This document shows positions 1 to 64,000 of a stretch of 64,000 nucleotides of DNA, one piece after another; the first letter of the stretch is position 1; the number at the start of each line of letters is the position of its first letter. A model generated the notes under the pieces. It had not been told where the DNA came from. It made no database searches and saw nothing but the letters and a program-made list of their open reading frames with translations. Source of the stretch: Terriglobales bacterium (GTDB lineage: Bacteria > Acidobacteriota > Terriglobia > Bryobacterales > Bryobacteraceae); contig JAIXQP010000021.1 in NCBI GenBank assembly GCA_027485675.1, positions 62,001 to 126,000 on the forward strand. Reading direction: 5' to 3'. The translations under genes and the position numbers were made by a program.

Positions 1-2
1 GC

Positions 3-167
3 ACCAAGGGCCGCGCCGTTTGGGAGTTCCGGGCCGAGGCCGCCAACGTCCTCAACAACGCCACCTTCCCCCACTGGAATACCGTCCTCGGCAACGCGCA
101 ATTTGGGGTGCCGGTGGCCAGCAACCCCATGCGCATGGTCCAGGTGCTCGGACGAATTCGCTTCTAA
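3..167 (+). CDS. TonB-dependent receptor (Oar-like), C-terminal fragment
   Basis: This is the last 54 codons of a gene that begins before the window. The visible peptide has the usual end of Oar-like outer-membrane receptors: a strand rich in aromatic residues, the phrase AANVLNNATFPHW (family pattern 'xN(L/F)xNxxxFxxP'), and a final strand ending GRIRF with a terminal Phe, the outer-membrane assembly signal. The two full-length Oar-like receptors at 23972-27241 and 55455-58826 end in the same way. The TAA stop overlaps the stop of the convergent dehydrogenase gene within the shared bases CTAA. The fragment is too short for substrate inference. Confidence 0.8.
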   Translation, partial: TKGRAVWEFRAEAANVLNNATFPHWNTVLGNAQFGVPVASNPMRMVQVLGRIRF

Positions 168-892
168 AGCACGGTCGGCAGAATCTCAAGCTCCGGCACG
201 GCCGCCCGCGGATGCAGGACGGCGACCCCGTAGATGATCTCCGCCACGTCCTCCGGCTGCAGCGCCTTCGACAGCGTCTCCGCCGAGGGCTTCACCGGCC
301 GCTTCTCCATCAACTCGGAATCGACGAGGCCCGGGCACACGACGCAGGTGCGGATGCCGTTCTCGCGCTCTTCCTGCCGGATCGCCGCTGCCAAGCCCAG
401 CATGCCGCGCTTCGACGCCTGATAAGCCGCGCCCGAAACGTCGCCGTACTTGCCCGAGATGGACGAAACGTAGATCAGATGCCCCTTCTTCGCCGTCCGC
501 ATCGCCGGCAGCAGCGCCGCCGTCAGCGAGTAGGGACCGTTCAGGTTCACCTCAATCAGCTCGTTCCAGATGGTCCGGTTCAGCCGCGTCATCGCGCGGT
601 CCGGCGTGTTGGTTCCGGTGGCAAACACGAGGATATCCACGCCCCCGAGTTTGGCCACGGCGTCCGCCGCCAGCGCTTCCATCGATTCGTGCGAGGAGGC
701 ATCGGCGGTGCCGTAGGCGATCTCGTGGCCTTCGGCGGCCAATTCGGTGGCCAGTTCAGCGAGGCGCTCGGCACGGCGGGCGGAAGCGTACACTTTGGCT
801 CCGGCGCGGGCAAACAGGCGGGCAGTGGCGCGTCCAATTCCGCTGGAGGCGCCGACGATGAGGGTTCTTTCCCCTTGAATAGATACAGGCAC
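164..892 (-). CDS. Short-chain dehydrogenase/reductase (SDR), classical type
   Basis: A 242-residue protein of usual classical SDR length. It has the dinucleotide-binding GASSGIG motif at residues 14-20, the catalytic pair Y157 and K161 (YQASK) with the active-site serine at 143-144, and a basic ASARR stretch after the second strand (residues 36-40) that suggests NADP(H) preference. It should be a soluble NAD(P)-dependent oxidoreductase; the substrate cannot be read from sequence. The start is GTG at 892, with a TATAGA hexamer six bases upstream and no clear ribosome-binding site. It is divergent from the sugar isomerase operon at 951 and convergent with the receptor fragment. Confidence 0.92.
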   Translation of the reverse strand: MPVSIQGERTLIVGASSGIGRATARLFARAGAKVYASARRAERLAELATELAAEGHEIAYGTADASSHESMEALAADAVAKLGGVDILVFATGTNTPDRAMTRLNRTIWNELIEVNLNGPYSLTAALLPAMRTAKKGHLIYVSSISGKYGDVSGAAYQASKRGMLGLAAAIRQEERENGIRTCVVCPGLVDSELMEKRPVKPSAETLSKALQPEDVAEIIYGVAVLHPRAAVPELEILPTVL

Positions 893-936
893 GAACTATC
901 TATATCACCATCCGGGCAAGTCCCGAACACCTTCGA

Positions 937-942
937 TATGAT
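937..942 (+). promoter_or_regulatory. -10-like hexamer before the isomerase operon
   Basis: TATGAT (5 of 6 to TATAAT) lies eight bases before the ATG at 951, with no Shine-Dalgarno sequence in between. This is one of several such hexamers close to start codons in the window and would give an almost leaderless transcript. No convincing -35 element is seen. Confidence 0.4.
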
Positions 943-950
943 GTTTTGGA

Positions 951-1799
951 ATGCAGACCTTGTCCCGTCGTACCTTTCTGGCCGCCTCGGCAGCGGCCGT
1001 GGCGCTCGAAGCCAAGCAGTTGAAGACGTTTGGGGCCCAGCTCTATTCGCTGCGCACGATCATCGACAAAGATCCGCTCACCGTCCTCAAAGGCCTGGAA
1101 GACGCCGGCTACACCGAAGCCGAAGTCATCCGCGCCAACATGGACAAGATCTGGTCCGCCCTCAAGCAGACCAAGCTGAAACCCGTCAGCCTCCACATCG
1201 ATACCCAGATGTTCACCAAGGACATCGACAAGCTCAACCCCGCCCTCGACGACGCCAAACAGCGCGGCTTCAGCTACGTCGTCTGCCCCTACATCGCCCC
1301 GCAGGACCGCGGCGGCGTCGACGTCATCAAGAAGCTCGCCGACACCTTGAACAAGGCCGGCCAGCGCTGCAAATCCGCCGGCATCCAGCTCTGCTATCAC
1401 AACCACGCCTTCGAGTTCGAACCGGTGAAGGAGGGCGGCAACCTCCTCGACGTCCTGATGAAGAACACCGACCCCAAACTCGTCGCCCTCGAACTCGACA
1501 TCATGTGGGCCAAGGTCGGCGGCGTCGAGCCGGTGAAGGTCTTCGAGCAGTACAAGGGCCGCATCCCGCTCGTCCACATGAAGAACGTCAAGGCCGGCAT
1601 CGGCCCGCAGTACAACGAAAAGGTGCCGCGGGATGCGTTCGAGGAAGTGGGCAAGGGCGTCATCGCAATTGGCCCCGTGCTGAAAGCCGCGCAGAAAGCC
1701 GGCGCCAAGCATTTCTTCGTCGAGCAGGACCAGACCCCCGGCAACCCGCTCGACAGCCTGCGCGGCAGCGCGGGATATCTGAAGTCGCTGAATTTCTAG
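951..1799 (+). CDS. Exported sugar phosphate isomerase/epimerase (xylose isomerase-like TIM barrel)
   Basis: A 282-residue protein beginning with a Tat-type signal (SRRTFLAAS, then an Ala-rich stretch to about residue 21) followed by a xylose-isomerase-like TIM barrel. The family metal-site strands are visible: YHNHAFEF, LELDIMWA, VHMKNV and FVEQDQ near the C-terminus. This points to a divalent-metal sugar isomerase or epimerase working outside the cytoplasm; the substrate is unknown. It is first in a likely operon, with the next gene starting nine bases after its stop and a Gfo/Idh/MocA oxidoreductase third. That combination is common in sugar or polyol catabolic clusters. Confidence 0.88.
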   Translation: MQTLSRRTFLAASAAAVALEAKQLKTFGAQLYSLRTIIDKDPLTVLKGLEDAGYTEAEVIRANMDKIWSALKQTKLKPVSLHIDTQMFTKDIDKLNPALDDAKQRGFSYVVCPYIAPQDRGGVDVIKKLADTLNKAGQRCKSAGIQLCYHNHAFEFEPVKEGGNLLDVLMKNTDPKLVALELDIMWAKVGGVEPVKVFEQYKGRIPLVHMKNVKAGIGPQYNEKVPRDAFEEVGKGVIAIGPVLKAAQKAGAKHFFVEQDQTPGNPLDSLRGSAGYLKSLNF

Positions 1800-1808
1800 G
1801 AGACAGAC

Positions 1809-2765
1809 ATGAGCAAGCGGACGTCCATTGGGACGTGGGCCTACACCATTGGCCCCTACGGCCCGAATCCGATTGATTTTGAGACAGTGTGCGCCAAGCT
1901 GAAGGCGCTGGGTTTCGACGGTGTCGAACTCGGCTCCTTCCCGCCGCATCCGAACCCCGGCAACCCCAACGGCCCCAACGAAGGCTGGGCCGGCGCCATG
2001 CCCGAAAAGTCGCAGCGGGCCGAACTGGTCGCCCAGATGAAGGAGCGCGGCCTCGGCTTCAGCGGCATCGCCGCCAACCTCTGGGGCGAGAAGCTCATCA
2101 ATACGGACGACACCTCGAAGTACGTCGCCGAGTTCCGCAAGAACTCCGAATTTGCGAAGGATCTCGGCATCGGAGGCGTCCGCGTCGATTGCGTCCAGCC
2201 TCCCACCATCCACCGCGAAGTTGACCACGCGACGGCCCTCGCCCGCGTCGCCGGCGCCTGGAAAGAGTGCTGCGACATCGCCGCCGGCAACGGCCAGTAC
2301 GTCACCTGGGAGTTCGAACCCGGCTTCGCCTTCAACAAGCCCAGCGACATCGTCCGCGTCCACGACGCCGTTGGCAAAGACAACTTCGGCCTCATGTACG
2401 ACACCTGCCACGGCCAGATGGTCGGCGTGGTCGGCGCTCGCCAAGAGGGCGAGAAGGAGGTGTTCGCCTCCCAACTCGAACTCATCGCCCTGCTCGACGG
2501 CCGCATCAACCACATCCACCTGATCGACTCCGACAACCAGTGCCACAAGGACGCCAATGGCGAGGACGAAACCTCCAGCCATCCGCCCTTCGGCCTCGGC
2601 CTTCTCGATTTCGACGCGATCGTCCCGGCGCTCGTCAAAGCCGCCGCCCCGCGCATCCGTCACGACTGGTGGACCATCGACCTCTGTTTCTGGCCGGACG
2701 CCTGGGCCGCCACGGAAACCTGCAAGAAAGCCCTCGACGGCCTGGTGGCCAAATACGGAGCATAA
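1809..2765 (+). CDS. Sugar phosphate isomerase/epimerase, xylose isomerase-like
   Basis: A 318-residue TIM-barrel protein without a signal peptide, preceded by a strong AGGAG ribosome-binding site that fixes the ATG. Metal-site strands are recognisable: WEFEPGF, MYDTCHG and HIHLIDSD. It is homologous in fold to the preceding gene but clearly divergent in sequence, so the two are unlikely to be a recent duplication. Placed between an exported isomerase and a Gfo/Idh/MocA dehydrogenase, it probably handles the same sugar or inositol-type substrate in the cytoplasm. The exact reaction cannot be assigned. Confidence 0.9.
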
Positions 2766-2767
2766 GC

Positions 2768-3934
2768 ATGAAAGAGTTACGAGTTGGCATGATCGGCTAT
2801 GGCTTCATGGGCCGCACCCATTCGAACGCCTATAAGCGGTTGACCGATTTCTTCCCCGTCCAGCACAAGCCCGTGCTGAAAGCCGTCTGCGCGCGCAACG
2901 CCGAAAAGGCCCGCGCCTTCGCGGACAACTGGGGCTACGAGCGCATCGAAACCGATTGGCGGAAACTGGTCGAAGCGCCCGATATCGACCTGATCGACAT
3001 CGGTTCGCCCAACAACACCCATAAAGAGATCGCCCTCGCCGCCGCCGCCAACGGCAAGATGGTCGTCTGCGAAAAGCCGCTGGCGATGACCGTCGCCGAG
3101 GCCGAAGAGATGGTGGCCGCCGTCGAAAAGGCCGGCGTCCCGAACATGGTCTGGTTTAACTACCGCCGCGTTCCCTCCATCGCCCTCGCGAAACAAATCG
3201 TCGACGAAGGCCGCATCGGCCGGGCCTTCCACTACCGCGCCACCTACCTCCAGGATTGGACCATCGCCGAAGACGTGCCCCAGGGCGGCCCCGGCCTCTG
3301 GCGCCTGGACGCCGACGTCGCCGGCAGCGGCGTCACCGGCGACCTGCTCGCCCACTCCATCGACACCGCCATGTGGCTGAACGGCCCCATCACGCGCGTC
3401 GTCGCCAAGACGGAAACCTTCGTCAAGGAGCGCACCCACGTCGAAACCGGCAAGGTGCAGCCGGTCACCATTGACGACGCCTGCATGTTCCTCGCCGAGT
3501 TCGCCAACGGCTCCATGGGGACGTTCGAATCCACCCGCTACGCCCGCGGCCGCAAGAACTTCAATACCTTCGAAATGAATGGCGCCGAAGGCAGCCTCTA
3601 CTTCGATCTCGAAGAGCCCGAGTACCTCCAGTTCTTCGAATACCGCCAGCAGCAGAGCGGCAAGAAGACCGAAAGCCACCTCACCGGCTGGCGGAAAATC
3701 CACACCACCAACGGCGAGCACCCTTATATGAAGCACTATTGGGTGCCGGGTACCTGCATCGGCTACGAGCACACCTTCCTCAACGCCATCGCCGATTTCG
3801 TCATGGGCATCGAATCCGGCCAGCCCACCCAGCCGGACTTCCGCAATGCGCTGCAAACTCAGCGCGTTTGCGACGCCGTTCTCGAAAGCGCGCGCACCGG
3901 CCAGTGGAAAACGACGGGGGTTGAGGAAAGTTAA
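2768..3934 (+). CDS. Gfo/Idh/MocA family oxidoreductase
   Basis: A 388-residue NAD(P)-dependent dehydrogenase. The N-terminus carries the Rossmann motif GYGFMG (residues 9-14), and the family EKP signature (VCEKPLAM) follows the nucleotide-binding half. The C-terminal half is the usual alpha/beta substrate domain. The ATG is chosen because it is preceded by GGAG and lies two bases after the upstream stop; the longer open frame upstream overlaps the isomerase gene. It is the third gene of the operon with the two isomerases and is likely to oxidise a sugar or polyol in the same pathway. No export signal is seen. Confidence 0.93.
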
Positions 3935-3968
3935 GGTTCGTCGTTCGCGGCCCGATAAGGACGCTAGA

Positions 3969-6900
3969 GTGAAGCGATTCCTGAAAGCCTGGGTCCTGGT
4001 CGCCCTCGCGTCCTTGGTGGGCCGGGCGATGTGGGCACAACAGCTCGAAGTGAAGCCGACCATCGCGCGGTTGCTCGATCCCGGAGAGGACTGGCGATGG
4101 CGCACCTACCCCTTCGAGGAGGCCGCGGAGGCCGTCAAGGTCACCATCTTTTTTGAGGATTCCGAGGGTCAGGAATGGGCCGGGTCGAGCCGGGGGTTAC
4201 TGCGATTCAGCGGCTACCGCTGGGAGTGGGAGCCCCTGCCCGTTCCGACCACCGGCCGGAATACCATCGGAGCGATTTTCGAACGGGTGCCGGGGGAGTT
4301 GCTGGTCCAGGTCGACGGGCAGTTGGTTCGCCGCGTCGCGGGACATTGGGAGACCGTCCACGATGGTCTGGCCCCGGGCGATGACATTCTGCGGTCGGCC
4401 CCCGTCGGCGGCAACAAAGCCTTTGTGTTCACGTCGGGCGGAGACTATGTCTACGATGGCGTCCGGTTCGCCCGGCACCCCGAACGCTTACCGACGGGGG
4501 GCGGATCGCAGGTTCTCTTGTCAGCCGGCCAGCAGCAGGATCTTTGGTTCGGTGGACCACCGGGCCTGCTCCACTCGCGCGGCGGCAAATGGGAGCATGC
4601 ATTGCCGAGCCAATCACCGATCTCGATAGAGTCTCTGGTGTTCGGCGTACACTTCGGCCTGATGGCTCTCCGCGGTCCGCTAGCCCTGCGCGGCTTGTGG
4701 GAGTGGAACTCCGGAGGGTGGACCCGCGTAAACGGAAGCGAACAGGATGTCGTGGTTTCTGCGGCGATTTCAAACGCGAACGAGGCCGTGGTTGCCTCGG
4801 AGTCGGGGCAAGCCGCGGTTTGTGTTGCGGGAAGATGGCAAACCATTCGCCAGGGTCTCGGGGCGTTGATGCTCCGCCGGCCTTCGGCCATCGGGTTTCA
4901 GCGCAATGGCACGCTCTGGGTAGCGAGCGAGAGCGGAATTTCCGCCTATCGAACTGGTGTGAACACCTGGCTCCGGGCGCAGTTTCCCGCCCCGGACCTT
5001 CGCAACACCATTCATGAAGTGCTGGTCCGCAAAAACGGGGAGATCTGGACTGGGGGCATCGAAGGAGTCACCGTTCGGCGCGCCGGACAGGAACCGGAGT
5101 TGATCCGCCGCGCGGCGGGAATCGATATTCGAAACGTCACCGGCCTGGCGGAAGATGATGCCGGGCGCGTCTGGGTGAGTAGCGGCTCTGAGTTTGGCGG
5201 AGCCGTCCAGTGGGAACACGGGAAGTGGCAAAGAGTACGGGCCGGAGACGGGCTCACCGATGAACCGATCAACCGGATCGTTTCTCTTCGTCTGCCGAAG
5301 GGCGGCGGCTCCGAGTTATGGTTCCTCGTTACCCTCCCGGCCTATCAGGGCCGGGCCGAGTTGGCGGGAGCCTTTCAATTCCGGAACGGGCGCTTCGAAC
5401 GCTGGTCGACCCGGCAGGGTTTACCCAATAATGCGGTCCACGCGGTCACCATCGATCGGGAAGGCGCTCGGTGGTTTGGCTCCCGCGACGGAGTGACCCG
5501 TCTCAAAGAAGGCGAGCCCGTACGGCATTGGCAATCCGGAAAAGTAGTGGCAGGCGCCCGGCTCCAGGAGATTCTGGCCGATCCAGCCGGTCGCATCTGG
5601 TTCGTCCATCGAAACTTCGGGGGCGTGGCAATGTTGGACCCCAGCGAAGGTTGGGACCGCGTCCATTACTTCACCGTCAAGGAGGGCCTGCCATCGGACG
5701 AGGCCTGGGGCCTCACTCTCGACAGCGCCGAACGGCTTTGGGTCAGCACGCGGAACGGCGTCGCCGTCTGGGCGGGCGGACCTTGGGTCAAGTTCCGGAC
5801 TGGCATTGGCAATGAACTGTTCAACGCTTGGCCCATGCGGGAGTCGAACGGAAAGATGGTAGTTGGGACCGTTGGCCAGGGTCTCCATTTTCTCGACCTC
5901 CAATGGAATCCCGATCGGCTCCCGCGGATCGATTTCCGGCGTCCGGCGATCGTCGACGGGCGGGTGATCTTTGAATGGCGCACGCGCACCCGCCTCGAAG
6001 ACCAGCGGGATAATGAGGTGCTGACGCGGTCGCGCATCGACGGCGGCGAGTGGTCGGGGTGGTCGACCCAACGGCGGCAGGTCTTCGCCGCCACAAGTTA
6101 CGGCCAGCATGTTCTCGAAGTGCAAAGCGCCGGCTTCTGGGGCGACGTCAACCCGCAGATCGCCAGGATCGAAGTGGAGGTCCCTTCCCCTTTTTATCGG
6201 CAGCCTCTTTTTCTGGCCGTCACTGGGTTATTGCTCTCTGGCGTTGTGGTGCTTGGGGTGGTGAATTGGCGGCGGCGCGCCGACTATACCCGTCAACTGA
6301 TGCGCGCCAAGCAGGAGGCCGAAGAAGGCGCCAAAGCCAAGTCCATCTTTCTCGCCATGATGAGCCACGAGATTCGCACCCCGATGAACGGCGTCCTGGG
6401 AATGTCGTCGCTCCTGATTGAAACCCCCTTGGCCGAAGAGCAGCGGCAGTGCGTCGCCACCATTCAGCATTCCGCCGAAAGCCTGCTCCGCGTCATTGAT
6501 GATACCTTGGACTACTCGAAGATCGAAGCCGGAGTGCTCGAAATTCGCCAGGAGCCCTTCTCGATCGAGGAGCTCGCCGACAGTGTCGCGGTGTTGATGA
6601 CGCCACGCGCCATCGAAAAGCAGATCGATCTCGCCGTCGCCATCGAAGGCGATTTGCCGGCCCTCGTCACCGGCGATGCCGCCCGCTTGCGCCAGATCCT
6701 GCTGAATCTCACGAGTAACGCCCTGAAGTTCACCGACCAGGGCTGGGTCGAGATCCGCATCTCCGGCCACGCCACCAACGGCCAAAACTGCCTCATCCGC
6801 CTGGCCGTGGCCGACACCGGTATCGGCATCGCTCCCGACAAGCTGGATCTGCTGTTCCGCGAGTTCAGCCAGGTCGATTCGTCGATGACCCGTCGCCACG

Positions 6901-7775
6901 GCGGAACCGGCCTCGGGTTAGTAATCTCCCGCCGCCTGGCCGAGCGGATGAACGGGCGCACCGGCGTTACCAGCACCGTCGGCCAAGGCTCTGTCTTCTG
7001 GTGCGAAATCCCCTTCCCGATCGAGCAACCCGCCACCCCGCACGAGTCGATCACCACGCTCGTGGTCGCCGCGGGAGATCGGCCCGGAACCGCCGCCGTT
7101 GGCCGGCACGTCAAGGGATTTGCCGGCTTCCAAGCGCAACAGGAACCGGTCGACCAGATCGTCGTCGACGGATGGCTCCCGTCGGCCGACTGGCAGGCTA
7201 TCCTTGAATGGCGGCAAGAGCATCCCGAATTGGCCAACACCCGCTGGGTGGCCTTGCTGCCAGGGCCGGATGAACTGGGGCCCGCAGAACTAGGACCAGA
7301 TTGGCGCCGGCTGCAAAGGCCGCTCTCGCGGCGACGTCTGAATCTCGGGCGCGGCGCCCCCGCCCCCCCTCCCCTCGACTCGGCATCCCTAGCCGGAATG
7401 AAGATCCTGGTCGCCGAGGACAACCGCACCAACCAACAGGTCGTCCGGAAGCTGCTCGAGAGAATGGGCTGCCTGGTGACGATTGTCGAAGATGGCGCGG
7501 CCGCGCTCGTGACGGCCGCAGCCGAGGACTTCGACATCATTCTTATGGATTGTCAGATGCCCGTCATGGACGGCCTCGAAGCGACTCGCCAGCTCCGGGC
7601 GGGCGCGGGAAGAAACGCCCGCACCGCCATCATCGCGCTCACCGCCAACGGTTTTGAAACCGACCGGCAGAGCTGCCTGGCCGCGGGGATGTCCGACTTC
7701 CTCCCCAAACCCATCGACAAAAAGGCGCTGCGCGATGCGCTCGAACGGAGCGGCGCGAAGCCTGCGCTATCCTAA
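3969..7775 (+). CDS. Hybrid sensor histidine kinase/response regulator with periplasmic beta-propeller sensor
   Basis: A 1268-residue membrane kinase. A GTG start preceded by AAGGA opens a signal peptide (to about residue 23, ...AMWA). Residues about 35-640 are two-component-type propeller repeats, followed by a Y_Y_Y domain (about 655-730) and one membrane helix (about 746-766). The dimerisation domain has SHEIRTP with phospho-acceptor H800; the ATPase domain has NALKF, DTGIGI and GTGLGL. A receiver from residue 1144 carries D1194 in LMDCQMPVMDG. A poorly conserved 100-residue stretch between ATPase and receiver may be a decayed receiver. There is no DNA-binding domain. It starts 34 bases after the dehydrogenase gene, so it may sense the sugar handled there. 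Confidence 0.93.
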   Translation: MKRFLKAWVLVALASLVGRAMWAQQLEVKPTIARLLDPGEDWRWRTYPFEEAAEAVKVTIFFEDSEGQEWAGSSRGLLRFSGYRWEWEPLPVPTTGRNTIGAIFERVPGELLVQVDGQLVRRVAGHWETVHDGLAPGDDILRSAPVGGNKAFVFTSGGDYVYDGVRFARHPERLPTGGGSQVLLSAGQQQDLWFGGPPGLLHSRGGKWEHALPSQSPISIESLVFGVHFGLMALRGPLALRGLWEWNSGGWTRVNGSEQDVVVSAAISNANEAVVASESGQAAVCVAGRWQTIRQGLGALMLRRPSAIGFQRNGTLWVASESGISAYRTGVNTWLRAQFPAPDLRNTIHEVLVRKNGEIWTGGIEGVTVRRAGQEPELIRRAAGIDIRNVTGLAEDDAGRVWVSSGSEFGGAVQWEHGKWQRVRAGDGLTDEPINRIVSLRLPKGGGSELWFLVTLPAYQGRAELAGAFQFRNGRFERWSTRQGLPNNAVHAVTIDREGARWFGSRDGVTRLKEGEPVRHWQSGKVVAGARLQEILADPAGRIWFVHRNFGGVAMLDPSEGWDRVHYFTVKEGLPSDEAWGLTLDSAERLWVSTRNGVAVWAGGPWVKFRTGIGNELFNAWPMRESNGKMVVGTVGQGLHFLDLQWNPDRLPRIDFRRPAIVDGRVIFEWRTRTRLEDQRDNEVLTRSRIDGGEWSGWSTQRRQVFAATSYGQHVLEVQSAGFWGDVNPQIARIEVEVPSPFYRQPLFLAVTGLLLSGVVVLGVVNWRRRADYTRQLMRAKQEAEEGAKAKSIFLAMMSHEIRTPMNGVLGMSSLLIETPLAEEQRQCVATIQHSAESLLRVIDDTLDYSKIEAGVLEIRQEPFSIEELADSVAVLMTPRAIEKQIDLAVAIEGDLPALVTGDAARLRQILLNLTSNALKFTDQGWVEIRISGHATNGQNCLIRLAVADTGIGIAPDKLDLLFREFSQVDSSMTRRHGGTGLGLVISRRLAERMNGRTGVTSTVGQGSVFWCEIPFPIEQPATPHESITTLVVAAGDRPGTAAVGRHVKGFAGFQAQQEPVDQIVVDGWLPSADWQAILEWRQEHPELANTRWVALLPGPDELGPAELGPDWRRLQRPLSRRRLNLGRGAPAPPPLDSASLAGMKILVAEDNRTNQQVVRKLLERMGCLVTIVEDGAAALVTAAAEDFDIILMDCQMPVMDGLEATRQLRAGAGRNARTAIIALTANGFETDRQSCLAAGMSDFLPKPIDKKALRDALERSGAKPALS

Positions 7776-7780
7776 GGCCA

Positions 7781-8359
7781 GTGCCAGGGGAACAGTACCA
7801 GGAAATTGAAGTCAAGCTCGCCGTACCCAACGTCGAGGCCATGCGCGCCAAGTTGGCCGAAGCCGGATTCACCGAGTTCGTTCCGCGCAGCCTCGAACAG
7901 AATCGTATCTATGATTGGCCGGACGGCGCTCTCCGCGAACGCGGCGAACTGATCCGCCTCCGCGAGTACGCCGGCCAACGGATCCTCACCTATAAAGGAC
8001 CCGCTACCGTCGACCGGCACAAGCAGCGCGAAGAGATCGAAGTCGGCGTCGCCGAAACCGGCGCCGTCGCCATCATCCTTGGCAAACTCGGCCTCGAACC
8101 CCGCTTTCGCTACGAAAAGTTCCGCAGCGAATGGAAACAGCCCGGCGAACCCGGCACCGCCATGCTCGACGAAACCCCCATCGGCGCCTACCTCGAACTC
8201 GAAGGGCCCGGCGAGTGGATCGACCGCGCCGCCATCGCCCTCGGCTACACCGAAGCCGACTACGTCAACCTCAGCTACGCCCGCCTCTTCGCCGGCCATT
8301 GCGCCGAGCGGGGCGAAGACGCCGGCGATATGGTTTTCGAGGCAGACACACATTCCTAG
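7781..8359 (+). CDS. CYTH domain protein (class IV adenylate cyclase / thiamine triphosphatase-like)
   Basis: A 192-residue protein with the CYTH signature ExExK at residues 8-12 (EIEVK), followed by alternating charged strands (LIRLREY, ILTYKGP, REEIEVG, YLELEGP) that line the triphosphate tunnel. Family members hydrolyse or cyclise triphosphorylated substrates using divalent metal; the architecture (no CHAD domain, about 190 residues) fits the CyaB-like subgroup. The GTG start is needed to include the signature. It begins five bases after the sensor-kinase stop and is probably co-transcribed, but a functional link is not evident. Confidence 0.88.
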   Translation: MPGEQYQEIEVKLAVPNVEAMRAKLAEAGFTEFVPRSLEQNRIYDWPDGALRERGELIRLREYAGQRILTYKGPATVDRHKQREEIEVGVAETGAVAIILGKLGLEPRFRYEKFRSEWKQPGEPGTAMLDETPIGAYLELEGPGEWIDRAAIALGYTEADYVNLSYARLFAGHCAERGEDAGDMVFEADTHS

Positions 8360-8450
8360 TACGGTGGTAGTCCTCCGACAAAATTACCCTACTACCCCCA
8401 ATTCCTCTTGCTGCAGCGCCGTAGCGTCCTTATACTTCTTAATAGCGGAC

Positions 8451-8465
8451 GGTACTGACAGTACC
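8451..8465. repeat. 15-bp inverted repeat upstream of the small membrane protein gene
   Basis: GGTACT and AGTACC separated by GAC form a perfect 6-bp inverted repeat 32 bases upstream of the ATG at 8497. It could be an operator or the base of a short hairpin in the leader. The surrounding 137-base gap holds no other open frame. Confidence 0.5.
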
Positions 8466-8496
8466 AAAGCACATCCTATATGTCCGGATCGAAACC

Positions 8497-8943
8497 ATGA
8501 TTACCAGTATTGTGATCATCATCCTTTCGTTGGCGATGTTCGTCTATTGGTTTCGCTATTCCTGCCTGCTGATCCTGGAGTCCCGGCTCAGCGAGGAAGA
8601 AGCGAAACAGGGCGGCGAGAGCCACATTCCAGCCGTCTCCCTGCTGGAAGCCCAGCTCGCCGAAGCCGCCACCCCCGCCGAACTAGACCGAGTCCGCCAG
8701 AGCCTGGACCGCGACCTCCGCGTAGTGCAGAACCTGGCCCGGAGCTGCGGCGAAATGCAAGTCGCCGGCACCTCACTCGAAAGCCGCCTGTTGATGATCG
8801 ACTACCGCATGATGCAAGTATGGTTCGCTGCTACGCGACCCTTTGCTGGCCCGAAGGCGCAGAATGCGCTTCGGGAGATGTCTCAGATCGTCAGCTACCT
8901 GGCGGCGGAATCGGGAGTTCGACTCGCCGAAGCCGAGAATTAA
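8497..8943 (+). CDS. Hypothetical membrane-anchored protein
   Basis: A 148-residue protein not recognised as a known family. Residues about 3-20 form one hydrophobic N-terminal helix that would act as a membrane anchor. The remainder is predicted almost entirely helical, with charged repeats (LEAQLAEA, LDRVRQSLDRDLRVVQNL) resembling a coiled coil facing the cytoplasm. It stands alone between the CYTH gene and the MoxR operon, with an inverted repeat upstream and a hairpin terminator directly downstream, so it is probably a single-gene transcript. Codon use matches its neighbours. Confidence 0.8.
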   Translation: MITSIVIIILSLAMFVYWFRYSCLLILESRLSEEEAKQGGESHIPAVSLLEAQLAEAATPAELDRVRQSLDRDLRVVQNLARSCGEMQVAGTSLESRLLMIDYRMMQVWFAATRPFAGPKAQNALREMSQIVSYLAAESGVRLAEAEN

Positions 8944-8974
8944 CGTTCATAATTCAACTCCCTCCACCCCTGGA

Positions 8975-9020
8975 AAGCGGGCGCGCCGGAAACGGTAGCC
9001 CGCTTCTTTGCGTTTCTTTT
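8975..9020 (+). terminator. Rho-independent terminator after the hypothetical protein
   Basis: AAGCGGGC (8975-8982) pairs perfectly with GCCCGCTT (8998-9005) across a 15-base loop and is followed by a T-rich run (CTTTGCGTTTCTTTT). It lies about 30 bases after the stop at 8943 and separates that gene from the MoxR operon. Confidence 0.6.
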
Positions 9021-9063
9021 CGAATTTTGTCAGGAAAGCTTCGCGGCCGTCATCGCGTTGCCA

Positions 9064-9069
9064 TAAAAT
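9064..9069 (+). promoter_or_regulatory. -10-like hexamer before the MoxR operon
   Basis: TAAAAT lies exactly six bases before the GTG at 9076. There is no purine-rich ribosome-binding site, so the operon may start as a leaderless mRNA. A -35 element is not convincing. Confidence 0.45.
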
Positions 9070-9075
9070 GATGGA

Positions 9076-10065
9076 GTGTTCACAGACAGCACCCTCCGCC
9101 AAGCGGTTCAACACCTAGACCAGATCCGGAAAGAAATCGGCAAAGTGATTGTCGGACAACCGGACGTCGTCGACGGTGTCCTCATCTGCATGATCGCCGG
9201 CGGACACGTCCTGCTCGAAGGCGTGCCGGGACTCGGCAAAACCACCCTCCTCCGCACCCTCTCCCGGGTGCTCCACCTCAAGTACTCCCGCATCCAGTTC
9301 ACCCCGGACCTCATGCCCGCCGACATCGTCGGCAGCATGATCATGGAGTCCGATAGCGAAGGCCACCGCGCCTTCCGCTTCCAGGCCGGACCCATCTTCG
9401 CCAATCTCGTCCTGGCCGACGAAATCAACCGCGCCACGCCCAAAACCCAGTCCGCGCTCCTCGAAGCCATGCAGGAGCGGACCGTCACCAGCGGCACCAC
9501 CACCCATGTCCTCGAAGATCCCTTCCTCGTCATGGCCACCCAGAATCCCATCGAAATGGAAGGCACCTACCCCCTTCCCGAAGCCCAGCTCGACCGCTTC
9601 CTGATGAAGATCCTGGTCCCCTACCCCTCCAAGTCGGAACTCTCCCGCATCGTCGACCTCACCATGCACCGCGAAGAGATCCATCTCGATCAGGTCGTCG
9701 ACCGCGCCACCATCCTCGAACTCAAGTCCGTCGCCCGCCAGGTCCTCGCCGCTCCCCACGTGCAGGAGTACGCCGTCGATCTCGTTATGGCCACCCAGCC
9801 CACCTCGGCCAATGCCGCCGAACGGACCAAGAAGTACATCCGCTACGGCAGCTCCCCCCGCGGCGCCCAGGCCCTCGTCGAATGCGGCCGCGTTCTCGCC
9901 CTCATGAAGGGCCGGACCCATCTGAGCATCGAAGATATCCAGTCCATCGCGCCCTCCGTCCTGCGCCACCGCATCATCCTGAACTTCGACGCTCACGCCG
10001 ACGGCGAAACCCCCGATACTGTTTTGCAGCACATCGTGCGCTCTGTCGCGCCGGCCGCGGTCTAG
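9076..10065 (+). CDS. MoxR-family AAA+ ATPase
   Basis: A 329-residue AAA+ chaperone of the MoxR type. It has Walker A GVPGLGKTT (residues 49-57), Walker B LADEINR with the following PKTQSALLEAMQE stretch, and sensor 1 MATQNP. The C-terminal lid domain is present. MoxR proteins act with von Willebrand A (vWA) domain partners in metal insertion or membrane-complex maturation and stress resistance. The next three genes (DUF58, BatA-like, double vWA) are the classical partners and are tightly packed. The GTG start is set by the frame and the conserved N-terminus. Confidence 0.95.
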   Translation: MFTDSTLRQAVQHLDQIRKEIGKVIVGQPDVVDGVLICMIAGGHVLLEGVPGLGKTTLLRTLSRVLHLKYSRIQFTPDLMPADIVGSMIMESDSEGHRAFRFQAGPIFANLVLADEINRATPKTQSALLEAMQERTVTSGTTTHVLEDPFLVMATQNPIEMEGTYPLPEAQLDRFLMKILVPYPSKSELSRIVDLTMHREEIHLDQVVDRATILELKSVARQVLAAPHVQEYAVDLVMATQPTSANAAERTKKYIRYGSSPRGAQALVECGRVLALMKGRTHLSIEDIQSIAPSVLRHRIILNFDAHADGETPDTVLQHIVRSVAPAAV

Positions 10066-10076
10066 GCTGGCCCCAT

Positions 10077-10952
10077 ATGGCGGAGTTCTCCATCGATCGG
10101 TCTTTTCTCGAGCGCCTCGAACGGCTCACCCTGCACTGGCAGAAGTCGTTTCCCGGACTCGTGGGCGGCCATAACGCCTCCCGCTACTCCGGTTCAGGGC
10201 AGGAGTTCCTCGACCATCGCCAGTTCCACCAGGGGGACGACCTCCGCGCCGTCAACTGGCGCGTCTACATGCGCCTCGAACGGCTGATCCTCAAGCTCTT
10301 CCAGGTCGAACCCCGCGTCCCCGTGCGCATCCTGATCGATGCCAGCGAATCCATGACCACCGGCGAGCCCAACAAGTTCGATTACGCCCGCCGCCTCGCC
10401 GGCGCCCTCACCTACGTCGGCCTGGTGCGTCTTGAAAGCGTGCTGCTCCAGCCGTTCTCGAACCAGCTCCACGACCCCCTGCAGTCCGGCGGCGGCCGCC
10501 ATCGCTTCCGCCCCACCGTCACGTTCCTCGAGAACCTCAAGCCCGGCGGCAAAACGGACTTCATGGGCTCCGTCAAACGGTTCATCGCCGAGTATCCCCA
10601 GCGCGGCCTCGTCATTGTCATCTCCGACTTCCTCGACGATCAGGGCTGCGAAAAGCCCCTGCAATACCTCGCCGATTTCGGCCACGAGGTCTTCCTCATC
10701 CACCTGTGGAGCGACCAGGACCGCGTCCCGCCCTTCAAAGGCGAAATCGAAATTGAAGACGCCGAAACCGGAGAGGTCCAGAAACTGAACTTCGATGAAG
10801 AGGCACAAGCCCAGTACACCGCCAACTTCGATGCCTACGCTCGCGGCGTCCGCGAAGTGGCGCTGCGTAAGGGCGGTAAGTACGCCGGCGTTGTCACCTC
10901 CACGCCCGTCGAACAGGCGATCTTCGGACCGCTTCTAGGGGGCGGCCGGTAG
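10077..10952 (+). CDS. DUF58 domain-containing protein
   Basis: A 291-residue soluble protein of the DUF58 family. It shows the typical N-terminal block with GxHxSxxxGxGxEFxxxRxYxxGDDxRxxxWR (here NASRYSGSGQEF, then HQGDDLRAVNWR) and a vWA-like fold with the MIDAS-type IDASESM. These proteins sit next to MoxR ATPases and are thought to be their substrates or adaptors. The ATG lies 11 bases after the MoxR stop; the longer frame upstream overlaps MoxR. The next gene begins immediately after its stop. Confidence 0.93.
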   Translation: MAEFSIDRSFLERLERLTLHWQKSFPGLVGGHNASRYSGSGQEFLDHRQFHQGDDLRAVNWRVYMRLERLILKLFQVEPRVPVRILIDASESMTTGEPNKFDYARRLAGALTYVGLVRLESVLLQPFSNQLHDPLQSGGGRHRFRPTVTFLENLKPGGKTDFMGSVKRFIAEYPQRGLVIVISDFLDDQGCEKPLQYLADFGHEVFLIHLWSDQDRVPPFKGEIEIEDAETGEVQKLNFDEEAQAQYTANFDAYARGVREVALRKGGKYAGVVTSTPVEQAIFGPLLGGGR

Positions 10953-12869
10953 ATGTTCTTTCTCAATTTGAGCCTGGGCGAGTTTCTCGCAGTCTGGGGC
11001 TTGGTGAGCGGCGGTGTCTTCGCCCTCTATCTGCTCGATCGCTCCCGCCGCAAGATCCGCGTCGCCACCCTCCGCTTCTGGACCCCGTCCGAAAAGCCGC
11101 CCGAGGCCAAACACCGCAAGCGCATTCAACAGCCCTGGTCGATGCTGCTCCAGCTCATCGCCATCGGCCTCCTCCTCGCCGCCCTTGCCCAGCTCCGCCT
11201 CGGCTCGCCGGACCGCATGAGCCGCGACCACGTCCTGGTGCTCGATAGCTCCGCCTGGATGGCCGCCCGCGCCGGCCAGTTGTCGCTCCTCGATCAAGCC
11301 AAGCGCGAAGCCATCATTTGGCTCCGCAGCCTCCCGGCCGGCGACCGCGTGATGCTCGTCCGCGCCGACGCCCTGCCCACTCCGGCCACCGTCTTCGCCA
11401 CCAATCGCCCGGCCACGGAACAGGCCATCCTCGAAACCCGCCCCGGCGCCTCGGCCATCAACCTCAAGGCCACCCTCGATTTCGCCCGTCAAATGCAACG
11501 CCAGCATGGCAGCGGCCTCGGCGAGGTCGTCCTCGCCGGCGCCTTCCGCTCGCATGCCAACGACCTGCCCACCGAAGCCGAACTCCCCTCGAACGTCCGT
11601 CTCCTGCCGGTGAAGAGCGATCTCCGCAACGTCGGCATCCGCAAGGTCACCCTCCGCCGCTCCCCGGCCGACCCCCAACTCTGGGAGGTCTTCGTCGCCA
11701 TCAAGAACTACTCCCGCCAGGTGGAGAACGCGCCGCTCGCCGTCACCTTCGGCAGCGCCCCGGTCGGCTCCGCCCGCCTCACTCTCCAGCCCGGCGCCGA
11801 AGAAAGCGCCCGCATCGAGTTCCGCACCAAAGCCGCCGGCTACCTCGAAGCCCGCCTCGTCCTCCGCGACGCCATCGCCGAAGACAACGGCGCCACTCTC
11901 GAACTCCCCGAGCAGAAGCCGGTGCGCGTCATCGTTTACACAAGGGAACCCGAACTCCTCCGCCCCCTGCTCAACGCCAACCGCTGGCTCACCGCCACCT
12001 ACGCCCCGCACGAAGCCTACAAGGCCGACGCCGACGCCGAGATCCTCATCCTCGACCGGTTCGCTCCGCCCGTCAAGCCCGCCCGCAAGGCGCTGTGGAT
12101 CGAGCCCCCGGCCAAAGGCACGCCCATCGCCATGCTCTCCCCGGCCCGCGGCGTGAAGCTCACCGGCTGGCGCAACGAACACCCCATGGCCGCGGGCCTG
12201 CGCAGCCTCGATCTCCGCCTCGACCAGACCAGCGTCTTCGCCCCCTCGGCCAATGTCACCGTCGTCGCCGAAAGCGATGCCGGCGCGGTCGCCGTCGCCT
12301 CGAACGACGCCGCCTATCTCGGCTTCCATCCCGGCCGCGGCGCCCTGCGTTTCGAACTCATCGCGCCCCTGCTCATGGCCAATACACTCGAATATCTGGC
12401 CCCCGACGTCATGCGCCGCCGCGAGGTCACCGGCGAAAGCGTCGGCAATATCCGCATCCCCCTTGATAGCAGCGTCGACCCCGGCTCCATCCGGGTGCTG
12501 GGCGCAAGCGACATCGCGGTTCCCTTCTCTGTCACCGACGGCAACCTCCAGTTCTACTCCGGCGAACGCGGCATGGTCCGCGTCCGCACCGGCAGCAAAG
12601 AACAGGTCTACTCGCTCTCGCTGCCGGACATCGCCGAAGCCACCTGGGACGCCCCCGCGAAAGTTCGCCGCGGCATTCCCCGCACCATCGGGGACTCCAT
12701 CGCCTCGCGCGACCTCTGGCAGTGGCTCGCCATCGCCGGCGGCATCCTGCTGCTCATCGAATGGCTCTGGTTCGGCCGCACCCGCCTGCCCGCCGTCCAA
12801 CAGCAGGCCGATCTCTCGGGTACGGACATCTTGCGGCGCTTCACCGCGCCGTTTCGGAAGGCATCATGA
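10953..12869 (+). CDS. BatA-like membrane protein with vWA domain
   Basis: A 638-residue membrane protein. The N-terminal BatA/aerotolerance region has two helices (about residues 8-28 and 62-80) around a basic loop, followed by a vWA domain and a long beta-rich region, and ends with a helix near residues 590-610 and a cytoplasmic tail. The vWA metal site reads LDSSAW where DxSxS is expected, so the last MIDAS serine is replaced by Trp and metal-dependent ligand binding may be impaired. The start directly abuts the DUF58 stop, and its own stop overlaps the next start as ATGA, so translation is coupled through the operon. Confidence 0.88.
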   Translation: MFFLNLSLGEFLAVWGLVSGGVFALYLLDRSRRKIRVATLRFWTPSEKPPEAKHRKRIQQPWSMLLQLIAIGLLLAALAQLRLGSPDRMSRDHVLVLDSSAWMAARAGQLSLLDQAKREAIIWLRSLPAGDRVMLVRADALPTPATVFATNRPATEQAILETRPGASAINLKATLDFARQMQRQHGSGLGEVVLAGAFRSHANDLPTEAELPSNVRLLPVKSDLRNVGIRKVTLRRSPADPQLWEVFVAIKNYSRQVENAPLAVTFGSAPVGSARLTLQPGAEESARIEFRTKAAGYLEARLVLRDAIAEDNGATLELPEQKPVRVIVYTREPELLRPLLNANRWLTATYAPHEAYKADADAEILILDRFAPPVKPARKALWIEPPAKGTPIAMLSPARGVKLTGWRNEHPMAAGLRSLDLRLDQTSVFAPSANVTVVAESDAGAVAVASNDAAYLGFHPGRGALRFELIAPLLMANTLEYLAPDVMRRREVTGESVGNIRIPLDSSVDPGSIRVLGASDIAVPFSVTDGNLQFYSGERGMVRVRTGSKEQVYSLSLPDIAEATWDAPAKVRRGIPRTIGDSIASRDLWQWLAIAGGILLLIEWLWFGRTRLPAVQQQADLSGTDILRRFTAPFRKAS

Positions 12870-15367
12870 CGCTGGAACGTTGGTGGGTACTTCTTCTGAT
12901 CGTAGTCCCCGCGGGCTGGTGGTATCTCGAATGGACGCGCGGGCGCCAGCGTCTGGCCACCACGTTGAAAGCCCTGGCGATCATCTCCATCCTCCTCGCC
13001 CTCGCCGAGCCGAAGGTGAACTCGGAAGAGAGTAAGGTCGCCGTCAGCGTCCTCGTCGATACCTCGGCCAGCGTCTCCGAACAGGACCTCGCGCAGGCTT
13101 CCTCCATCGCCTCCCGCATCGTCGGCGACAAGGGGCGCAACTGGGTCAAGGTCATCCCGTTCGGCAGCAACACCCGGCCCGTCACCGAAGCCGAAGAGAA
13201 AGGCAAACTCGGCTACACCGCCGGAGCCGCCGGCCGCGGCACCGATCTCGAAGCCGCGCTGCGCGAAGGCATGGCCGCTATGCCGGCTGGTCTCGTGCCC
13301 CGCATCGCCCTCCTCTCCGACGGCAAGGAAAACAAAGGCAGCGTCACGCGGGCCCTCTGGCAGGCGCAGCAACTCGGGGTCCCCGTCGACGTCTATCCCA
13401 TGGCCGGCCGTCCCAAACCCGCCCTCCGCCTGGAGTCCGTCTCCTTCCCCGCCCAGGCCTTCGCCGGCGACCGTTTCCCTATTGAAATCGCTCTTGAAGC
13501 CCCCCGCGCGGCCGCGGCCTCCATTGACCTGACGGCCGAAGGCAAAGCCATCGGCGCCAACGCCGTGCAGCTCCAGGCGGGTAGGAATCGCGTCCGGGTG
13601 CAGGTCGCGCTCAACACCCCGGGCGCCATCGACGTGGCCGGAGTCGTCAAGTCCGAAGGGCTCGGCGATGTGCGCTTCGCCCAGTCCGTCGCCCTGCGTC
13701 TGCCCAAAGCCCTCTTCGTTACCCAGGACCCCGCCGGCAGCGAAAAAGACTTCATGGACGTCCTCTCCGCCGGCCGCTTCGACGTCACCACCACCAGCAC
13801 CCTCGACGGCCAAAAGCTCGACGACTTCCAGATCCTCATTCTCAACAACCTCGACCTCGAAGCCATTTCGCTCGAACGCAAAGACCGCGTCGAACAATGG
13901 GTGAAGCAGGGCGGCGGCCTCCTCGTCATCGGCGGCGAGCGGAACACCTTCAACGAAGCGAAGAAAATCGAAGACGCCCTCGATCGCGCCATGTCGGCCA
14001 AACTCGCCCCGCCCCGCTCGCCGGAAGGCACCTGCGTCACCCTCATCGTCGACAAGTCTTCCTCGATGGAAGGCCGCAAAATGGAACTCGCGCGCGTCGC
14101 CTCCATCGGCGTCGTCGAGAACCTCCGGGCCGTCGACTTTGTCGGCGTTCTCATCTTCGACAACTCGTTCCAATGGGCCGTCCCCATCCGCAAGGCCGAA
14201 GACCGCACGCTTATCAAGCGCCTCGTCGCCGGCATCACCCCGGACGGCGGTACGCAAATCGCGCCGGCTCTCACCGAAGCCTTCCGCCGTACCGTGCCCG
14301 TCAAGGCGACCTACAAGCACATCGTGCTGCTCACCGACGGTATCTCCGAGGAAGGCGACTCCATCGCGCTCGCTAAGGAAGCCGCGACGCAAAGCATCAC
14401 CATCTCCACCGTCGGCCTGGGGCAGGACGTCAACCGCGCGTATCTTGAAAAGATCGCGGCTTTCTCGAAAGGCAAATCGTATTTCCTGAACGATCCCTCC
14501 GGCCTCGAACAGATTCTGCTCAAAGACGTCATGGAGTTCACTGGCTCCACCGCCATTGAAAAGGCGATCACCCCGGTCGTCGAACGCCAGGCCGAAATCC
14601 TCGAAGGCGTCGGCATGGAGTCGGCCCCCGCCCTCCGCGGCTATACGAAGTTCATTGCCAAGCCCACCGCCGAAACCATTCTCAGCATCGACCAGCGCGA
14701 CCCGCTGCTCACCCGCTGGCAGTATGGCCTCGGCCGCAGCGTCGTCTTCGCCTCTGACGCCAAGAGCCGCTGGGCCGAATCCTGGGTCAGTTGGAAAGGG
14801 TTCGACCGCTTCTGGGGCAACGTCCTCCGCGACCTGCTGCCCCACTCCCAAGCCGGCGAAGCCAGCACGGTCTTCGATGCCGCCACCGGCGACCTCGTCG
14901 TCACCTACCGCCTCGGCCGCAACCTCGAAGAGCCCAAGAAGATCCCCGCCATCTTCGCCCTCGGCCCGGGCGATTTCCGCCAGCCCGTCGAAGTCACCAA
15001 GGCCGGCGAAGGGCTCTACCGCGGCCGCGTCCGCATCGGCGCGACGCAAGGCCTCTTCCGCGTCCGCCCGGTTGAAGAGAGCCGCGTCTTCCCCGAAGTC
15101 GGCTACTACCGCCAGGAAGTGGAACTCGCCGACTATGGCTCTAACGAAACGCTCCTCCGCCAGATTGCCGGCTTCACCGGCGGCCGCTACGCTCCGGACG
15201 CGCGCCAGGCCTTCGCCAACCCCGGCCGCACCGTCCCCACCGTCACCCGGCTCTGGCCCGGCCTGCTCGGGCTGGCCGTGCTGCTGAATCTGCTCGAACT
15301 CGTCCTCCGCAAGTGGCGCGGCATCTTGCCGCAAAGTTGGCAGAAGAAACTCGCGTTTTCCCATTAA
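12866..15367 (+). CDS. Membrane protein with two vWA domains and a glutamine amidotransferase-like region
   Basis: An 833-residue protein. It has an N-terminal membrane helix pair (about 5-20 and 35-50), a first vWA domain with an intact MIDAS (DTSAS), a beta-rich linker, a class I glutamine amidotransferase-like segment (ILNNLDLE ... GGGLLVIGGE), a second vWA domain with intact DKSSS, and a C-terminal membrane helix at about 800-818. This order is known from large BatB/CoxE-like partners of MoxR. It overlaps the previous gene by four bases (ATGA) and is the last gene of the MoxR operon. It probably forms a periplasm-facing complex with the BatA-like protein. Confidence 0.88.
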   Translation: MTLERWWVLLLIVVPAGWWYLEWTRGRQRLATTLKALAIISILLALAEPKVNSEESKVAVSVLVDTSASVSEQDLAQASSIASRIVGDKGRNWVKVIPFGSNTRPVTEAEEKGKLGYTAGAAGRGTDLEAALREGMAAMPAGLVPRIALLSDGKENKGSVTRALWQAQQLGVPVDVYPMAGRPKPALRLESVSFPAQAFAGDRFPIEIALEAPRAAAASIDLTAEGKAIGANAVQLQAGRNRVRVQVALNTPGAIDVAGVVKSEGLGDVRFAQSVALRLPKALFVTQDPAGSEKDFMDVLSAGRFDVTTTSTLDGQKLDDFQILILNNLDLEAISLERKDRVEQWVKQGGGLLVIGGERNTFNEAKKIEDALDRAMSAKLAPPRSPEGTCVTLIVDKSSSMEGRKMELARVASIGVVENLRAVDFVGVLIFDNSFQWAVPIRKAEDRTLIKRLVAGITPDGGTQIAPALTEAFRRTVPVKATYKHIVLLTDGISEEGDSIALAKEAATQSITISTVGLGQDVNRAYLEKIAAFSKGKSYFLNDPSGLEQILLKDVMEFTGSTAIEKAITPVVERQAEILEGVGMESAPALRGYTKFIAKPTAETILSIDQRDPLLTRWQYGLGRSVVFASDAKSRWAESWVSWKGFDRFWGNVLRDLLPHSQAGEASTVFDAATGDLVVTYRLGRNLEEPKKIPAIFALGPGDFRQPVEVTKAGEGLYRGRVRIGATQGLFRVRPVEESRVFPEVGYYRQEVELADYGSNETLLRQIAGFTGGRYAPDARQAFANPGRTVPTVTRLWPGLLGLAVLLNLLELVLRKWRGILPQSWQKKLAFSH

Positions 15368-15387
15368 ACCGCCGGTAGCGGCGGGCG

Positions 15388-15393
15388 TATAAT
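15388..15393 (+). promoter_or_regulatory. Perfect -10 hexamer before the SelA-like gene
   Basis: A perfect TATAAT ends six bases before the ATG at 15400, and no ribosome-binding site lies between. TTAAAC at 15364-15369 is a weak -35 candidate with 18-base spacing. The transcript would start at or next to the ATG. Confidence 0.5.
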
Positions 15394-15399
15394 TGCGTC

Positions 15400-16587
15400 A
15401 TGGCCAACCGCAGAAAATTCCTTCAGACGCTCTCCGCCGCCCCCGCCGTGGCGGGTTTGGCGCCCGCTGCCGCCGCGGCGGTAACCAAGCGTGACTACTT
15501 TAAAGAACTGGGCGTCCGCCCGCTGATCAATGCGGCTGGCACCTATACGATGTTCACCGCCTCCCTGATGCTGCCCGAAGTCATGGAGGCCATCAACTAC
15601 GCCTCCAAGCAGTTCGTCCGCATCGCCGAACTGCACGACGCCGTCGGCAAACGCATCGCCGAACTGCTCGGCGCGGAAGCCGCCATGGTCAGCGCCGGCG
15701 CCGCCTCCGCCCTCACCCTCGGCACCGCCGGCGTCCTCACCGGCATGGACCAGAAGAAAGTCCTGCAGCTCCCCGACCTCACCGGCATGAAGAGCGAAGT
15801 CATCGTCCAGAAGTCCCACCGCGTCGGCTACGACCATGCCATCCGCAACTGCGGCGTCAAGCTGATCGAAGTGGAGACCCGCGAAGAGCTCCTCCGCGCC
15901 ATCAACCCCAAGACCGCCATGATGTTCTTCCTCAACTGGGCCAACAACGACGGTCAGATCAAAGATCAGGAGTTCGCCCAGATCGGCATCGATAAGGGCA
16001 TCCCCACCATGACCGACTGCGCCGCCGACGCGCTGCCCCTTGAGAACATGACCCGCTTCAACAAGATGGGCTTCTCGATGGTCGTCTTCTCCGGCGGCAA
16101 GGGCATCCGCGGTCCGCAGAGCGCGGGAGTGCTCATGGGCAAGAAAGAAATCATCGCCGCCGCCCGCCTGAATGGTCCGCCCAATGGCGACACCATCGGC
16201 CGCGGCATGAAGGTCAACAAGGAAGAGCTCCTCGGCATGATGGTCGCCATTGAGACCTTCATGAAGAAGGACCACGCCTCGGAATGGAAGGAGTGGGAAC
16301 GCCGCGTCGCCCTCATCGGCGACAGCGCCAAGTCCATCGCCGGCGTCAAGGCGGAACAGTACGTGCCGCCCATCGCCAACCACGTGCCGCATCTGCGTCT
16401 CACCTGGGACTCGTCGAAGGTCAAGCTCAGCTACAAAGAGGTCGCCGTCAAACTCCGCGAAGGCGATCCGTCCATTGAAGTCGTCCCCGGCAATAACAAG
16501 GACTCTCTCGAAATCGGCGTCTGGATGCTCCAACCCGGCGAAGACAAGATCATCGCCCGCCGCATTCGCGAAGTCCTCAAGAGTTAG
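15400..16587 (+). CDS. Tat-exported SelA-like PLP-dependent enzyme
   Basis: A 395-residue fold-type I pyridoxal-phosphate enzyme of the SelA/DgaE-like group. A Tat signal (NRRKFLQTL, then an Ala/Pro-rich stretch to about residue 28) precedes the catalytic domain. The PLP lysine is K234 in FSGGKGIRGPQSAG, and the aspartate contacting the ring nitrogen is in MTDCAADALP. Related enzymes catalyse eliminations on amino sugars or amino acids, or aminoacyl modification; the substrate is not evident. Export is plausible because Tat carries folded, cofactor-loaded proteins. The Ser/Thr kinase gene follows after six bases. Confidence 0.88.
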   Translation: MANRRKFLQTLSAAPAVAGLAPAAAAAVTKRDYFKELGVRPLINAAGTYTMFTASLMLPEVMEAINYASKQFVRIAELHDAVGKRIAELLGAEAAMVSAGAASALTLGTAGVLTGMDQKKVLQLPDLTGMKSEVIVQKSHRVGYDHAIRNCGVKLIEVETREELLRAINPKTAMMFFLNWANNDGQIKDQEFAQIGIDKGIPTMTDCAADALPLENMTRFNKMGFSMVVFSGGKGIRGPQSAGVLMGKKEIIAAARLNGPPNGDTIGRGMKVNKEELLGMMVAIETFMKKDHASEWKEWERRVALIGDSAKSIAGVKAEQYVPPIANHVPHLRLTWDSSKVKLSYKEVAVKLREGDPSIEVVPGNNKDSLEIGVWMLQPGEDKIIARRIREVLKS

Positions 16588-16593
16588 CCCCGC

Positions 16594-18156
16594 TTGAACA
16601 TAGACCGTCTCGGTAAGCACAACACGACCGAATCGCTCGACGCCACCGATCGGCTCCCCGCGGAGCTGGTGGAAGGAGCGGTTCGGCGTTTGGGCTGGGC
16701 CGGGGCGGCCTATGCCACCTGCTTCGCCCTCATCGACCTGCTTTACCGCTTCGCCGTCCCCAGCCTCCCCACGGATCATTGGGCCTTCGGAGTGGTCACG
16801 GTTACCGCCATCTCCTCGGGCATCGGGGTCTTTTTCCTGATGCGCAGCCCGCGCCTCAGCGGCGACCGCAAGCTTGCCATCGGTCTGGTCTTTGAAGTCC
16901 TCGGCGCCCTCCTTATCGCTATGAGTGAGTGGGTCATCCCCATGGGCCCCGACGAGCGCATCCGCGGCTTCTCGGCCATCTCCGCCTGGGTGCTCATCTT
17001 CGGCATGGCCGTCCCCGCCAACTGGTCCAAAGCCACCATAGCCGCTCTCCTCTCGGCGTCCATGACCGGCCTCGGCCTGATGCTCAATGTCTGGCTGCTG
17101 AATATCCCCGTCCCCACCGCAGCGCAAGTCGCTATCTGGATGGTCCCCCCCACCATCTTCGCCACCATCGGCATTCTCCTCTCCCGCCTCATGTACCAGA
17201 TGGGCATCCGCATGAGCCGCGAAAAGGAGCTGGGCAGTTACGAGCTCATCGAAAAGCTCGGTGCCGGCGGCATGGGCGAGGTCTGGCGCGCGCGCCATCG
17301 CATGTTGGCTCGCGAAGCGGCCATCAAGCTGATCGCCCCGCCCGCAGTCACCAAGAACTCCGCCGAAGCCATGTCCGTCGTTCGCATGCGTTTCGAACGC
17401 GAAGCCAAGGCCACCGCCGGCCTCCGCTCCCCGCACACGGTGACCATCTTCGACTACGGCATGACCGAAAACGGCGCCCTCTACTACGTCATGGAGATCG
17501 TCAACGGCATCGATCTCGAAACGCTCGTCGAGCGCTTCGGCCCCGTACCCGCCGGCCGCGCCATCTGGCTGCTCCGCCAGATCTGCCGGTCCCTCGAAGA
17601 AGCCCACGCCGCCGGCCTCACCCATCGCGACATCAAGCCGCGCAACATCATGGTCAGCCAGTGCGGCGTCGATTGCGACTTCGCCAAGGTCCTCGACTTC
17701 GGCCTCGTCAAGGCCATCGAAGACGCCGAATCCGCCAAGCTCACCCGCGAAGGGATGACCACCGGCACCCCCGCCTACATGGCCCCCGAACTCGCCATCG
17801 GCAGCGGCAACGTCGACGCCCGCGCCGACATCTACGCCTTGGGTTGCGTCGGCTACTGGCTGCTCACCGGCCGCACGGTCTTTGAAGCCCCCAGCGGCAT
17901 GGCCATGGCGCTCGCCCACGTGCAGAACGAACCGCTGCCGCCCTCCCAGCGCACCGAACTACCCGTTCCCTCTGAGCTCGACGAGCTGCTGCTCGCCTGC
18001 CTCGCCAAGGACCCCGCCGGCCGCCCGCCCAGCGCCCGCGCCCTCCGCTCCCGGCTCGAAGCCGCCCCCGCCAGCAGCGATTGGAATGAGGACGCGGCCC
18101 ACCGCTGGTGGCAGCGCCACGCCCCCGAACTCCTCTCGCTCAGTCCGGCGAACTAA
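16594..18156 (+). CDS. Serine/threonine protein kinase with N-terminal six-helix membrane domain
   Basis: A 520-residue Hanks-type kinase. Residues about 30-205 contain six hydrophobic segments; the kinase domain follows at about 215-500. Visible motifs are the glycine loop LGAGGMGEVW, the ATP lysine K245 (AIK), HRDIKPRN with catalytic D346, DFG in VLDFGLVK, and GTPAYMAPE. Most bacterial kinases have the catalytic domain first and the membrane segment after it, so the order here is reversed. The start is uncertain: TTG at 16594 gives the longest form; a GTG near 16669 with GGAG before it is an alternative. Its stop overlaps the stop of the convergent isomerase in CTAA. Confidence 0.9.
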   Translation: MNIDRLGKHNTTESLDATDRLPAELVEGAVRRLGWAGAAYATCFALIDLLYRFAVPSLPTDHWAFGVVTVTAISSGIGVFFLMRSPRLSGDRKLAIGLVFEVLGALLIAMSEWVIPMGPDERIRGFSAISAWVLIFGMAVPANWSKATIAALLSASMTGLGLMLNVWLLNIPVPTAAQVAIWMVPPTIFATIGILLSRLMYQMGIRMSREKELGSYELIEKLGAGGMGEVWRARHRMLAREAAIKLIAPPAVTKNSAEAMSVVRMRFEREAKATAGLRSPHTVTIFDYGMTENGALYYVMEIVNGIDLETLVERFGPVPAGRAIWLLRQICRSLEEAHAAGLTHRDIKPRNIMVSQCGVDCDFAKVLDFGLVKAIEDAESAKLTREGMTTGTPAYMAPELAIGSGNVDARADIYALGCVGYWLLTGRTVFEAPSGMAMALAHVQNEPLPPSQRTELPVPSELDELLLACLAKDPAGRPPSARALRSRLEAAPASSDWNEDAAHRWWQRHAPELLSLSPAN

Positions 18157-19034
18157 GCGAACGCCGCCCGCACCTTACCCAGGAACGCCGTCACAATTGT
18201 CGCCGGATCGCCCTCGCCCAGCGCCTCAATCGGCGTGAAGCCCCGGTAACCCACGCGGTCGATAATCTTCCGGATCCGCGGCAGATCAATCTCCACCTTC
18301 TTCGTCCCGTACCAGACGTGCTCCTTCACCTGCCAGTTGCTCGCGTACGGCAGCAGCTTCTCAATCTCCGCGTACGGATCCCCCTGCCGCAGGCTCCCCA
18401 CGTCCAGAATCACCGAAAACCAGTCGGACTTCACGAGATCCACCACGCGAATCGTCTGCTCCGCGGTCTTCAGAAAATCGTCGTGATGCTGCAAGCCGAT
18501 AATTACGCCGCGCTTGGCCCCGTACTCCGCGCACTCCTGAAACGCCGGCACCATCCAATCGAGCACCTGCTCAAACGTATAGCCCTTCGGATGCTCCTTG
18601 CCCGAAAACACCCGCACCATATCGGAGCCCAGCTTCGCCGCCACGTCCACCCACTCTTTGACTAATTGAACGTGCCCGCGCCGGCTCGATGGATCCGTCA
18701 GCGCAAAATCGTTCCGCACCCCGGTTCCCGTAATCGTGACGCCGTTCAGGAACGCGGCCCGCTTCACGCTATAGATCACTTCGTCGCTCGGCACGTTCGG
18801 GTAGCCCTTGAAGTAGTACCCGGTCAGGTCCACCCCGTCGATCTGCTGCTGCGCGCAGTAGTCGATCACGTCCGGAATGGTCATCGTCCCCGCCATCAGC
18901 GGCTTGTTGAACGAATAGGCATTCAGGCCGATCTTAATGCGGGAACCCGCCCGGCGCTTCACTTCGCCTCCGGTCGCGGCATGGAGGGCAGCCGTAGCCA
19001 GGCTGCCGGTAAAGAGTTGACGGCGATCAATCAT
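18153..19034 (-). CDS. Exported sugar phosphate isomerase/epimerase
   Basis: A 293-residue TIM-barrel protein with an N-terminal Tat-like signal (DRRQLFTGSL, Ala-rich to about residue 21). Barrel strands with candidate metal ligands are visible: IGLQHHDDF, SVILDVGS, NWQVKEHVW and FTPIEALGEG. The substrate is unknown; the family includes sugar isomerases, epimerases and AP-endonuclease-like enzymes. Its start overlaps the end of the DUF1501 gene by four bases, so it is translationally coupled as the last gene of a DUF1549/DUF1553 - DUF1501 - isomerase operon. Confidence 0.88.
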   Translation of the reverse strand: MIDRRQLFTGSLATAALHAATGGEVKRRAGSRIKIGLNAYSFNKPLMAGTMTIPDVIDYCAQQQIDGVDLTGYYFKGYPNVPSDEVIYSVKRAAFLNGVTITGTGVRNDFALTDPSSRRGHVQLVKEWVDVAAKLGSDMVRVFSGKEHPKGYTFEQVLDWMVPAFQECAEYGAKRGVIIGLQHHDDFLKTAEQTIRVVDLVKSDWFSVILDVGSLRQGDPYAEIEKLLPYASNWQVKEHVWYGTKKVEIDLPRIRKIIDRVGYRGFTPIEALGEGDPATIVTAFLGKVRAAFA

Positions 19035-20431
19035 AGGAGAATCTCGTTCAGAACCCGTGCCGGCGTCACCCCCACCAGTGACTCGTTCCGGCCCTCGTAG
19101 AAGAATGTGTTTTTCTGATGGTCAATGCCCAGCAGATGTTGAATCGTCGCATGGATATCGGCATGGCCCACCCGGAACTCCGGCACCGCGGCATAACCCA
19201 GTTCATCGGTCATCCCGTAGTCGAAGCCCGGCTTTACGCCTGCCCCCGCCATCCACATGTTGAACCCATACGGATTATGGTCGCGTCCCGGCGCCGCGTT
19301 CCGCGCCTCAATCGTCGGCAGCCGGCCGAACTCGCCCGACCAGACCACCAGCGTATCCTGCAGCATCCCGCGCTGTTCAAGGTCGATCAGCAACGCCGCC
19401 ATCCCGCGGTCGACGTACTGGCAAAGCCCCGGAAGCTGACCCACAATGTTGCTGTGCGTATCCCAGTTCCCTCCCCCGCCGGCGTAGATCTGCACGAACC
19501 GGACGCCGCTCTCCACCAGCCGCCGCGCCATCAGGCATAGCTTGCCGTAAGGGCCCGAAACCTTCTCGTCCACCCCATAGAGGTCCCGCGTCGCCTGGCT
19601 CTCCGCCGACAGGTCCGCCACCCGCAGCGCCTCCAACTGCATCCGCGCCGCCAACTCATAGTTGGCAATCCGCGCCTCCAGATCCTGGTCGAGCGGGTGA
19701 CGCCCCTTCTGCTCCCGGTTCAACTGATTCACCACGGAAAGCAGCTTCTGCTGCTGCGCACCCGACATATCGTCCGGCCGCTTAATGTCATAGATCGGTG
19801 CCTTGGCGTCCGCCCGCATCGACGTCCCCGTATATACCGGCGGCAACCACGCCGAAGAGTGCGCCCGCGACCCAATACTTGCGCCCTCGCCCAGCGCCAC
19901 AAACCCAGGCAGGTTCTGATTCTCTGTCCCTAGAGCGTAATTCACCCAGGAACCGAGCGTCGGAAAGCCCGTAAACCCACGGCCCGTGACAAACGTGAAC
20001 TGCGCCGTCGAATGGTCAATCCGGTCCGTCTGCATCGACCGCACGAAACTCACTTTATCCACCACTTTCTGAAAGTGCGGCAACAGGTTCGAGATCTCCC
20101 GGCCGCTCTTCCCGCAGCGGGTGAACTCCCACGGGCTCGCCATCACCTCCTGCGATCCGTTCAACGCCCGGCCCTTGATTTCAAACGGCGCCGGCTTGCC
20201 ATCGTACTTCCGCAGCAGCGGCTTCGGGTCGAACATATCGATCGTGCTCGGCCCGCCGCCGACGTAGAGGAAGATCACATTCTTCGCCTTCGCCGGAAAG
20301 TGCGGACGCTTCGGCCGCAGGTCAAAGGACTGGGGCTCAGCGCCCAAAGCGCAGAGCGAACTCAGGGCGAGGCCTCCAAAGCCGAGAGCGGCTTCCTGAA
20401 GAGCTTGGCGGCGGGAGAGAAATGGCTTCAT
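19031..20431 (-). CDS. DUF1501 family protein (Tat-exported, sulfatase/phosphatase-fold)
   Basis: A 466-residue protein of the DUF1501 family, which has an alkaline-phosphatase-like fold. The N-terminus carries a twin-arginine signal (SRRQALQEAALG). Typical family phrases are present: VIFLYVGGGPSTIDMFDPK, LPHFQKVVDKVSFVRSM, VQIYAGGGGNWDTH and LVVWSGEFGRLP. These proteins are encoded next to DUF1549/DUF1553 cytochrome-domain proteins in Planctomycetes, Verrucomicrobia and Acidobacteria; their biochemical role is not established. It lies six bases downstream of such a partner and overlaps the isomerase gene by four bases. Confidence 0.93.
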   Translation of the reverse strand: MKPFLSRRQALQEAALGFGGLALSSLCALGAEPQSFDLRPKRPHFPAKAKNVIFLYVGGGPSTIDMFDPKPLLRKYDGKPAPFEIKGRALNGSQEVMASPWEFTRCGKSGREISNLLPHFQKVVDKVSFVRSMQTDRIDHSTAQFTFVTGRGFTGFPTLGSWVNYALGTENQNLPGFVALGEGASIGSRAHSSAWLPPVYTGTSMRADAKAPIYDIKRPDDMSGAQQQKLLSVVNQLNREQKGRHPLDQDLEARIANYELAARMQLEALRVADLSAESQATRDLYGVDEKVSGPYGKLCLMARRLVESGVRFVQIYAGGGGNWDTHSNIVGQLPGLCQYVDRGMAALLIDLEQRGMLQDTLVVWSGEFGRLPTIEARNAAPGRDHNPYGFNMWMAGAGVKPGFDYGMTDELGYAAVPEFRVGHADIHATIQHLLGIDHQKNTFFYEGRNESLVGVTPARVLNEILL

Positions 20432-20437
20432 GGCTCG

Positions 20438-22993
20438 TTAGTAACTGTACAGAAAATCGTTGGCGCCAAGAATGGCTTGAAGAAACAGTCGAAGGCCTTC
20501 CTTCGGGTCTGTTTCGGAAGCGATCGCCTGCTGGCCAATCGCAAGCTCCCGCGCCGTCGGCGGCCGGGAGTACGCGGCAACAAAGGCCCGGTGCAGCGCC
20601 ACGGCCGTGTCGCCTTTGCTCTGCTCCCACACCTGGTTCGCAAACGCCAGACTCACCCGGCGCACAAACGGTCCGTTCAACAACGCCAGCGACTGCGTCG
20701 GCAACGCCGACCGGAACCGCTGCGTCTGGTTATCCGCCGTCATCGTCGGCGCGTCAAACGCATGCAGAAACGCCACCGGCCGCGTCCGGGACTGCGTCAA
20801 ATACAGGCTCCGCCGGTTCGGGTCGCCCTTCGACTCATCCTCCAGCCACTGCCCGTCCGCGCCCCGCTTGATCGGCTCGTGCGGCCCGTACATCTTCTCG
20901 TTCAACAGCCCGCTCACCGCGAGCATCGAATCGCGAATCGTCTCCGCCTCCAACCGCAGCGGCGGCTTCCGCCACAGCAGCTTCGCCGAAGGATCCGCCG
21001 CCAGATACTCCGCCACCTCGGCCGACGACTGCCGGTACACCTGCGACAACAGAATCTGCCGCGTCAACCGCTTCAAGTCCCAGCCATTCTCCTGAAAGTC
21101 CACGGCCAGATAGTCGAGTAACTCCGGATGACTCGGCTTCTCGCCCTGCATCCCAAAGTCATCCACGGACTTCACCAGCCCCTCGCCAAAGTGGAACTGC
21201 CAAACCCGGTTGACGAACACCCGCGCCACCAGCGGATTCTCCCGCGCCACCAGCCACTTCGCCAGCGCGAGGCGCCGCCCCGTATGGTGCCAATCCGGAT
21301 GCTGCTCCGGCTTCGGGAACGCAAACGGCTTCGCCGCATCGTCGAGCACCACCGGCAATCCCGGCTGCACCTCCGCGCCCGGCGCCAGATAGTTCCCGCG
21401 CTGCAGGATGTAAGTCGGCGACGGCGTCTTCGACACATCCCACGCCGCCTCAATGAAATTCGGATCAATCTCGGACTGCTTCTTCCGCCGGTTCGCCCGC
21501 CGCGTCAGGAGTTCTTCCTTCCACTTGGCGAACTCCGGGTACCGCGCGTCTAACTCTTTATCCGAAACAAAGTCCTTCGTCGCGTTCCGGTCCACTTCCA
21601 GATCCGGATCGTCTTCAATGATCTTCCGCAGCTCCACCCGCCGCTCCGGCGTCAACTCCCGGCCCGCCTTCAGCTCCGCTCGGAAGCGCTGATACGTCGC
21701 CTCCAGCAGATCGTCGAGGCGCCGGATCGTCTTCGCGTCGCTGCTCGTCACGTCCTTGATCCACGCGTCCCGCTTGTCCGCCGGAATATCCAGCACCATC
21801 CGGCTCGGCCACGGCCCAAAGCCTAAGTTCGCCGCCAACCAGTTCTCCGGATCCCACGTCGACTGATACACCGCCGTAAGCTTGTAATAATCCTTCTGCA
21901 GAATCGGATCGAACTTATGATCATGGCAGCGCGCGCAGCCAATCGAGAGTCCCAGCACCGACGACAAACTCGTCTCCACCGTCTTCTGCAGCGCGTCGAA
22001 GTACTTATCGACTTCGTAAATCGTCTGGTTATCGGTAATATCGGCAATCGTCCGCAGATAACCCGTCGCCGTCAACGCCTCCACCTGCTCCGGCCGCGGC
22101 GTCGTCCCCGGCTGATAGTTCACTAACTGATCGCCCGCGAACTGCTCCAGCAGAAACCGGTCAATCGGCTTGTTCTTATGGAACGCCTGAATCACATAAT
22201 CCCGGTACTTCCAGGAAACTTCGCGGATCGAATCCCCCGCGTCCCCCCGCGTATCCGAGTAACCGGCGATGTCCAGCCAATGCCGGCCCCAATGCTCGCC
22301 GTACCGCGGACTCTCGAGCAGCCGGTCGACTAACTTCGCATATGCCTCCGGCGAGGTATCTTTCAAGAAAGCCTGCATCTCCGCCGACGTCGGCGCCACG
22401 CCCGTCAGCCCGAAATACAACCGCCGCGCGAGCGTCACCCGCTCCGCCTCCGGCTGCATCCGCCAACCCTTCGCCGCCAGCTTCTCCGCCACGAACGCAT
22501 CAATTGGCGTCCGCACCGTCCCGGCGTTCTTCACCGCCGGCACCGCCGGCTTTACCGGCACCCGGAACGACCACCACTGCCGCGCCTCCGGCGTAATCCG
22601 CGCCGCTTCCTTAGCCAACTGCGCCGCGTCCATCTCCGCCGTCGGGAACCGCCCCTGTTCTATGTAGGTCCGCAGCAACTGCTTCTGCGCCGCGGACAGG
22701 CTGCCGCCCATCGGCATCTTGTCCGATTCCACCATCACCCACAGCAAGCTCCGCCCCGGCTTCCCCGGCGCAATCACCGGTCCGCTCGCCCCGCCCTTCA
22801 TCAGCCCCGCAAACGTCGAAAGGTCCAGCCCCCCCATCGTCTGCTTCGGGTTGTGGCACTTCATGCAGCTCTTCTCGAGCACCGGCAGGACTTCGTCCTT
22901 AAACAGCGGCGCGCGTTGCGCCAGCAGCGGAGTCGCGGCGAACAGGGCGGCAACAAAGAGCAAAAAAGCGTTTAGCATCTGGCGAAAGCCCAT
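20438..22993 (-). CDS. DUF1549/DUF1553 (PSD1-type) protein with N-terminal cytochrome c domain
   Basis: An 851-residue exported protein. A Sec signal (to about residue 26, ...LLAQ) is followed by a Planctomycete-type cytochrome c domain with C43-M-K-C46-H47, then DUF1549 and DUF1553. A second CxxCH ([12 protein letters not shown]) lies in DUF1549, as is usual in the family. The heme motifs imply periplasmic electron transfer. No LamG insertion is seen, unlike the paralogue at 35187-38147. It is first in the minus-strand operon with DUF1501 and an isomerase, and is divergent from the creatininase-like gene across 62 bases. Confidence 0.93.
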   Translation of the reverse strand: MGFRQMLNAFLLFVAALFAATPLLAQRAPLFKDEVLPVLEKSCMKCHNPKQTMGGLDLSTFAGLMKGGASGPVIAPGKPGRSLLWVMVESDKMPMGGSLSAAQKQLLRTYIEQGRFPTAEMDAAQLAKEAARITPEARQWWSFRVPVKPAVPAVKNAGTVRTPIDAFVAEKLAAKGWRMQPEAERVTLARRLYFGLTGVAPTSAEMQAFLKDTSPEAYAKLVDRLLESPRYGEHWGRHWLDIAGYSDTRGDAGDSIREVSWKYRDYVIQAFHKNKPIDRFLLEQFAGDQLVNYQPGTTPRPEQVEALTATGYLRTIADITDNQTIYEVDKYFDALQKTVETSLSSVLGLSIGCARCHDHKFDPILQKDYYKLTAVYQSTWDPENWLAANLGFGPWPSRMVLDIPADKRDAWIKDVTSSDAKTIRRLDDLLEATYQRFRAELKAGRELTPERRVELRKIIEDDPDLEVDRNATKDFVSDKELDARYPEFAKWKEELLTRRANRRKKQSEIDPNFIEAAWDVSKTPSPTYILQRGNYLAPGAEVQPGLPVVLDDAAKPFAFPKPEQHPDWHHTGRRLALAKWLVARENPLVARVFVNRVWQFHFGEGLVKSVDDFGMQGEKPSHPELLDYLAVDFQENGWDLKRLTRQILLSQVYRQSSAEVAEYLAADPSAKLLWRKPPLRLEAETIRDSMLAVSGLLNEKMYGPHEPIKRGADGQWLEDESKGDPNRRSLYLTQSRTRPVAFLHAFDAPTMTADNQTQRFRSALPTQSLALLNGPFVRRVSLAFANQVWEQSKGDTAVALHRAFVAAYSRPPTARELAIGQQAIASETDPKEGLRLFLQAILGANDFLYSY

Positions 22994-23055
22994 TCACTTC
23001 ACTGCGGTAATGAATATCATATGGAGCGTACGGTGACAAGCCTAGGAGCCCCCCA

Positions 23056-23967
23056 ATGCTACGATTTCTGATTCTGACCGCCGCCCTCGCCGCAGTCTCG
23101 TCCGCCCAGATCCGCCCCCTGCACACCCGCGACCTCACGCGCCTCAGCCAGGTGCAGGTCGCCGCCCAGCTCAAAAAGAGCGACATCATCTTCATCCCCA
23201 TCGGCGCCGTCGAAACCAACGGCACCCAACCCAGCGGCCGCGACCACACCTGGCCCCTCGCCTACGCCATGACCATGGCCGAAGAAACCGGCGGCCTCTT
23301 CCTCCCCGGCCTCGTCTGGTCCTACCCCGGCACCACCACCATCGCCCCCTCCACCATCTACCTCAGCCCCCAATCCGGCACTGCCTTCTTGAAAGAGCTC
23401 GCCCACTCCCTCCTCAAACAAGGCTTCCGCCGCCAGGTCTACCTCTCGGCCAGCCACGGCCCCGCCCCGCTCACCGGCGGCACCCTCGCCCGCGAGTTCT
23501 TCGAGGAAACCTTCGTCCCCATCCTCTACATCAACATGGACACCTATCTCCCCCGCCTCGAACTCCCCCCCGCCGACCGCTCGAAAACCCTCTACGGCGC
23601 CCACGCCATCACCGGCCGCCTCGAAGATCTCCCCCTCAAAGGCGACTACGGCGATGCCGAATCCCACGCCGCCGCGCCCGTCCCGCCCAACACCGGCCTC
23701 ACCACCCTCGGCAAGCTCGGCTTCGCCGGCAGCCTCACCCTCGGCTCCTGGGTCGCCGACGTCATGGCCCACGGCGGAGGCGCCGAAGGCCTTCCGACAA
23801 CGGCCGCCGAACGCGCCGAGTGGGGCCGCCAAGGCGCCGCCCAGCTCCAGGCCATCGTCAAGAAGATGCGCCTGCCCGAAGCCATGGAGGCCCTCCGGCA
23901 GCACGACCGCTACACCCAGGAAATCATCGTCCCCAAGTTTCGCGGCCGGCTGCCGGCGCCCCGCTAA
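23056..23967 (+). CDS. Creatininase family protein, exported, with altered metal motif
   Basis: A 303-residue protein of the creatininase fold with a signal peptide (MLRFLILTAALAAVSSAQ). The start follows an AGGAG site. The metal-binding block normally reads ExHGxH...D; here it is ETNGTQPSGRD, so both family histidines are missing while the Glu and Asp remain. NGHGGN reads SASHGPA, and the later DxHAGExE block reads DYGDAESH. The fold is clear, but the binuclear metal centre may be incomplete or rearranged, so amidohydrolase activity should not be assumed. It ends four bases before the convergent receptor gene. Confidence 0.85.
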   Translation: MLRFLILTAALAAVSSAQIRPLHTRDLTRLSQVQVAAQLKKSDIIFIPIGAVETNGTQPSGRDHTWPLAYAMTMAEETGGLFLPGLVWSYPGTTTIAPSTIYLSPQSGTAFLKELAHSLLKQGFRRQVYLSASHGPAPLTGGTLAREFFEETFVPILYINMDTYLPRLELPPADRSKTLYGAHAITGRLEDLPLKGDYGDAESHAAAPVPPNTGLTTLGKLGFAGSLTLGSWVADVMAHGGGAEGLPTTAAERAEWGRQGAAQLQAIVKKMRLPEAMEALRQHDRYTQEIIVPKFRGRLPAPR

Positions 23968-23971
23968 ACGC

Positions 23972-26900
23972 CTAGAAGCGCAGCGTCAGTCCAATCTGGT
24001 ACTGACGCTGGTCCTGCTCGGCGCCGTTGATTTCCCCGAACTGCGGCGACTGCACGTTGCCGTTCGGATTGTTGTAGTGCGGCGTATTGGTGAAGTTGAA
24101 GCTCTCCACGCGGAGCGTCAACGACATCCCTTCCCGAACCCGGAACTCCCGGTGTAGCGCCGCATCGAGATTCGAGAAACGCGGCCCCTCGATGATGTTC
24201 CGCCCCGCGTTCCCCAGCGTGTTTTGCGCCGGAATGGCGAACGCACTCGTGTCAAAGTACTTCTGCCCCGGACCCGTCCCGCCCAGGTAGCGAATCGGCG
24301 CCACCCAGTTCGGCCGGTCCGCATTGCCCGGCGCGTTCACCACGCCCGAAACCGACGGTGAGAACCAGCCGCCGCTCATCAGACTGACCAAACCCTGCAG
24401 CTGCCAACCGCCCAGGATATGCTGCGCCGGCCCCGAAGTCGCCCACCGCTTGCCCTTGCCAAACGGCAGCGACCACATGAAGCTGTTCGTGAACACATGC
24501 ACCCGGTTGTCGCTGCTCCGCCCTTTGTTTAGCGCCACGTTCATCGGAATCGCAATGCCGCCGTCGTCGTCCTGGAAGTTCAGGCCTTTGCTGTAGGTGT
24601 ACGACGTCGTCAGGAACAAGCCGTCCCCCACGCGCCGGTCCAACTTCACCTGCAACCCGTGGTACCACGTATTCGTCCCCAGGATCGTCGTCACGTCCGT
24701 CACCCTCCGGAACGGCGCAAACAGCGGGCGTCCGTTGTTGCCCGATCCCGGAATCATCGAAGCGTTCAGGTTGAACGGCGACAGGTTGTTCACGCCGCGG
24801 TTGCCCACGTACGCCACGTCCAGCGCCAGCTTGAACGGCAGCGCCCGCTGCACGGCCAGGTTCCAGCTCTGCACGTACGGACTCGCCATATCCCGCGGCG
24901 TCACGCCGTAGCTATTCGACAACGGAGCGTTCTCAATCACGCCCGTCGACGGCAGGTTGAACGGCACAAACGCCGGGAACCCGGTCGTCATCGTCACCGT
25001 CGCCGGCACGAACGCATTCGCGGCCGGATAGCTGTTGTTCTGCAGAATCGGGAAGTTGAACTGGCCCATCCGCCGCGGGAAGAAGCTGATGCCGTATCCC
25101 GTCCGCACCACCGTCTTCTCGTTGGCCCGGTAGGCAATGCCCAGCCGCGGGCCCCAGTTGTTATTGCTATTGGCGATGTCCATCGGAATCGACCCCAGCC
25201 CCGCCAACTCGAGCGTGTTGTTCACCGGGTTGTAGTTCGAGAACCCGCCCGGCGAACGCGGCATGCTGCCCCGCTCCCGCTCGTAGCGCAGGCCGATGTC
25301 CAGCGTCAGCTTCGACGATACCTGCCACTTGTCCTGGAAGTAGATGTTGGTGATCAACTCCCGCCGCGCCGGGAACACAAACGGCAAGTCCCGTCCCGAC
25401 TGGTTCGGCACGTCCAGCAGAAACGCCCCAAACGAGTTCGCGAAGTTCCGCCGCGTATCCGCCGTCGTTCCCGTCTGCCCCGGGTTGTATTCAAACCGCC
25501 CGCGCGGATTGAACGTCTGCGTCTGCAGCAGGTCGTTCCGCTCCCGGCGAATGTCCACGCCAAAACGAATGATGTGCTTCGAAAACGTCTTCGAGAAGTT
25601 GTTCACAATGCCGAAGCTCGTCACCGCCCGCGCCCACGGCAGACTCGGCGAGAAGCCCACCAACGGCGACGAATACCCGTTCACCCGGATCTCCGTCAAC
25701 CCGCTCGTCCACTCGTCCAGGTTCACCCCGCGAATGCCAATCTCCTCGGAGGTCTTCTTCCCCGTATCGGAAGCAAGAGCATCGTTCCGGTTCCGCACCA
25801 CGCCCACCCGCGACTCCCACACCAGCGTCGGATTCAGCACTTTCGAATAGTTGATGCCCGCGCTCTGCGTCCGCGCCGGACCCCTTCCCCCGAAGCCACC
25901 GTTCCGAAACCCGCCATAGATGCCGCCCGGCCCGAACAGCCCCGGGTCGTCCACCACCGCCTTCTGAATGCTATAGCGCACCGCCAGCCGGTCGTTGCTG
26001 CTCACCACCCAATCCACCTTCGAATCCGCCTGGTCCAGCGTCTTGATCCGCACGCTGTTCTGCGAATAGTTGATCTGCCCCTCCGGCACCGCGCCCAGGT
26101 TCGGCTCCGGCAAAAAACCCAGAATCCGCCGGGCAATCGGGCTGATCCGGCTCTGCGGAATCACCCCGCCGGGAAACGCCGTGCGTCCCGCGCCGGTCGC
26201 ATCGCCCGTCAGCGGGTCATAGATCGTTACCCCGCCGCCCGACAGATCTCCCGTCCGGAAAATCGTGCTCGGCAGCGTCCCCCGGTTCACCTGGCCCAGA
26301 TGGTCCCGGCTGCCCTGGTAGTCGCCAAAGAAAAACAGCTTGTCCCGCACAATGCGTCCGCCCAGCGTCCCGCCGAACTGGTTGTACACCGTCGGCGCCT
26401 TCGTAATCGCGAACGTATTCCGCGCCTGAATATTCTCATTCCGGTGGAAGTGAAATAGACTGCCGTGGAAGTCGTTCGATCCGCTCCGCAGCGTAACGTT
26501 CGTCACCGCGCCGCCCGCGTTGCCAAACTCCGGGTCGAAGTTCGACGTCGATACGTCCACCGTCTGAATCGCCTCCGCCGGCGGCACCAGCGCCGTCAGG
26601 TTGCCGTTGTCGATCTTGTTCTCAATGCCTTCAATCTGGAAGTTATTAAACTGCCGCCCCTGCCCGTTCACCCGCACCGACAGCGAATCATGCGAGTTGT
26701 AGAACTCCGAATGCGGCCGGAACGGCCGTCCCACGCCCGGCACCAGCAGCAGCAGCCCCTGATAGTTCCGGTTATAAAGCATCGGCATCGTCTGCAGTTG
26801 CTTCTGGTCAATCTTGCCGCCCGTGTCCGCGCGGTCCGTCTGCAGCAGTGGTGCAGCCGATGCGCTCACGTCAATCGTCTGCGTCACCGCGCCCGGCACC

Positions 26901-27241
26901 AACTCAAAGTTCACGCGCGCCGTCGTATTCGGCAGCAGCTCCACGCCCGTGCGCAGCGCCTTGCTGAATCCCGTCTTCTCCGCTTCCACGCGGTAGTCGC
27001 CCGGGTCCAGGTTCACGAAGAAGAAGTTCCCCGTGTCGTTCGTCTCACTGGTGCGCTGGAAGTTCGTCCGCGTCTCCAGAATCGTGATCTTCACGCCCGG
27101 CACTAACGCCCCGGACTGGTCCGAAACCACGCCCAGAATCTGCCCCTTCAACACCTGAGCGGACACCGGCATGGAACTCAAAGCGAAACACGCAAGTAGC
27201 GCCAGCGCAGTGCGGCGACCCGCGGTTTGTAATTTCGACAT
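23972..27241 (-). CDS. Oar-like TonB-dependent receptor with carboxypeptidase-regulatory domain
   Basis: A 1089-residue outer-membrane protein. Order: signal peptide (to about residue 29), carboxypeptidase-regulatory beta-sandwich (about 32-115), plug domain (about 125-240, with PVGRP-like loops), and a large beta-barrel ending in LTLRF with a terminal Phe. These receptors are greatly expanded in Acidobacteria and are thought to import oligosaccharides or peptides. The start is supported by GAGG seven bases upstream. It is divergent from the DegT-type gene, with nested inverted repeats in the shared region, and may work with that enzyme. Confidence 0.92.
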   Translation of the reverse strand: MSKLQTAGRRTALALLACFALSSMPVSAQVLKGQILGVVSDQSGALVPGVKITILETRTNFQRTSETNDTGNFFFVNLDPGDYRVEAEKTGFSKALRTGVELLPNTTARVNFELVPGAVTQTIDVSASAAPLLQTDRADTGGKIDQKQLQTMPMLYNRNYQGLLLLVPGVGRPFRPHSEFYNSHDSLSVRVNGQGRQFNNFQIEGIENKIDNGNLTALVPPAEAIQTVDVSTSNFDPEFGNAGGAVTNVTLRSGSNDFHGSLFHFHRNENIQARNTFAITKAPTVYNQFGGTLGGRIVRDKLFFFGDYQGSRDHLGQVNRGTLPSTIFRTGDLSGGGVTIYDPLTGDATGAGRTAFPGGVIPQSRISPIARRILGFLPEPNLGAVPEGQINYSQNSVRIKTLDQADSKVDWVVSSNDRLAVRYSIQKAVVDDPGLFGPGGIYGGFRNGGFGGRGPARTQSAGINYSKVLNPTLVWESRVGVVRNRNDALASDTGKKTSEEIGIRGVNLDEWTSGLTEIRVNGYSSPLVGFSPSLPWARAVTSFGIVNNFSKTFSKHIIRFGVDIRRERNDLLQTQTFNPRGRFEYNPGQTGTTADTRRNFANSFGAFLLDVPNQSGRDLPFVFPARRELITNIYFQDKWQVSSKLTLDIGLRYERERGSMPRSPGGFSNYNPVNNTLELAGLGSIPMDIANSNNNWGPRLGIAYRANEKTVVRTGYGISFFPRRMGQFNFPILQNNSYPAANAFVPATVTMTTGFPAFVPFNLPSTGVIENAPLSNSYGVTPRDMASPYVQSWNLAVQRALPFKLALDVAYVGNRGVNNLSPFNLNASMIPGSGNNGRPLFAPFRRVTDVTTILGTNTWYHGLQVKLDRRVGDGLFLTTSYTYSKGLNFQDDDGGIAIPMNVALNKGRSSDNRVHVFTNSFMWSLPFGKGKRWATSGPAQHILGGWQLQGLVSLMSGGWFSPSVSGVVNAPGNADRPNWVAPIRYLGGTGPGQKYFDTSAFAIPAQNTLGNAGRNIIEGPRFSNLDAALHREFRVREGMSLTLRVESFNFTNTPHYNNPNGNVQSPQFGEINGAEQDQRQYQIGLTLRF

Positions 27242-27292
27242 CCCGTTACCTCAAACCTCAAATCTGAAAACGAACCGGAAAGGTCCACAGCG

Positions 27293-27344
27293 GACACTAT
27301 CAAATTTGAGCGCCAAATTCCACAGGGTCGGGTAGCATAGTGTC
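27293..27344. promoter_or_regulatory. Divergent control region with nested inverted repeats
   Basis: Between the receptor (start 27241) and the DegT-like gene (start 27345) an 8-bp perfect inverted repeat, GACACTAT (27293-27300) and ATAGTGTC (27337-27344), brackets a 10-bp perfect palindrome TCAAATTTGA (27300-27309). TAGCAT at 27333-27338 lies six bases before the ATG at 27345 and could be its -10 element. The arrangement suggests an operator serving both genes. Confidence 0.45.
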
Positions 27345-28685
27345 ATGACCAGACGCGAGGCAGTAGCGGCTGCGGCCGCCGGAATCACCATCGTTACCAA
27401 CGCCCAGGCCAAGCCCGCCGCCCTCGGCGGAGATCCCGTCCGCAAGAAGCCCTTCCCCGGCTGGCCCATCGTCGGCCCCGCCGAAAAGGACGGCCTCCAG
27501 CGCGTCCTCACGAGCGGCAAATGGTACCGCGGCAACGGCCAGCAGGTCGCCGCCTTCGAACAGAAATACGCCCAACTCCTCGGCTCGAAGCACTGCCTCG
27601 CCGTCGCCAACGGCACCAGCGCCCTCATGGTCGCCCTCCACGGCCTCGACGTCCAGGCCGGCGACGAAGTCATCGTCCCGCCCTACACCTTCATCGCCAC
27701 CATCAACGCCGTGCTCTCGAAGTGCGCCCTCCCCGTCTTCGCCGATACCGACGCCGCCTCCTTCCAAATCGATCCCAGCAAAATCTCCGCCGCCGTCACC
27801 GACCGCACCGTCGCCGTCATCCCCGTCCACATCGCCGGCACCCCGGCCGACCTCGATGGCGTCCTCGCCGCCGCCCAACCCAAGGGCCTCAAGGTCCTCG
27901 AAGACGCCGCCCAGGCCCACCTCGCCGAATGGAAAGGCAAACGCGTCGGCACCATCGGCCACTGCGGCACCTTCAGCTTCCAGGCCTCGAAGAACCTCAA
28001 CTCCGGCGAAGGCGGCGCCGTCGTCTCCGACGATGCTGACTTCATCGAACGCTGCTACGCCTACCATACGAACTCCAACTCCCGGAAGCCGCCCGCCGGC
28101 AGCGGCGCCTTCATGAGCGGCTGGAACGGCGCGCCCACCGCCCAGGGCGCCAACCTCCGCCTCACCGAGTTCCAGGCCGCCCTGCTCCTCGCCCAAATGG
28201 AGCGCCTCGACGCCCAGTCCAAGCGCCGCGATGAGAACGCCGCCTATCTCTCCCAACTCCTCCGCGAGATCCCCGGCGTCACCCCCGCCGCCTGGCCCAA
28301 AGGCGCCACCCGCAGCGCCTGGCATCTCTACATGTTCCGCTACGACGCCACCAAGTTCGCCAATCTGCCCCGCGCCAAATTCCTCAAGGCCCTGTCGGCC
28401 GAAGGCATCCCCGCCTCCGGCGGCTACTCCCCGCTCAACCGCCAGCCCTTCCTGGAGAACATCCTGAACTCCCGCGGCTACCAGCGCATCTACGGCGCCG
28501 CCCGCCTCAAGCAGTGGCGCGAGCAGAACGAACTCCCCGTCAACGATCGCCTCTGCAACGAAGCCGTCTGGTTCACCCAAACCATGCTCCTCGGCGAAAA
28601 GCGCGACATGGACGATATCGCCGCCGCCATCGCCAAGGTCCAACAGTTCTCCTCGGCCCTCGCTACCAGTTCGACGCCCGCTTAA
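27345..28685 (+). CDS. DegT/DnrJ/EryC1/StrS-family PLP aminotransferase with Tat-like signal
   Basis: A 446-residue fold-type I aminotransferase. The family PLP lysine is in FQASKNLNSGEGG, and the cofactor contacts NGTSAL, VPPYTFIAT and EDAAQAH are present. Members transaminate keto sugars. The N-terminus (TRREAVAAAAAGITIV...) looks like a weak Tat signal, so it may be periplasmic, unlike standard sugar aminotransferases. The ATG is preceded by TAGCAT at six bases and no ribosome-binding site. Its 3' end overlaps the convergent PA14-domain gene by 23 bases. Confidence 0.9.
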   Translation: MTRREAVAAAAAGITIVTNAQAKPAALGGDPVRKKPFPGWPIVGPAEKDGLQRVLTSGKWYRGNGQQVAAFEQKYAQLLGSKHCLAVANGTSALMVALHGLDVQAGDEVIVPPYTFIATINAVLSKCALPVFADTDAASFQIDPSKISAAVTDRTVAVIPVHIAGTPADLDGVLAAAQPKGLKVLEDAAQAHLAEWKGKRVGTIGHCGTFSFQASKNLNSGEGGAVVSDDADFIERCYAYHTNSNSRKPPAGSGAFMSGWNGAPTAQGANLRLTEFQAALLLAQMERLDAQSKRRDENAAYLSQLLREIPGVTPAAWPKGATRSAWHLYMFRYDATKFANLPRAKFLKALSAEGIPASGGYSPLNRQPFLENILNSRGYQRIYGAARLKQWREQNELPVNDRLCNEAVWFTQTMLLGEKRDMDDIAAAIAKVQQFSSALATSSTPA

Positions 28686-29265
28686 TCGCGCTCACCGTGC
28701 CCGCGGTGCGGCCTTCCCCCGCGGGCACCAGATAATCATCGGTGTTGAAAATGGTCCACGGCTGCCCCGGCGGCCGCACCGAGAGCACCAGCGCCAGTTC
28801 AAACCGCGGGCCCTGGAAATAGGCCACCCGCAGCCGAAACAATCCTCGCGACAGCGTCGCCGACGCCGTCAGCGGCTCCGGCCCATGCAAGCCGTCGTTG
28901 TCAATCACCAGCCGGTCATTGAGCCACAGCTTGGAGCCATCGTCGGAGAGCAGCCGGAACCGGTACACCCCCGGCCGGTCCACCCAGATCGTTCCGCGAT
29001 AATCAATCGCGAACCATTCAAAGCGGTCCCCAATCCCCGGAAAGCCCCGGTTAAACGACTGCGGCGAAATATCCAGCTTCGTCGTGTAAATGGTTCCCGC
29101 CGCCTTCGACTCCCGGAACCGGGGCAGCTCTTGCGCCCCCGGGGAGAGGAAGTAGACCTTTCCCTCCAGGCCCGCCGAAGAGAAAACGGTCGTGCCAAAC
29201 ACCGGGTCTTGCGCGGGCGGCTGCGCGCACAACGTCGCGGCCACCAAAAGCGCTCCGGCTCTCAT
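28663..29265 (-). CDS. PA14 domain-containing secreted protein
   Basis: A 200-residue protein with a short signal peptide (to about residue 15) and a PA14-like beta-barrel: IDYRGTIWVDRPGVYRFRLLSDDGSKLWLND is spread over residues about 85-115. PA14 domains bind carbohydrates or act as spacers in glycan-active proteins. It overlaps the upstream racemase gene by four bases (ATGA) and the convergent aminotransferase by 23 bases. It is the last gene of the DUF1592 - DUF1552 - racemase - PA14 operon. Confidence 0.88.
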   Translation of the reverse strand: MRAGALLVAATLCAQPPAQDPVFGTTVFSSAGLEGKVYFLSPGAQELPRFRESKAAGTIYTTKLDISPQSFNRGFPGIGDRFEWFAIDYRGTIWVDRPGVYRFRLLSDDGSKLWLNDRLVIDNDGLHGPEPLTASATLSRGLFRLRVAYFQGPRFELALVLSVRPPGQPWTIFNTDDYLVPAGEGRTAGTVSAIKRASNW

Positions 29266-29915
29266 AGCAGACTCTGCAGCGCGCTCACGCTCGTTTCGAG
29301 ACTCGAAAACACCGGGATCCCCAAGCGCTCCCGCAGCACCGGAACCAGCGGCCCCATCGAAACCTGCGCCAGCACCAGCGCCCCAATCCCCTGCCCCGCC
29401 AACTCCTCCGCCGCGGCCAGCAACCGGGCGTCATGCCCCGCCCGGTCCCCGTGCAGCAACGCCGCAATCGCCTCCGGCGCCACCAACGGCACAATCTCCA
29501 GCGGCGCGTCCCCGGCCGCCTCCCGCAGCAACTGCTCGGCTATCTCGAGCGTCGGCGGAAACGTCACCAACAGGCCCAGCCGCGATGCCGTCGCCGTCGC
29601 CAGCGCCGCCATCGGCTCATCGATCTTCAACAGCGGAATCGGCGACGCCGCCCGCAAAGCCGCCATCTGCTCCCGCGATACCGCCGAGCAGCTCACCAGG
29701 CCCGCCTGCGCCCCGTACACCTCGTGGCCAACCCGCGCCATCGCCAGCAGCCGCTCCCGCGCCGTATCCCAACGCCCGGCCGCGAACAGACCCATAATGC
29801 CATCATCCAACAGATTGGTGATGCGCAACTCCGGCCATACCCGCGGGTAATACTGCATAAGCGGCTCAACCGAAGGCCGAGCCGCATGCAAAAAAACCAC
29901 GTGCGGGACAGACAT
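29262..29915 (-). CDS. Aspartate/glutamate racemase-like protein
   Basis: A 217-residue protein of the Asp/Glu racemase superfamily. The first catalytic cysteine is in GLVSCSAVS. The second, usually within VLGCTE, is absent: the aligned stretch reads LAQVSMGP. Racemases need both cysteines; one-cysteine members include isomerases and decarboxylases, so racemase activity is not supported. No export signal is seen. It sits eight bases after the DUF1552 gene and overlaps the PA14 gene by four bases. Confidence 0.8.
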   Translation of the reverse strand: MSVPHVVFLHAARPSVEPLMQYYPRVWPELRITNLLDDGIMGLFAAGRWDTARERLLAMARVGHEVYGAQAGLVSCSAVSREQMAALRAASPIPLLKIDEPMAALATATASRLGLLVTFPPTLEIAEQLLREAAGDAPLEIVPLVAPEAIAALLHGDRAGHDARLLAAAEELAGQGIGALVLAQVSMGPLVPVLRERLGIPVFSSLETSVSALQSLL

Positions 29916-29923
29916 CCCGAAGC

Positions 29924-31243
29924 CTACACCAGAACGCCCCGCGCCGGACCCGTGCTATCGGCAAACCGCTCCACCGGCGTCCCAAAGGCGTCCAGCATCG
30001 AAACGTAGAGATTCGACAAGGGGCTGTCCGGGCTGTAGATCAGATGCTGGCCCGTGTTCAACCGCCCACCGGCCCGGCCCGCCAGCACCAGCGGCAGATT
30101 GTGCGGATCGTGCTTGTTCCCGTCGCGGAAGCCGGCCCCGAACAGGATCATCGAGTTGTGCAGAACGTTGCTCTCCCCCTCGGGAATCGCCGCCAGTTTC
30201 TGCAGCAGATACGCATACTGCGCCACATGCCATTGGCCGATCAACTGATACTGCCGCATCTGTTCCGGATCGTCCATGTGGTGCGAAATCGAGTGGTGCC
30301 CGCCCTTCACCCCGTCCACGAACGAGAAGTTCTGGTTGCTCACCGCGTTGCTGAACATGAACGTGGCAATTCGCGTCGAGTCCGTCTGGAACGCCAGCGC
30401 AATCATGTCCAACATCAGCCGCACATGGTCGGCGTAGTCCTTCGGCTGCGCCTCGGGCTTGGCGGCCGGATCAATCGCCACGCGCGGCTTCCACGCCCGC
30501 TGCGCCGGGCTCGTCGACCGCTCCAGGCGTTCTTCGAGCGAGCGCACCACGCTCAAGTATTCGTCCATCCGCACCTGATCGGCCCGGCCCAACTGCGTCC
30601 GCAACTGCTTGGCGTCGTCAAGCACCAGATCGAGCAACTGCGCATCGCTCTTGGCGGAGTTGCCCGCCGGACGCGTCGACCGCAGCAGCCGTTCAAACAC
30701 CGACCGGGGGTTGATTTCGCGGGCCAGCGGATTCGTGTGACCACTCCACGCAATGTGCGAACCGTAAACCCGGGTGTAGCCGACGTTGCGGTCCACCCCC
30801 GTCGTCACCGGGTTCACCCCGAGTTCAAAGGAAGGAAACGGCGTCTGCTGGCCCGAACGCTGCGCCGCCACCTGGTCCATCGATACGCCGTTGCAGTTGA
30901 TATCCACGCCCAGCGTCTTCGTCACCGTCGTGCAAGTCAGGAAGCCGGAGGTCTTCACATAGTGCCCGTCGCCGCCCTTGGACGCCTGGTTCCAAAGGTT
31001 GGTCGCCACGATCAGGTCTTTCTTGAACGCTTCAAGCGGCGACAACGTCTTGTTCAGTACGAACTCCCGGCCCACCCCGGCCGGCGTCCAGTTGTCGGGG
31101 TGCACGCCGTTCGGCATGTAGAGCACCGCCATGCGCACGGGGGCTTTCGCCGCCGGCCCTTTGGCCGCCATCGCTTCGAGCCAGGGTAGCGCGAGCGCCG
31201 CGCCAGTGCCACGAAGTAGGGTACGTCGGGATAGGGGTTTCAT
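29924..31243 (-). CDS. DUF1552 family protein (Tat-exported)
   Basis: A 439-residue DUF1552 protein with a twin-arginine signal (SRRTLLRGTGAALALPWLEAM). Family hallmarks include AVLYMPNGVHPDNW, SMDQVAAQ, YGSHIAWSG and VKGGHHSISHH. The family is always found with DUF1592-type cytochrome proteins and is structurally related to DUF1501; the function is unknown. The start codon overlaps the stop of the DUF1592 gene in ATGA, so the two are translationally coupled. Confidence 0.93.
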   Translation of the reverse strand: MKPLSRRTLLRGTGAALALPWLEAMAAKGPAAKAPVRMAVLYMPNGVHPDNWTPAGVGREFVLNKTLSPLEAFKKDLIVATNLWNQASKGGDGHYVKTSGFLTCTTVTKTLGVDINCNGVSMDQVAAQRSGQQTPFPSFELGVNPVTTGVDRNVGYTRVYGSHIAWSGHTNPLAREINPRSVFERLLRSTRPAGNSAKSDAQLLDLVLDDAKQLRTQLGRADQVRMDEYLSVVRSLEERLERSTSPAQRAWKPRVAIDPAAKPEAQPKDYADHVRLMLDMIALAFQTDSTRIATFMFSNAVSNQNFSFVDGVKGGHHSISHHMDDPEQMRQYQLIGQWHVAQYAYLLQKLAAIPEGESNVLHNSMILFGAGFRDGNKHDPHNLPLVLAGRAGGRLNTGQHLIYSPDSPLSNLYVSMLDAFGTPVERFADSTGPARGVLV

Positions 31244-33033
31244 TGTTTTGTCTCCAGCCGGAACGGTACGCTCCGAACAATCTCCGTTATTAAAGTATGC
31301 GCCTTATATCCGTCCCGCTCAACCGCGGTCACAATCTGATCGACAGCGCACTCATCTTCCGTCGTCAATCCCCGGCCGAGCGCGTAACCCAGCATCTTGC
31401 CCGCCAGATTCCGGACAATCTGGTTCTTCTTGGCAAACAGGACTTTCTTCAACTCGTCCGGCCCGTTGTACTTCGTGCCATCCGGCAACACCCCGGAGGC
31501 GTCAATCGGCTGCCCGGCGTCCGTATCGCGCCAACGGCCCACCGAGTCGTAGTTCTCGAGACCAAATCCCATCGGGTCAATCCGGTTATGGCACGAAGCG
31601 CACGTCGGGTTGGCCCGGTGCTGCTCAAGACGCGCCCGCAGCGTCTGCGGCGTGCCGCCCTCGTGTTCTTTCAACTCCGGCACATTCGGCGGCGGCGGAG
31701 GAGGAGGCGTCCCCAGCAGCGATTCTAAAATCCACTTGCCGCGCAGCACCGGGCTCGTCCGCGTCGGATACGAACTCACCGCCAGCACCGCGGCCATGCC
31801 CAACAACCCGCCTCGATGCGAACCCGGCGGCAGCTTAAACCGCACCGGCTGCTGCCGAATGCCCGTCGGCACCATCCCGTAATACCGCGCCAACTTGCTG
31901 CTCACCACCGAATACGGGGCATCAATCAGATAAGTGAGCGGCTCATTCTGCATCAGAATCTCGTGGAAGAACAGCGCCGGCTCATACTGAATGCCGGACT
32001 CGACCTCCGTCTCGTAGTAGTCCCCGGCCACCTTCGGATCGGGCTTGATGTCCCGGCCCAACTCCCGGATCGAAAGCCACTGCCCCACAAAATTCTCGGC
32101 AAACTCTCGCGACTTCTGATCTTTCAGCATCCGCACCGTCTGCGCGCTCAGCACCTCCGGGTCCGCCAGCTTGCCCTCGGCCGCCAGCTTGAACAACTCG
32201 GCGTCCGGCATGCCGCCCCACAGGAAGTAACTCAACCGGCTCGCCATGGCGTAGTCGTGCGTCGCGTTCTCCAGGCGAAACAGGAAATGCGGCGACATCA
32301 TCACGCCCTGTATGGCGTAGCTGATCGCGTCGTCGTAGGTGTCGCCCCGCTTCTCCGCCGCGGCGAACAGCGCGACATACCGGTCAATCTCCGCGGGCTG
32401 CACCGGCCGCCGGAACGCCCGCGGCAACAGCGCCGTCAACGTCGCCCGGGCATCGGGCGTCGGCGTCAAAAACGCCGCCCGGGATTTCGGATCCCGCATC
32501 GCATAGTCCAGCGCAATCTTGGCCGCCTCGAGATACTTCTCGGCATGAATCGGCGAGATGAACAGGGTTTCGGCGGCGTTGTCGAAGCCTTCCCCGCCCG
32601 CTCCGTCAATCGGCAGGTTCCGCCCGGCGTTCACGGGAATATTCAGCAGGTCCCGCACCGTCGCCGTGTACTCGTTGCGATTCAGCCGCCGCAGCGGAAA
32701 CGCCGGCGGCGTAATCCCGTCCGCGCACGCGGCCTTATGCAGCGTGGTCGTAATCCACGTCGAAAACCGGTCCCGGTCCTCAAGAGCCACGGCCGGATTC
32801 CCCGGCGGCGGCATCTCCCCTTCCCGGATCAGATTCGCCGCCCGCGCCCAGAGCTTCGAACGTGTCGTAATCGACGCCTCATCCGGAAACTGAGAGAAGT
32901 TGAACCCTCCCAGCGCCACCTTACCCGAGTGGCACTTGGCGCAATGCGTGCGCAGCAGCCCTTGCGCCTCGGCAAAGGTAAACGGATCAGCCGCGAACGC
33001 TGCAGGAGCCAGGAAGAGAAGAAACTTTAACAT
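31240..33033 (-). CDS. DUF1592 family cytochrome-domain protein (DUF1587/1592/1588/1585)
   Basis: A 597-residue exported protein: signal peptide to about residue 15, cytochrome c motif C31-A-K-C34-H35, then the DUF1587, DUF1595/1592, DUF1588 and DUF1585 series. A second CxxCH (CASCHNRIDPMGFGLENYD spans it) lies in DUF1588. It is a periplasmic c-type cytochrome fused to domains of unknown role, and partner of the DUF1552 protein that follows. The 47 bases upstream hold two interleaved inverted repeats and a CATAAT hexamer 14 bases before the ATG. Confidence 0.92.
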   Translation of the reverse strand: MLKFLLFLAPAAFAADPFTFAEAQGLLRTHCAKCHSGKVALGGFNFSQFPDEASITTRSKLWARAANLIREGEMPPPGNPAVALEDRDRFSTWITTTLHKAACADGITPPAFPLRRLNRNEYTATVRDLLNIPVNAGRNLPIDGAGGEGFDNAAETLFISPIHAEKYLEAAKIALDYAMRDPKSRAAFLTPTPDARATLTALLPRAFRRPVQPAEIDRYVALFAAAEKRGDTYDDAISYAIQGVMMSPHFLFRLENATHDYAMASRLSYFLWGGMPDAELFKLAAEGKLADPEVLSAQTVRMLKDQKSREFAENFVGQWLSIRELGRDIKPDPKVAGDYYETEVESGIQYEPALFFHEILMQNEPLTYLIDAPYSVVSSKLARYYGMVPTGIRQQPVRFKLPPGSHRGGLLGMAAVLAVSSYPTRTSPVLRGKWILESLLGTPPPPPPPNVPELKEHEGGTPQTLRARLEQHRANPTCASCHNRIDPMGFGLENYDSVGRWRDTDAGQPIDASGVLPDGTKYNGPDELKKVLFAKKNQIVRNLAGKMLGYALGRGLTTEDECAVDQIVTAVERDGYKAHTLITEIVRSVPFRLETKQ

Positions 33034-33079
33034 GCGGGGACGCTGGTATTATGTCGCACTTCCCCGCCAAAAACCAGCG
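33034..33079. repeat. Two interleaved perfect 7-bp inverted repeats before the DUF1592 operon
   Basis: GCGGGGA (33034-33040) pairs with TCCCCGC (33061-33067), and CGCTGGT (33041-33047) pairs with ACCAGCG (33073-33079). The two pairs interlock, so in RNA they could form a pseudoknot or two competing hairpins ending at the ATG of the DUF1592 gene; in DNA they could be paired operators flanking the CATAAT hexamer at 33048-33053 (minus strand). Confidence 0.55.
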
Positions 33080-33080
33080 C

Positions 33081-33737
33081 CTACCGCCGGCGCCGCAGAA
33101 CCGCTAGGCCAAGCAGCCCCATACCCAACATGAGGTACGTGCCCGGCTCCGGCGTCTCCACCTGCAGCGTGAAACTCCCCCGGAAATCGTTACCGCTCAC
33201 AATCCCCGGCGTGCTCGAATAGCCGCCTACCGTATTCCCTCCCGCCCGCTCGTGCGACAGCGCCGTCAACGTCACCCGGTAATCCCCTTCGATGTATTGC
33301 AAGGTCCCCGCACCCGGCACAATCGGCAAACCGTCCAGCCGGTGGGTCAAAACCGCGCTGTTGGCCGCAAACGTAGAGCCGTTCGCATTCACCACCGCCG
33401 AAATCCCGGGAATATTGCCATCCCCTCCGAAGAACAAATTCAACCCAAAATGCGACGGACTCTGCAGCGCAGGCTGCGCCCGGTAGGTAAACGTGTAGGA
33501 CCCCGGCACTAAAGGGATGTTGATGCTCGCGCCTGCGCCATTGCCCGAATTCAAGGCGGTAGCGCCGTCGCGCAAATAGAGGTTGAAGATCAAGTCTCCC
33601 CCTTGCGTATTCCAAACCTCAAGATTCGTCAATCCTTGAGAGTTCGAGGCAAACAGGGTAGCCCCCGTCAGCGTGGCAGCGGAAACCGAGCCAAGACTGG
33701 CCAGGCCAGCCAAGAGGGTAAGGACTAAAGTTCGCAT
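33081..33737 (-). CDS. PEP-CTERM sorting domain protein
   Basis: A 218-residue secreted protein. A Sec signal (to about residue 20) precedes a beta-rich domain with many Asn/Gly/Ser residues. The C-terminus is a textbook PEP-CTERM tail: PEPGTYL, a hydrophobic helix, and RRRR at the end. Such proteins are processed by exosortase (EpsH-type) and are linked to exopolysaccharide or biofilm matrix in organisms that carry it; no exosortase is in this window. It has its own upstream region of 71 bases with two inverted repeats, so it is probably transcribed separately. Confidence 0.92.
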   Translation of the reverse strand: MRTLVLTLLAGLASLGSVSAATLTGATLFASNSQGLTNLEVWNTQGGDLIFNLYLRDGATALNSGNGAGASINIPLVPGSYTFTYRAQPALQSPSHFGLNLFFGGDGNIPGISAVVNANGSTFAANSAVLTHRLDGLPIVPGAGTLQYIEGDYRVTLTALSHERAGGNTVGGYSSTPGIVSGNDFRGSFTLQVETPEPGTYLMLGMGLLGLAVLRRRR

Positions 33738-33808
33738 GGTTCTAGGATGGACCTCCTAGTATCTACGAAAAATATCCCCGATGGAGGTAGACCCTACGGG
33801 TAAAAGTA
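33738..33808 (-). promoter_or_regulatory. Control region of the PEP-CTERM gene
   Basis: Two symmetric elements precede the gene. ACCCTACGGGT (33791-33801, arms ACCC/GGGT) resembles sites of LuxR/NarL-type regulators. CTAGGA/TCCTAG (33742-33747 and 33754-33759) encloses the AGGAGG ribosome-binding site in the mRNA, which then lies about 14 bases from the ATG, so a hairpin could mask it. Confidence 0.4.
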
Positions 33809-35182
33809 CTAGGCGAGCAAAGCCTTCACCACGCCACCATGAACGTCCGTTAACCGGAAGTACCGGCCCTGAAACCGATACGTCAACTTCGTATGGTCCA
33901 AACCCAGCAGATGCAACAACGTAGCCTGGAAATCATGCACATGCACCGGATCCTTCACCACGTTGTAGCTATACTCATCCGTCTCCCCGTACACCACCCC
34001 CGGCTTCGCTCCCCCGCCCGCCATCCACATCGAAAAACACCGCGGATGATGGTCCCGCCCATAATCCCCGTCCGTTAACTGCCCCTGACAGTACACCGTC
34101 CGCCCGAACTCCCCGCCCCAAACCACCAGCGTATCGTCCAACATCCCCCGCTGCTTCAAATCCTGCACCAGCGCCGCCGCCGGCTGATCCGTCTCCCGGC
34201 ACCGCGCCGGCATCCCCTTCGGCAGGCCCCCGTGATGATCCCAATCCCGGTGATAGAGCTGAATAAACCGCACTCCCCGCTCCGCCAACCGCCGCGCCAT
34301 CAGGCAGTTGTAGCCAAACGTCCCCGGTTTCCGCGCGTCCGGACCGTACAGATCAAACGTGCTCGCCGGCTCTTTACTCAGATCGGTTAACTCCGGCACC
34401 GAAGCCTGCATCGCAAACGCCATCTCGTACTGCGCAATCCGCGTCGAAATCTCCGGGTCGCCCGAATCTTCGAGATTCTTCTGGTTCAACGCCGCCAGCG
34501 TATCGAGATAATCCCGCCGATCTTCCCGCGTAAACCCCTCCGGATCCTGCAGATAGAGCACCGGCGAACCCACGCTCCGGAACTTCACCCCCTGGTAGCG
34601 CGACGGCAAAAACCCCGCGCCCCACAGCCGGTCATACAGCGGCTGCCCGCCGCCCCCCGCCCCCGGCGAGATCAGCACAATAAACCCCGGCAGGTCCTTC
34701 GATTCGCTCCCCAAACCGTAGCTGACCCAACTGCCAATGCTCGGCCGCCCCGCAATCTGCGACCCCGTCTGCAAAAACGTCACCGCCGGATCGTGATTGA
34801 TCGCCTCCGTATGCAAACTCCGTACCACGGTCAGGTCATCAATGATCTTCGCCGTATGCGGCAACAGATCGCTCACCCACGTCCCGTTCTGCCCATGCTG
34901 CGAGAACCCGAACTTCGACGGCACCACCGGAAAACTCGCCTGCTGCCCCGACATCCCCGTCAGCCGCTGCCCCCGCCGGATCGAATCCGGCAACTCCGAC
35001 TTGTAAATGTCCTTGAGCTTCGGCTTATAGTCGAACGTCTCGAGCTGCGACGGCCCCCCGGACTGAAACAGGTAGATCACCCGTTTCGCCTTCGGCGCAT
35101 GGTGATACGGCTCCTTCCCCTCGAGCGCATGGAAGGCCGCGAGACCGGCAGTAGAGGAGGCAAGAAATTGGCGTCGCGTCAT
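33809..35182 (-). CDS. DUF1501 family protein (Tat-exported), second copy
   Basis: A 457-residue DUF1501 protein with the Tat signal TRRQFLASS. Family blocks are [50 protein letters not shown] and [13 protein letters not shown]. It is clearly diverged from the copy at 19031-20431, so the two represent old paralogues, not a recent tandem duplication. It lies four bases after the LamG-containing DUF1549/DUF1553 gene and is the last gene of the Rrf2 operon. Confidence 0.93.
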
Positions 35183-35186
35183 GATA

Positions 35187-38147
35187 TCAATCCTTCGTTA
35201 TCGTCTCGTCGAGGTTCAGCAGCAGGCTCCCGATCGTCGTCCAGGCCGCCAGCTCCGGGGCCGGAAACGCCGGATCCACGGCGCTATCCCCTTGATTCAG
35301 AAACAACTTAGCTGACTTTGGCTTCGTTTCGTAACGGGCGCGAAACCGCTGCAGCGCCCCTCCGAGCTTCTCCACCTCGCCCGGCTTGGCCGGTCGCCCT
35401 AACACCACCAGCACGGCGTAATTCAGCCGCTCAGCGTCCGTCGCTCCGCCCTCCCGCAGCACCCGCTCCGCCAGCTTCCGGGACGCCTCCAGATACGCCA
35501 CATCGTTCATCAGGTTCAGCGCCTGCAGCGGCGTATTCGTCCGGCTCTCCCGGACGGTGCAGACCTCCCGCGTCGCCGCGTCAAAGTTGATCATGCTTGG
35601 CGGCGCGATCGTCCGCTTCCAATACGTGTACAGGCTCCGGCGATACAGCCCCTCGCCCTTATCCGGCTTATACCCGGATCCCCCGGCCAACTCCTGCCAC
35701 AAACCCTCCGGCTGATACGGCTTCACGCTCGGTCCCCCCACCTTCGGCACCAGCAAGCCGGAAACCGCCAGCGCCTGATCCCGAATAAACGGCGCCGCCA
35801 GCCGCAGCCGCGGCCCCCGCCCGAGCAGCCGGTTGTCCGGATCCTTGCTCAACGATTCCGGCGTCACCGTCGAGGCCCGCTGATACGCCCGGCTCATCAC
35901 CATCAGCTTCTCCATGTGCCGCAGATCCCAACCCGATTCCATGAACTCCACCGCCAGCCAATCGAGCAGCTCCATATGCGACGGCCATTCGCCCTGCGAC
36001 CCGAAATCGTCTACCGTCTTCACGATGCCGGTGCCAAAGAACATCTGCCACAGCCGGTTCACCTGCACCCGCGCCGTCAGCGGATTCTCCCGGCTGACGA
36101 TCCACCGCGCCAGGCTCAGCCGGTTGGCCGCGGCTCCGGCCGGCAGCGGCGGCAGAAACGCCGGCACCGCCGGATCCACCTTCGCCCCCCGCTGATCGTA
36201 AGCCCCGCGGTTCAGGATAAAAGCGTCCTTCTGCGGACCCTCCTCCATCACCATCACCGTCGGAACGGTAGCCAGATACTTGTCGTAAGCCCGTTCGGCC
36301 TCGCGCCGGGCGTCTCGCAATGCGGCGAGCTTCGGCGGCAGATACTGCTGCTCAAAGGCGAGCGTCAACTTCGCCTGCTCCGCCGCCGTCCGCTGCTTCC
36401 GCTTGGAGAGCGTCGCCAGGTCCTCCCGCACCGGCAGCGTCGAAACCTCCGCCGCCGTCAGCGCCCGGCTCCAAACCCGAACCTGGTCGATCCCGCCCTG
36501 ATACCCCAGCCCGGCCCCCGCTCCGATCCGGAACGGGACTTTGTTCTCCACCGGCCAAAGGTTCTGGTCAAAGATCACCTGCATCGGCTGCTCCACGCCA
36601 TCCACGTACAGATGGATACCCTTGGCATACATGCCGCCGTCGTAGGTCACCGCCACATGCTGCCACTCGTTCAGCTTCACCGGCGCCTTCGTCTCCACGC
36701 GGACTCCCAGGTCCGACCAGCGGAACGTGTAGTGGAACCGCAGCTTCTGGTCCACGAGATAGAGCCCGTAGCCGGTCCCCTCCCAATGGTTGTCCACCCG
36801 GGTGACAATCGCCCCTTTCGGCTGCTCCGGCTTGATCCAGGCCGACAGCGTAAACGGGTCCCGATGGTTAAACTTGGCGACCTCTTTGCCCAGGTCCACC
36901 GGCTCGGTGAACTTGTCGAGCGAATGGTTCACGACGAGGCCCTCTTGCGGCACCCAGTTCACCGCCGGAGGCTTCCATTGCCGCTGCGCCTTGGCAAACG
37001 ATTTAGCTTCGTACCGTAGTTTGGCGATCGCTTCGTCCCGGCGCGCGGCCAGGCGCTGCAGTTCGGCCTCCTGCGGCGGAGTCGGCGCCTTCACGAACGG
37101 CTTCTCGTTGCCGAAGTTATAGACAAAGCCCCGCTCATCGGGAATGTTGTTGAAGAACGCGAACAGCTGATAGAACTCCCGCTGCTTCACAGGGTCGTAC
37201 TTATGATCGTGACAGCGCGCGCAGCCCACCGTCAGGCCCAGCCAGACGTTGCTCGTCGTCTCCACGCGGTCGGCCACGTATTCCACGCGGAACTCCTCGT
37301 CCACAATGCCACCTTCGGCCGAAGTCCGGTGATTCCGATGGAAGCCGGTGGCGATCCGCTGCGCCACGGTTGCGTTCGGCAGCATGTCTCCGGCGATCTG
37401 CTCAATCGTGAACTGGTCAAACGGCTGGTTGCGCGCAAACGCATCGATCACCCAATCCCGCCAGCGCCACATATCCCGCGGGCCATCGGTCTGGTAGCCG
37501 TTCGTATCGGAGTAGCGGGCGTAGTCGAGCCACCGCACGGCCTGCCGCTCGGCGTGGGCCGGGCTCGCCAGCAGCCGGTCCACCACCTTCGCATAAGCCT
37601 CCGGCGAGGAATCGGCCAGAAACGCCTTCACCTCCGCCGGCGTCGGCGGCAACCCGGTTAGATCCAAAGTCACCCGGCGCAGCAGCGTCGTCTTGCTCGC
37701 CGGAGGATTCGGTTGCAGGCCCTCCTTGGCTAGCCGCGCATCGACAAATACGTCAATCCCGCCCGCCCCCGCGCCGCGCTTCGGCGGCACAAACGCCCAA
37801 TGGTTCTGCCACGGTGCCCCGGCGGCAATCCAGCGGCGGAGGATCGCAATATCCCGGTCCGGCAAGCGGTCATGCCCGGCGTACTGCGGCGGCATCCGCA
37901 GCACCTTGTTTGTCGAAGTGATGCGCTGGATAATCGGTGACTTCTCCGGATTCCCCGGCACGATCCCGCGTTTGGCCTCCGCCTCCGTATCCAGGCGCAA
38001 CGGGCTCTTCCGGTTCCCGGCGTCCGGGCCGTGACAGGCAAAACAACGATCGGAGAGAATCGGGCGAATATCGCGGTTGAATTCGAGTTGCTGCTCCTGG
38101 CCGGCCAGCGGAAACGCCAGCAGGGAGACGAGCAAAAGGCGCTGCAT
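35187..38147 (-). CDS. DUF1549/DUF1553 (PSD1-type) protein with cytochrome c and LamG domains
   Basis: A 986-residue exported protein. The ATG at 38147 gives a clean signal peptide ([16 protein letters not shown]); a longer frame starting 18 bases upstream would overlap the upstream stop region. Domains in order: cytochrome c with C35-F-A-C38-H39; DUF1549 with a second CxxCH ([12 protein letters not shown]); a LamG/concanavalin-like insertion at about residues 400-590 ([38 protein letters not shown]); and DUF1553. LamG suggests contact with a polysaccharide. It is third in the Rrf2 operon. Confidence 0.93.
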
Positions 38148-38162
38148 ACAACTCTGTTGTAT
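38146..38162. repeat. Hairpin-forming inverted repeat over the start of the LamG/PSD1 gene
   Basis: ATACAAC (38146-38152) and GTTGTAT (38156-38162) are perfect inverted 7-mers three bases apart. They fill the 14-base gap between the monoheme stop and the DUF1549/DUF1553 start and include bases of both codons, so an RNA hairpin here could tune translation between the two genes. Confidence 0.5.
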
Positions 38163-39415
38163 CACCGCTGGGCGGCGGCCAACACTTGCGGCTTAGTCGA
38201 CTCCAAAATGCTGCGAATCTCCTTGCGGACCTGGGGCGTCAGGTGCGCATACTGCTTCCCCGTCACTTCGCCGTTCAACACGGCCTGCAGCCGTTCCACC
38301 ACCGCCGCATGCAGCGGAGCCGGCAACTGATCAAACGCCTCGTTGTAGATCATGTAGCTGAGCGGATAGCGGAAGATGCGGGTCTTCAGATCAAACTGCC
38401 GCAGCGAACGGCCCCGCGGATCACACGGCCCCTGCTTGGCGAACGTCTCCGCGAAGCCGGACGAACCGGCCACCGGATTCGGCAGCGGCGTCTCGTCCAC
38501 GAAGAACAGGTAGTCCACCACCTCCTCGGCGGCCTGCCGGATCCGCCGCAGCGTCGATTCGCTCCGGTGGCTAGCCGGATCGTTGAAGATCTCGTTCATC
38601 GCGTTCTGATGATGGATCGCGTGGCGGATCTCAAACCCGGCGCGCGTCAACAGATTCGTCATATGCGTCTGGTGTTCGAGCACCAGCAGCGCCACCACAT
38701 CGCTATGCGGCGTCAGATACTGCGCGGGGTCGAAGCGGTTCGGCACCGGCACCAGCTCGGCGCTCTCGCGGTCGCGCGTGATGGAGTTGCCCATGTGCTT
38801 CATCTTCCCGGTGTCGCCGGTGACGTACCAGCCGCCCCACCGTTCTTCGAACTTGCTCCGGTGGTCGCTCACGTACGTCCCGTGCTGAAACGCCGGCATG
38901 CCGCTGCGTTCGGACGAAACGCTGCGAACCACAATTCCCGGCACGCCCAGCGTCGCCGAGGACTCATGACACTGCAGGCAGGCGTCCCGCCGCTCAAACC
39001 GCGGACGGCCAATCTCATCCTGATCGAGCGAATAGAAGATCACGCCCTGCTTCGGATCCTGCACGGCAAGTTCCACCACATCACCGCCCTGCACATACCC
39101 CACCGACACCGCGTCGTTGTAGTAAAGGGCGCGCGGCGTCCGCGGCGCAATGCGCGGCGCCTGAAAGCTGGTCTTCGAAAACACCAGCACCTGCGACTCC
39201 CGCGCCACCCGCAACTCCTCGAGCACCGCCGGCAGGTAGCCGAACTGCGGATCAAAGGCGAGCTTCGCTTTGCCCGTCGCCAGCCGCTTGTTCAACTGCG
39301 AGATCGCGTTATCTTCGGCGCCCTTGTGATAGTTGATCGCCGGATGGTCGAGCGATGCGACGAAGGAACCGCCCAGCCCCAGCAGCGTAATACCAGCAAG
39401 TTTAGTGAGCCACAT
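38162..39415 (-). CDS. Exported monoheme cytochrome-like protein of unknown family
   Basis: A 417-residue protein with an N-terminal signal or anchor (residues about 4-21) and a single c-type heme motif C146-L-Q-C149-H150. Met and His residues that could be the distal ligand are frequent downstream (GDTGKMKHMGNS, HHQNAMNE). The sequence around the motif (ERRDACLQCHESSATLGVPG) is typical of proteins found with DUF1549 genes, but no named domain is recognised. It overlaps the Rrf2 regulator gene by 14 bases and precedes the LamG/PSD1 gene by 14 bases, so it belongs to the same operon. Confidence 0.82.
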   Translation of the reverse strand: MWLTKLAGITLLGLGGSFVASLDHPAINYHKGAEDNAISQLNKRLATGKAKLAFDPQFGYLPAVLEELRVARESQVLVFSKTSFQAPRIAPRTPRALYYNDAVSVGYVQGGDVVELAVQDPKQGVIFYSLDQDEIGRPRFERRDACLQCHESSATLGVPGIVVRSVSSERSGMPAFQHGTYVSDHRSKFEERWGGWYVTGDTGKMKHMGNSITRDRESAELVPVPNRFDPAQYLTPHSDVVALLVLEHQTHMTNLLTRAGFEIRHAIHHQNAMNEIFNDPASHRSESTLRRIRQAAEEVVDYLFFVDETPLPNPVAGSSGFAETFAKQGPCDPRGRSLRQFDLKTRIFRYPLSYMIYNEAFDQLPAPLHAAVVERLQAVLNGEVTGKQYAHLTPQVRKEIRSILESTKPQVLAAAQR

Positions 39416-39857
39416 TGATGAATGCCGTCGGTTGATCTACAGGACACAACGGGCGAACAGGGCCCGTACTATCGAGCAATTCGGCAAGGCTGGTAAATCG
39501 GAAAGCGTTCTCGGTTTCGCGGATGGCATCGTCGAGCCGGCGATGCAACGGACACAGGTTCGGGCCGTGGCCCGGCAAGCCTAACGGACAATGATCAATC
39601 CGCTTGATCGGATCCACCGCGTTGATCACCATCAGCAACGTCAGCTTCTCGGGCGACTGCGTCAACTGATACCCGCCATGCCGGCCACGGATCGCGTTCA
39701 CCACCCCGGCCCGGCAAAGCGCCTGCATCACCTTCGCCAAATAATCATTCGGCATCTTCGTGCGTTCGGCGATCTTCTGCACCGCATGGGGACGTTCCCA
39801 ATCTTCAGCGAGAGCGGCGACAGCGCGGAGTGCGTATTCGACGGTGTGCGAGAACAT
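39402..39857 (-). CDS. Rrf2 family transcriptional regulator
   Basis: A 151-residue Rrf2 protein. It starts at the ATG giving MFSHTVEYALRAV, which matches the family N-terminus, with GGAG four to five bases upstream. The winged-helix DNA-binding part covers residues about 1-85 (MPNDYLAKVMQAL, IRGRHGGYQL). Cysteines at HCPLG, NLCPLH and PLCPV could hold an iron-sulfur cluster as in IscR, NsrR and RirA-type members, so sensing of redox state, NO or iron is likely but not proven. It is first in a four-gene operon with three electron-transfer or surface proteins; its promoter contains a palindrome suited to autoregulation. Confidence 0.92.
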   Translation of the reverse strand: MFSHTVEYALRAVAALAEDWERPHAVQKIAERTKMPNDYLAKVMQALCRAGVVNAIRGRHGGYQLTQSPEKLTLLMVINAVDPIKRIDHCPLGLPGHGPNLCPLHRRLDDAIRETENAFRFTSLAELLDSTGPVRPLCPVDQPTAFINVAH

Positions 39858-39865
39858 CCGACTCC

Positions 39866-39894
39866 ATATTATTTCAATCGGACATTTTTGTCCA
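39866..39894 (-). promoter_or_regulatory. rrf2 promoter with overlapping palindromic operator
   Basis: On the minus strand TGGACA (39894-39889) and TAATAT (39871-39866) are spaced exactly 17 bases, a good sigma-70 layout. The palindrome GGACATTTTTGTCC (39880-39893, arms GGACA/TGTCC) overlaps the -35 box and sits between the divergent rrf2 operon and the HbpS-like gene. It is a likely Rrf2 binding site controlling both. Confidence 0.55.
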
Positions 39895-39933
39895 TCTTCT
39901 TTTTCGACCCGGAATCCTGATACCGTATTGGCC

Positions 39934-40404
39934 ATGCGAAAATTCCTCATCACACTGGCGGTGCTGGCAATGACGATTCCCGCGAGCGCACAACTCGTTA
40001 GCAAGAAAGCTCTCACTCTGGCGGCGGCGAAGACCATCGCCGCGGCGGCCGAGGTGGAAGCCAAGAAGAACAACTGGAACGTGGTCATCGCCGTCGTCGA
40101 CGACGGCGCCAACCTGATCTACCTGCAGCGCATGGACGGTACGCAAATCGGCAGCGTCGACATCGCGCAGATGAAAGCGCGGACGGCCATCCGGATGAAG
40201 CGCCCGTCGAAGGCGCTCGAAGATGTCGTCGCCGGCGGCCGCAACGCGATCCTGAAGCTGCCCGATGTGTTGCCGGTGGAAGGCGGCATCCCGCTGACCA
40301 TCGATGGGCAGATGATCGGCGCGATTGGCGTCAGCGGCGTGACCTCCGCACAGGACGGGCAGATCGCCGGCGCCGGCGTGAAAGCGCTCGAAGCGATGAA
40401 GTAG
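39934..40404 (+). CDS. HbpS/GlcG-family exported heme-binding-like protein
   Basis: A 156-residue protein with a Sec signal (MRKFLITLAVLAMTIPASAQ) and a single HbpS/GlcG (DUF336) domain: LAAAKTIAAAAEVEAKKN, VVIAVVDDGANLIYL and the C-terminal IGVSGVTSAQDGQIA. HbpS-type members bind heme or cobalamin-like ligands and iron outside the cell; GlcG-type members are of unknown role. It is divergent from the Rrf2 gene across 76 bases that contain the palindromic operator, so it is probably under the same regulator as the cytochrome operon. Confidence 0.9.
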   Translation: MRKFLITLAVLAMTIPASAQLVSKKALTLAAAKTIAAAAEVEAKKNNWNVVIAVVDDGANLIYLQRMDGTQIGSVDIAQMKARTAIRMKRPSKALEDVVAGGRNAILKLPDVLPVEGGIPLTIDGQMIGAIGVSGVTSAQDGQIAGAGVKALEAMK

Positions 40405-40408
40405 CGGT

Positions 40409-40687
40409 TTGCCCCGGCAACTCAAGGATCTGGCCGGCATCGGACCGGCCATGCTCGGGGACTTCGCACTCCTGCGCGTGACCTCGGTCGACGACCTGGC
40501 CGGACGCGACCCGGACGAGTTGTACCGGGATCTCGAGCGGCTCACCCAAACCCGCCAGGACCCCTGCGTCCTCGATACGTTCCGCTGCGCCGTGGCCCAG
40601 GCCCGTAACCCGGATCTACCCCTCGAGCAGCGGAACTGGTGGTACTGGTCGCGCCTTCGCAAGGCGAAACAGAAACCTACTTCGTAA
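40409..40687 (+). CDS. Helix-hairpin-helix protein, Cdd1 ('pathogenicity locus') type
   Basis: A 92-residue protein from a TTG start four bases after the HbpS-like stop. It matches the Cdd1-type helix-hairpin-helix family: LKDLAGIGPAMLGDF for the first hairpin, SVDDLAGRDPDELYRDLERL, then DPCVLDTFRCAVAQA. Family members are small DNA-binding or mobile-element-associated proteins with no settled role. The last 11 bases overlap the 3' end of the convergent enolase-superfamily gene. Translation probably depends on coupling with the upstream gene because the ribosome-binding site is weak. Confidence 0.8.
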   Translation: MPRQLKDLAGIGPAMLGDFALLRVTSVDDLAGRDPDELYRDLERLTQTRQDPCVLDTFRCAVAQARNPDLPLEQRNWWYWSRLRKAKQKPTS

Positions 40688-41870
40688 GCGTGGCGCGGCG
40701 GTTGATTCCTTTGTAGGGGAACCGCCGCGTTAGTTCCGCGAAGTTCACCGTCAGCCCCAGGCCAGCGCCGGTGGGCAGGCTGACGGCGCCATCCTTCGGC
40801 ACCGGATAGGTTCCCTGGCAGAGCTCCTGATAGACGGCATCGTCGTCCCCCTCCCACTCCTGCAGGAAGAAGTTGCGGCAACCCGCCATCGCGTGCAGCG
40901 AGGCGACGTGGCCCACCGGCCCGCTGCACTGGTGCGGCGCGATCTCCACGCCATAGGTTTCCGCCAACTGCGCAATCTTGCGCAACTCCGTAATGCCACC
41001 CGCGTGCAGCACGTCGGGCTGCACGATGGCCGCGCCTTTATGGTCCAGCAACTGCCGGATCTCCGCGCGCAGCAGCAGCCCTTCGCCGGTGGCGATCGGC
41101 ACCGGCGACTGCGCGGCCAGTTGGCCCAGCAGCGCCGGGTTCTCGCGGAGCGTGGGCTCTTCGAGGAACATCGGCTTTAACGGCTCGAGCGCGCGCGCCA
41201 GTTCGAGCGTAGTGCGGTAGTTGAACGTCTCCGCCAGTTCGAGGCCAATCTCGAGTTGGCTGCCCACGGCGACACGCACGGCCTGCACTTCATTGACAAT
41301 CTGGGCGATCCGCGCCTTGTCATCGCCCGCCAGCGGCACGGTCCACTTCACGGCGCGCCAACCCCGGCGGCGGGTCTCGGCGGCCCATTCGCTGAACGCG
41401 GCCGGGGTGCGCTCCTTGAGCGTGGACGACCAATGCGTGAAGTAAAGCGGCAAGGGGTTGTGCACCGCCCCGCCGAGCAAGCGGGACACCGGCACGCCCA
41501 GCCGCTTGCCTTCGAGATCCCACAGCGCGATGTCCACCGCCGAAAGCGCCGTCAGCTCCGCGGCGCCGTGCCGCCAACGGGACAGGCCGTAGTAGTTGCG
41601 ATTCCAATACTGCTCCGGACCCTGCGGGTCCTGGCCCACCATCGTCGGCTCCAGCCAGCGCAGCGCCGCCTCCACCAGATCCGCGCGCGTTTCGAGCGTC
41701 GCTTCGCCCAGGCCCACCAGGCCCGCGTCCGTGTGGATTTCGAGAAAGACGAGGTCCCGCCAGCGCAGAGTGGATTTGTGGATGACGAAGCGGGTGATCT
41801 TGCAGGGAGGCGGGGCGGCGAAAGCCGAAACGGCGGGAAGAGCCAGCAGGTGGCGGCGGGAAAGCGGCAT
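40677..41870 (-). CDS. Mandelate racemase/muconate lactonizing enzyme family protein (enolase superfamily), Tat signal
   Basis: A 397-residue enolase-superfamily protein. ATG at 41870 gives a Tat signal (PLSRRHLLALPAVSAFAA); the longer frame upstream overlaps the divergent gene. Barrel features are seen: LEEPTL and ATGEGLL with metal-ligand Glu residues, QPDVLHAGGITE, and APHQCSGP with the conserved His. The first metal ligand, normally Asp in a DxN or DFH context, aligns with ELAE in GLELAETF, and the usual KxK/KFDP lysine block reads VKWTVP. The reaction therefore cannot be assumed to be sugar acid dehydration. Confidence 0.88.
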   Translation of the reverse strand: MPLSRRHLLALPAVSAFAAPPPCKITRFVIHKSTLRWRDLVFLEIHTDAGLVGLGEATLETRADLVEAALRWLEPTMVGQDPQGPEQYWNRNYYGLSRWRHGAAELTALSAVDIALWDLEGKRLGVPVSRLLGGAVHNPLPLYFTHWSSTLKERTPAAFSEWAAETRRRGWRAVKWTVPLAGDDKARIAQIVNEVQAVRVAVGSQLEIGLELAETFNYRTTLELARALEPLKPMFLEEPTLRENPALLGQLAAQSPVPIATGEGLLLRAEIRQLLDHKGAAIVQPDVLHAGGITELRKIAQLAETYGVEIAPHQCSGPVGHVASLHAMAGCRNFFLQEWEGDDDAVYQELCQGTYPVPKDGAVSLPTGAGLGLTVNFAELTRRFPYKGINRRATLTK

Positions 41871-41892
41871 GCGGGTAGGATACCCTGCCTGT
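41871..41892. promoter_or_regulatory. Compact bidirectional promoter, 22 bp
   Basis: Only 22 bases separate two divergent ATGs. TATCCT on the minus strand (41882-41877) and TACCCT on the plus strand (41881-41886) each lie six bases before their start codon and share two bases. Both transcripts would be leaderless. Confidence 0.4.
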
Positions 41893-42237
41893 ATGCGACT
41901 GCGAACCGTTCTGACTTTTCTGGCGGCCGGCGCCATGCTGCTGGCGGCGGACGTAACCGGCAAATGGACTTTTTCCGTCGAGACCGGCGCCGGGTCGGGG
42001 ACCCCCACCTTCACCTTCGTGCAGAAGGGATCGGCGTTGACGGGAACCTACCAGGGCGCCGTGGGCGAAGCGCCGCTGAAGGGCAAGGTGGAGGGCGACA
42101 CGATCGAATTCGTCGTCGAAACCGGCAGCGGCGAACTCCGCTACAACGGCAAGATCACCGGGGCCGCCACCATGGAAGGCAAGGCCGACTATCCCGAGAT
42201 CGGCGCGGCAACCTGGACCGCGAAAAAGGACAAGTAG
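41893..42237 (+). CDS. Small secreted beta-rich protein of unknown function
   Basis: A 114-residue protein with a signal peptide (to about residue 19, ...LLAAD) followed by short alternating strands: GKWTFSVE, TFTFVQKGSALTGTY, and GEAPLKGKVEGDTIEF. The repeated pattern 'G-x-W-x-F ... G-x-L-x-G-x-(Y/V)' is common in small exported proteins of Acidobacteria, probably a lipocalin-like or beta-sandwich fold. No catalytic motif is visible. Class II aldolase and NTF2-like genes follow at six- and five-base spacing, so this is the head of a three-gene operon. Confidence 0.78.
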   Translation: MRLRTVLTFLAAGAMLLAADVTGKWTFSVETGAGSGTPTFTFVQKGSALTGTYQGAVGEAPLKGKVEGDTIEFVVETGSGELRYNGKITGAATMEGKADYPEIGAATWTAKKDK

Positions 42238-42243
42238 AAGCCA

Positions 42244-42996
42244 ATGACCAACGAAGAATGGGAACTGCGCGTGCAGTTGGCGGCGGCCTATCGCATGGTG
42301 GACCACTTCGGTTGGAGCGAACTCATCTGGACCCACAACACGGTGCGCGTGCCGGGCGAAGAGGATCATTTTCTGATCAACCCCTACGGCCTCCGCTTTG
42401 ACGAAGTCACGGCTTCGAATCTCGTCAAAGTGGATCACGAAGGCAACATCATCGGGGACCAGAATCAGGAGATCAATCCGGCTGGGTTCGTCATCCACAG
42501 CGCCATCCATATGGCCCGGCCCGACGTCCGTTGCGTGATGCACACCCACACCACGGCCGGCATGGCCATCGCCGCTCTCGAAGAGGGTCTGCTGCCCATC
42601 AGCATGTACGCGCTCGGCTACTTTGAACGCATCGCCTATCACGACTTCGAAGGGCCGAGCCTCGAAGTCGACGAACGCGCTCGCCTGGCCACGAACCTGG
42701 GCGAAAAGAATCTGCTCGTGATGAAGACGCACGGCCTGCTCGCCTGCGGCGAAACCGTCGCGCAGGCCTTCGTCCGGCTCTTCCGGCTGGAACGCGCTTG
42801 CCAGGTGCAACTGGCCGCCCAAGCCACCGGCGCCCGGCTCGCCATTCCGCCGCGGTCCGTCTGCGAGCTCAGCGCCAAGCTCAGCGACGACTTCCTGGTA
42901 GCCGAAGGCGACAAGGGTTACAGCAAAAATCCCAACCCCGAGTTCGCCGCCATGATGCGGCTCATGGACCGCAAAGACCCTTCGTATAGACTGTAA
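42244..42996 (+). CDS. Class II aldolase/adducin family protein
   Basis: A 250-residue protein of the class II aldolase/adducin fold. The zinc-binding HTHT motif is in CVMHTHTTAG, and the acidic residue of the nucleophile loop lies in the ...FLINPYGLRFDEV region. The third zinc His is in KTHGLLACG. Family enzymes cleave or epimerise sugar phosphates such as fuculose- or ribulose-phosphate; adducin-like members are non-enzymatic. The protein has no export signal and sits in a short operon with a secreted protein and an NTF2-like protein, which does not identify the substrate. Confidence 0.9.
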   Translation: MTNEEWELRVQLAAAYRMVDHFGWSELIWTHNTVRVPGEEDHFLINPYGLRFDEVTASNLVKVDHEGNIIGDQNQEINPAGFVIHSAIHMARPDVRCVMHTHTTAGMAIAALEEGLLPISMYALGYFERIAYHDFEGPSLEVDERARLATNLGEKNLLVMKTHGLLACGETVAQAFVRLFRLERACQVQLAAQATGARLAIPPRSVCELSAKLSDDFLVAEGDKGYSKNPNPEFAAMMRLMDRKDPSYRL

Positions 42997-43001
42997 AAAC
43001 G

Positions 43002-43418
43002 ATGAAGCTGCTATTCCTGATTTTGCTGGCGCTGCCGCTGGTGGCCGCCGATAAACGCGAAGCCGAGATTGATGCCGCCATGGCCAAACTAGCCGATGCG
43101 CTGCGGAAGCCGGAGGTCGCCTCGCTTGAAAAGATCCTCGGCGACCAGTTGATCTACACCCACTCGGACGGCCGGCTCGAGAACAAGCAACAGGTGATCG
43201 ACGCGCTCGCCGTCAAGAAGTCCACCGTCTACGCCGAGGTCAACTACGGAGCCGATAAGCAGGTCGCCTTCCACGGCAACACCGCCGCCGTCCGGCAGGA
43301 GACCACCGTGAAGCTGCTCGGCGCCAACCCGCGCACGTTGAAGCTCAGCATCCTGTACGTTTGGGCCAAGAATAAAGGCGCTTGGCAACTCCTCGCCCGC
43401 CAGGCCACGCGACTCTAA
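43002..43418 (+). CDS. NTF2-like (SnoaL/DUF4440-type) exported protein
   Basis: A 138-residue protein with a signal peptide (MKLLFLILLALPLVAA) and a single cone-shaped NTF2-like domain: LADALRKPEVASLEKILGDQLIYTHSDGRL, a helix with NKQQVIDAL, and terminal strands ending WQLLARQATRL. The family includes small ligand-binding proteins and isomerases; no catalytic pair can be identified. It is last in the three-gene operon and its stop shares CTAA with the convergent ThuA-like gene. Confidence 0.87.
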   Translation: MKLLFLILLALPLVAADKREAEIDAAMAKLADALRKPEVASLEKILGDQLIYTHSDGRLENKQQVIDALAVKKSTVYAEVNYGADKQVAFHGNTAAVRQETTVKLLGANPRTLKLSILYVWAKNKGAWQLLARQATRL

Positions 43419-44077
43419 CGGCCTCCCGCCCAGGCGATGGCCTGGCGGACCAGTTGGCGATAGTTGGGGTCACGGTGCGCTTCCGAGCCGTGACCCAACT
43501 GAATGAAAACGACCCGGCTCTTGGCAAACGGGCTGATCCAAACCAAAGGCCCGTCGGAGGTCTGCTCCGCTGTCGTGGCGAGCACCTTCACTTTGTCCGA
43601 GATCCACATCCCCTTGTAGGTCTCATCGAAGATCGAGAAGTCCTTCACGCCGGAGGTCACCGGATGGTCCTCGACAATCTTCACCGGGATCGTGACATCG
43701 TGCTTGTACGTTGAAGTGGGTAGATAGCGGCCGCCGGCGACGTTCTCGTACCACCACGGCCAATCGACGTAGCCGCAAATGGCGTGATGGAGAATCACGA
43801 TCCCTTTGCCGGACTCGGCGAAGGTCCGCAGCCGGTCCCGCTGTTCGGGGGTGGACGTGGTGATCATGTCGTAGAGCACCAGCACGTCCACCCGCTTCAT
43901 CAGGTTCCCTTCGAAGGCGCGCGGATGCGGCTCCACGGCGACATTCAGCCCCGGCATGCTTTCAAACATCGTGTAGAACGACGGCGCGTGATCATGGCCG
44001 CCGGTGACCACGCGAACCCGCAGCGGATCCTGCGCCCACAGAGCGCCGCCGAGCAGCAAGAGAGAGAGAAGACGCAT
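43415..44077 (-). CDS. ThuA-like domain protein (exported)
   Basis: A 220-residue protein with a signal peptide (MRLLSLLLLGGALWAQ) from the ATG at 44077; the longer frame upstream overlaps the amidohydrolase gene. It has the trehalose-utilisation ThuA fold, a glutamine-amidotransferase-like domain: VVTGGHDH, LVLYDMITTST, GKGIVILHHAICGY, and VVFIQLGHGSEAH near the end. ThuA-like proteins are common in polysaccharide- or sugar-utilisation loci of Planctomycetes and Acidobacteria. The amidohydrolase gene is five bases upstream, so the pair forms an operon. Confidence 0.9.
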   Translation of the reverse strand: MRLLSLLLLGGALWAQDPLRVRVVTGGHDHAPSFYTMFESMPGLNVAVEPHPRAFEGNLMKRVDVLVLYDMITTSTPEQRDRLRTFAESGKGIVILHHAICGYVDWPWWYENVAGGRYLPTSTYKHDVTIPVKIVEDHPVTSGVKDFSIFDETYKGMWISDKVKVLATTAEQTSDGPLVWISPFAKSRVVFIQLGHGSEAHRDPNYRQLVRQAIAWAGGR

Positions 44078-44082
44078 AAGCC

Positions 44083-45348
44083 CTACTTCGGAACAACGAT
44101 ATGGTCGATGCCTTCGCGGATGCCATAGTGCGGCCCGAGAAGCTTGAAGTCCCGGCCCTGGCGGCCATTGTAATCCCACGCAATAGCGCCGCCCTTGATC
44201 GTGACTTCGCAGAAGAGCCGCTGCTTCGAAGTGACCCGGCCGCCGTTGTTGTCGTAGTAGCCGAAGTCGCCCTCCATCAGGCGGAGGCCAGCGATATCGG
44301 CTTCGGCGCCCACCGTCAGGTGGCCGAGTTCCGGGCGCTTGATGACCTCCGCGGGCGTCCAGGTGGAGGCGCGGATCACCTCCTGCAGCGGCATGCCCAG
44401 CGCCATGAGCTTGGACATCAGCGAAGGCATGTCCATGAACGCGCCGTTCATGCTGCCGGTGTGCAGGTCCGACGAGATCGTATCGGGATAGAAGCCATCT
44501 TGAATCGCCGCCGCGGCGCTGCGCAGAACGAAGCTGCCGCCGCCGTGGCCGACGTCGAAGCGGACGCCGCGGGCGCGGGCGGCCTTCAGATACGGGAACA
44601 CCTTGCCCTTCTCATCGGTCCACGGCACCGGGCCGCGATAGGCATGCGTCGAGATGTCGCCGGGGCGCAGATGTTCGCCGACCAGTTGATAGTAGGGCCG
44701 CTGCGGCAGGAAGTAGCCGAAGTCCACGATCACGGGGAAATTCCCCTTCTTGCCGGCTTCCACCGCCGAATCGACGGACTCCCAATCGGGCCGCTGATAG
44801 TGCGCCGACTTGACGCCCACCACGGTCTCCGGATACTTGTTCTTCAGCTTCACGATCGCCTCAGGGTTGAAGTCATCCTGCTCGGTGAGGTCGCTGATCA
44901 TGCCGTGCCCGGCGATGTTAATGAAGGCGAGCACGCGGGTGCGGGCACGGTCAATCACGGTCACCTTGAAGTGCTCGAAGTTGCGCCAACCGGCCGATCC
45001 CGCGTCGACCATGGTGGTGACCCCCGTGCGGAAACTCAGCACATCGGGCGGAATGCTGTTGTCGCCGGCCCAGGAGCCGGGGTTGGTGGCGGCGTAGTAG
45101 ACGTGAACGTGGATGTCGATCAGCCCAGGCGTAATCAGCAGACCGCGAACGTCCAGAACGCGGCGGGCGCGGTTCGCCGCAATGGAGGGTTCGATGGCGG
45201 CAATCTTGCCGGCCTTGATGGCGACATCGCGCGGCGCGTCCAGGCGGCTCTTGGGGTCGATGACCCGGCCGCCTTGCAGAAGCAGGTCAAAATCTTGAGG
45301 AAACGCGGCACTTGCCAACAGGAGGCTTAGGCCAAGGGATCGGAGCAT
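44083..45348 (-). CDS. Exported amidohydrolase (dihydroorotase/deacetylase-like)
   Basis: A 421-residue amidohydrolase with a signal peptide (to about residue 17). The metal-site HxH is in PGLIDIHVHVYY, further ligands are in GVKSAHYQRP and DISTHAYRGP, and the conserved Asp lies in TISSDLHTGSMNG. The C-terminal strand (GHLTVGAEADIAGL) completes the composite sandwich. The closest functional groups are deacetylases and dihydroorotase-like hydrolases working on cyclic amides or N-acyl amino acids. The operon starts here with a perfect TATAAT six bases before the ATG, and ThuA follows. Confidence 0.9.
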   Translation of the reverse strand: MLRSLGLSLLLASAAFPQDFDLLLQGGRVIDPKSRLDAPRDVAIKAGKIAAIEPSIAANRARRVLDVRGLLITPGLIDIHVHVYYAATNPGSWAGDNSIPPDVLSFRTGVTTMVDAGSAGWRNFEHFKVTVIDRARTRVLAFINIAGHGMISDLTEQDDFNPEAIVKLKNKYPETVVGVKSAHYQRPDWESVDSAVEAGKKGNFPVIVDFGYFLPQRPYYQLVGEHLRPGDISTHAYRGPVPWTDEKGKVFPYLKAARARGVRFDVGHGGGSFVLRSAAAAIQDGFYPDTISSDLHTGSMNGAFMDMPSLMSKLMALGMPLQEVIRASTWTPAEVIKRPELGHLTVGAEADIAGLRLMEGDFGYYDNNGGRVTSKQRLFCEVTIKGGAIAWDYNGRQGRDFKLLGPHYGIREGIDHIVVPK

Positions 45349-45354
45349 GCGGGA

Positions 45355-45360
45355 ATTATA
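45355..45360 (-). promoter_or_regulatory. Perfect -10 hexamer before the amidohydrolase gene
   Basis: A perfect TATAAT (minus strand, 45360-45355) lies six bases before the ATG at 45348, with no ribosome-binding site between. The hexamer lies ten bases beyond the end of the upstream response-regulator gene. No matching -35 is seen. Confidence 0.5.
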
Positions 45361-45369
45361 TCCCTACGT

Positions 45370-46014
45370 TCAAACGAGCAGCTTCTTGCGGGCAGCATAC
45401 AGGACGACTTCGGCGGCGGAGTGCAGATCGAGTTTCTGCATGAGATTCGTACGATGGGTCTCCACCGTGTGGAGACTCAAATGGAGCTGCGCGGCAATCT
45501 CCTTGCTGGTCTTGGCGTAGGCCAGCAGTTGCAGCACCTCCTTCTCGCGCTCGGTGAGCGAGTCGTAGGGGTCGTGCAGGCCGTCAGACTGAATCTTGCG
45601 GACGTAGTCGGCCACCAACGCCTCGCTGAGCACCGCGCTGAAGAAGGGCTTGCCGGCGGCCACGGTGCGGATGGCCCCGATCAGGTCTGGCTCGGCGGAA
45701 TCCTTGAGCAGATAGCCCTTGGCCCCCGCCGAAATCGCGCGCATCAAGTACTCCTCGTCCGAGTACATGCTGAGCATGATGATCCCGGTTTTGGGGCAGG
45801 AGCGGGCGATCAGCGTGGCCGCCTGAATGCCGTTGCGCTTGGGCATGGCAACGTCCAGGATGATGACGTCCGGCGCCAGCGCCTCCGCCATGGCCACCGC
45901 CTCGTCGCCGTCGCAGGCTTCGCCCACAATCTCGATGCCGGGGTCTTCACTCAGCACCAGGCGCAGACCCTTCCGCACGACGCCGTGGTCGTCGGCGACG
46001 ACGACGCGGATCAC
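45370..46014 (-). CDS. NarL/FixJ-type response regulator
   Basis: A 214-residue response regulator. The receiver domain has D8-D9, phospho-acceptor D54 (VIILDVAMP), and the conserved Lys in KGYLLKDS; the LuxR-type helix-turn-helix is at about residues 145-205 (LTEREKEVLQLLAYAKTSKEIA, then LHTVETHRTNLMQKL). The start is GTG at 46014, which overlaps the kinase stop by four bases (GTGA); the longer frame upstream runs inside the kinase gene. With the kinase it forms a two-component system, divergently placed next to the RND efflux operon, which is its likely target. Confidence 0.95.
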   Translation of the reverse strand: MIRVVVADDHGVVRKGLRLVLSEDPGIEIVGEACDGDEAVAMAEALAPDVIILDVAMPKRNGIQAATLIARSCPKTGIIMLSMYSDEEYLMRAISAGAKGYLLKDSAEPDLIGAIRTVAAGKPFFSAVLSEALVADYVRKIQSDGLHDPYDSLTEREKEVLQLLAYAKTSKEIAAQLHLSLHTVETHRTNLMQKLDLHSAAEVVLYAARKKLLV

Positions 46015-47324
46015 GCCTCCACCTCTTTCGACAACGGGATCTCCGCCCGCAGCCGCGCCCCGGCGCCGGGGACAGACTCCACCGTCAGGCGGCCGCCCAG
46101 TTCGCGAACCCGTTCCTCCATGCCGATGAGCCCGAAGCCGCGGCGGCGCGCGACATCGAAGCCGACGCCATCGTCCTCCACCGTCAGAGCCAGCCGGGAC
46201 TCCTCCGCGGTCAATTGCACCCGCACATGGCGAGCCTGCGCGTGGCGGGCGCAGTTGGTGAGCGCTTCCTGCACCAGCCGGTAAAGGCACGTGCGATGGG
46301 CTTCGTCGAGATCGGCCGTGGCGCCGGAGATCTCCAGGTGCACCTGTCCGCTCGAACGGCGGTTGAAATCGCGAACCTGCGCCTGCAGCGCTGGAGCGAG
46401 GCCGAGGTCATCGAGCAGCGACGGACGCAGGCCCACGGCGAGGTCCCGCACCATGCGCATGGTGCGTTCGGCGAGTTCCTTCGCTTCGTCATGATGGAGC
46501 CGAAACGTTGGCGGATCGCCGCGAAAACGGTCGAGCGCGCCGAGTTCAAGGCGCAGCCCGGTTAGCATCTGGCCCACCTCGTCGTGCAGTTCCCGGGAGA
46601 GGTTCCGGCGCTCATCCTCCTGCGCCCGCATGACCCGCGCGGAGAGATCGCGGAGTTGCTGCTCGTAGTCGATCCGGGCCGCTTCCAGATGCCGGATGCG
46701 CCACACCGCGCCGATCGAAATCACCGCGCCGATGGCGAGGGCCAGACCAATCAACGTGCGCATTTCGTTCCGGAACGACTGCTGCTCTTCGCGCAGCGCC
46801 TGCGCCTGCCGTTCGTAGGCCGCCGCGCTGAGGCCCGCCACCTCACGGGAGATGGCCAGCAGATCCTCCCGGCGCGGCCGCTGCTGCGTGCGGAGGAAGT
46901 AGGTCCCCTGGCGCTCCTTCTCCGCCTCGCTCCAGGAGAAGACGGGCACTGCGCTCGCGTAGTTCAGCCGCAGATGCTCTTCGAGGCGCTGCAACGGACC
47001 GGAACCGGCGGCGGGAAGGGACTCGCGCAGTTCGCCGAGGAGCCGGTTGATCTCCCGCCGGTTGGCCGCGAACTCGCGTTCATAGCGGGCGCCGGCCGTG
47101 GGCGCGGAGTCCAGCAGGTAGTCGCGCAGAATGATGGACGAGTAGTGAATGCGCTCGTTGACGGCTTGAATCGCCTGTTGCCGGACGGCCTGCCGCTGTT
47201 GAATCCGGGCGGTTTCGACAAACAGCCGCTGCATGCGTTGCAGCATCACCCAACCCGGCCAGGCGATCAGCACCAGCAGACAACTGAGCCCGACGAGCAC
47301 GACGGGCCAGGTGCGATTTCTCAT
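46011..47324 (-). CDS. Sensor histidine kinase (NarX/DesK-type, HisKA_3)
   Basis: A 437-residue membrane kinase. Two membrane helices (about residues 8-28 and 190-210) enclose a periplasmic helical domain of about 160 residues, similar to CHASE3-like four-helix sensors. The cytoplasmic part has a HisKA_3 box with the phospho-His in SRELHDEVGQ, and a HATPase with EALTNCARHA, VEDDGVGFD and GFGLIGMEERV. It pairs with the following LuxR-type regulator through a four-base overlap. A TAGACT hexamer lies seven bases before the ATG. Confidence 0.95.
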   Translation of the reverse strand: MRNRTWPVVLVGLSCLLVLIAWPGWVMLQRMQRLFVETARIQQRQAVRQQAIQAVNERIHYSSIILRDYLLDSAPTAGARYEREFAANRREINRLLGELRESLPAAGSGPLQRLEEHLRLNYASAVPVFSWSEAEKERQGTYFLRTQQRPRREDLLAISREVAGLSAAAYERQAQALREEQQSFRNEMRTLIGLALAIGAVISIGAVWRIRHLEAARIDYEQQLRDLSARVMRAQEDERRNLSRELHDEVGQMLTGLRLELGALDRFRGDPPTFRLHHDEAKELAERTMRMVRDLAVGLRPSLLDDLGLAPALQAQVRDFNRRSSGQVHLEISGATADLDEAHRTCLYRLVQEALTNCARHAQARHVRVQLTAEESRLALTVEDDGVGFDVARRRGFGLIGMEERVRELGGRLTVESVPGAGARLRAEIPLSKEVEA

Positions 47325-47408
47325 ACCCTACAGTCTAGACCCCGGAAAAGATACCCGATCAAGGGGATACCCCCGCCAAGGCTCGCGCGAAACAATAGTG
47401 GGTTCCTC
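47325..47408. promoter_or_regulatory. Divergent control region between two-component system and RND operon
   Basis: GATACCC occurs twice at 47350-47356 and 47366-47372, one and a half helical turns apart (16 bases), separated by GATCAAGGG. This could be the response-regulator binding site. TAGACT on the minus strand (47337-47332) lies seven bases before the kinase ATG. The RND adaptor ATG at 47409 has no strong ribosome-binding site. Confidence 0.4.
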
Positions 47409-48590
47409 ATGCGATGCCTACTTGCTCTGCTTGTACTGCTCAGCGCCGGATGCGCCCCGAAAGGGAGCGCGCCGCCCAAGCCCTCGGCCGCTACGACCCA
47501 GTCGGTCAGCGTCGCCCCCGTGGTGCGCGAAGACCTCGCGCGGGAGCTCGAACTGGCCGCTGAGTTCCGCCCTTGGCAGGAGATCGACGTCAACGCCAAG
47601 ATCGCCGGCTACATCAAGACCATGCCGGTGGAAGTGGGCGACGTGCTGCGCGAAGGGCAGGTGATCGGCGTGCTCGAAGTGCCGGAGCTGCAACAGGAGT
47701 TGGCGCAGGCCCAGGCGATGGAGAAGCGGAGCGAGCTCGAAGTGGTGCGGGCGCGGAGCGAGGTAACGCGCGCCGAATCGGCCCTGCGCATTCGCCAGCT
47801 CTCCTACGACCGGCTCGCCGCGGTGGCCAAGCAGCGGCCCAACCTGATCGCCCAACAGGAACTCGATGATATCGGCGCGCGGCTGCAGGAGGCGACAGCG
47901 CAACTGGCGACCGCCAACGCCACGCTGGCCTCCGTACAGGAGCAGGTGAAAGTCAGCCAGGCGGCGAGTTCGCGCGTGCTGGCGATGACGCAGTACACGC
48001 GCGTCACCGCGCCCTTTCCCGGCGTGGTGACCCAGCGCTATGAAGCGCCCGGCGCCATGGTGCAAGGGGCCAACAAACCATTGATCCGGCTCTCGCAGGT
48101 GGACCGGCTGCGGCTGGTGCTGCCGGTGCCGGAGTCGATTGTGCCCCGCATCAAACTCGGCTCGCCAGTGGAAGTCCGGGTGGACGCGGTATCGAGCGTC
48201 GTGCAGGGAAAGGTGATGCGCTTCTCGGGCATCCTGAACACGAACACGCGCACCATGCAGACCGAGGTGGACGTGCCCAACCCCGGCTATGCGCTCAAGC
48301 CCGGCATGTACGCCTACGCCACCATCACGCTGGACTCGAAAGGGGACGTGCTGGCCATTCCGATTCAAGCCATCCGCGCCGCGGGGTCAAACCCCAGCGA
48401 CCCCCGGCAGCAACTGGCGATCGTCAACGACAAGAACCAGATCGAAATGCGAGAGGTACGGCTGGGGCTCGAAACGCCGGACCGGGTCGAGGTGGTCTCC
48501 GGACTGAACGAAGGGGACCGCGTCGTGATCGGCAATCGCGGCGACCTGAAACCCGGACAGACCGTCGAACCCCGCCTGCTGGCGAAATAG
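47409..48590 (+). CDS. RND efflux periplasmic adaptor (membrane fusion protein), lipoprotein
   Basis: A 393-residue adaptor. The lipobox LLSAGC places acylation on C15; the longer frame upstream overlaps the kinase. Order: lipoyl half-motif (AKIAGYIKTMPVEVGDVLREGQ spread over about 60-85), a helical hairpin (about 95-165), second lipoyl half (YTRVTAPFPGVVTQRY), beta-barrel, and membrane-proximal domain. It should link the inner-membrane RND pump at 48603 to the TolC-like channel at 51728. The pump gene starts 12 bases after its stop. Confidence 0.93.
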   Translation: MRCLLALLVLLSAGCAPKGSAPPKPSAATTQSVSVAPVVREDLARELELAAEFRPWQEIDVNAKIAGYIKTMPVEVGDVLREGQVIGVLEVPELQQELAQAQAMEKRSELEVVRARSEVTRAESALRIRQLSYDRLAAVAKQRPNLIAQQELDDIGARLQEATAQLATANATLASVQEQVKVSQAASSRVLAMTQYTRVTAPFPGVVTQRYEAPGAMVQGANKPLIRLSQVDRLRLVLPVPESIVPRIKLGSPVEVRVDAVSSVVQGKVMRFSGILNTNTRTMQTEVDVPNPGYALKPGMYAYATITLDSKGDVLAIPIQAIRAAGSNPSDPRQQLAIVNDKNQIEMREVRLGLETPDRVEVVSGLNEGDRVVIGNRGDLKPGQTVEPRLLAK

Positions 48591-48602
48591 GAGCCCTACC
48601 GC

Positions 48603-51600
48603 ATGGCAAGCTTCGCGATCCGCAATCCCTACTTGATCATCGTGCTCTGCCTGATCTGCGCCCTGGTGGGCGGAGTCAGCGTCCTCCGCATGCCGGTGGA
48701 CCTGTTCCCGCCCATCAACATTCCGGTGGTCGTCGTCGCGACGTTCTATTCGGGCATGCCGCCGGAGCAGATTGAATCGAACATCACCGGCCGCTTCGAG
48801 CGCTTCTTCACCCTGGCGTCAAGCGTGGACCACGTCGAGTCGCGCTCCCTGGCCGGCGTATCGCTCATCAAGATCTACTTCCAGCCGGGCACGAGCCCCG
48901 ACGCCGCGGCGTCGAACATCTCCAATCTGGCCATGGCGAACCTGCGCCGGCTACCGCCAGGGACGCTGCCTCCCATCGTGCTGAAGTTCGACGCCTCTTC
49001 CCTGCCCGTCTGTCTGATTGCGCTCAAGAGCTCCGGCGGCGTCACCGAGACGCAGTTGCGCGACATCGGCCAATACACGATTCGAACCCAATTGGCCAAT
49101 GTGCCCGGCGCCTCGCTGCCCATGCCCTTCGGCGGCAAGTACCGGCAGGTGATGATCTACGTCGATCCGCTCAAGCTCGAAGCGCACCAGTTGAGCCCCA
49201 TGGACGTCGTGCGGTCAGTGAACGAATCGAACCTGATTCTGCCGGCCGGCGAGGTGCGGGTGGGGCCGATGAACTATCCGCTCTACACCAACGCGCAGGT
49301 GGACGCGATGAGCGAGATCGACGGCATTCCGCTCAAGATCGGACGCGACCAGGCGACGGTGACCGTCGGCGATGTCGGCAAAGCCAAGGACGCCGAGCAG
49401 ATCCAACTGAACGTCGTTCGCGTCGATGGCCAGCGCAGCGTCTATCTCCCGGTGCTGAAGCAGGGCGGCGATTCGAACACCATCGCGGTCGTCGATAACA
49501 CGCGGGCCGCGTTGCCAAAGCTCACGGATGTCCCTCCGGGCATTAGCTCCACGGTCGTCTTCGACCAGTCGGTGTTCGTCAAGCAGGCGATTGAAAACCT
49601 GATTCACGAAGGAGGCCTGGGGCTCTTCCTGACCTCGGTGATGATTCTCGTGTTTCTGGGGAATCTGCGGGCGACCGTGGCGGTGATGCTCTCCATCCCG
49701 CTCTCCGCTCTCGCCACGTTCCTCGTGCTGGGCGCCTTCGGCAGTACGGTGAACACGATGATTCTCGGCGGCCTGGCGCTGGCGTTCTCCCGGCTGATCG
49801 ATAACTCGGTGGTGGTGCTCGAGAACATCTACCGTTACCTCGAAATGGGCAAGAGCCCGCAGGAGGCCGCCGAGGTGGGCGGCAACGAAGTGGCGCTGCC
49901 GGTGCTGGCCTCCACGTTGACGACGGCGATCGTCTTCTTCCCGGTGGTGTTTCTCTACGGCGTCAGCCGGTATCTGTTCACGGCGCTGGCGCTGGCCGTG
50001 GTCATCTCGCTGCTCGCCTCCTACCTCGTCGCGCTCACGGTGGTGCCGCTGTTCTGCGCGAAGTTTCTGCAGGCGCCGGCGCACGGGCACGGCGGGCGGC
50101 GCGGGCTGGCCGGCCGGTTCCTCGACTGGTTCGACGGCCGCTTCGATGCATTGCTGCGCGGCTACAGCATCGCCGTCGCCAAGACCGCGCTGGCTAGACC
50201 GGCCGCCTCCCTGGCCATTCTCTTGATCGGTTGCCTGGCGACCTACACCATGCTGCCGCTGCTCGGCGTCAGCTTCTTCCCCCGCACCGATCCCGGCCAG
50301 TTCGTCATCTCGCTCAAGACACCCGCCGGCTCCAACCTCGTCGTCACCGAGCAGGAGACCGAGCGCATCGAAAACATCGTCCGCAGCGAAGTGGCGCCCG
50401 AAGAGCTCGACATCCTGGTTTCGAACATCGGCAACGTCCCCGACTTCGCCGCCATCTATTCGCCGAACGCCGGGCAGAACACCGGCTTCGTCCAGGTCAG
50501 TCTAAAGGCCGGCCACCGCGTCAGCAGTTTCGAATATATGCGGCGCGTCCGCGAACGCCTGGCGCGCGAGTTGCCCCACATCGCCGTCTACTTCCAGACC
50601 GGCGGGTTAGTCGATTCGATCATCAACATGGGCCTGCCGGCGCCGATCGACGTGCAGGTTTCCGGCTCCAACCTCCGGCTCGATTTCGAAATCGCCAAGC
50701 GGCTCGCCACGCGGATCCGCGAGATTCCCGGCGTCAGCGACGCCTTCATTCCCCAGGACATCGACGCCCCGGCGCTCCGCCTGGACTTCGACCGGCAGAA
50801 GGTTTCGCAGTTGGGTCTCACGCAGCGCGAGGTCGTCCAGAACGTCATCACCGCTCTCAGCTCTTCGCAGATGATCGCCCCCAGCTTCTGGACGGACCGG
50901 CGCAGCGGCTTGGATTACCTGCTGACGGTGCAGTACTCGGAAGACCGCATCAAGTCGCTCTACGATCTCCGGTCCATCCCGCTGCACGGCAGCAAGTCGA
51001 ACGAGCCCGCGCGCCTGGACGCCATCACGCAGATGCGCAAGATTGAAGCGCCCACCGAGATTGACCGCTATCAACTGCGCCGCGTGGTCGATATCTACGT
51101 CAATCTCGAGAACGAAGACCTCGGCCGCGTGGCCGCCCGGATCGAAGAGTTGATTGCCGAAGAGAAGCTGCCGGCCAATGTCCGCATCGATCTGCGCGGA
51201 GTCGTGCAGGGGATGCGGCAAAGCTTCAGCAGCTTCGGCGGCGGGTTGATTCTCTCCGTGGCGTTGCTCTATCTCGTGCTGGTGGCCCAGTTCCGATCGT
51301 TCCTCGATCCATTGATCATCCTGCTGGCCGTGCCGCCGGGGCTGAGCGGAGTACTGTTCACGCTCTACGCCGCGGGGACAACGCTGAACGTCATGTCCCT
51401 GATGGGGGTCGTGATGATGGTGGGCATCGTCGTCTCGAACTCGATTCTGCTGGTGGACTTCGCCCACAAGCTGCGCAGCGAGGGATACGAAACGCCGGAC
51501 GCCATCGCCACCGCGGCGAAAACGCGGCTGCGCCCCATTCTCATGACCTCGCTTGCCACCATCATCGGCCTCGCGCCCATGGCCGCCAAACTCGGATCCG

Positions 51601-51731
51601 GCACGGAAAGCTATGCGCCGCTGGCGCAGGCGATCATCGGCGGATTAATCGTCTCTCTCCTCGTCACCCTGTTCCTGGTTCCGGCGGCCTACCTGCTGGC
51701 TTACCGGCAGAAAGCGGAGGTGGCGCAATGA
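48603..51731 (+). CDS. RND efflux pump, inner-membrane subunit (HAE1/CzcA-like)
   Basis: A 1042-residue RND permease with the usual 12 membrane helices and two large periplasmic loops. Family blocks are visible: MPVDLFPPINIPVV at the first loop, GNLRATVAVMLSIPLSALATF, and SFFPRTDPGQF. In TM4 the acidic pair is LIDNSVVVLEN, so only the first Asp of the usual DD pair remains; in TM10 the usual Lys region reads GIVVSNSILLVDFA. The proton relay therefore differs from AcrB-type pumps. Substrate class (drug or metal) cannot be fixed. It is coupled to the TolC-like gene by an ATGA overlap. Confidence 0.93.
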   Translation: MASFAIRNPYLIIVLCLICALVGGVSVLRMPVDLFPPINIPVVVVATFYSGMPPEQIESNITGRFERFFTLASSVDHVESRSLAGVSLIKIYFQPGTSPDAAASNISNLAMANLRRLPPGTLPPIVLKFDASSLPVCLIALKSSGGVTETQLRDIGQYTIRTQLANVPGASLPMPFGGKYRQVMIYVDPLKLEAHQLSPMDVVRSVNESNLILPAGEVRVGPMNYPLYTNAQVDAMSEIDGIPLKIGRDQATVTVGDVGKAKDAEQIQLNVVRVDGQRSVYLPVLKQGGDSNTIAVVDNTRAALPKLTDVPPGISSTVVFDQSVFVKQAIENLIHEGGLGLFLTSVMILVFLGNLRATVAVMLSIPLSALATFLVLGAFGSTVNTMILGGLALAFSRLIDNSVVVLENIYRYLEMGKSPQEAAEVGGNEVALPVLASTLTTAIVFFPVVFLYGVSRYLFTALALAVVISLLASYLVALTVVPLFCAKFLQAPAHGHGGRRGLAGRFLDWFDGRFDALLRGYSIAVAKTALARPAASLAILLIGCLATYTMLPLLGVSFFPRTDPGQFVISLKTPAGSNLVVTEQETERIENIVRSEVAPEELDILVSNIGNVPDFAAIYSPNAGQNTGFVQVSLKAGHRVSSFEYMRRVRERLARELPHIAVYFQTGGLVDSIINMGLPAPIDVQVSGSNLRLDFEIAKRLATRIREIPGVSDAFIPQDIDAPALRLDFDRQKVSQLGLTQREVVQNVITALSSSQMIAPSFWTDRRSGLDYLLTVQYSEDRIKSLYDLRSIPLHGSKSNEPARLDAITQMRKIEAPTEIDRYQLRRVVDIYVNLENEDLGRVAARIEELIAEEKLPANVRIDLRGVVQGMRQSFSSFGGGLILSVALLYLVLVAQFRSFLDPLIILLAVPPGLSGVLFTLYAAGTTLNVMSLMGVVMMVGIVVSNSILLVDFAHKLRSEGYETPDAIATAAKTRLRPILMTSLATIIGLAPMAAKLGSGTESYAPLAQAIIGGLIVSLLVTLFLVPAAYLLAYRQKAEVAQ

Positions 51732-53002
51732 GGTGGTTTTCGCTCGTGGTCGTCTCGACGGCGATCGTCTTCGCGCAGCCCAAGCCCATAAGCTTGGCCG
51801 AGGCCGAAGCCATCGCCCTGCGGAACCACCCCGGCGTGGCCGCCGCTGAACTCACCGCCGAGGCGCAGGCGCAAGTGCCGCAGCAGGTGCGCAGCGCGTT
51901 GGCGCCCCAGGTGGGCGCGGCGGCCAGCGGCGCCGGCGCCACGGACCGCGCCCGCATCGCCGCCGGCCAGCTCCAAAATCCGATCATCTTCAGCCGCCTG
52001 GGCCTTGGCGGCAACGTGACCCAGCTACTCTACGACGGCGGCCGCACCAAGCTGCTCGCGCAAGGGGCGGACGCTCGCGCCAAGAGCGAGAAGGAAAACG
52101 CGAATACGGCGCGGGCGCAGGTGCTGCTGCAGGTGCGCCAGGCTTACCTCGCCGCGCTCCGCACCCAAGCCGTCCTGCGGGTAGCCGAACAGACGGTGGC
52201 GGCGCGGCAGTTGGTCCTCGACCAGGTGACCGCTCTCACCGACGCCAAGTTGAAGTCCGGGCTCGACCTGAGCTTCGCGCAGGTTTCCGTCTCGGAGGCG
52301 AAGCTGCTGGCTGCCCAAGCGGCCAACGACTCGCAAGCGGCTCTGGCCGACCTGGCCGCCGCCATGGGCGTGACGGAGCCGGCGCCGTACTCCCTCGCCG
52401 AGCCGCCCCCGCTATCGGCCCTACCCCCGAACTCGAACGAACTGCTGCCGGCGGCCATGCGGAACCGGCCGGAACTCGCGGCCCGGCGGCTCGAGTGGGA
52501 GGCCGCGCAGCGCCTCGTCGCCGCCGAAGGCAAGCTCTCCCAGCCCACGGTCTCCGGAGTCGGCGCCGCCGGCGTCACCCCCGTCCACGTGGCCGGTATC
52601 GAGAACAGCTACTACGCCGCCGCCGGGGTCACCGTCAGCCTGAACTTTTTGAATGGCGGCCTCTTCGCGGCCCGGCGCAACGAAGCCGCGCTGCGGGCCC
52701 GCGCCGCTGAGCAGCGGTTGCGAGAACTCGAGAACCGCATCCGGCGCGACGTGGCCGTGGCGTGGCTCAACGTCCGCACCGCCGAAGAGCGGGTGGAGTT
52801 AACCGAGCAACTGCTCCGCCGCAGCACCCAGGCCCTGGAACTCGCGCAAGCGCGCTATGACCTCGGACTCAGCTCCATCGTCGAACTCAGCCAGGCCCAA
52901 CTCGCCAAAACCGCGGCCGAGCTGCAACAGACCGCCGCACGCTACGACTACACCGCCCAACGCGCCGCCCTAGCCTTCCAAACCGGCCTGGAATTCCAAT
53001 AA
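51728..53002 (+). CDS. TolC-family outer-membrane efflux protein
   Basis: A 424-residue outer-membrane factor: signal peptide (to about residue 16), two OEP repeats with long helices rich in Ala/Gln/Glu (LAEAEAIALRNHPGVAAAE, then LELAQARYDLGLSSIVELSQAQLAK), which is the repeat phrase of the family. It is the last gene of the adaptor-pump-channel operon. The stop is followed by an AT-rich stretch without a GC hairpin, so no intrinsic terminator is evident. Confidence 0.93.
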   Translation: MRWFSLVVVSTAIVFAQPKPISLAEAEAIALRNHPGVAAAELTAEAQAQVPQQVRSALAPQVGAAASGAGATDRARIAAGQLQNPIIFSRLGLGGNVTQLLYDGGRTKLLAQGADARAKSEKENANTARAQVLLQVRQAYLAALRTQAVLRVAEQTVAARQLVLDQVTALTDAKLKSGLDLSFAQVSVSEAKLLAAQAANDSQAALADLAAAMGVTEPAPYSLAEPPPLSALPPNSNELLPAAMRNRPELAARRLEWEAAQRLVAAEGKLSQPTVSGVGAAGVTPVHVAGIENSYYAAAGVTVSLNFLNGGLFAARRNEAALRARAAEQRLRELENRIRRDVAVAWLNVRTAEERVELTEQLLRRSTQALELAQARYDLGLSSIVELSQAQLAKTAAELQQTAARYDYTAQRAALAFQTGLEFQ

Positions 53003-53192
53003 ATTTTAAGAAAATTAATTCATATTAACTACAACAAAACAAACGTTTGTGATACGCTGACATTTCAGCATCACTGCCTTTAATCTATGGGTCCGGCACT
53101 TTCCCCCGGTGCGTCCCGCCAGCTGTTTAGTTTGCTAGGACGTGGAGTTTCCTGTTCGGAACTTCTTTTGCGGCGCTTCTCCGGAGCCCGCC
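53003..53192 (+). promoter_or_regulatory. Upstream region of the HutI-like gene with palindromes
   Basis: The first 90 bases are markedly AT-rich compared with the flanks. ACAAACGTTTGT (53039-53050) is a perfect 12-bp palindrome. It is followed by GCTGA-CATT-TCAGC (53056-53069), which with flanking TGAT/ATCA (53050-53053 and 53070-53073) makes a bulged hairpin. These look like operator sites for a transcription factor. GGAG lies seven to eight bases before the ATG at 53193. No open frame or RNA gene is seen. Confidence 0.45.
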
Positions 53193-54473
53193 ATGCCCGC
53201 TAAAAAGGTTCTAATTCGTGGGGCGCGTCAACTGCTGACGCTCCGGGGAATCCCCGCGCCTCGCCGTGGCAACGCCATGAGCGACCTGTCGTTGGTTACC
53301 GATGGCGCCATTCTGATTGAGGGCGAACGGATCGTGACGGTGGGCCCCGGGCGCCGGATCGAGAACCTCGCTGAGGCGCGCGGAGCCGAAGTCATCGACG
53401 CCGACGGTTGCGTCGTCATGCCCGGCTTCATTGATCCGCATACGATGCTCGTCAGCGGACCCTCACGCGTCAACGAGTTCGAGATGCGAACCCTGGGCGC
53501 CTCGCTTGAAGAGAGCGGGATCCTGCGGGAAGGCTTGCAGGCGCAAGTCCGGAATGTGCGCAACCTGCCGGCCCGCCGCCTGGAGTTGCAAGCGAGGAAT
53601 ACGCTGCTCCGCTGCCTGCGCCATGGAACGACGACCATTGAGGCCAAGACCGGGTACGGCCTCGATGATACCGGCGAAATGAAGTGCGTCCGCGTGCTCG
53701 AAGACTTGCAGAACTGCCCCATTTCGGTGATTCCCACCTGGTTCGGGGCCCGGGCTCTGCCCGCCGAGTTCGAAGGCAACGCCGAAGGCTATCTCCGTTT
53801 TCTCATCGACGAGATGCTGCCGCGAATCGCCCGCCGCAAGACCATTGCCTATGTCGATGCCGACCCCGCGGCCTGCGGCTTCTCGATGAACCAGACGATT
53901 CAGTTCCTCCGGACCGCGCGGCTGGCCGGCTTTACGCCGCGCCTGCATGCGGCGCTCCATCAGGCTGATTCCAACGTCGAACTGGCGGTCGCCATGCGGG
54001 CCGAAAGTGTCTCCCATTGCAACTACATCACTGACGATCAGATCGGTCATCTCTATGACTCCTCCACCGTGGCCGTCCTGCTGCCCGGCCTCGCCTATCA
54101 CCTCCGCTTGAACCGCGTGCCCCCGGCCCGGCGCTTGATCGAAGGTGGCGCCGCCACGGCGCTCGCCTCCGGCTACGACCCGCTCTTCAGCCCCACCTGT
54201 AACATGCAGATGGTGATCTCGCTGGCCTGCAATCAGCTCAACATGTCCCCGGCGGAGGCCATTCAAGCGGCCACCTACAACGCGGCCTGCGCGGCCGGCG
54301 TGGCCAAGGAGGCCGGCTCGCTCGAAGCGGGCAAGTTTGCCGACTTGTTGATTCTCTCCGTGCCGGACTACCGCGAAATCCCCTATCATTTTGGAATGAA
54401 TCTGGTTTCCACGGTCATCCGCCGGGGCGAGATAGTCCATCAGGAAACTGCGCCGGAGTGGCGCGTTGCCTGA
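53193..54473 (+). CDS. Imidazolonepropionase-like amidohydrolase lacking key residues
   Basis: A 426-residue protein aligned along its whole length with imidazolonepropionase HutI. Start: GGAG precedes this ATG; an upstream ATG at 53142 would add 17 residues without a site. Several active-site positions are changed: the metal HxH reads H83-T-M85; the substrate-site GAHA reads GAR187A; the metal Asp in ATDFNPG is replaced (A-S326-G327-Y-D-P). The tyrosine loop KTGYGL and the Arg of SRVNEF remain. The fold is intact but the canonical metal site is not, so histidine-pathway activity is doubtful. The downstream FtcD gene overlaps by eight bases. Confidence 0.85.
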   Translation: MPAKKVLIRGARQLLTLRGIPAPRRGNAMSDLSLVTDGAILIEGERIVTVGPGRRIENLAEARGAEVIDADGCVVMPGFIDPHTMLVSGPSRVNEFEMRTLGASLEESGILREGLQAQVRNVRNLPARRLELQARNTLLRCLRHGTTTIEAKTGYGLDDTGEMKCVRVLEDLQNCPISVIPTWFGARALPAEFEGNAEGYLRFLIDEMLPRIARRKTIAYVDADPAACGFSMNQTIQFLRTARLAGFTPRLHAALHQADSNVELAVAMRAESVSHCNYITDDQIGHLYDSSTVAVLLPGLAYHLRLNRVPPARRLIEGGAATALASGYDPLFSPTCNMQMVISLACNQLNMSPAEAIQAATYNAACAAGVAKEAGSLEAGKFADLLILSVPDYREIPYHFGMNLVSTVIRRGEIVHQETAPEWRVA

Positions 54474-55371
54474 GCGAGGATCCACTCCCCTGGTTGAGTG
54501 TGTCGCGAACTTCTCCGAAGGCCGGGACATGCGTATTCTTGACGCCATCGCATCGGCCATCGCCGCCGTGCCCGGCGTAGGCGTGCTCGACCGGTCCGCG
54601 GACCCGGATCATCACCGCAGCGTCATCACCTTCGCCGGGCGTCCGGAAGCCATCGGCGAGGCGGCCGTGGCCGCCGTGGGCGAAGCGGTCGCGCGCATCG
54701 ACCTGACGCACCATACTGGCGTCCACCCCCGCATCGGCGCCGCCGACGTCGTTCCCTTCGTTCCGCTGCGCGACATCACCCTCGTCGAGTGCGCCTGGCT
54801 GGCCCATGCCGTCGGCGCCGAGATCTGGAACCGGTTCTCGGTTCCCGTATTTCTATACGATGCGGCCGCGCAAACCGACAGCCGGAGAAACCTCGCCAAC
54901 GTCCGCAAGGCCGCCGCGCACCCGCCCTTCCCGGTACCGGACTTCGGCCAGGCCGCGCCGCATCCCACCGCGGGAGCCGTGGCCGTGGGCGCCCGTAAGA
55001 TCCTGATCGCCTGGAACGTTTTTCTGGCCGATGGCAACCTGGAGGCGGCCAAGGAGATCGCCCGGCGGATCCGCCAGGCCAACGGCGGACTGGCCTGCGT
55101 GCGCGCTCTCGGACTGTATCTCCCCGCCCGCGAGCAAGCCCAGGTGTCGATGAACCTGATTGACTTTGAAGTAACCCCGCCGCATGTAGTGTGGGAGGCG
55201 ATCTCCCGCATCGCCGCGGAGCTCGGCGTGCAGGTGGCGACCAGCGAGCTCATTGGATTAATCCCGGAATCCGCTCTGCGCGCCGCTGAAGCCGCTGGCG
55301 TAGATTTGCGCATCGAAGACTTCACCCCGGACCGCACCCTCGAGGCCCGGGTCCGCACGATTGCAATGTAG
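54466..55371 (+). CDS. ftcD: Glutamate formimidoyltransferase, FT domain only
   Basis: A 301-residue protein matching the formimidoyltransferase half of FtcD. It transfers the formimino group of N-formiminoglutamate to tetrahydrofolate, the last step of one route of histidine breakdown. Family blocks are intact: LVECVANFSEGRDM, HRSVITFAG, THHTGVHPRIGAADVVPFVPL with the catalytic His, and PVFLYDAAA. The cyclodeaminase domain found in vertebrate enzymes is absent, as in many bacteria. The start is TTG at 54466, supported by CGGAG; it overlaps the HutI-like gene by eight bases. No hutH or hutU is in the window. Confidence 0.9.
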   Translation: MPERGSTPLVECVANFSEGRDMRILDAIASAIAAVPGVGVLDRSADPDHHRSVITFAGRPEAIGEAAVAAVGEAVARIDLTHHTGVHPRIGAADVVPFVPLRDITLVECAWLAHAVGAEIWNRFSVPVFLYDAAAQTDSRRNLANVRKAAAHPPFPVPDFGQAAPHPTAGAVAVGARKILIAWNVFLADGNLEAAKEIARRIRQANGGLACVRALGLYLPAREQAQVSMNLIDFEVTPPHVVWEAISRIAAELGVQVATSELIGLIPESALRAAEAAGVDLRIEDFTPDRTLEARVRTIAM

Positions 55372-55398
55372 CGAAGTTGGGAATACAGTAGAGTTACT

Positions 55399-55422
55399 GC
55401 TATCGCCAAAATCGGCGATAGC
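55399..55422 (+). repeat. Perfect hairpin in the leader of the Oar-like receptor gene
   Basis: GCTATCGCC (55399-55407) pairs perfectly with GGCGATAGC (55414-55422) over a six-base AAAATC loop, 33 bases before the ATG at 55455. It has no T-tract, so it is not a typical terminator. A tandem TCTTCAG repeat lies between it and the ribosome-binding site AGGGG. It may be an operator or an mRNA-stability element. Confidence 0.5.
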
Positions 55423-55454
55423 CGCGTAAAGTCTTCAGTCTTCAGGGGTTATTC

Positions 55455-58400
55455 ATGAATATTTCTTCACGACTGCAACGTTGCAGCGTGGTGGTGATGT
55501 TGGTCTGCTTGTTGGCCATCACTTCACCGCTCGCAGTTGCTCAGGTTTTGTACGGCGCCTTAGTCGGCTCCGTAAAGGACGCTTCCGGCGCGGCCGTACC
55601 CAGCGCGAAAGTCGTCATCACGAACCAGCAAACCGGTCAGGTCCGCGAATCCGTCACGAACGACGAAGGCGGTTACACCTTCCCGACGATTCAGAACGGT
55701 ACCTATGAAGTCCGCGTCTCGAAAGACGGCTTCCGGACTGTCAACAACACGACGCCCGTCGCGGTTAACGAAACCGTCCGCGTGGACCTAACGCTGCAGG
55801 TCGGCTCGGTGAGCGACACGGTGACCGTCGAAGCCAGTTCCGCCACCCTGCAGACGGACCGCGCCGAGGTCCGTGCTGAAGTCACCTCGAAGCAGTTGAC
55901 CAATCTGCCGGTGCCCGTCGGCCGGAACTATCAGAACCTCCTCGTGACGGTTCCCGGCTTCTCCCCGCCCCGCAACGCCCACTCGGTGCCGTCCAACCCC
56001 TCCCGTTCGCTCGAAGCCAATGTGAACGGTGCGACGCGCTCTTCCGTGAACACCCGCATCGACGGCGTGAGCTCCACCAACATCTGGCTGCCGCACATCT
56101 CGGCCTACGTCCCCTCGCTCGAAGCCATCGAGACGGTCAACGTCGTGACCAACTCCTTCTCGGCCGAACAGGGTCTTGCCGGTGGCGCCTCCATCAGCGT
56201 GCAGATCAAGTCCGGCACCAACGACCTGCATGGCTCGGCGTTCCTCTACAACACCAACAACCAGGTGATCGCCAAGCCGTTCTTCCTGCCGCAAGGCCAG
56301 AACAACCCGAAGTACATCTTCAACCAGTTCGGCGCCACCGTCGGCGGCCCCATCAAGAAGAACAAGCTGTTCTACTTCGCCGCCTACGAAGGCACCACCC
56401 GCCGCGAATTCGCCAATCAGTTCGGCACCATGCCCACGGCGGCCATGCGCACCGGCGACCTCTCCGCCACGGACCGCCCGATCTTCGATCCCCTGACCGG
56501 CGACGACCAGGGCCGCGGCCGCACCCCGTTTGCCGGCAACATCCTCCCGGCCAACCGCATCAGCAGCATCTCGCGGAACCTCGCCGGCAAACTGCCGCTG
56601 CCGAACGTGCCTTCTGCCTTCATCCAGCAGAACTACTTCGCGGTGGGCAACTTCCTGTTCGACCGCAACACCCTCGACACGAAGGTCAACTACAACATCT
56701 CCGATAAATGGACGATGTATGGCCGCTTCTCCGTGCTCGACTATACGATGGACAACGCCGGTATGCTGGGTGAGTTGATCGGCCCCGGTATCTCGGGCGC
56801 CGGCGGCAACGTAGGCAACGCCAACGGCCAGACCTATTCCACCACCATCGCCTCCACCTACGTCCTGAAGCCGTCGTTCATCATCGACTCCTACTTCGGC
56901 TTCACCCAGATGAACACGCTGGTCGAACAGCCCGACCTCGACAAGAATCTGGGCCGCGATCTGGGCATCCCGGGCGTGAATGGCACCCGGCGCTTTGAAG
57001 GCGGCTGGCCGCGGTTTGCCGTTTCTAACTTCACCACCTTCGGCATGCCCGATGCGTTCATGCCGTACAACCGGCGCGATCCCCAGTTCCAGTACGTGGC
57101 CAACGCGAACTGGACCAAGGGCACGCACAACATCCGCTTCGGCATCGACTACTACCAGATGAACATGAACCACCTGCAACCCGAGTTCTCGGGCGCTAAC
57201 CATGGCGCGCAGGGCGGCTTCAGCTTCACCGGCGGGCCCACCCAGTTGAATGGCGGCGCTTCGGCCAACGAATTCAACTCCTGGGGCGCCTTTATGCTCG
57301 GCACGCCCAACAACTACGGCCGGCTGCTGCAGGTCGACGACGTTTATAAGACCCGCACCAACATGTTCTCCAGCTACGTGCAGGACACCTGGAACGTCAA
57401 CCGGAAGCTGACGCTCAACTACGGCGTCCGCTACGAATACTTCCCCATGCCCACCCGCGGCGATCGCGGCGTCGAACGCTACGACTTCGCCAACAACAAG
57501 ATGCTCGTTTGCGGCGTCGGTGTTGTGCCGCGCGACTGCGGCATCAACCAGCAGAAGCTGCAGTTCTCGCCCCGGCTCGGTATCGCCTACCGGCCTACCG
57601 ACAAGACGGTCATCCGCACCGGCTTCGGCATCAACTGGGACCCGTGGAACCTGGCCCGCACCCACCGGACCAACTTCCCGATGCTCGTCATCCTGAACGG
57701 AAACGCGCCGAACGCCTTCGTCCCGGTCAGCCGCTTCGAACAGGGCATCCCCAACATCCCGGTGCCTGACCTCGGCAACGGCGTCATCGACGTGCCCACC
57801 AACTATGCGGTGATCAGCGCGGGCGATGAGTTCAAGCGCTCCTACATCATGAGCTGGAACTTCACCGTCCAGCGCCAGATCGGCAAAGGTTTCGTCGCCC
57901 AAGCCGGCTATGTCGCCAACCGTCAGGTCAACCAGACCGGTAACCTCGACCTCAACGCCGGCCAGATCCCCGGCGCCGGTGTCAACGGTGCTCCGTTCTT
58001 TGCCCGCTTCGGCCGCCGCGTCAACACCCAGCTGCTGACGCCCATCGGCCACACCAGCTACAACGCCCTCCAGACCACGCTCGAGCGCCGCTTCGCGAAG
58101 GGCTACTCCTTGAACGTGGCCTACACCTGGTCGAAAGCCATGGGCGTCTGCTGCAACTCGAACAGTGACGGCGGCCCGGCCATTCAGGCCCTGCCCTTCT
58201 ACAACCTGAACCGCTCCCTCACCGACTTCGACCGGACCCACAACTTCCAGGTCACCTCGCTCTGGGAACTTCCCTTCGGCAAAGGAAAGGCTTGGGCCAA
58301 TGACGGTGTCGCCGCCGCCATCCTCGGTGGTTGGCAGTTGAATGGTCTGCTGAGCCTGTACAGCGGTTCGCCGTTCAACGTCACCGCCGACGGCGCCTCG

Positions 58401-58826
58401 CTGAATCTCTTCGCTGGTTCCACCCAGCGAGCGGACTTCACGGGCTCCGGCCCCGTGAAGAAGATTGGAAAGGTCGGCCAAGGCCAGCCGTTCTACGACT
58501 TCACGGCCTTCCGTGCGGTCACCGAACCTCGGTTCGGCAACGCTTCCTTCATGGCTCTGCGTGGCCCCCGGATCGGCAATGGCGACATTGGCATCTTCCG
58601 CCAGTTCAAGTTCCGCGAACGGGTCTCGGCTCAGTTGCGTATCGAAATGCTCAACGTGACCAACACCCCGCAGTTCGGCAACCCCAGCGGAAACATCTCG
58701 AACCTCCGCCTCAACCCGGACGGCACCTTCCGCTCCGGCGTGTTTGAAGTCACCGGCTTGGCCAACACTGGCCGCGATGGGCTCACCCAGCGCGCGTTCC
58801 GCTTCGGCCTCCGCATGGGCTTCTAA
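55455..58826 (+). CDS. Oar-like TonB-dependent receptor with carboxypeptidase-regulatory domain
   Basis: An 1123-residue outer-membrane receptor: signal peptide (to about residue 29), carboxypeptidase-regulatory domain (about 33-115, LYGALVGSVKDASGAAVPSA), plug (about 130-250), and a barrel ending RFGLRMGF with a terminal Phe. Same class as 23972-27241 but sequence-divergent. It has a hairpin in its leader and a strong terminator after its stop, so it is transcribed alone. AGGGG before the ATG gives the start. The likely role is TonB-driven uptake of a large ligand; the ligand is unknown. Confidence 0.93.
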   Translation: MNISSRLQRCSVVVMLVCLLAITSPLAVAQVLYGALVGSVKDASGAAVPSAKVVITNQQTGQVRESVTNDEGGYTFPTIQNGTYEVRVSKDGFRTVNNTTPVAVNETVRVDLTLQVGSVSDTVTVEASSATLQTDRAEVRAEVTSKQLTNLPVPVGRNYQNLLVTVPGFSPPRNAHSVPSNPSRSLEANVNGATRSSVNTRIDGVSSTNIWLPHISAYVPSLEAIETVNVVTNSFSAEQGLAGGASISVQIKSGTNDLHGSAFLYNTNNQVIAKPFFLPQGQNNPKYIFNQFGATVGGPIKKNKLFYFAAYEGTTRREFANQFGTMPTAAMRTGDLSATDRPIFDPLTGDDQGRGRTPFAGNILPANRISSISRNLAGKLPLPNVPSAFIQQNYFAVGNFLFDRNTLDTKVNYNISDKWTMYGRFSVLDYTMDNAGMLGELIGPGISGAGGNVGNANGQTYSTTIASTYVLKPSFIIDSYFGFTQMNTLVEQPDLDKNLGRDLGIPGVNGTRRFEGGWPRFAVSNFTTFGMPDAFMPYNRRDPQFQYVANANWTKGTHNIRFGIDYYQMNMNHLQPEFSGANHGAQGGFSFTGGPTQLNGGASANEFNSWGAFMLGTPNNYGRLLQVDDVYKTRTNMFSSYVQDTWNVNRKLTLNYGVRYEYFPMPTRGDRGVERYDFANNKMLVCGVGVVPRDCGINQQKLQFSPRLGIAYRPTDKTVIRTGFGINWDPWNLARTHRTNFPMLVILNGNAPNAFVPVSRFEQGIPNIPVPDLGNGVIDVPTNYAVISAGDEFKRSYIMSWNFTVQRQIGKGFVAQAGYVANRQVNQTGNLDLNAGQIPGAGVNGAPFFARFGRRVNTQLLTPIGHTSYNALQTTLERRFAKGYSLNVAYTWSKAMGVCCNSNSDGGPAIQALPFYNLNRSLTDFDRTHNFQVTSLWELPFGKGKAWANDGVAAAILGGWQLNGLLSLYSGSPFNVTADGASLNLFAGSTQRADFTGSGPVKKIGKVGQGQPFYDFTAFRAVTEPRFGNASFMALRGPRIGNGDIGIFRQFKFRERVSAQLRIEMLNVTNTPQFGNPSGNISNLRLNPDGTFRSGVFEVTGLANTGRDGLTQRAFRFGLRMGF

Positions 58827-58848
58827 CCACCCAGCAACCACGCAAACC

Positions 58849-58888
58849 AAAGGCCCGCCGGTCACCAACCGGCGGGCCTTTTCGTTTT
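58849..58888 (+). terminator. Strong rho-independent terminator after the receptor
   Basis: AAAGGCCCGCCGGT (58849-58862) and ACCGGCGGGCCTTT (58868-58881) form a perfect 14-bp stem over a CACCA loop, followed by TTTTCGTTTT. This is the clearest intrinsic terminator in the window and isolates the receptor from the next operon. Confidence 0.9.
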
Positions 58889-58984
58889 CTGAAACTCCGC
58901 CCTTGCAATCCGGACCATTTCGGACGTATATTGGCAGAGTACCGATACTTGCAAATGAATTGCAGTTAAAGAGTACCACTAAAA

Positions 58985-59093
58985 AAGGCTGGCGGGGTTC
59001 TTTGCGAGAGTGCTCCCGTCAGCCTTGGTGATTGCCCGGAGTCCGGAGCAACTCCTCTATCTTAGCGGGTTGCCCGGGCTTCTCCCAAGGAGA
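58985..59093 (+). promoter_or_regulatory. Structured leader RNA with SD-masking hairpin upstream of the small Cys-pair protein operon
   Basis: Three paired elements follow one another. Stem 1: AAGGCTGGCGGG (58985-58996) with CCCGTCAGCCTT (59015-59026), 12 bp including one G-U pair. Stem 2: GCCCGG (59034-59039) with CCGGGC (59074-59079), enclosing GGAG-CAA-CTCC (59045-59055). Stem 3: TCTCC (59081-59085), loop CAA, GGAGA (59089-59093), which masks the Shine-Dalgarno sequence five bases before the ATG. GCCCGG can also pair with other CGGG runs, so alternative folds exist. This is the layout of a translational switch. It does not match known riboswitch consensus that I can recall. Confidence 0.5.
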
Positions 59094-59097
59094 CCCT

Positions 59098-59319
59098 ATG
59101 CCCCAGCATGCCCAGGGCGCGGCTTGGCCGCTCGCCTATAACCCGCAGATCGGTTCTATCTTCCGCTGCCCCGACTGCGCATCGATCCACATCGTCCTCG
59201 GTGCGACTAACCTACAGGTAAGCCCACAGACTTTCTTGGAAGTCGTCGATCTCGTGGCGCGCGCCGCGGCGAACTTCGAACTCATGCTCGAAGCGCAACA
59301 GGAGGACCGATGCGCCTAG
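59098..59319 (+). CDS. Small Cys-pair (CPDC) protein, hypothetical
   Basis: A 73-residue protein with a strong AGGAG site. It has no signal peptide. A single C-P-D-C motif in the middle (IFRCPDCASIHIVLG) could bind a metal or form half of a zinc ribbon. The next part (LQVSPQTFLEVVDLVARAA) is helical. It loosely resembles small cysteine proteins of the DUF6686 type, an uncertain match. The stop overlaps the TonB receptor start by 10 bases, so the genes are co-translated behind the structured leader; a metal-related role is an inference from context. Confidence 0.75.
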   Translation: MPQHAQGAAWPLAYNPQIGSIFRCPDCASIHIVLGATNLQVSPQTFLEVVDLVARAAANFELMLEAQQEDRCA

Positions 59320-61520
59320 CCGCGCTCGCCCTCCTCACCACCGCCCTTTGGGGCCAGGCTTCGGTCGAGTTCCACGCCGTCGACCCCACCGGTCTACCCG
59401 TCGCCGGAGCCACCGTCCGCCTTCGCCATGCCGCCACCGGCCAGGAACTACGCTGCAACACAAATGCAACTGGATCCTGCTCGCTGACCCTGACTCAAAC
59501 CGGCGAACATCGCATCTTCGCCACCGCCGCCGATCTGTCCGCCACACTCCCCTTGCCCGCGGCAGCCGTCGTCACCATTCCTCTTGAGCCCGCACTCCTC
59601 CGCACGGCCGTCACCGTCGTCAGCGGCTCCCGCATCGAGGAACTCCAAGACGAGTCCCCCACCAAAGTCGACGCCATCACCCGCGCCCAGATCGAATCCA
59701 CTGGCTACGAACGCGTCTCTGATGTGCTCCAGGAACTGCCCGGCGTCCTCGTCCGCCGCGGCAATACCGCCACCGTCGGCGGCGAACAGATTCAGGGCAT
59801 CGACTCCCGCCAAGTCCTCGTCCTCCAGGACGGCCTGCCCGTCCCCGGCGCCCGCGGCATCAAGTCCGGAGTCGTCAACCTCAACCGCCAGTCCTCCGGA
59901 CGCCTCGGCCGCATCGAAGTCGCCAAAGGCACCGCCTCTTCCATTTATGGCTCCGACGCCATCGGCGGCGTGATCAACATGATCACCCAAGAGCCGCAAA
60001 CCCCATGGGAAGGCGGGTTCCTGCTTTCCGGCGGCAGCCTCGGCATGCTCGATAGCCGCGTCGACCTCGGCGCCCGCCGCGACCGCTTCTCCTTCTATCT
60101 CAACGGCGGCACCAACCGGATGGACTCCTACACCCTCTTCCCCAACGCAGCCACCACCGTCGGACCAGACACCCGGCGCCACGACATCCTGTTCAAAACT
60201 CGCGCCCAGTTGCTCTCCAACTTCTCCCTGGGCTTCACCGCCAACGCCTATCGCAATCGGGACGAGGGCCGCAACGTCAGTGAAACCGGACTGGTCTCAG
60301 GTGTCGGCATCGACTCTACCCAATCCTACGCCCTCGTCGCCGACTGGACCCTGAATCCCTCCACGGTCCTGCAAGCGCGCGCCTACTCGGCCCGCTACGA
60401 CGAAAACAGCATCAGCACCCCCATCGGTCGGCCCGGCCCTCCCGCCCCCGCCAATCTCAACGAACAGCTCAACCGGCTCGACGCCACCATCTCCCGCCAG
60501 GTCGGCGGTCACCTCCTGCAAGGCGGCGCCGAATGGGCTCAAACGCTCTATCGCGGTGCCAACCGCCTCGTCGGCGACAACGTCGGCCAACAAGTCACAG
60601 CCAGGGACTTCTGGATCCAGGACAAATGGCAAATCCGTCCCCGCCTCACTCTCACCATCGGCGGCCGCGTCACTAACCATAGCCTCTTCGGCGGCGCCGC
60701 CGTTCCCCGCGCCGGCATCGTCTACCGGCTCAACGACTCTATCCTCCTCCGCGCCTCCTTCGGCATGGGCTTCCGCGCCCCGGACCTCGGCCAGCTCTAC
60801 TTCCGCTTCGCCAACCCCGCTACCTTCTATCAGGTCATCGGCAATCCGAACCTCAACCCCGAACACAGCCAAAGCTGGCAAACCGGCGTTACCTTCCGCC
60901 GCGCCCGCTACCGCCTCGGCGTCACCCTCTTCCGCAATAACGTCCGCGACCTCATCGATACCCTCTTGATCGGCACGCCCCGCACCCGCGACGAACTGAA
61001 CGGCCTGCTCGTCAACTTCGGCATCCCGCCCTTCTTCGACCCGTTGGTCAACCGGCAGACCTTCACCTATCTCAACCAGTCCCGCATCTTCACGCAGGGC
61101 GCCGAAATCGATGGCGAGTACGCCTTCACCCGCTCCTTCCGCGTCTCAGGCGCTTACACCTTCCTGCACGCCAAAGATGCCGTCAACAACCGCGGCCTCC
61201 CTCAACGGCACCGCCACACCGGCGTCGTGCGGGCCGACTACACCATCCCGAAGCTCGGCCTGCAGACCAACGTTCGCGGAGCCTTCTATAGCCACTGGCT
61301 CCTCAACGCCATCACCGGCACCCGCGGCCTCCCCTTCCAGATCTGGGACGCCTACGTCTCCCGGACTTGGCCCCGGCGCGTCGAAACCTTCTTCACCGTC
61401 GACAACCTCAACAACAGCCGCGACGCCAAACTCCAGCTCCCCGTCCCCAGCTTCGACCGCCCCGACTACGGCCGGACCTACCGCGCCGGTCTCCGTTACC
61501 GCTTCGGCAAAACCGAATAA
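59310..61520 (+). CDS. TonB-dependent receptor (BtuB/FepA-like size)
   Basis: A 736-residue receptor, much shorter than the Oar-like ones. After a signal peptide (to about residue 15) comes a carboxypeptidase-regulatory-like domain (about 18-95), a plug (about 105-225: SDVLQELPGV, IQGIDSRQVLVLQDG, YGSDAIGGVINM) and a 22-stranded-type barrel ending in YRAGLRYRF, followed by GKTE. Size and plug resemble receptors for metal-chelates or cobalamin. The gene overlaps the Cys-pair protein by 10 bases, and the DUF4198-Kelch gene follows after 16 bases, so this is a three-gene operon. Confidence 0.93.
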   Translation: MRLAALALLTTALWGQASVEFHAVDPTGLPVAGATVRLRHAATGQELRCNTNATGSCSLTLTQTGEHRIFATAADLSATLPLPAAAVVTIPLEPALLRTAVTVVSGSRIEELQDESPTKVDAITRAQIESTGYERVSDVLQELPGVLVRRGNTATVGGEQIQGIDSRQVLVLQDGLPVPGARGIKSGVVNLNRQSSGRLGRIEVAKGTASSIYGSDAIGGVINMITQEPQTPWEGGFLLSGGSLGMLDSRVDLGARRDRFSFYLNGGTNRMDSYTLFPNAATTVGPDTRRHDILFKTRAQLLSNFSLGFTANAYRNRDEGRNVSETGLVSGVGIDSTQSYALVADWTLNPSTVLQARAYSARYDENSISTPIGRPGPPAPANLNEQLNRLDATISRQVGGHLLQGGAEWAQTLYRGANRLVGDNVGQQVTARDFWIQDKWQIRPRLTLTIGGRVTNHSLFGGAAVPRAGIVYRLNDSILLRASFGMGFRAPDLGQLYFRFANPATFYQVIGNPNLNPEHSQSWQTGVTFRRARYRLGVTLFRNNVRDLIDTLLIGTPRTRDELNGLLVNFGIPPFFDPLVNRQTFTYLNQSRIFTQGAEIDGEYAFTRSFRVSGAYTFLHAKDAVNNRGLPQRHRHTGVVRADYTIPKLGLQTNVRGAFYSHWLLNAITGTRGLPFQIWDAYVSRTWPRRVETFFTVDNLNNSRDAKLQLPVPSFDRPDYGRTYRAGLRYRFGKTE

Positions 61521-61536
61521 CTCAGGAATCCCGACT

Positions 61537-63060
61537 ATGAAATCACTCTTACTCTTTCTTACCTCTGTACTTACGGCCCACGCTCACTTTCTCTTCGTCG
61601 TCCCGTCCCCGGATGGCGCCCGCGCCACCCTCTTCCTGAGCGAAGACCTCAAGCCGGAAAAGGGCGTCCCCGCCGCCATGGTCGCCCCCGCGCGGCTTCA
61701 GCTTCGCCACCAGGGCCACGATCAACCACTCACCGTCGAAAAGCTCGGCGACACTTACCAGGTCACGTTGACCGGAACCGGCCCCCGCCTCCTCCACGGC
61801 CTCCTCGACCTCGGCTTCACCCGGGGCGGAAACTACCTGCTCCACTACCACCCCAAAACCATACTCAGCAGCCCCTTTGATGTAGCCGTCGGCACGACAC
61901 CGGTAGAAATCGTCCCCCACGGCAAACCCGGCGCGGTCACGCTCCAGGTCCTCGCCCACGGCAAGCCCCTCCCCCACGCCGAGATCAATCTCGTTCTCCC
62001 CGACGGCACGGCCAAGAAGGTGAAGACCAACGAAACCGGCACCTCCGAGGCCCTCTCCCTCCCCGGCCGCTACGGCGCCTGGGCCCGCTTCTGGGAGCCG
62101 GCCGAAGGCGTTCGCGACGGCAAGCCCTATGAACAGCTACGCCACTACGCAACCCTCGTCTTTGGTGCGCCCTACCCCGCCATGCCGGAAGCCACCTCCA
62201 GCTTCGGCTCCGTCGTCCACGATGGCTGGCTCTACGTCTACGGCGGCCACATCGCCAAGACACACTCCTACTCGAAGGAAGCCGTCTCCGGCCAGTTCCA
62301 CCGGCTTCGCCTGTCCGGCGCGCCCGTTTGGGAAAAACTGCCCTCCGGTCCCCCGCTCCAGGGCATGAACCTGGCGGCCCACGGCGGCATGATCTACCGC
62401 ATCGGCGGCATGGCGCCCCGCAATGAACCCTCCGCCCCGGCCGACATCCACTCCACCGCCGAATGCGCCCGCTTCAACCCCGCCACCAAAACCTGGGAAG
62501 CGATGCCCCCGCTGCCCCAGCCCCGCTCCTCGCATGATGTCGTCGTCCTCGGCGATCAACTTCTCGTCGCCGGCGGCTGGAACCTGCGCGGCAAGGAGCC
62601 CTCGGAGTGGGCAGATACCATCCTCACCCTCGACCTCAAAGCCGCCAAGCCGGAGTGGGTCGCCGCCCCGCAACCCTTCCGCCGCCGCGCCTTGATGGCC
62701 GTCGCTCACCACGGCAAGATGTACGTCATCGGCGGCTTCGATGAGAAGAACGCGATCCACCGCAGCGTCAGCGTCTTCGACCCCGCCACCAAAACCTGGA
62801 GCGAAGCCGCCAAACTCCCCGCCGGCAAGGGCCTCGGCTTCGCCCCGGCGGCCACGGCCCATCGCAACAAGCTCTATGTCAGCGTCTCCGATGGCACCCT
62901 GCTGCAACTCGACGAAGCCACCGGCGAATGGTCGAAGGTCGGCCTCTCCACCCCGCGCCTGGCCCATCGCCTCGCCGCCCACGGAGAGTCCATCCTCGCC
63001 CTCGGCGGCGCCGACCAGGGCAAGAACTTTGACCTGATCGACGCGATCGAACTCCGCTAA
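61537..63060 (+). CDS. DUF4198 domain-Kelch repeat fusion protein (exported)
   Basis: A 507-residue protein. The ATG at 61537, with AGGA upstream, gives the signal MKSLLLFLTSVLTAHA; cleavage after AHA would leave a mature N-terminal His. Residues about 16-215 match DUF4198, a periplasmic domain seen with nickel/cobalt/copper uptake genes. Residues about 220-507 form a Kelch-type beta-propeller with blades such as VVHDGWLYVYGGH, GGMIYRIGGMAP, GDQLLVAGGW and GKMYVIGGF. I know of no standard protein with this pairing. It is last in the structured-leader operon and may bind or present the receptor's ligand. Confidence 0.85.
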   Translation: MKSLLLFLTSVLTAHAHFLFVVPSPDGARATLFLSEDLKPEKGVPAAMVAPARLQLRHQGHDQPLTVEKLGDTYQVTLTGTGPRLLHGLLDLGFTRGGNYLLHYHPKTILSSPFDVAVGTTPVEIVPHGKPGAVTLQVLAHGKPLPHAEINLVLPDGTAKKVKTNETGTSEALSLPGRYGAWARFWEPAEGVRDGKPYEQLRHYATLVFGAPYPAMPEATSSFGSVVHDGWLYVYGGHIAKTHSYSKEAVSGQFHRLRLSGAPVWEKLPSGPPLQGMNLAAHGGMIYRIGGMAPRNEPSAPADIHSTAECARFNPATKTWEAMPPLPQPRSSHDVVVLGDQLLVAGGWNLRGKEPSEWADTILTLDLKAAKPEWVAAPQPFRRRALMAVAHHGKMYVIGGFDEKNAIHRSVSVFDPATKTWSEAAKLPAGKGLGFAPAATAHRNKLYVSVSDGTLLQLDEATGEWSKVGLSTPRLAHRLAAHGESILALGGADQGKNFDLIDAIELR

Positions 63061-63065
63061 CCCAA

Positions 63066-63623
63066 CTAGTGCTCGTGCAGGCATTCGGGGTAACTGCCCA
63101 AAATGGCATTACCCCGGAAGCCTAACGTATCGCCCATCCCCGCCTTCGAAGTCCAGTAACCATCCGCCGTCAACGCCTTCACGGCCTTGAAGAACCGTTC
63201 CCCCACCCCCTTCACCGGCCCAGCGTCGCACCGCGCGCACAACGGCTCCAAAATCGCCAACTGCGCCTTTTCGTCTAACTCGGCAAACGGCCGCCCCTTG
63301 GTCTGCTTTGTCATCCAGGCTAGCCCCGCGGCAAACAACTTCTGCTGCGCCGGATTCTTACTCACCACAAAGTCGATATATGCCGGCACCCCGGCCGCCC
63401 CCGCTCCCGACGTGTCTGTCGCGGGAATAATCCGCTCCGCCATCGCCGCCACCGTGGCGAAGTCGGCCTTGCTGAAGTAACTCGGCTCCGGCAGCGCCGC
63501 CTGGCCGCTTACTTTCCCGTGCGTTCCCTCGTGCTGCGCGTATAACTCATCGGCCGCAAACGGAAACGCGCACGTCGCCGAAATCGACCCGATAATCTTC
63601 AATGCATCCCGGCGCTCAGCCAT
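63066..63623 (-). CDS. Gluconate 2-dehydrogenase subunit 3 family protein
   Basis: A 185-residue protein with a Tat signal (ERRDALKIIGSISATCAF) and the subunit-3 fold (FATVAAMAERIIPATDTSGAGAAGVPAYID). It is the small subunit that accompanies a GMC-type dehydrogenase, here the next gene upstream, with start and stop overlapping as TAATG. The pair oxidises a sugar, sugar acid or alcohol in the periplasm and passes electrons to a cytochrome; the cytochrome subunit is outside the window if present. Confidence 0.9.
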   Translation of the reverse strand: MAERRDALKIIGSISATCAFPFAADELYAQHEGTHGKVSGQAALPEPSYFSKADFATVAAMAERIIPATDTSGAGAAGVPAYIDFVVSKNPAQQKLFAAGLAWMTKQTKGRPFAELDEKAQLAILEPLCARCDAGPVKGVGERFFKAVKALTADGYWTSKAGMGDTLGFRGNAILGSYPECLHEH

Positions 63624-64000
63624 TAGAGTTCTCCCTTCTTCGCCCGCGCGGCCATATGCTCGGCCGTCCGCGCCGCCAACGCCATAATCGTATGCGTCGG
63701 GTTCTTCTCCGATGCTGACGGAAACACGCTCCCGTCCAGCACAAACAGGTTCTTCACGTCATGCGTCTGGCAGTAGGAGTTCACCACCGAAGTCCGCGGG
63801 TCGTTCCCCATCCGCGCCCCGCCTAACTCGTGATTGGTCCGCGGCTCCTCCCACACCCTCTGGATCTTCGCCCCCGCCGCCAGCATAATCTCCTTCGACC
63901 AGTTCTGCATATCTTTGAAGATCTTCCAATCGTTCGCCATCCAGGTTACGTGCCTTCGCGCCGAAGGCAACCCGTACTGGTCTAACTTCGCATAATCCAA
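63623..64000 (-). CDS. GMC oxidoreductase, C-terminal part (cut by window edge)
   Basis: The last 125 residues of a GMC-type flavoprotein, running out of the window. The conserved C-terminal block is present: the substrate-site His in TNHELGGARMG, then VLDGSVFPSASEKNPTHTIMALAARTAEHM, where the Asn-Pro and Thr-His support FAD and catalysis. This fits the large subunit of a gluconate dehydrogenase-like enzyme and agrees with the subunit-3 gene that follows with a one-base overlap. The FAD-binding N-terminus is not visible here. Confidence 0.88.
   Translation of the reverse strand: MDYAKLDQYGLPSARRHVTWMANDWKIFKDMQNWSKEIMLAAGAKIQRVWEEPRTNHELGGARMGNDPRTSVVNSYCQTHDVKNLFVLDGSVFPSASEKNPTHTIMALAARTAEHMAARAKKGEL

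Follow-up and report, generated by a model that had tools for sequence, protein, structure and literature searches.

Positions 58985 to 59100 of the window (the whole stretch of 64,000 nucleotides that was analysed, lying on contig C39 of a 6.6-Mb genome) hold a copy of what is, with near certainty, a new conserved cis-regulatory RNA of Terriglobia. The genes below it leave little doubt that the element controls iron or metal acquisition, and its competing helices make it very likely a two-state translational switch. Overall, we consider the leader to be probably a two-state RNA acting in cis on the translation of iron (metal) acquisition operons, and most likely a riboswitch; that it is an iron-responsive riboswitch is a plausible but tentative reading. 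The element lies ahead of the principal receptors for iron uptake in a soil phylum that is abundant and little understood, and it can be tested at the bench at once, with purified leaders and in the cultivated hosts Granulicella, Terriglobus and Edaphobacter.

Structure, homologues and covariation of the leader

The element starts at 58985, as an earlier note on this DNA had claimed, and its 3' end reaches the start codon. The stems described there are also present in the sequence, and the helices of the leader are listed here:

58985 to 59026, + strand: hairpin P1, a 12-bp stem (58985-58996 with 59015-59026); all 12 pairs show double-sided covariation, with 88.5% of cells paired
58997 to 59014, + strand: conserved P1 loop of 18 nt, GUUCUUUGCGAGAGUGCU
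59032 to 59051, + strand: hairpin P2, UUGC/GCAA (59032-59035 with 59048-59051) and CCGG/CCGG (59036-59039 with 59043-59046), with a bulged A59047
59053 to 59069, + strand: hairpin P3 core, with a conserved UA in the loop; 4 of 4 pairs covary, 76.6% paired
59039 to 59081, + strand: P3ext, the alternative to P2, GAGUCCGG-a-GCAAC (59039-59052) with GUUGC-CCGGGCUU (59069-59081); it is the MFE state of the leader
59076 to 59096, + strand: anti-SD hairpin, UCUCC-CAA-GGAGA (59081-59093) plus GGG (59076-59078) with CCC (59094-59096)

The window leader (58985-59097) folded at -57.5 kcal/mol and was more stable than 200 of 200 dinucleotide shuffles (z = -3.5). This low energy is mostly due to P1, which by itself had a fold z of -4.8 against dinucleotide shuffles; the SD hairpin of the window, taken alone, was of ordinary stability, with 24 of 200 shuffles folding equally well. 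Conservation of the stems was compared with that of their flanks, as had been proposed, and the leader stood far above them, being 98.2% identical across two congeneric species, compared to 75-79% for the equal-length upstream flank and 77-82% for the ORF start. Since the leader is more conserved between these congeners than the first codons, the RNA is more constrained than the coding sequence.

A BLAST search with the leader DNA gave convincing matches in two other congeneric genomes only (a match in G255, E = 5.5e-4, was rejected as not being a leader). Searching with the small CxxC protein encoded downstream led to more distant operons, whose leaders had diverged in sequence and kept the layout. 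Because automatic MAFFT-type alignment misplaces the loops, covariance models were built stepwise. The model R1, made from four distant leaders with the closest relatives of the window left out, detected the element in 12 of the 237 genomes of the family. With its filters turned off, it also put the window-type leader L041 exactly where expected, at a weak score of 15.9 bits; the intermediates L045 and L136 connect the window type with the remaining copies. The window type was among the 16 sequences behind the model R2, so that the window's own R2 score is not independent evidence, and independent support comes from copies outside the training set. Copies were found with R2 in 58 of 257 order genomes (E <= 0.1), in 63 of 399 sampled Terriglobia genomes from at least six families (E <= 0.001), and, at E <= 0.01, in 13 of the 396 genomes sampled from the phylum. 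Two of these 13, the weak matches L159 and L160, lie outside Terriglobia and are probably chance matches.

When 84,980 named genomes were scanned with a pattern, 65 stretches matched, and every one of these that was confirmed by the model was acidobacterial, including copies in Granulicella mallensis, G. rosea, Terriglobus roseus, Edaphobacter, Silvibacterium and Acidipila. Across all GTDB genomes and viral contigs, the pattern matches also included some 16 that are non-acidobacterial and 4 that are viral; the model confirmed none of these, and they were taken as chance. Confirmed copies are restricted to Acidobacteriota. A second match on the opposite strand of L070/L091 is probably spurious. 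One locus (L228:307-395 and 435-527, - strand) carries a tandem pair of copies inside about 220 nt, and one Acidobacteriaceae genome (G321) has up to seven (loci L151, L161 and L164-L168).

The covariation check that had been suggested was run on 16 and then on 101 distinct homologues, and the signal was strong in both. For the 101 distinct copies in alignment A11, which was fitted to the model so that its counts are biased toward it, 84.4% of cells were paired, compared to 67.3% after shuffling and 31-50% after sliding; 21 of the 23 pairs had double-sided changes, 436 cells were changed on both sides (134 when shuffled), and the covariation score was 0.478 versus 0.174. The MAFFT alignment A9 of 16 distinct homologues agreed with this, and RNAalifold recovered P1 unaided, with 12 of 12 pairs covarying. 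Across the family, the stem of P1 varies and its loop of about 18 nt is conserved (consensus CUUUuGGCGAAGC), P2 reads approximately UCGACAACC...GGCUGGCGA, and the P3 loop has a CAUUAUA-like sequence. All five outer pairs of P2 showed double-sided changes in the family alignment, and inspection of A9 placed the P2 register of the window slightly off the family consensus. The element is, in short, a conserved, covarying, structured 5' leader upstream of same-strand genes.

Competing helices around the start site

P3ext can form because the P2 3' strand is complementary to the segment that immediately follows P3. When the partners of each locus were compared with partners swapped between loci, own partners were strongly favored both in the set of up to 100 loci (z = -8.2, 0/2000) and in the 55-locus set (z = -7.3, 0/5000), in swaps that do not model phylogeny. 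The same post-P3 segment was matched to the SD region (z = -5.6, 0/5000 swaps), to the start-codon region (z = -5.1, 0/5000 swaps) and to both combined (z = -8.6, 0/5000, again with phylogeny not modelled), while the control pairings of the P2 3' strand with the start and the SD gave no signal (z = 0.3 and -0.2). Compensated pairings were seen in L132 (CUGCCAGCC/GGCUGGCAG), L076 (GUCAGCCA/UGGCUGAC) and L138 (UUCAGCC/GGCUGAA). Given that the post-P3 segment is complementary to the P2 3' strand as well as to the SD or start, P2, P3ext and the anti-SD/anti-start helix are expected to compete. P3ext and the anti-SD/anti-start helices share at least 4 nucleotides in 51 of 55 loci, an overlap which mostly reflects the shortness of the segment, because swapped partners give 48; in the window, the shared positions are 59076-59081. 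A nested P3ext helix replaced our first idea, a pseudoknot between the P2 loop and the pre-SD region, which was dropped. Comparison between sequences shows the conserved structure, the alternative pairings and the regulon, and the expression platform consists of mutually exclusive, covarying and overlapping pairings whose energetic coupling is weak.

The TCTCC-CAA-GGAGA hairpin that had been proposed to mask the SD does lie at 59081-59093, where it covers the SD of the ORF starting at 59098, but it is merely the local form of this broader anti-SD/anti-start element. Similarly, two states had been proposed from the several partners of GCCCGG. The CCGG segments do have multiple partners and the exclusive pairings covary, but in the decisive pairing the entire P2 3' strand engages the post-P3 segment.

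The energetics of the window were calculated for both states. P2 and P3 together with an 8-bp anti-SD hairpin gave -40.5 kcal/mol and the P3ext state -47.7 kcal/mol, a gap that ligand binding could bridge. The SD hairpin is worth 9.5 kcal/mol in full and 3.9 kcal/mol once P3ext forms, a 4-bp form being compatible with P3ext. In constrained folding, SD accessibility was weakly coupled to P2, with 16 loci lower and 7 higher among the 52 that have a strong SD (0.39 versus 0.43 in the window). As this calculation was only weakly favorable, how large the effect is, and in which direction it acts, is what we infer. In some Acidobacteriaceae copies P3ext is not clear, and some copies are far away from the start codon. 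The weak thermodynamic coupling to the SD in the ensemble model, along with the very stable P1, would also suit a passive leader whose hairpins stabilize the mRNA or constitutively slow translation and sense nothing. This is very unlikely, however, as a passive structure needs neither loops conserved across families nor covarying, mutually exclusive partners.

For the two-state switch, we propose a model in which P1 with its conserved loop, plus P2, would form the sensor. With ligand absent, the post-P3 segment would capture the P2 3' strand as P3ext, leaving the ribosome-binding site free and the gene ON. With ligand present, presumably Fe2+ or an iron-linked or other metal signal, P1 and P2 would be stabilized and P3ext lost, and the freed post-P3 segment could then pair with the SD and/or the start codon, turning the gene OFF. 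Here the competing pairings come from comparison across loci; ligand binding, the identity of the ON state and the metal are what we infer.

The regulated genes and their upstream DNA

The genes following the leader and the operators preceding it are as follows:

58908 to 58931, + strand: promoter-like region in which a partial GACY-N5-RGTC palindrome directly precedes a -10-like TATATT box (the two together at ~58912-58931)
58950 to 58964, + strand: Fur-type operator TGCAAATGAATTGCA, a 7-1-7 palindrome with 0 mismatches to TGCAANTNANTTGCA
59098 to 59319, + strand: first gene, a 73-aa CxxC protein (FRCPDC...IHIVLG...AANFE) with weak DUF6510 similarity; homologues recur in equivalent operons
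59310 to 61520, + strand: TonB-dependent receptor, nearest to hemin/CirA/BtuB-type receptors and below threshold for each
61591 (start approximate) to 63060, + strand: Kelch-repeat protein; DUF4198 similarity weak (E = 0.0034, below the Pfam cut-off)

These are the controlled genes named in the earlier note, a small Cys-pair (CxxC) protein, a TonB receptor and a Kelch protein, and it is the DUF4198 assignment that is weak. The family of small proteins (CxxC or single Cys, HI.xLG and AANFE motifs) recurs next to acidobacterial TonB receptors. Among 86 first major downstream ORFs, sorted into domain categories that overlap, TonB plug (53), CarboxypepD_reg (46), OMP_b-brl_4 (12), PepSY_TM (11), STN (7), ECF sigma (sigma-70 region 2; 3) and ribosomal S4 (2) were found. 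The ECF sigma factor is the first gene below the RNA in L161, L185 and L216 (Acidobacteriaceae), possibly reflecting FecI-like control within the same regulon. Neighbors in the regulon include genes for PiuC/YbiX dioxygenase, PepSY_TM, FTR1, CobN-like proteins and CbiX, and at about 10 or more loci the element is flanked by a Fur-family gene on one side and the receptor gene on the other. The CobN-like HmuS removes iron from heme (PMC12583661). As PiuC, FTR1, CobN-like and Fur-family genes adjoin the element, the regulon is taken to be one of iron acquisition; this supports the metal uptake that had been suggested, with iron as the leading metal.

Upstream of the leader, a strong intrinsic-terminator-like hairpin (GGCCCGCCGG..CCGGCGGGCC-TTTTCGTTTT, 58851-58885) lies 3' of an outer-membrane protein gene, and the element therefore probably begins its own transcript. 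The pattern GACYNNNNNRGTCNTATATT (GACY-N5-RGTC-TATATT), allowing up to 2 mismatches, was found upstream of 42 of 100 copies (~42-48%) compared to 0.05 in shuffles, the window copy having 1 mismatch. We take the GACY-N5-RGTC palindrome to be a putative Rrf2/IscR-like operator, and together with TATATT it is possibly an Rrf2/IscR-family operator common to acidobacterial iron genes. The Fur-type box, with up to 1 mismatch, was present upstream of 23 of 100 copies (0.35 in shuffles), and TGCAAATGAATTGCA in the window strongly resembles the crystallized Fur operator TTGCAAATCATTTGCAA (PMC4506495). These Fur-type and Rrf2-like operators would probably add a transcriptional layer to the control exerted by the RNA.

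Paralogs of ribosomal protein S4 without zinc ligands occur in or near RNA operons of three genomes (L098:4089-4721, - strand; L162:1617-2237, + strand; L242), and in two of the three they adjoin the small CxxC protein. The S4 with a four-Cys zinc site is found elsewhere in G461 and is also the sole S4 of the window genome. Zinc-free S4 paralogs are classic zinc-starvation genes. They are the main unexplained observation, suggest that zinc starvation may be involved, and make zinc a possible sensed metal. Nevertheless, a metal riboswitch that senses zinc or another metal, with general metal starvation as its regulon, is distinctly unlikely: these paralogs fit zinc better than iron, but FTR1, PiuC/YbiX, PepSY_TM, siderophore-type TonB receptors and CobN/HmuS-like proteins are iron genes, and the box upstream corresponds to a Fur operator of known structure.

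S4-like RNA-binding proteins in some operons, and the highly conserved loops of P1 (CUUUuGGCGAAGC) and P2 (UCGACAACC..GGCUGGCGA) over a variable stem, which could be a protein site, are also what would be seen if the two-state leader were operated by a protein (an RNA-binding repressor or an iron-responsive enzyme) recognizing the P1/P2 loops rather than by a ligand or metal ion. We regard this as unlikely, given that the element has no RNA-binding gene as a constant neighbor, that mutually exclusive expression-platform pairings are typical of riboswitches, and that protein control is already supplied by the Fur-/Rrf2-like operators.

The usual explanations of iron uptake invoke transcriptional repressors and small RNAs, and to our knowledge very few iron-sensing riboswitches have been confirmed. 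We put forward only tentatively that the element is a new, acidobacteria-confined riboswitch class with iron itself (Fe2+ or an iron compound) as its directly sensed ligand, stopping translation of siderophore/heme receptor operons on top of Fur/Rrf2 control. If the ligand were zinc or a siderophore, the class would be new all the same.

Comparison with known RNA systems

Neither the window leader nor 17 homologous loci had a gathering-score match among the 4227 families of Rfam 15, the best of the weak matches being chance, and the element was nowhere described in a literature search. The regulated genes do overlap with metal and cofactor uptake, as would those of a diverged copy of a known riboswitch (NiCo/Sensei, cobalamin, TPP, Moco or yybP-ykoY), but the Rfam result and a P1-P2-P3 layout without a closing multi-stem junction make such an origin hardly conceivable. 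The statement that the leader does not fit cobalamin, TPP or NiCo was thus borne out.

NiCo (czcD)/Sensei, a known iron or transition-metal sensor, resembles the element as a metal-linked cis-regulatory RNA in bacterial leaders. NiCo folds as a four-way junction, precedes efflux genes and acts mostly on transcription, whereas the element has three tandem hairpins, uptake genes and probable action at the level of translation. The NiCo/Sensei covariance model had no gathering-score match in the window or its homologues and was absent among the weak matches. The cobalamin riboswitch of btuB masks the ribosome-binding site by alternative pairing. A further likeness is control of translation initiation of a TonB-dependent receptor, described for E. 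coli btuB in PMC11162775. In contrast, the element lacks the cobalamin core, its regulon is iron and not B12, and the cobalamin model was not matched by the window or homologues. The models for TPP, Moco, yybP-ykoY and all other Rfam 15 families were likewise unmatched. A ribosomal protein S4 (alpha operon) leader was rejected, with no Rfam match and S4 paralogs as only 2 of 86 first major ORFs.

Solibacter-1, Acido-1 and Acido-Lenti-1 are comparable as acidobacterial structured RNA candidates, and Weinberg 2010 (PMC2864571) rates all three as not cis-regulatory. The Rfam models of Acido-1 and Acido-Lenti-1 did not match the element. Solibacter-1, which is listed there for Solibacter usitatus only and was not submitted to Rfam, may differ from the element, judging by this description.

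Similar in logic is the generic translational platform (anti-anti-SD/anti-SD), in which a sensor strand and the true SD or start compete for one anti-SD segment. The element differs in that its anti-sequence targets the SD or the start-codon region, covarying locus by locus, and an anti-sequence that co-evolves with the start-codon region makes for an unusual expression platform.
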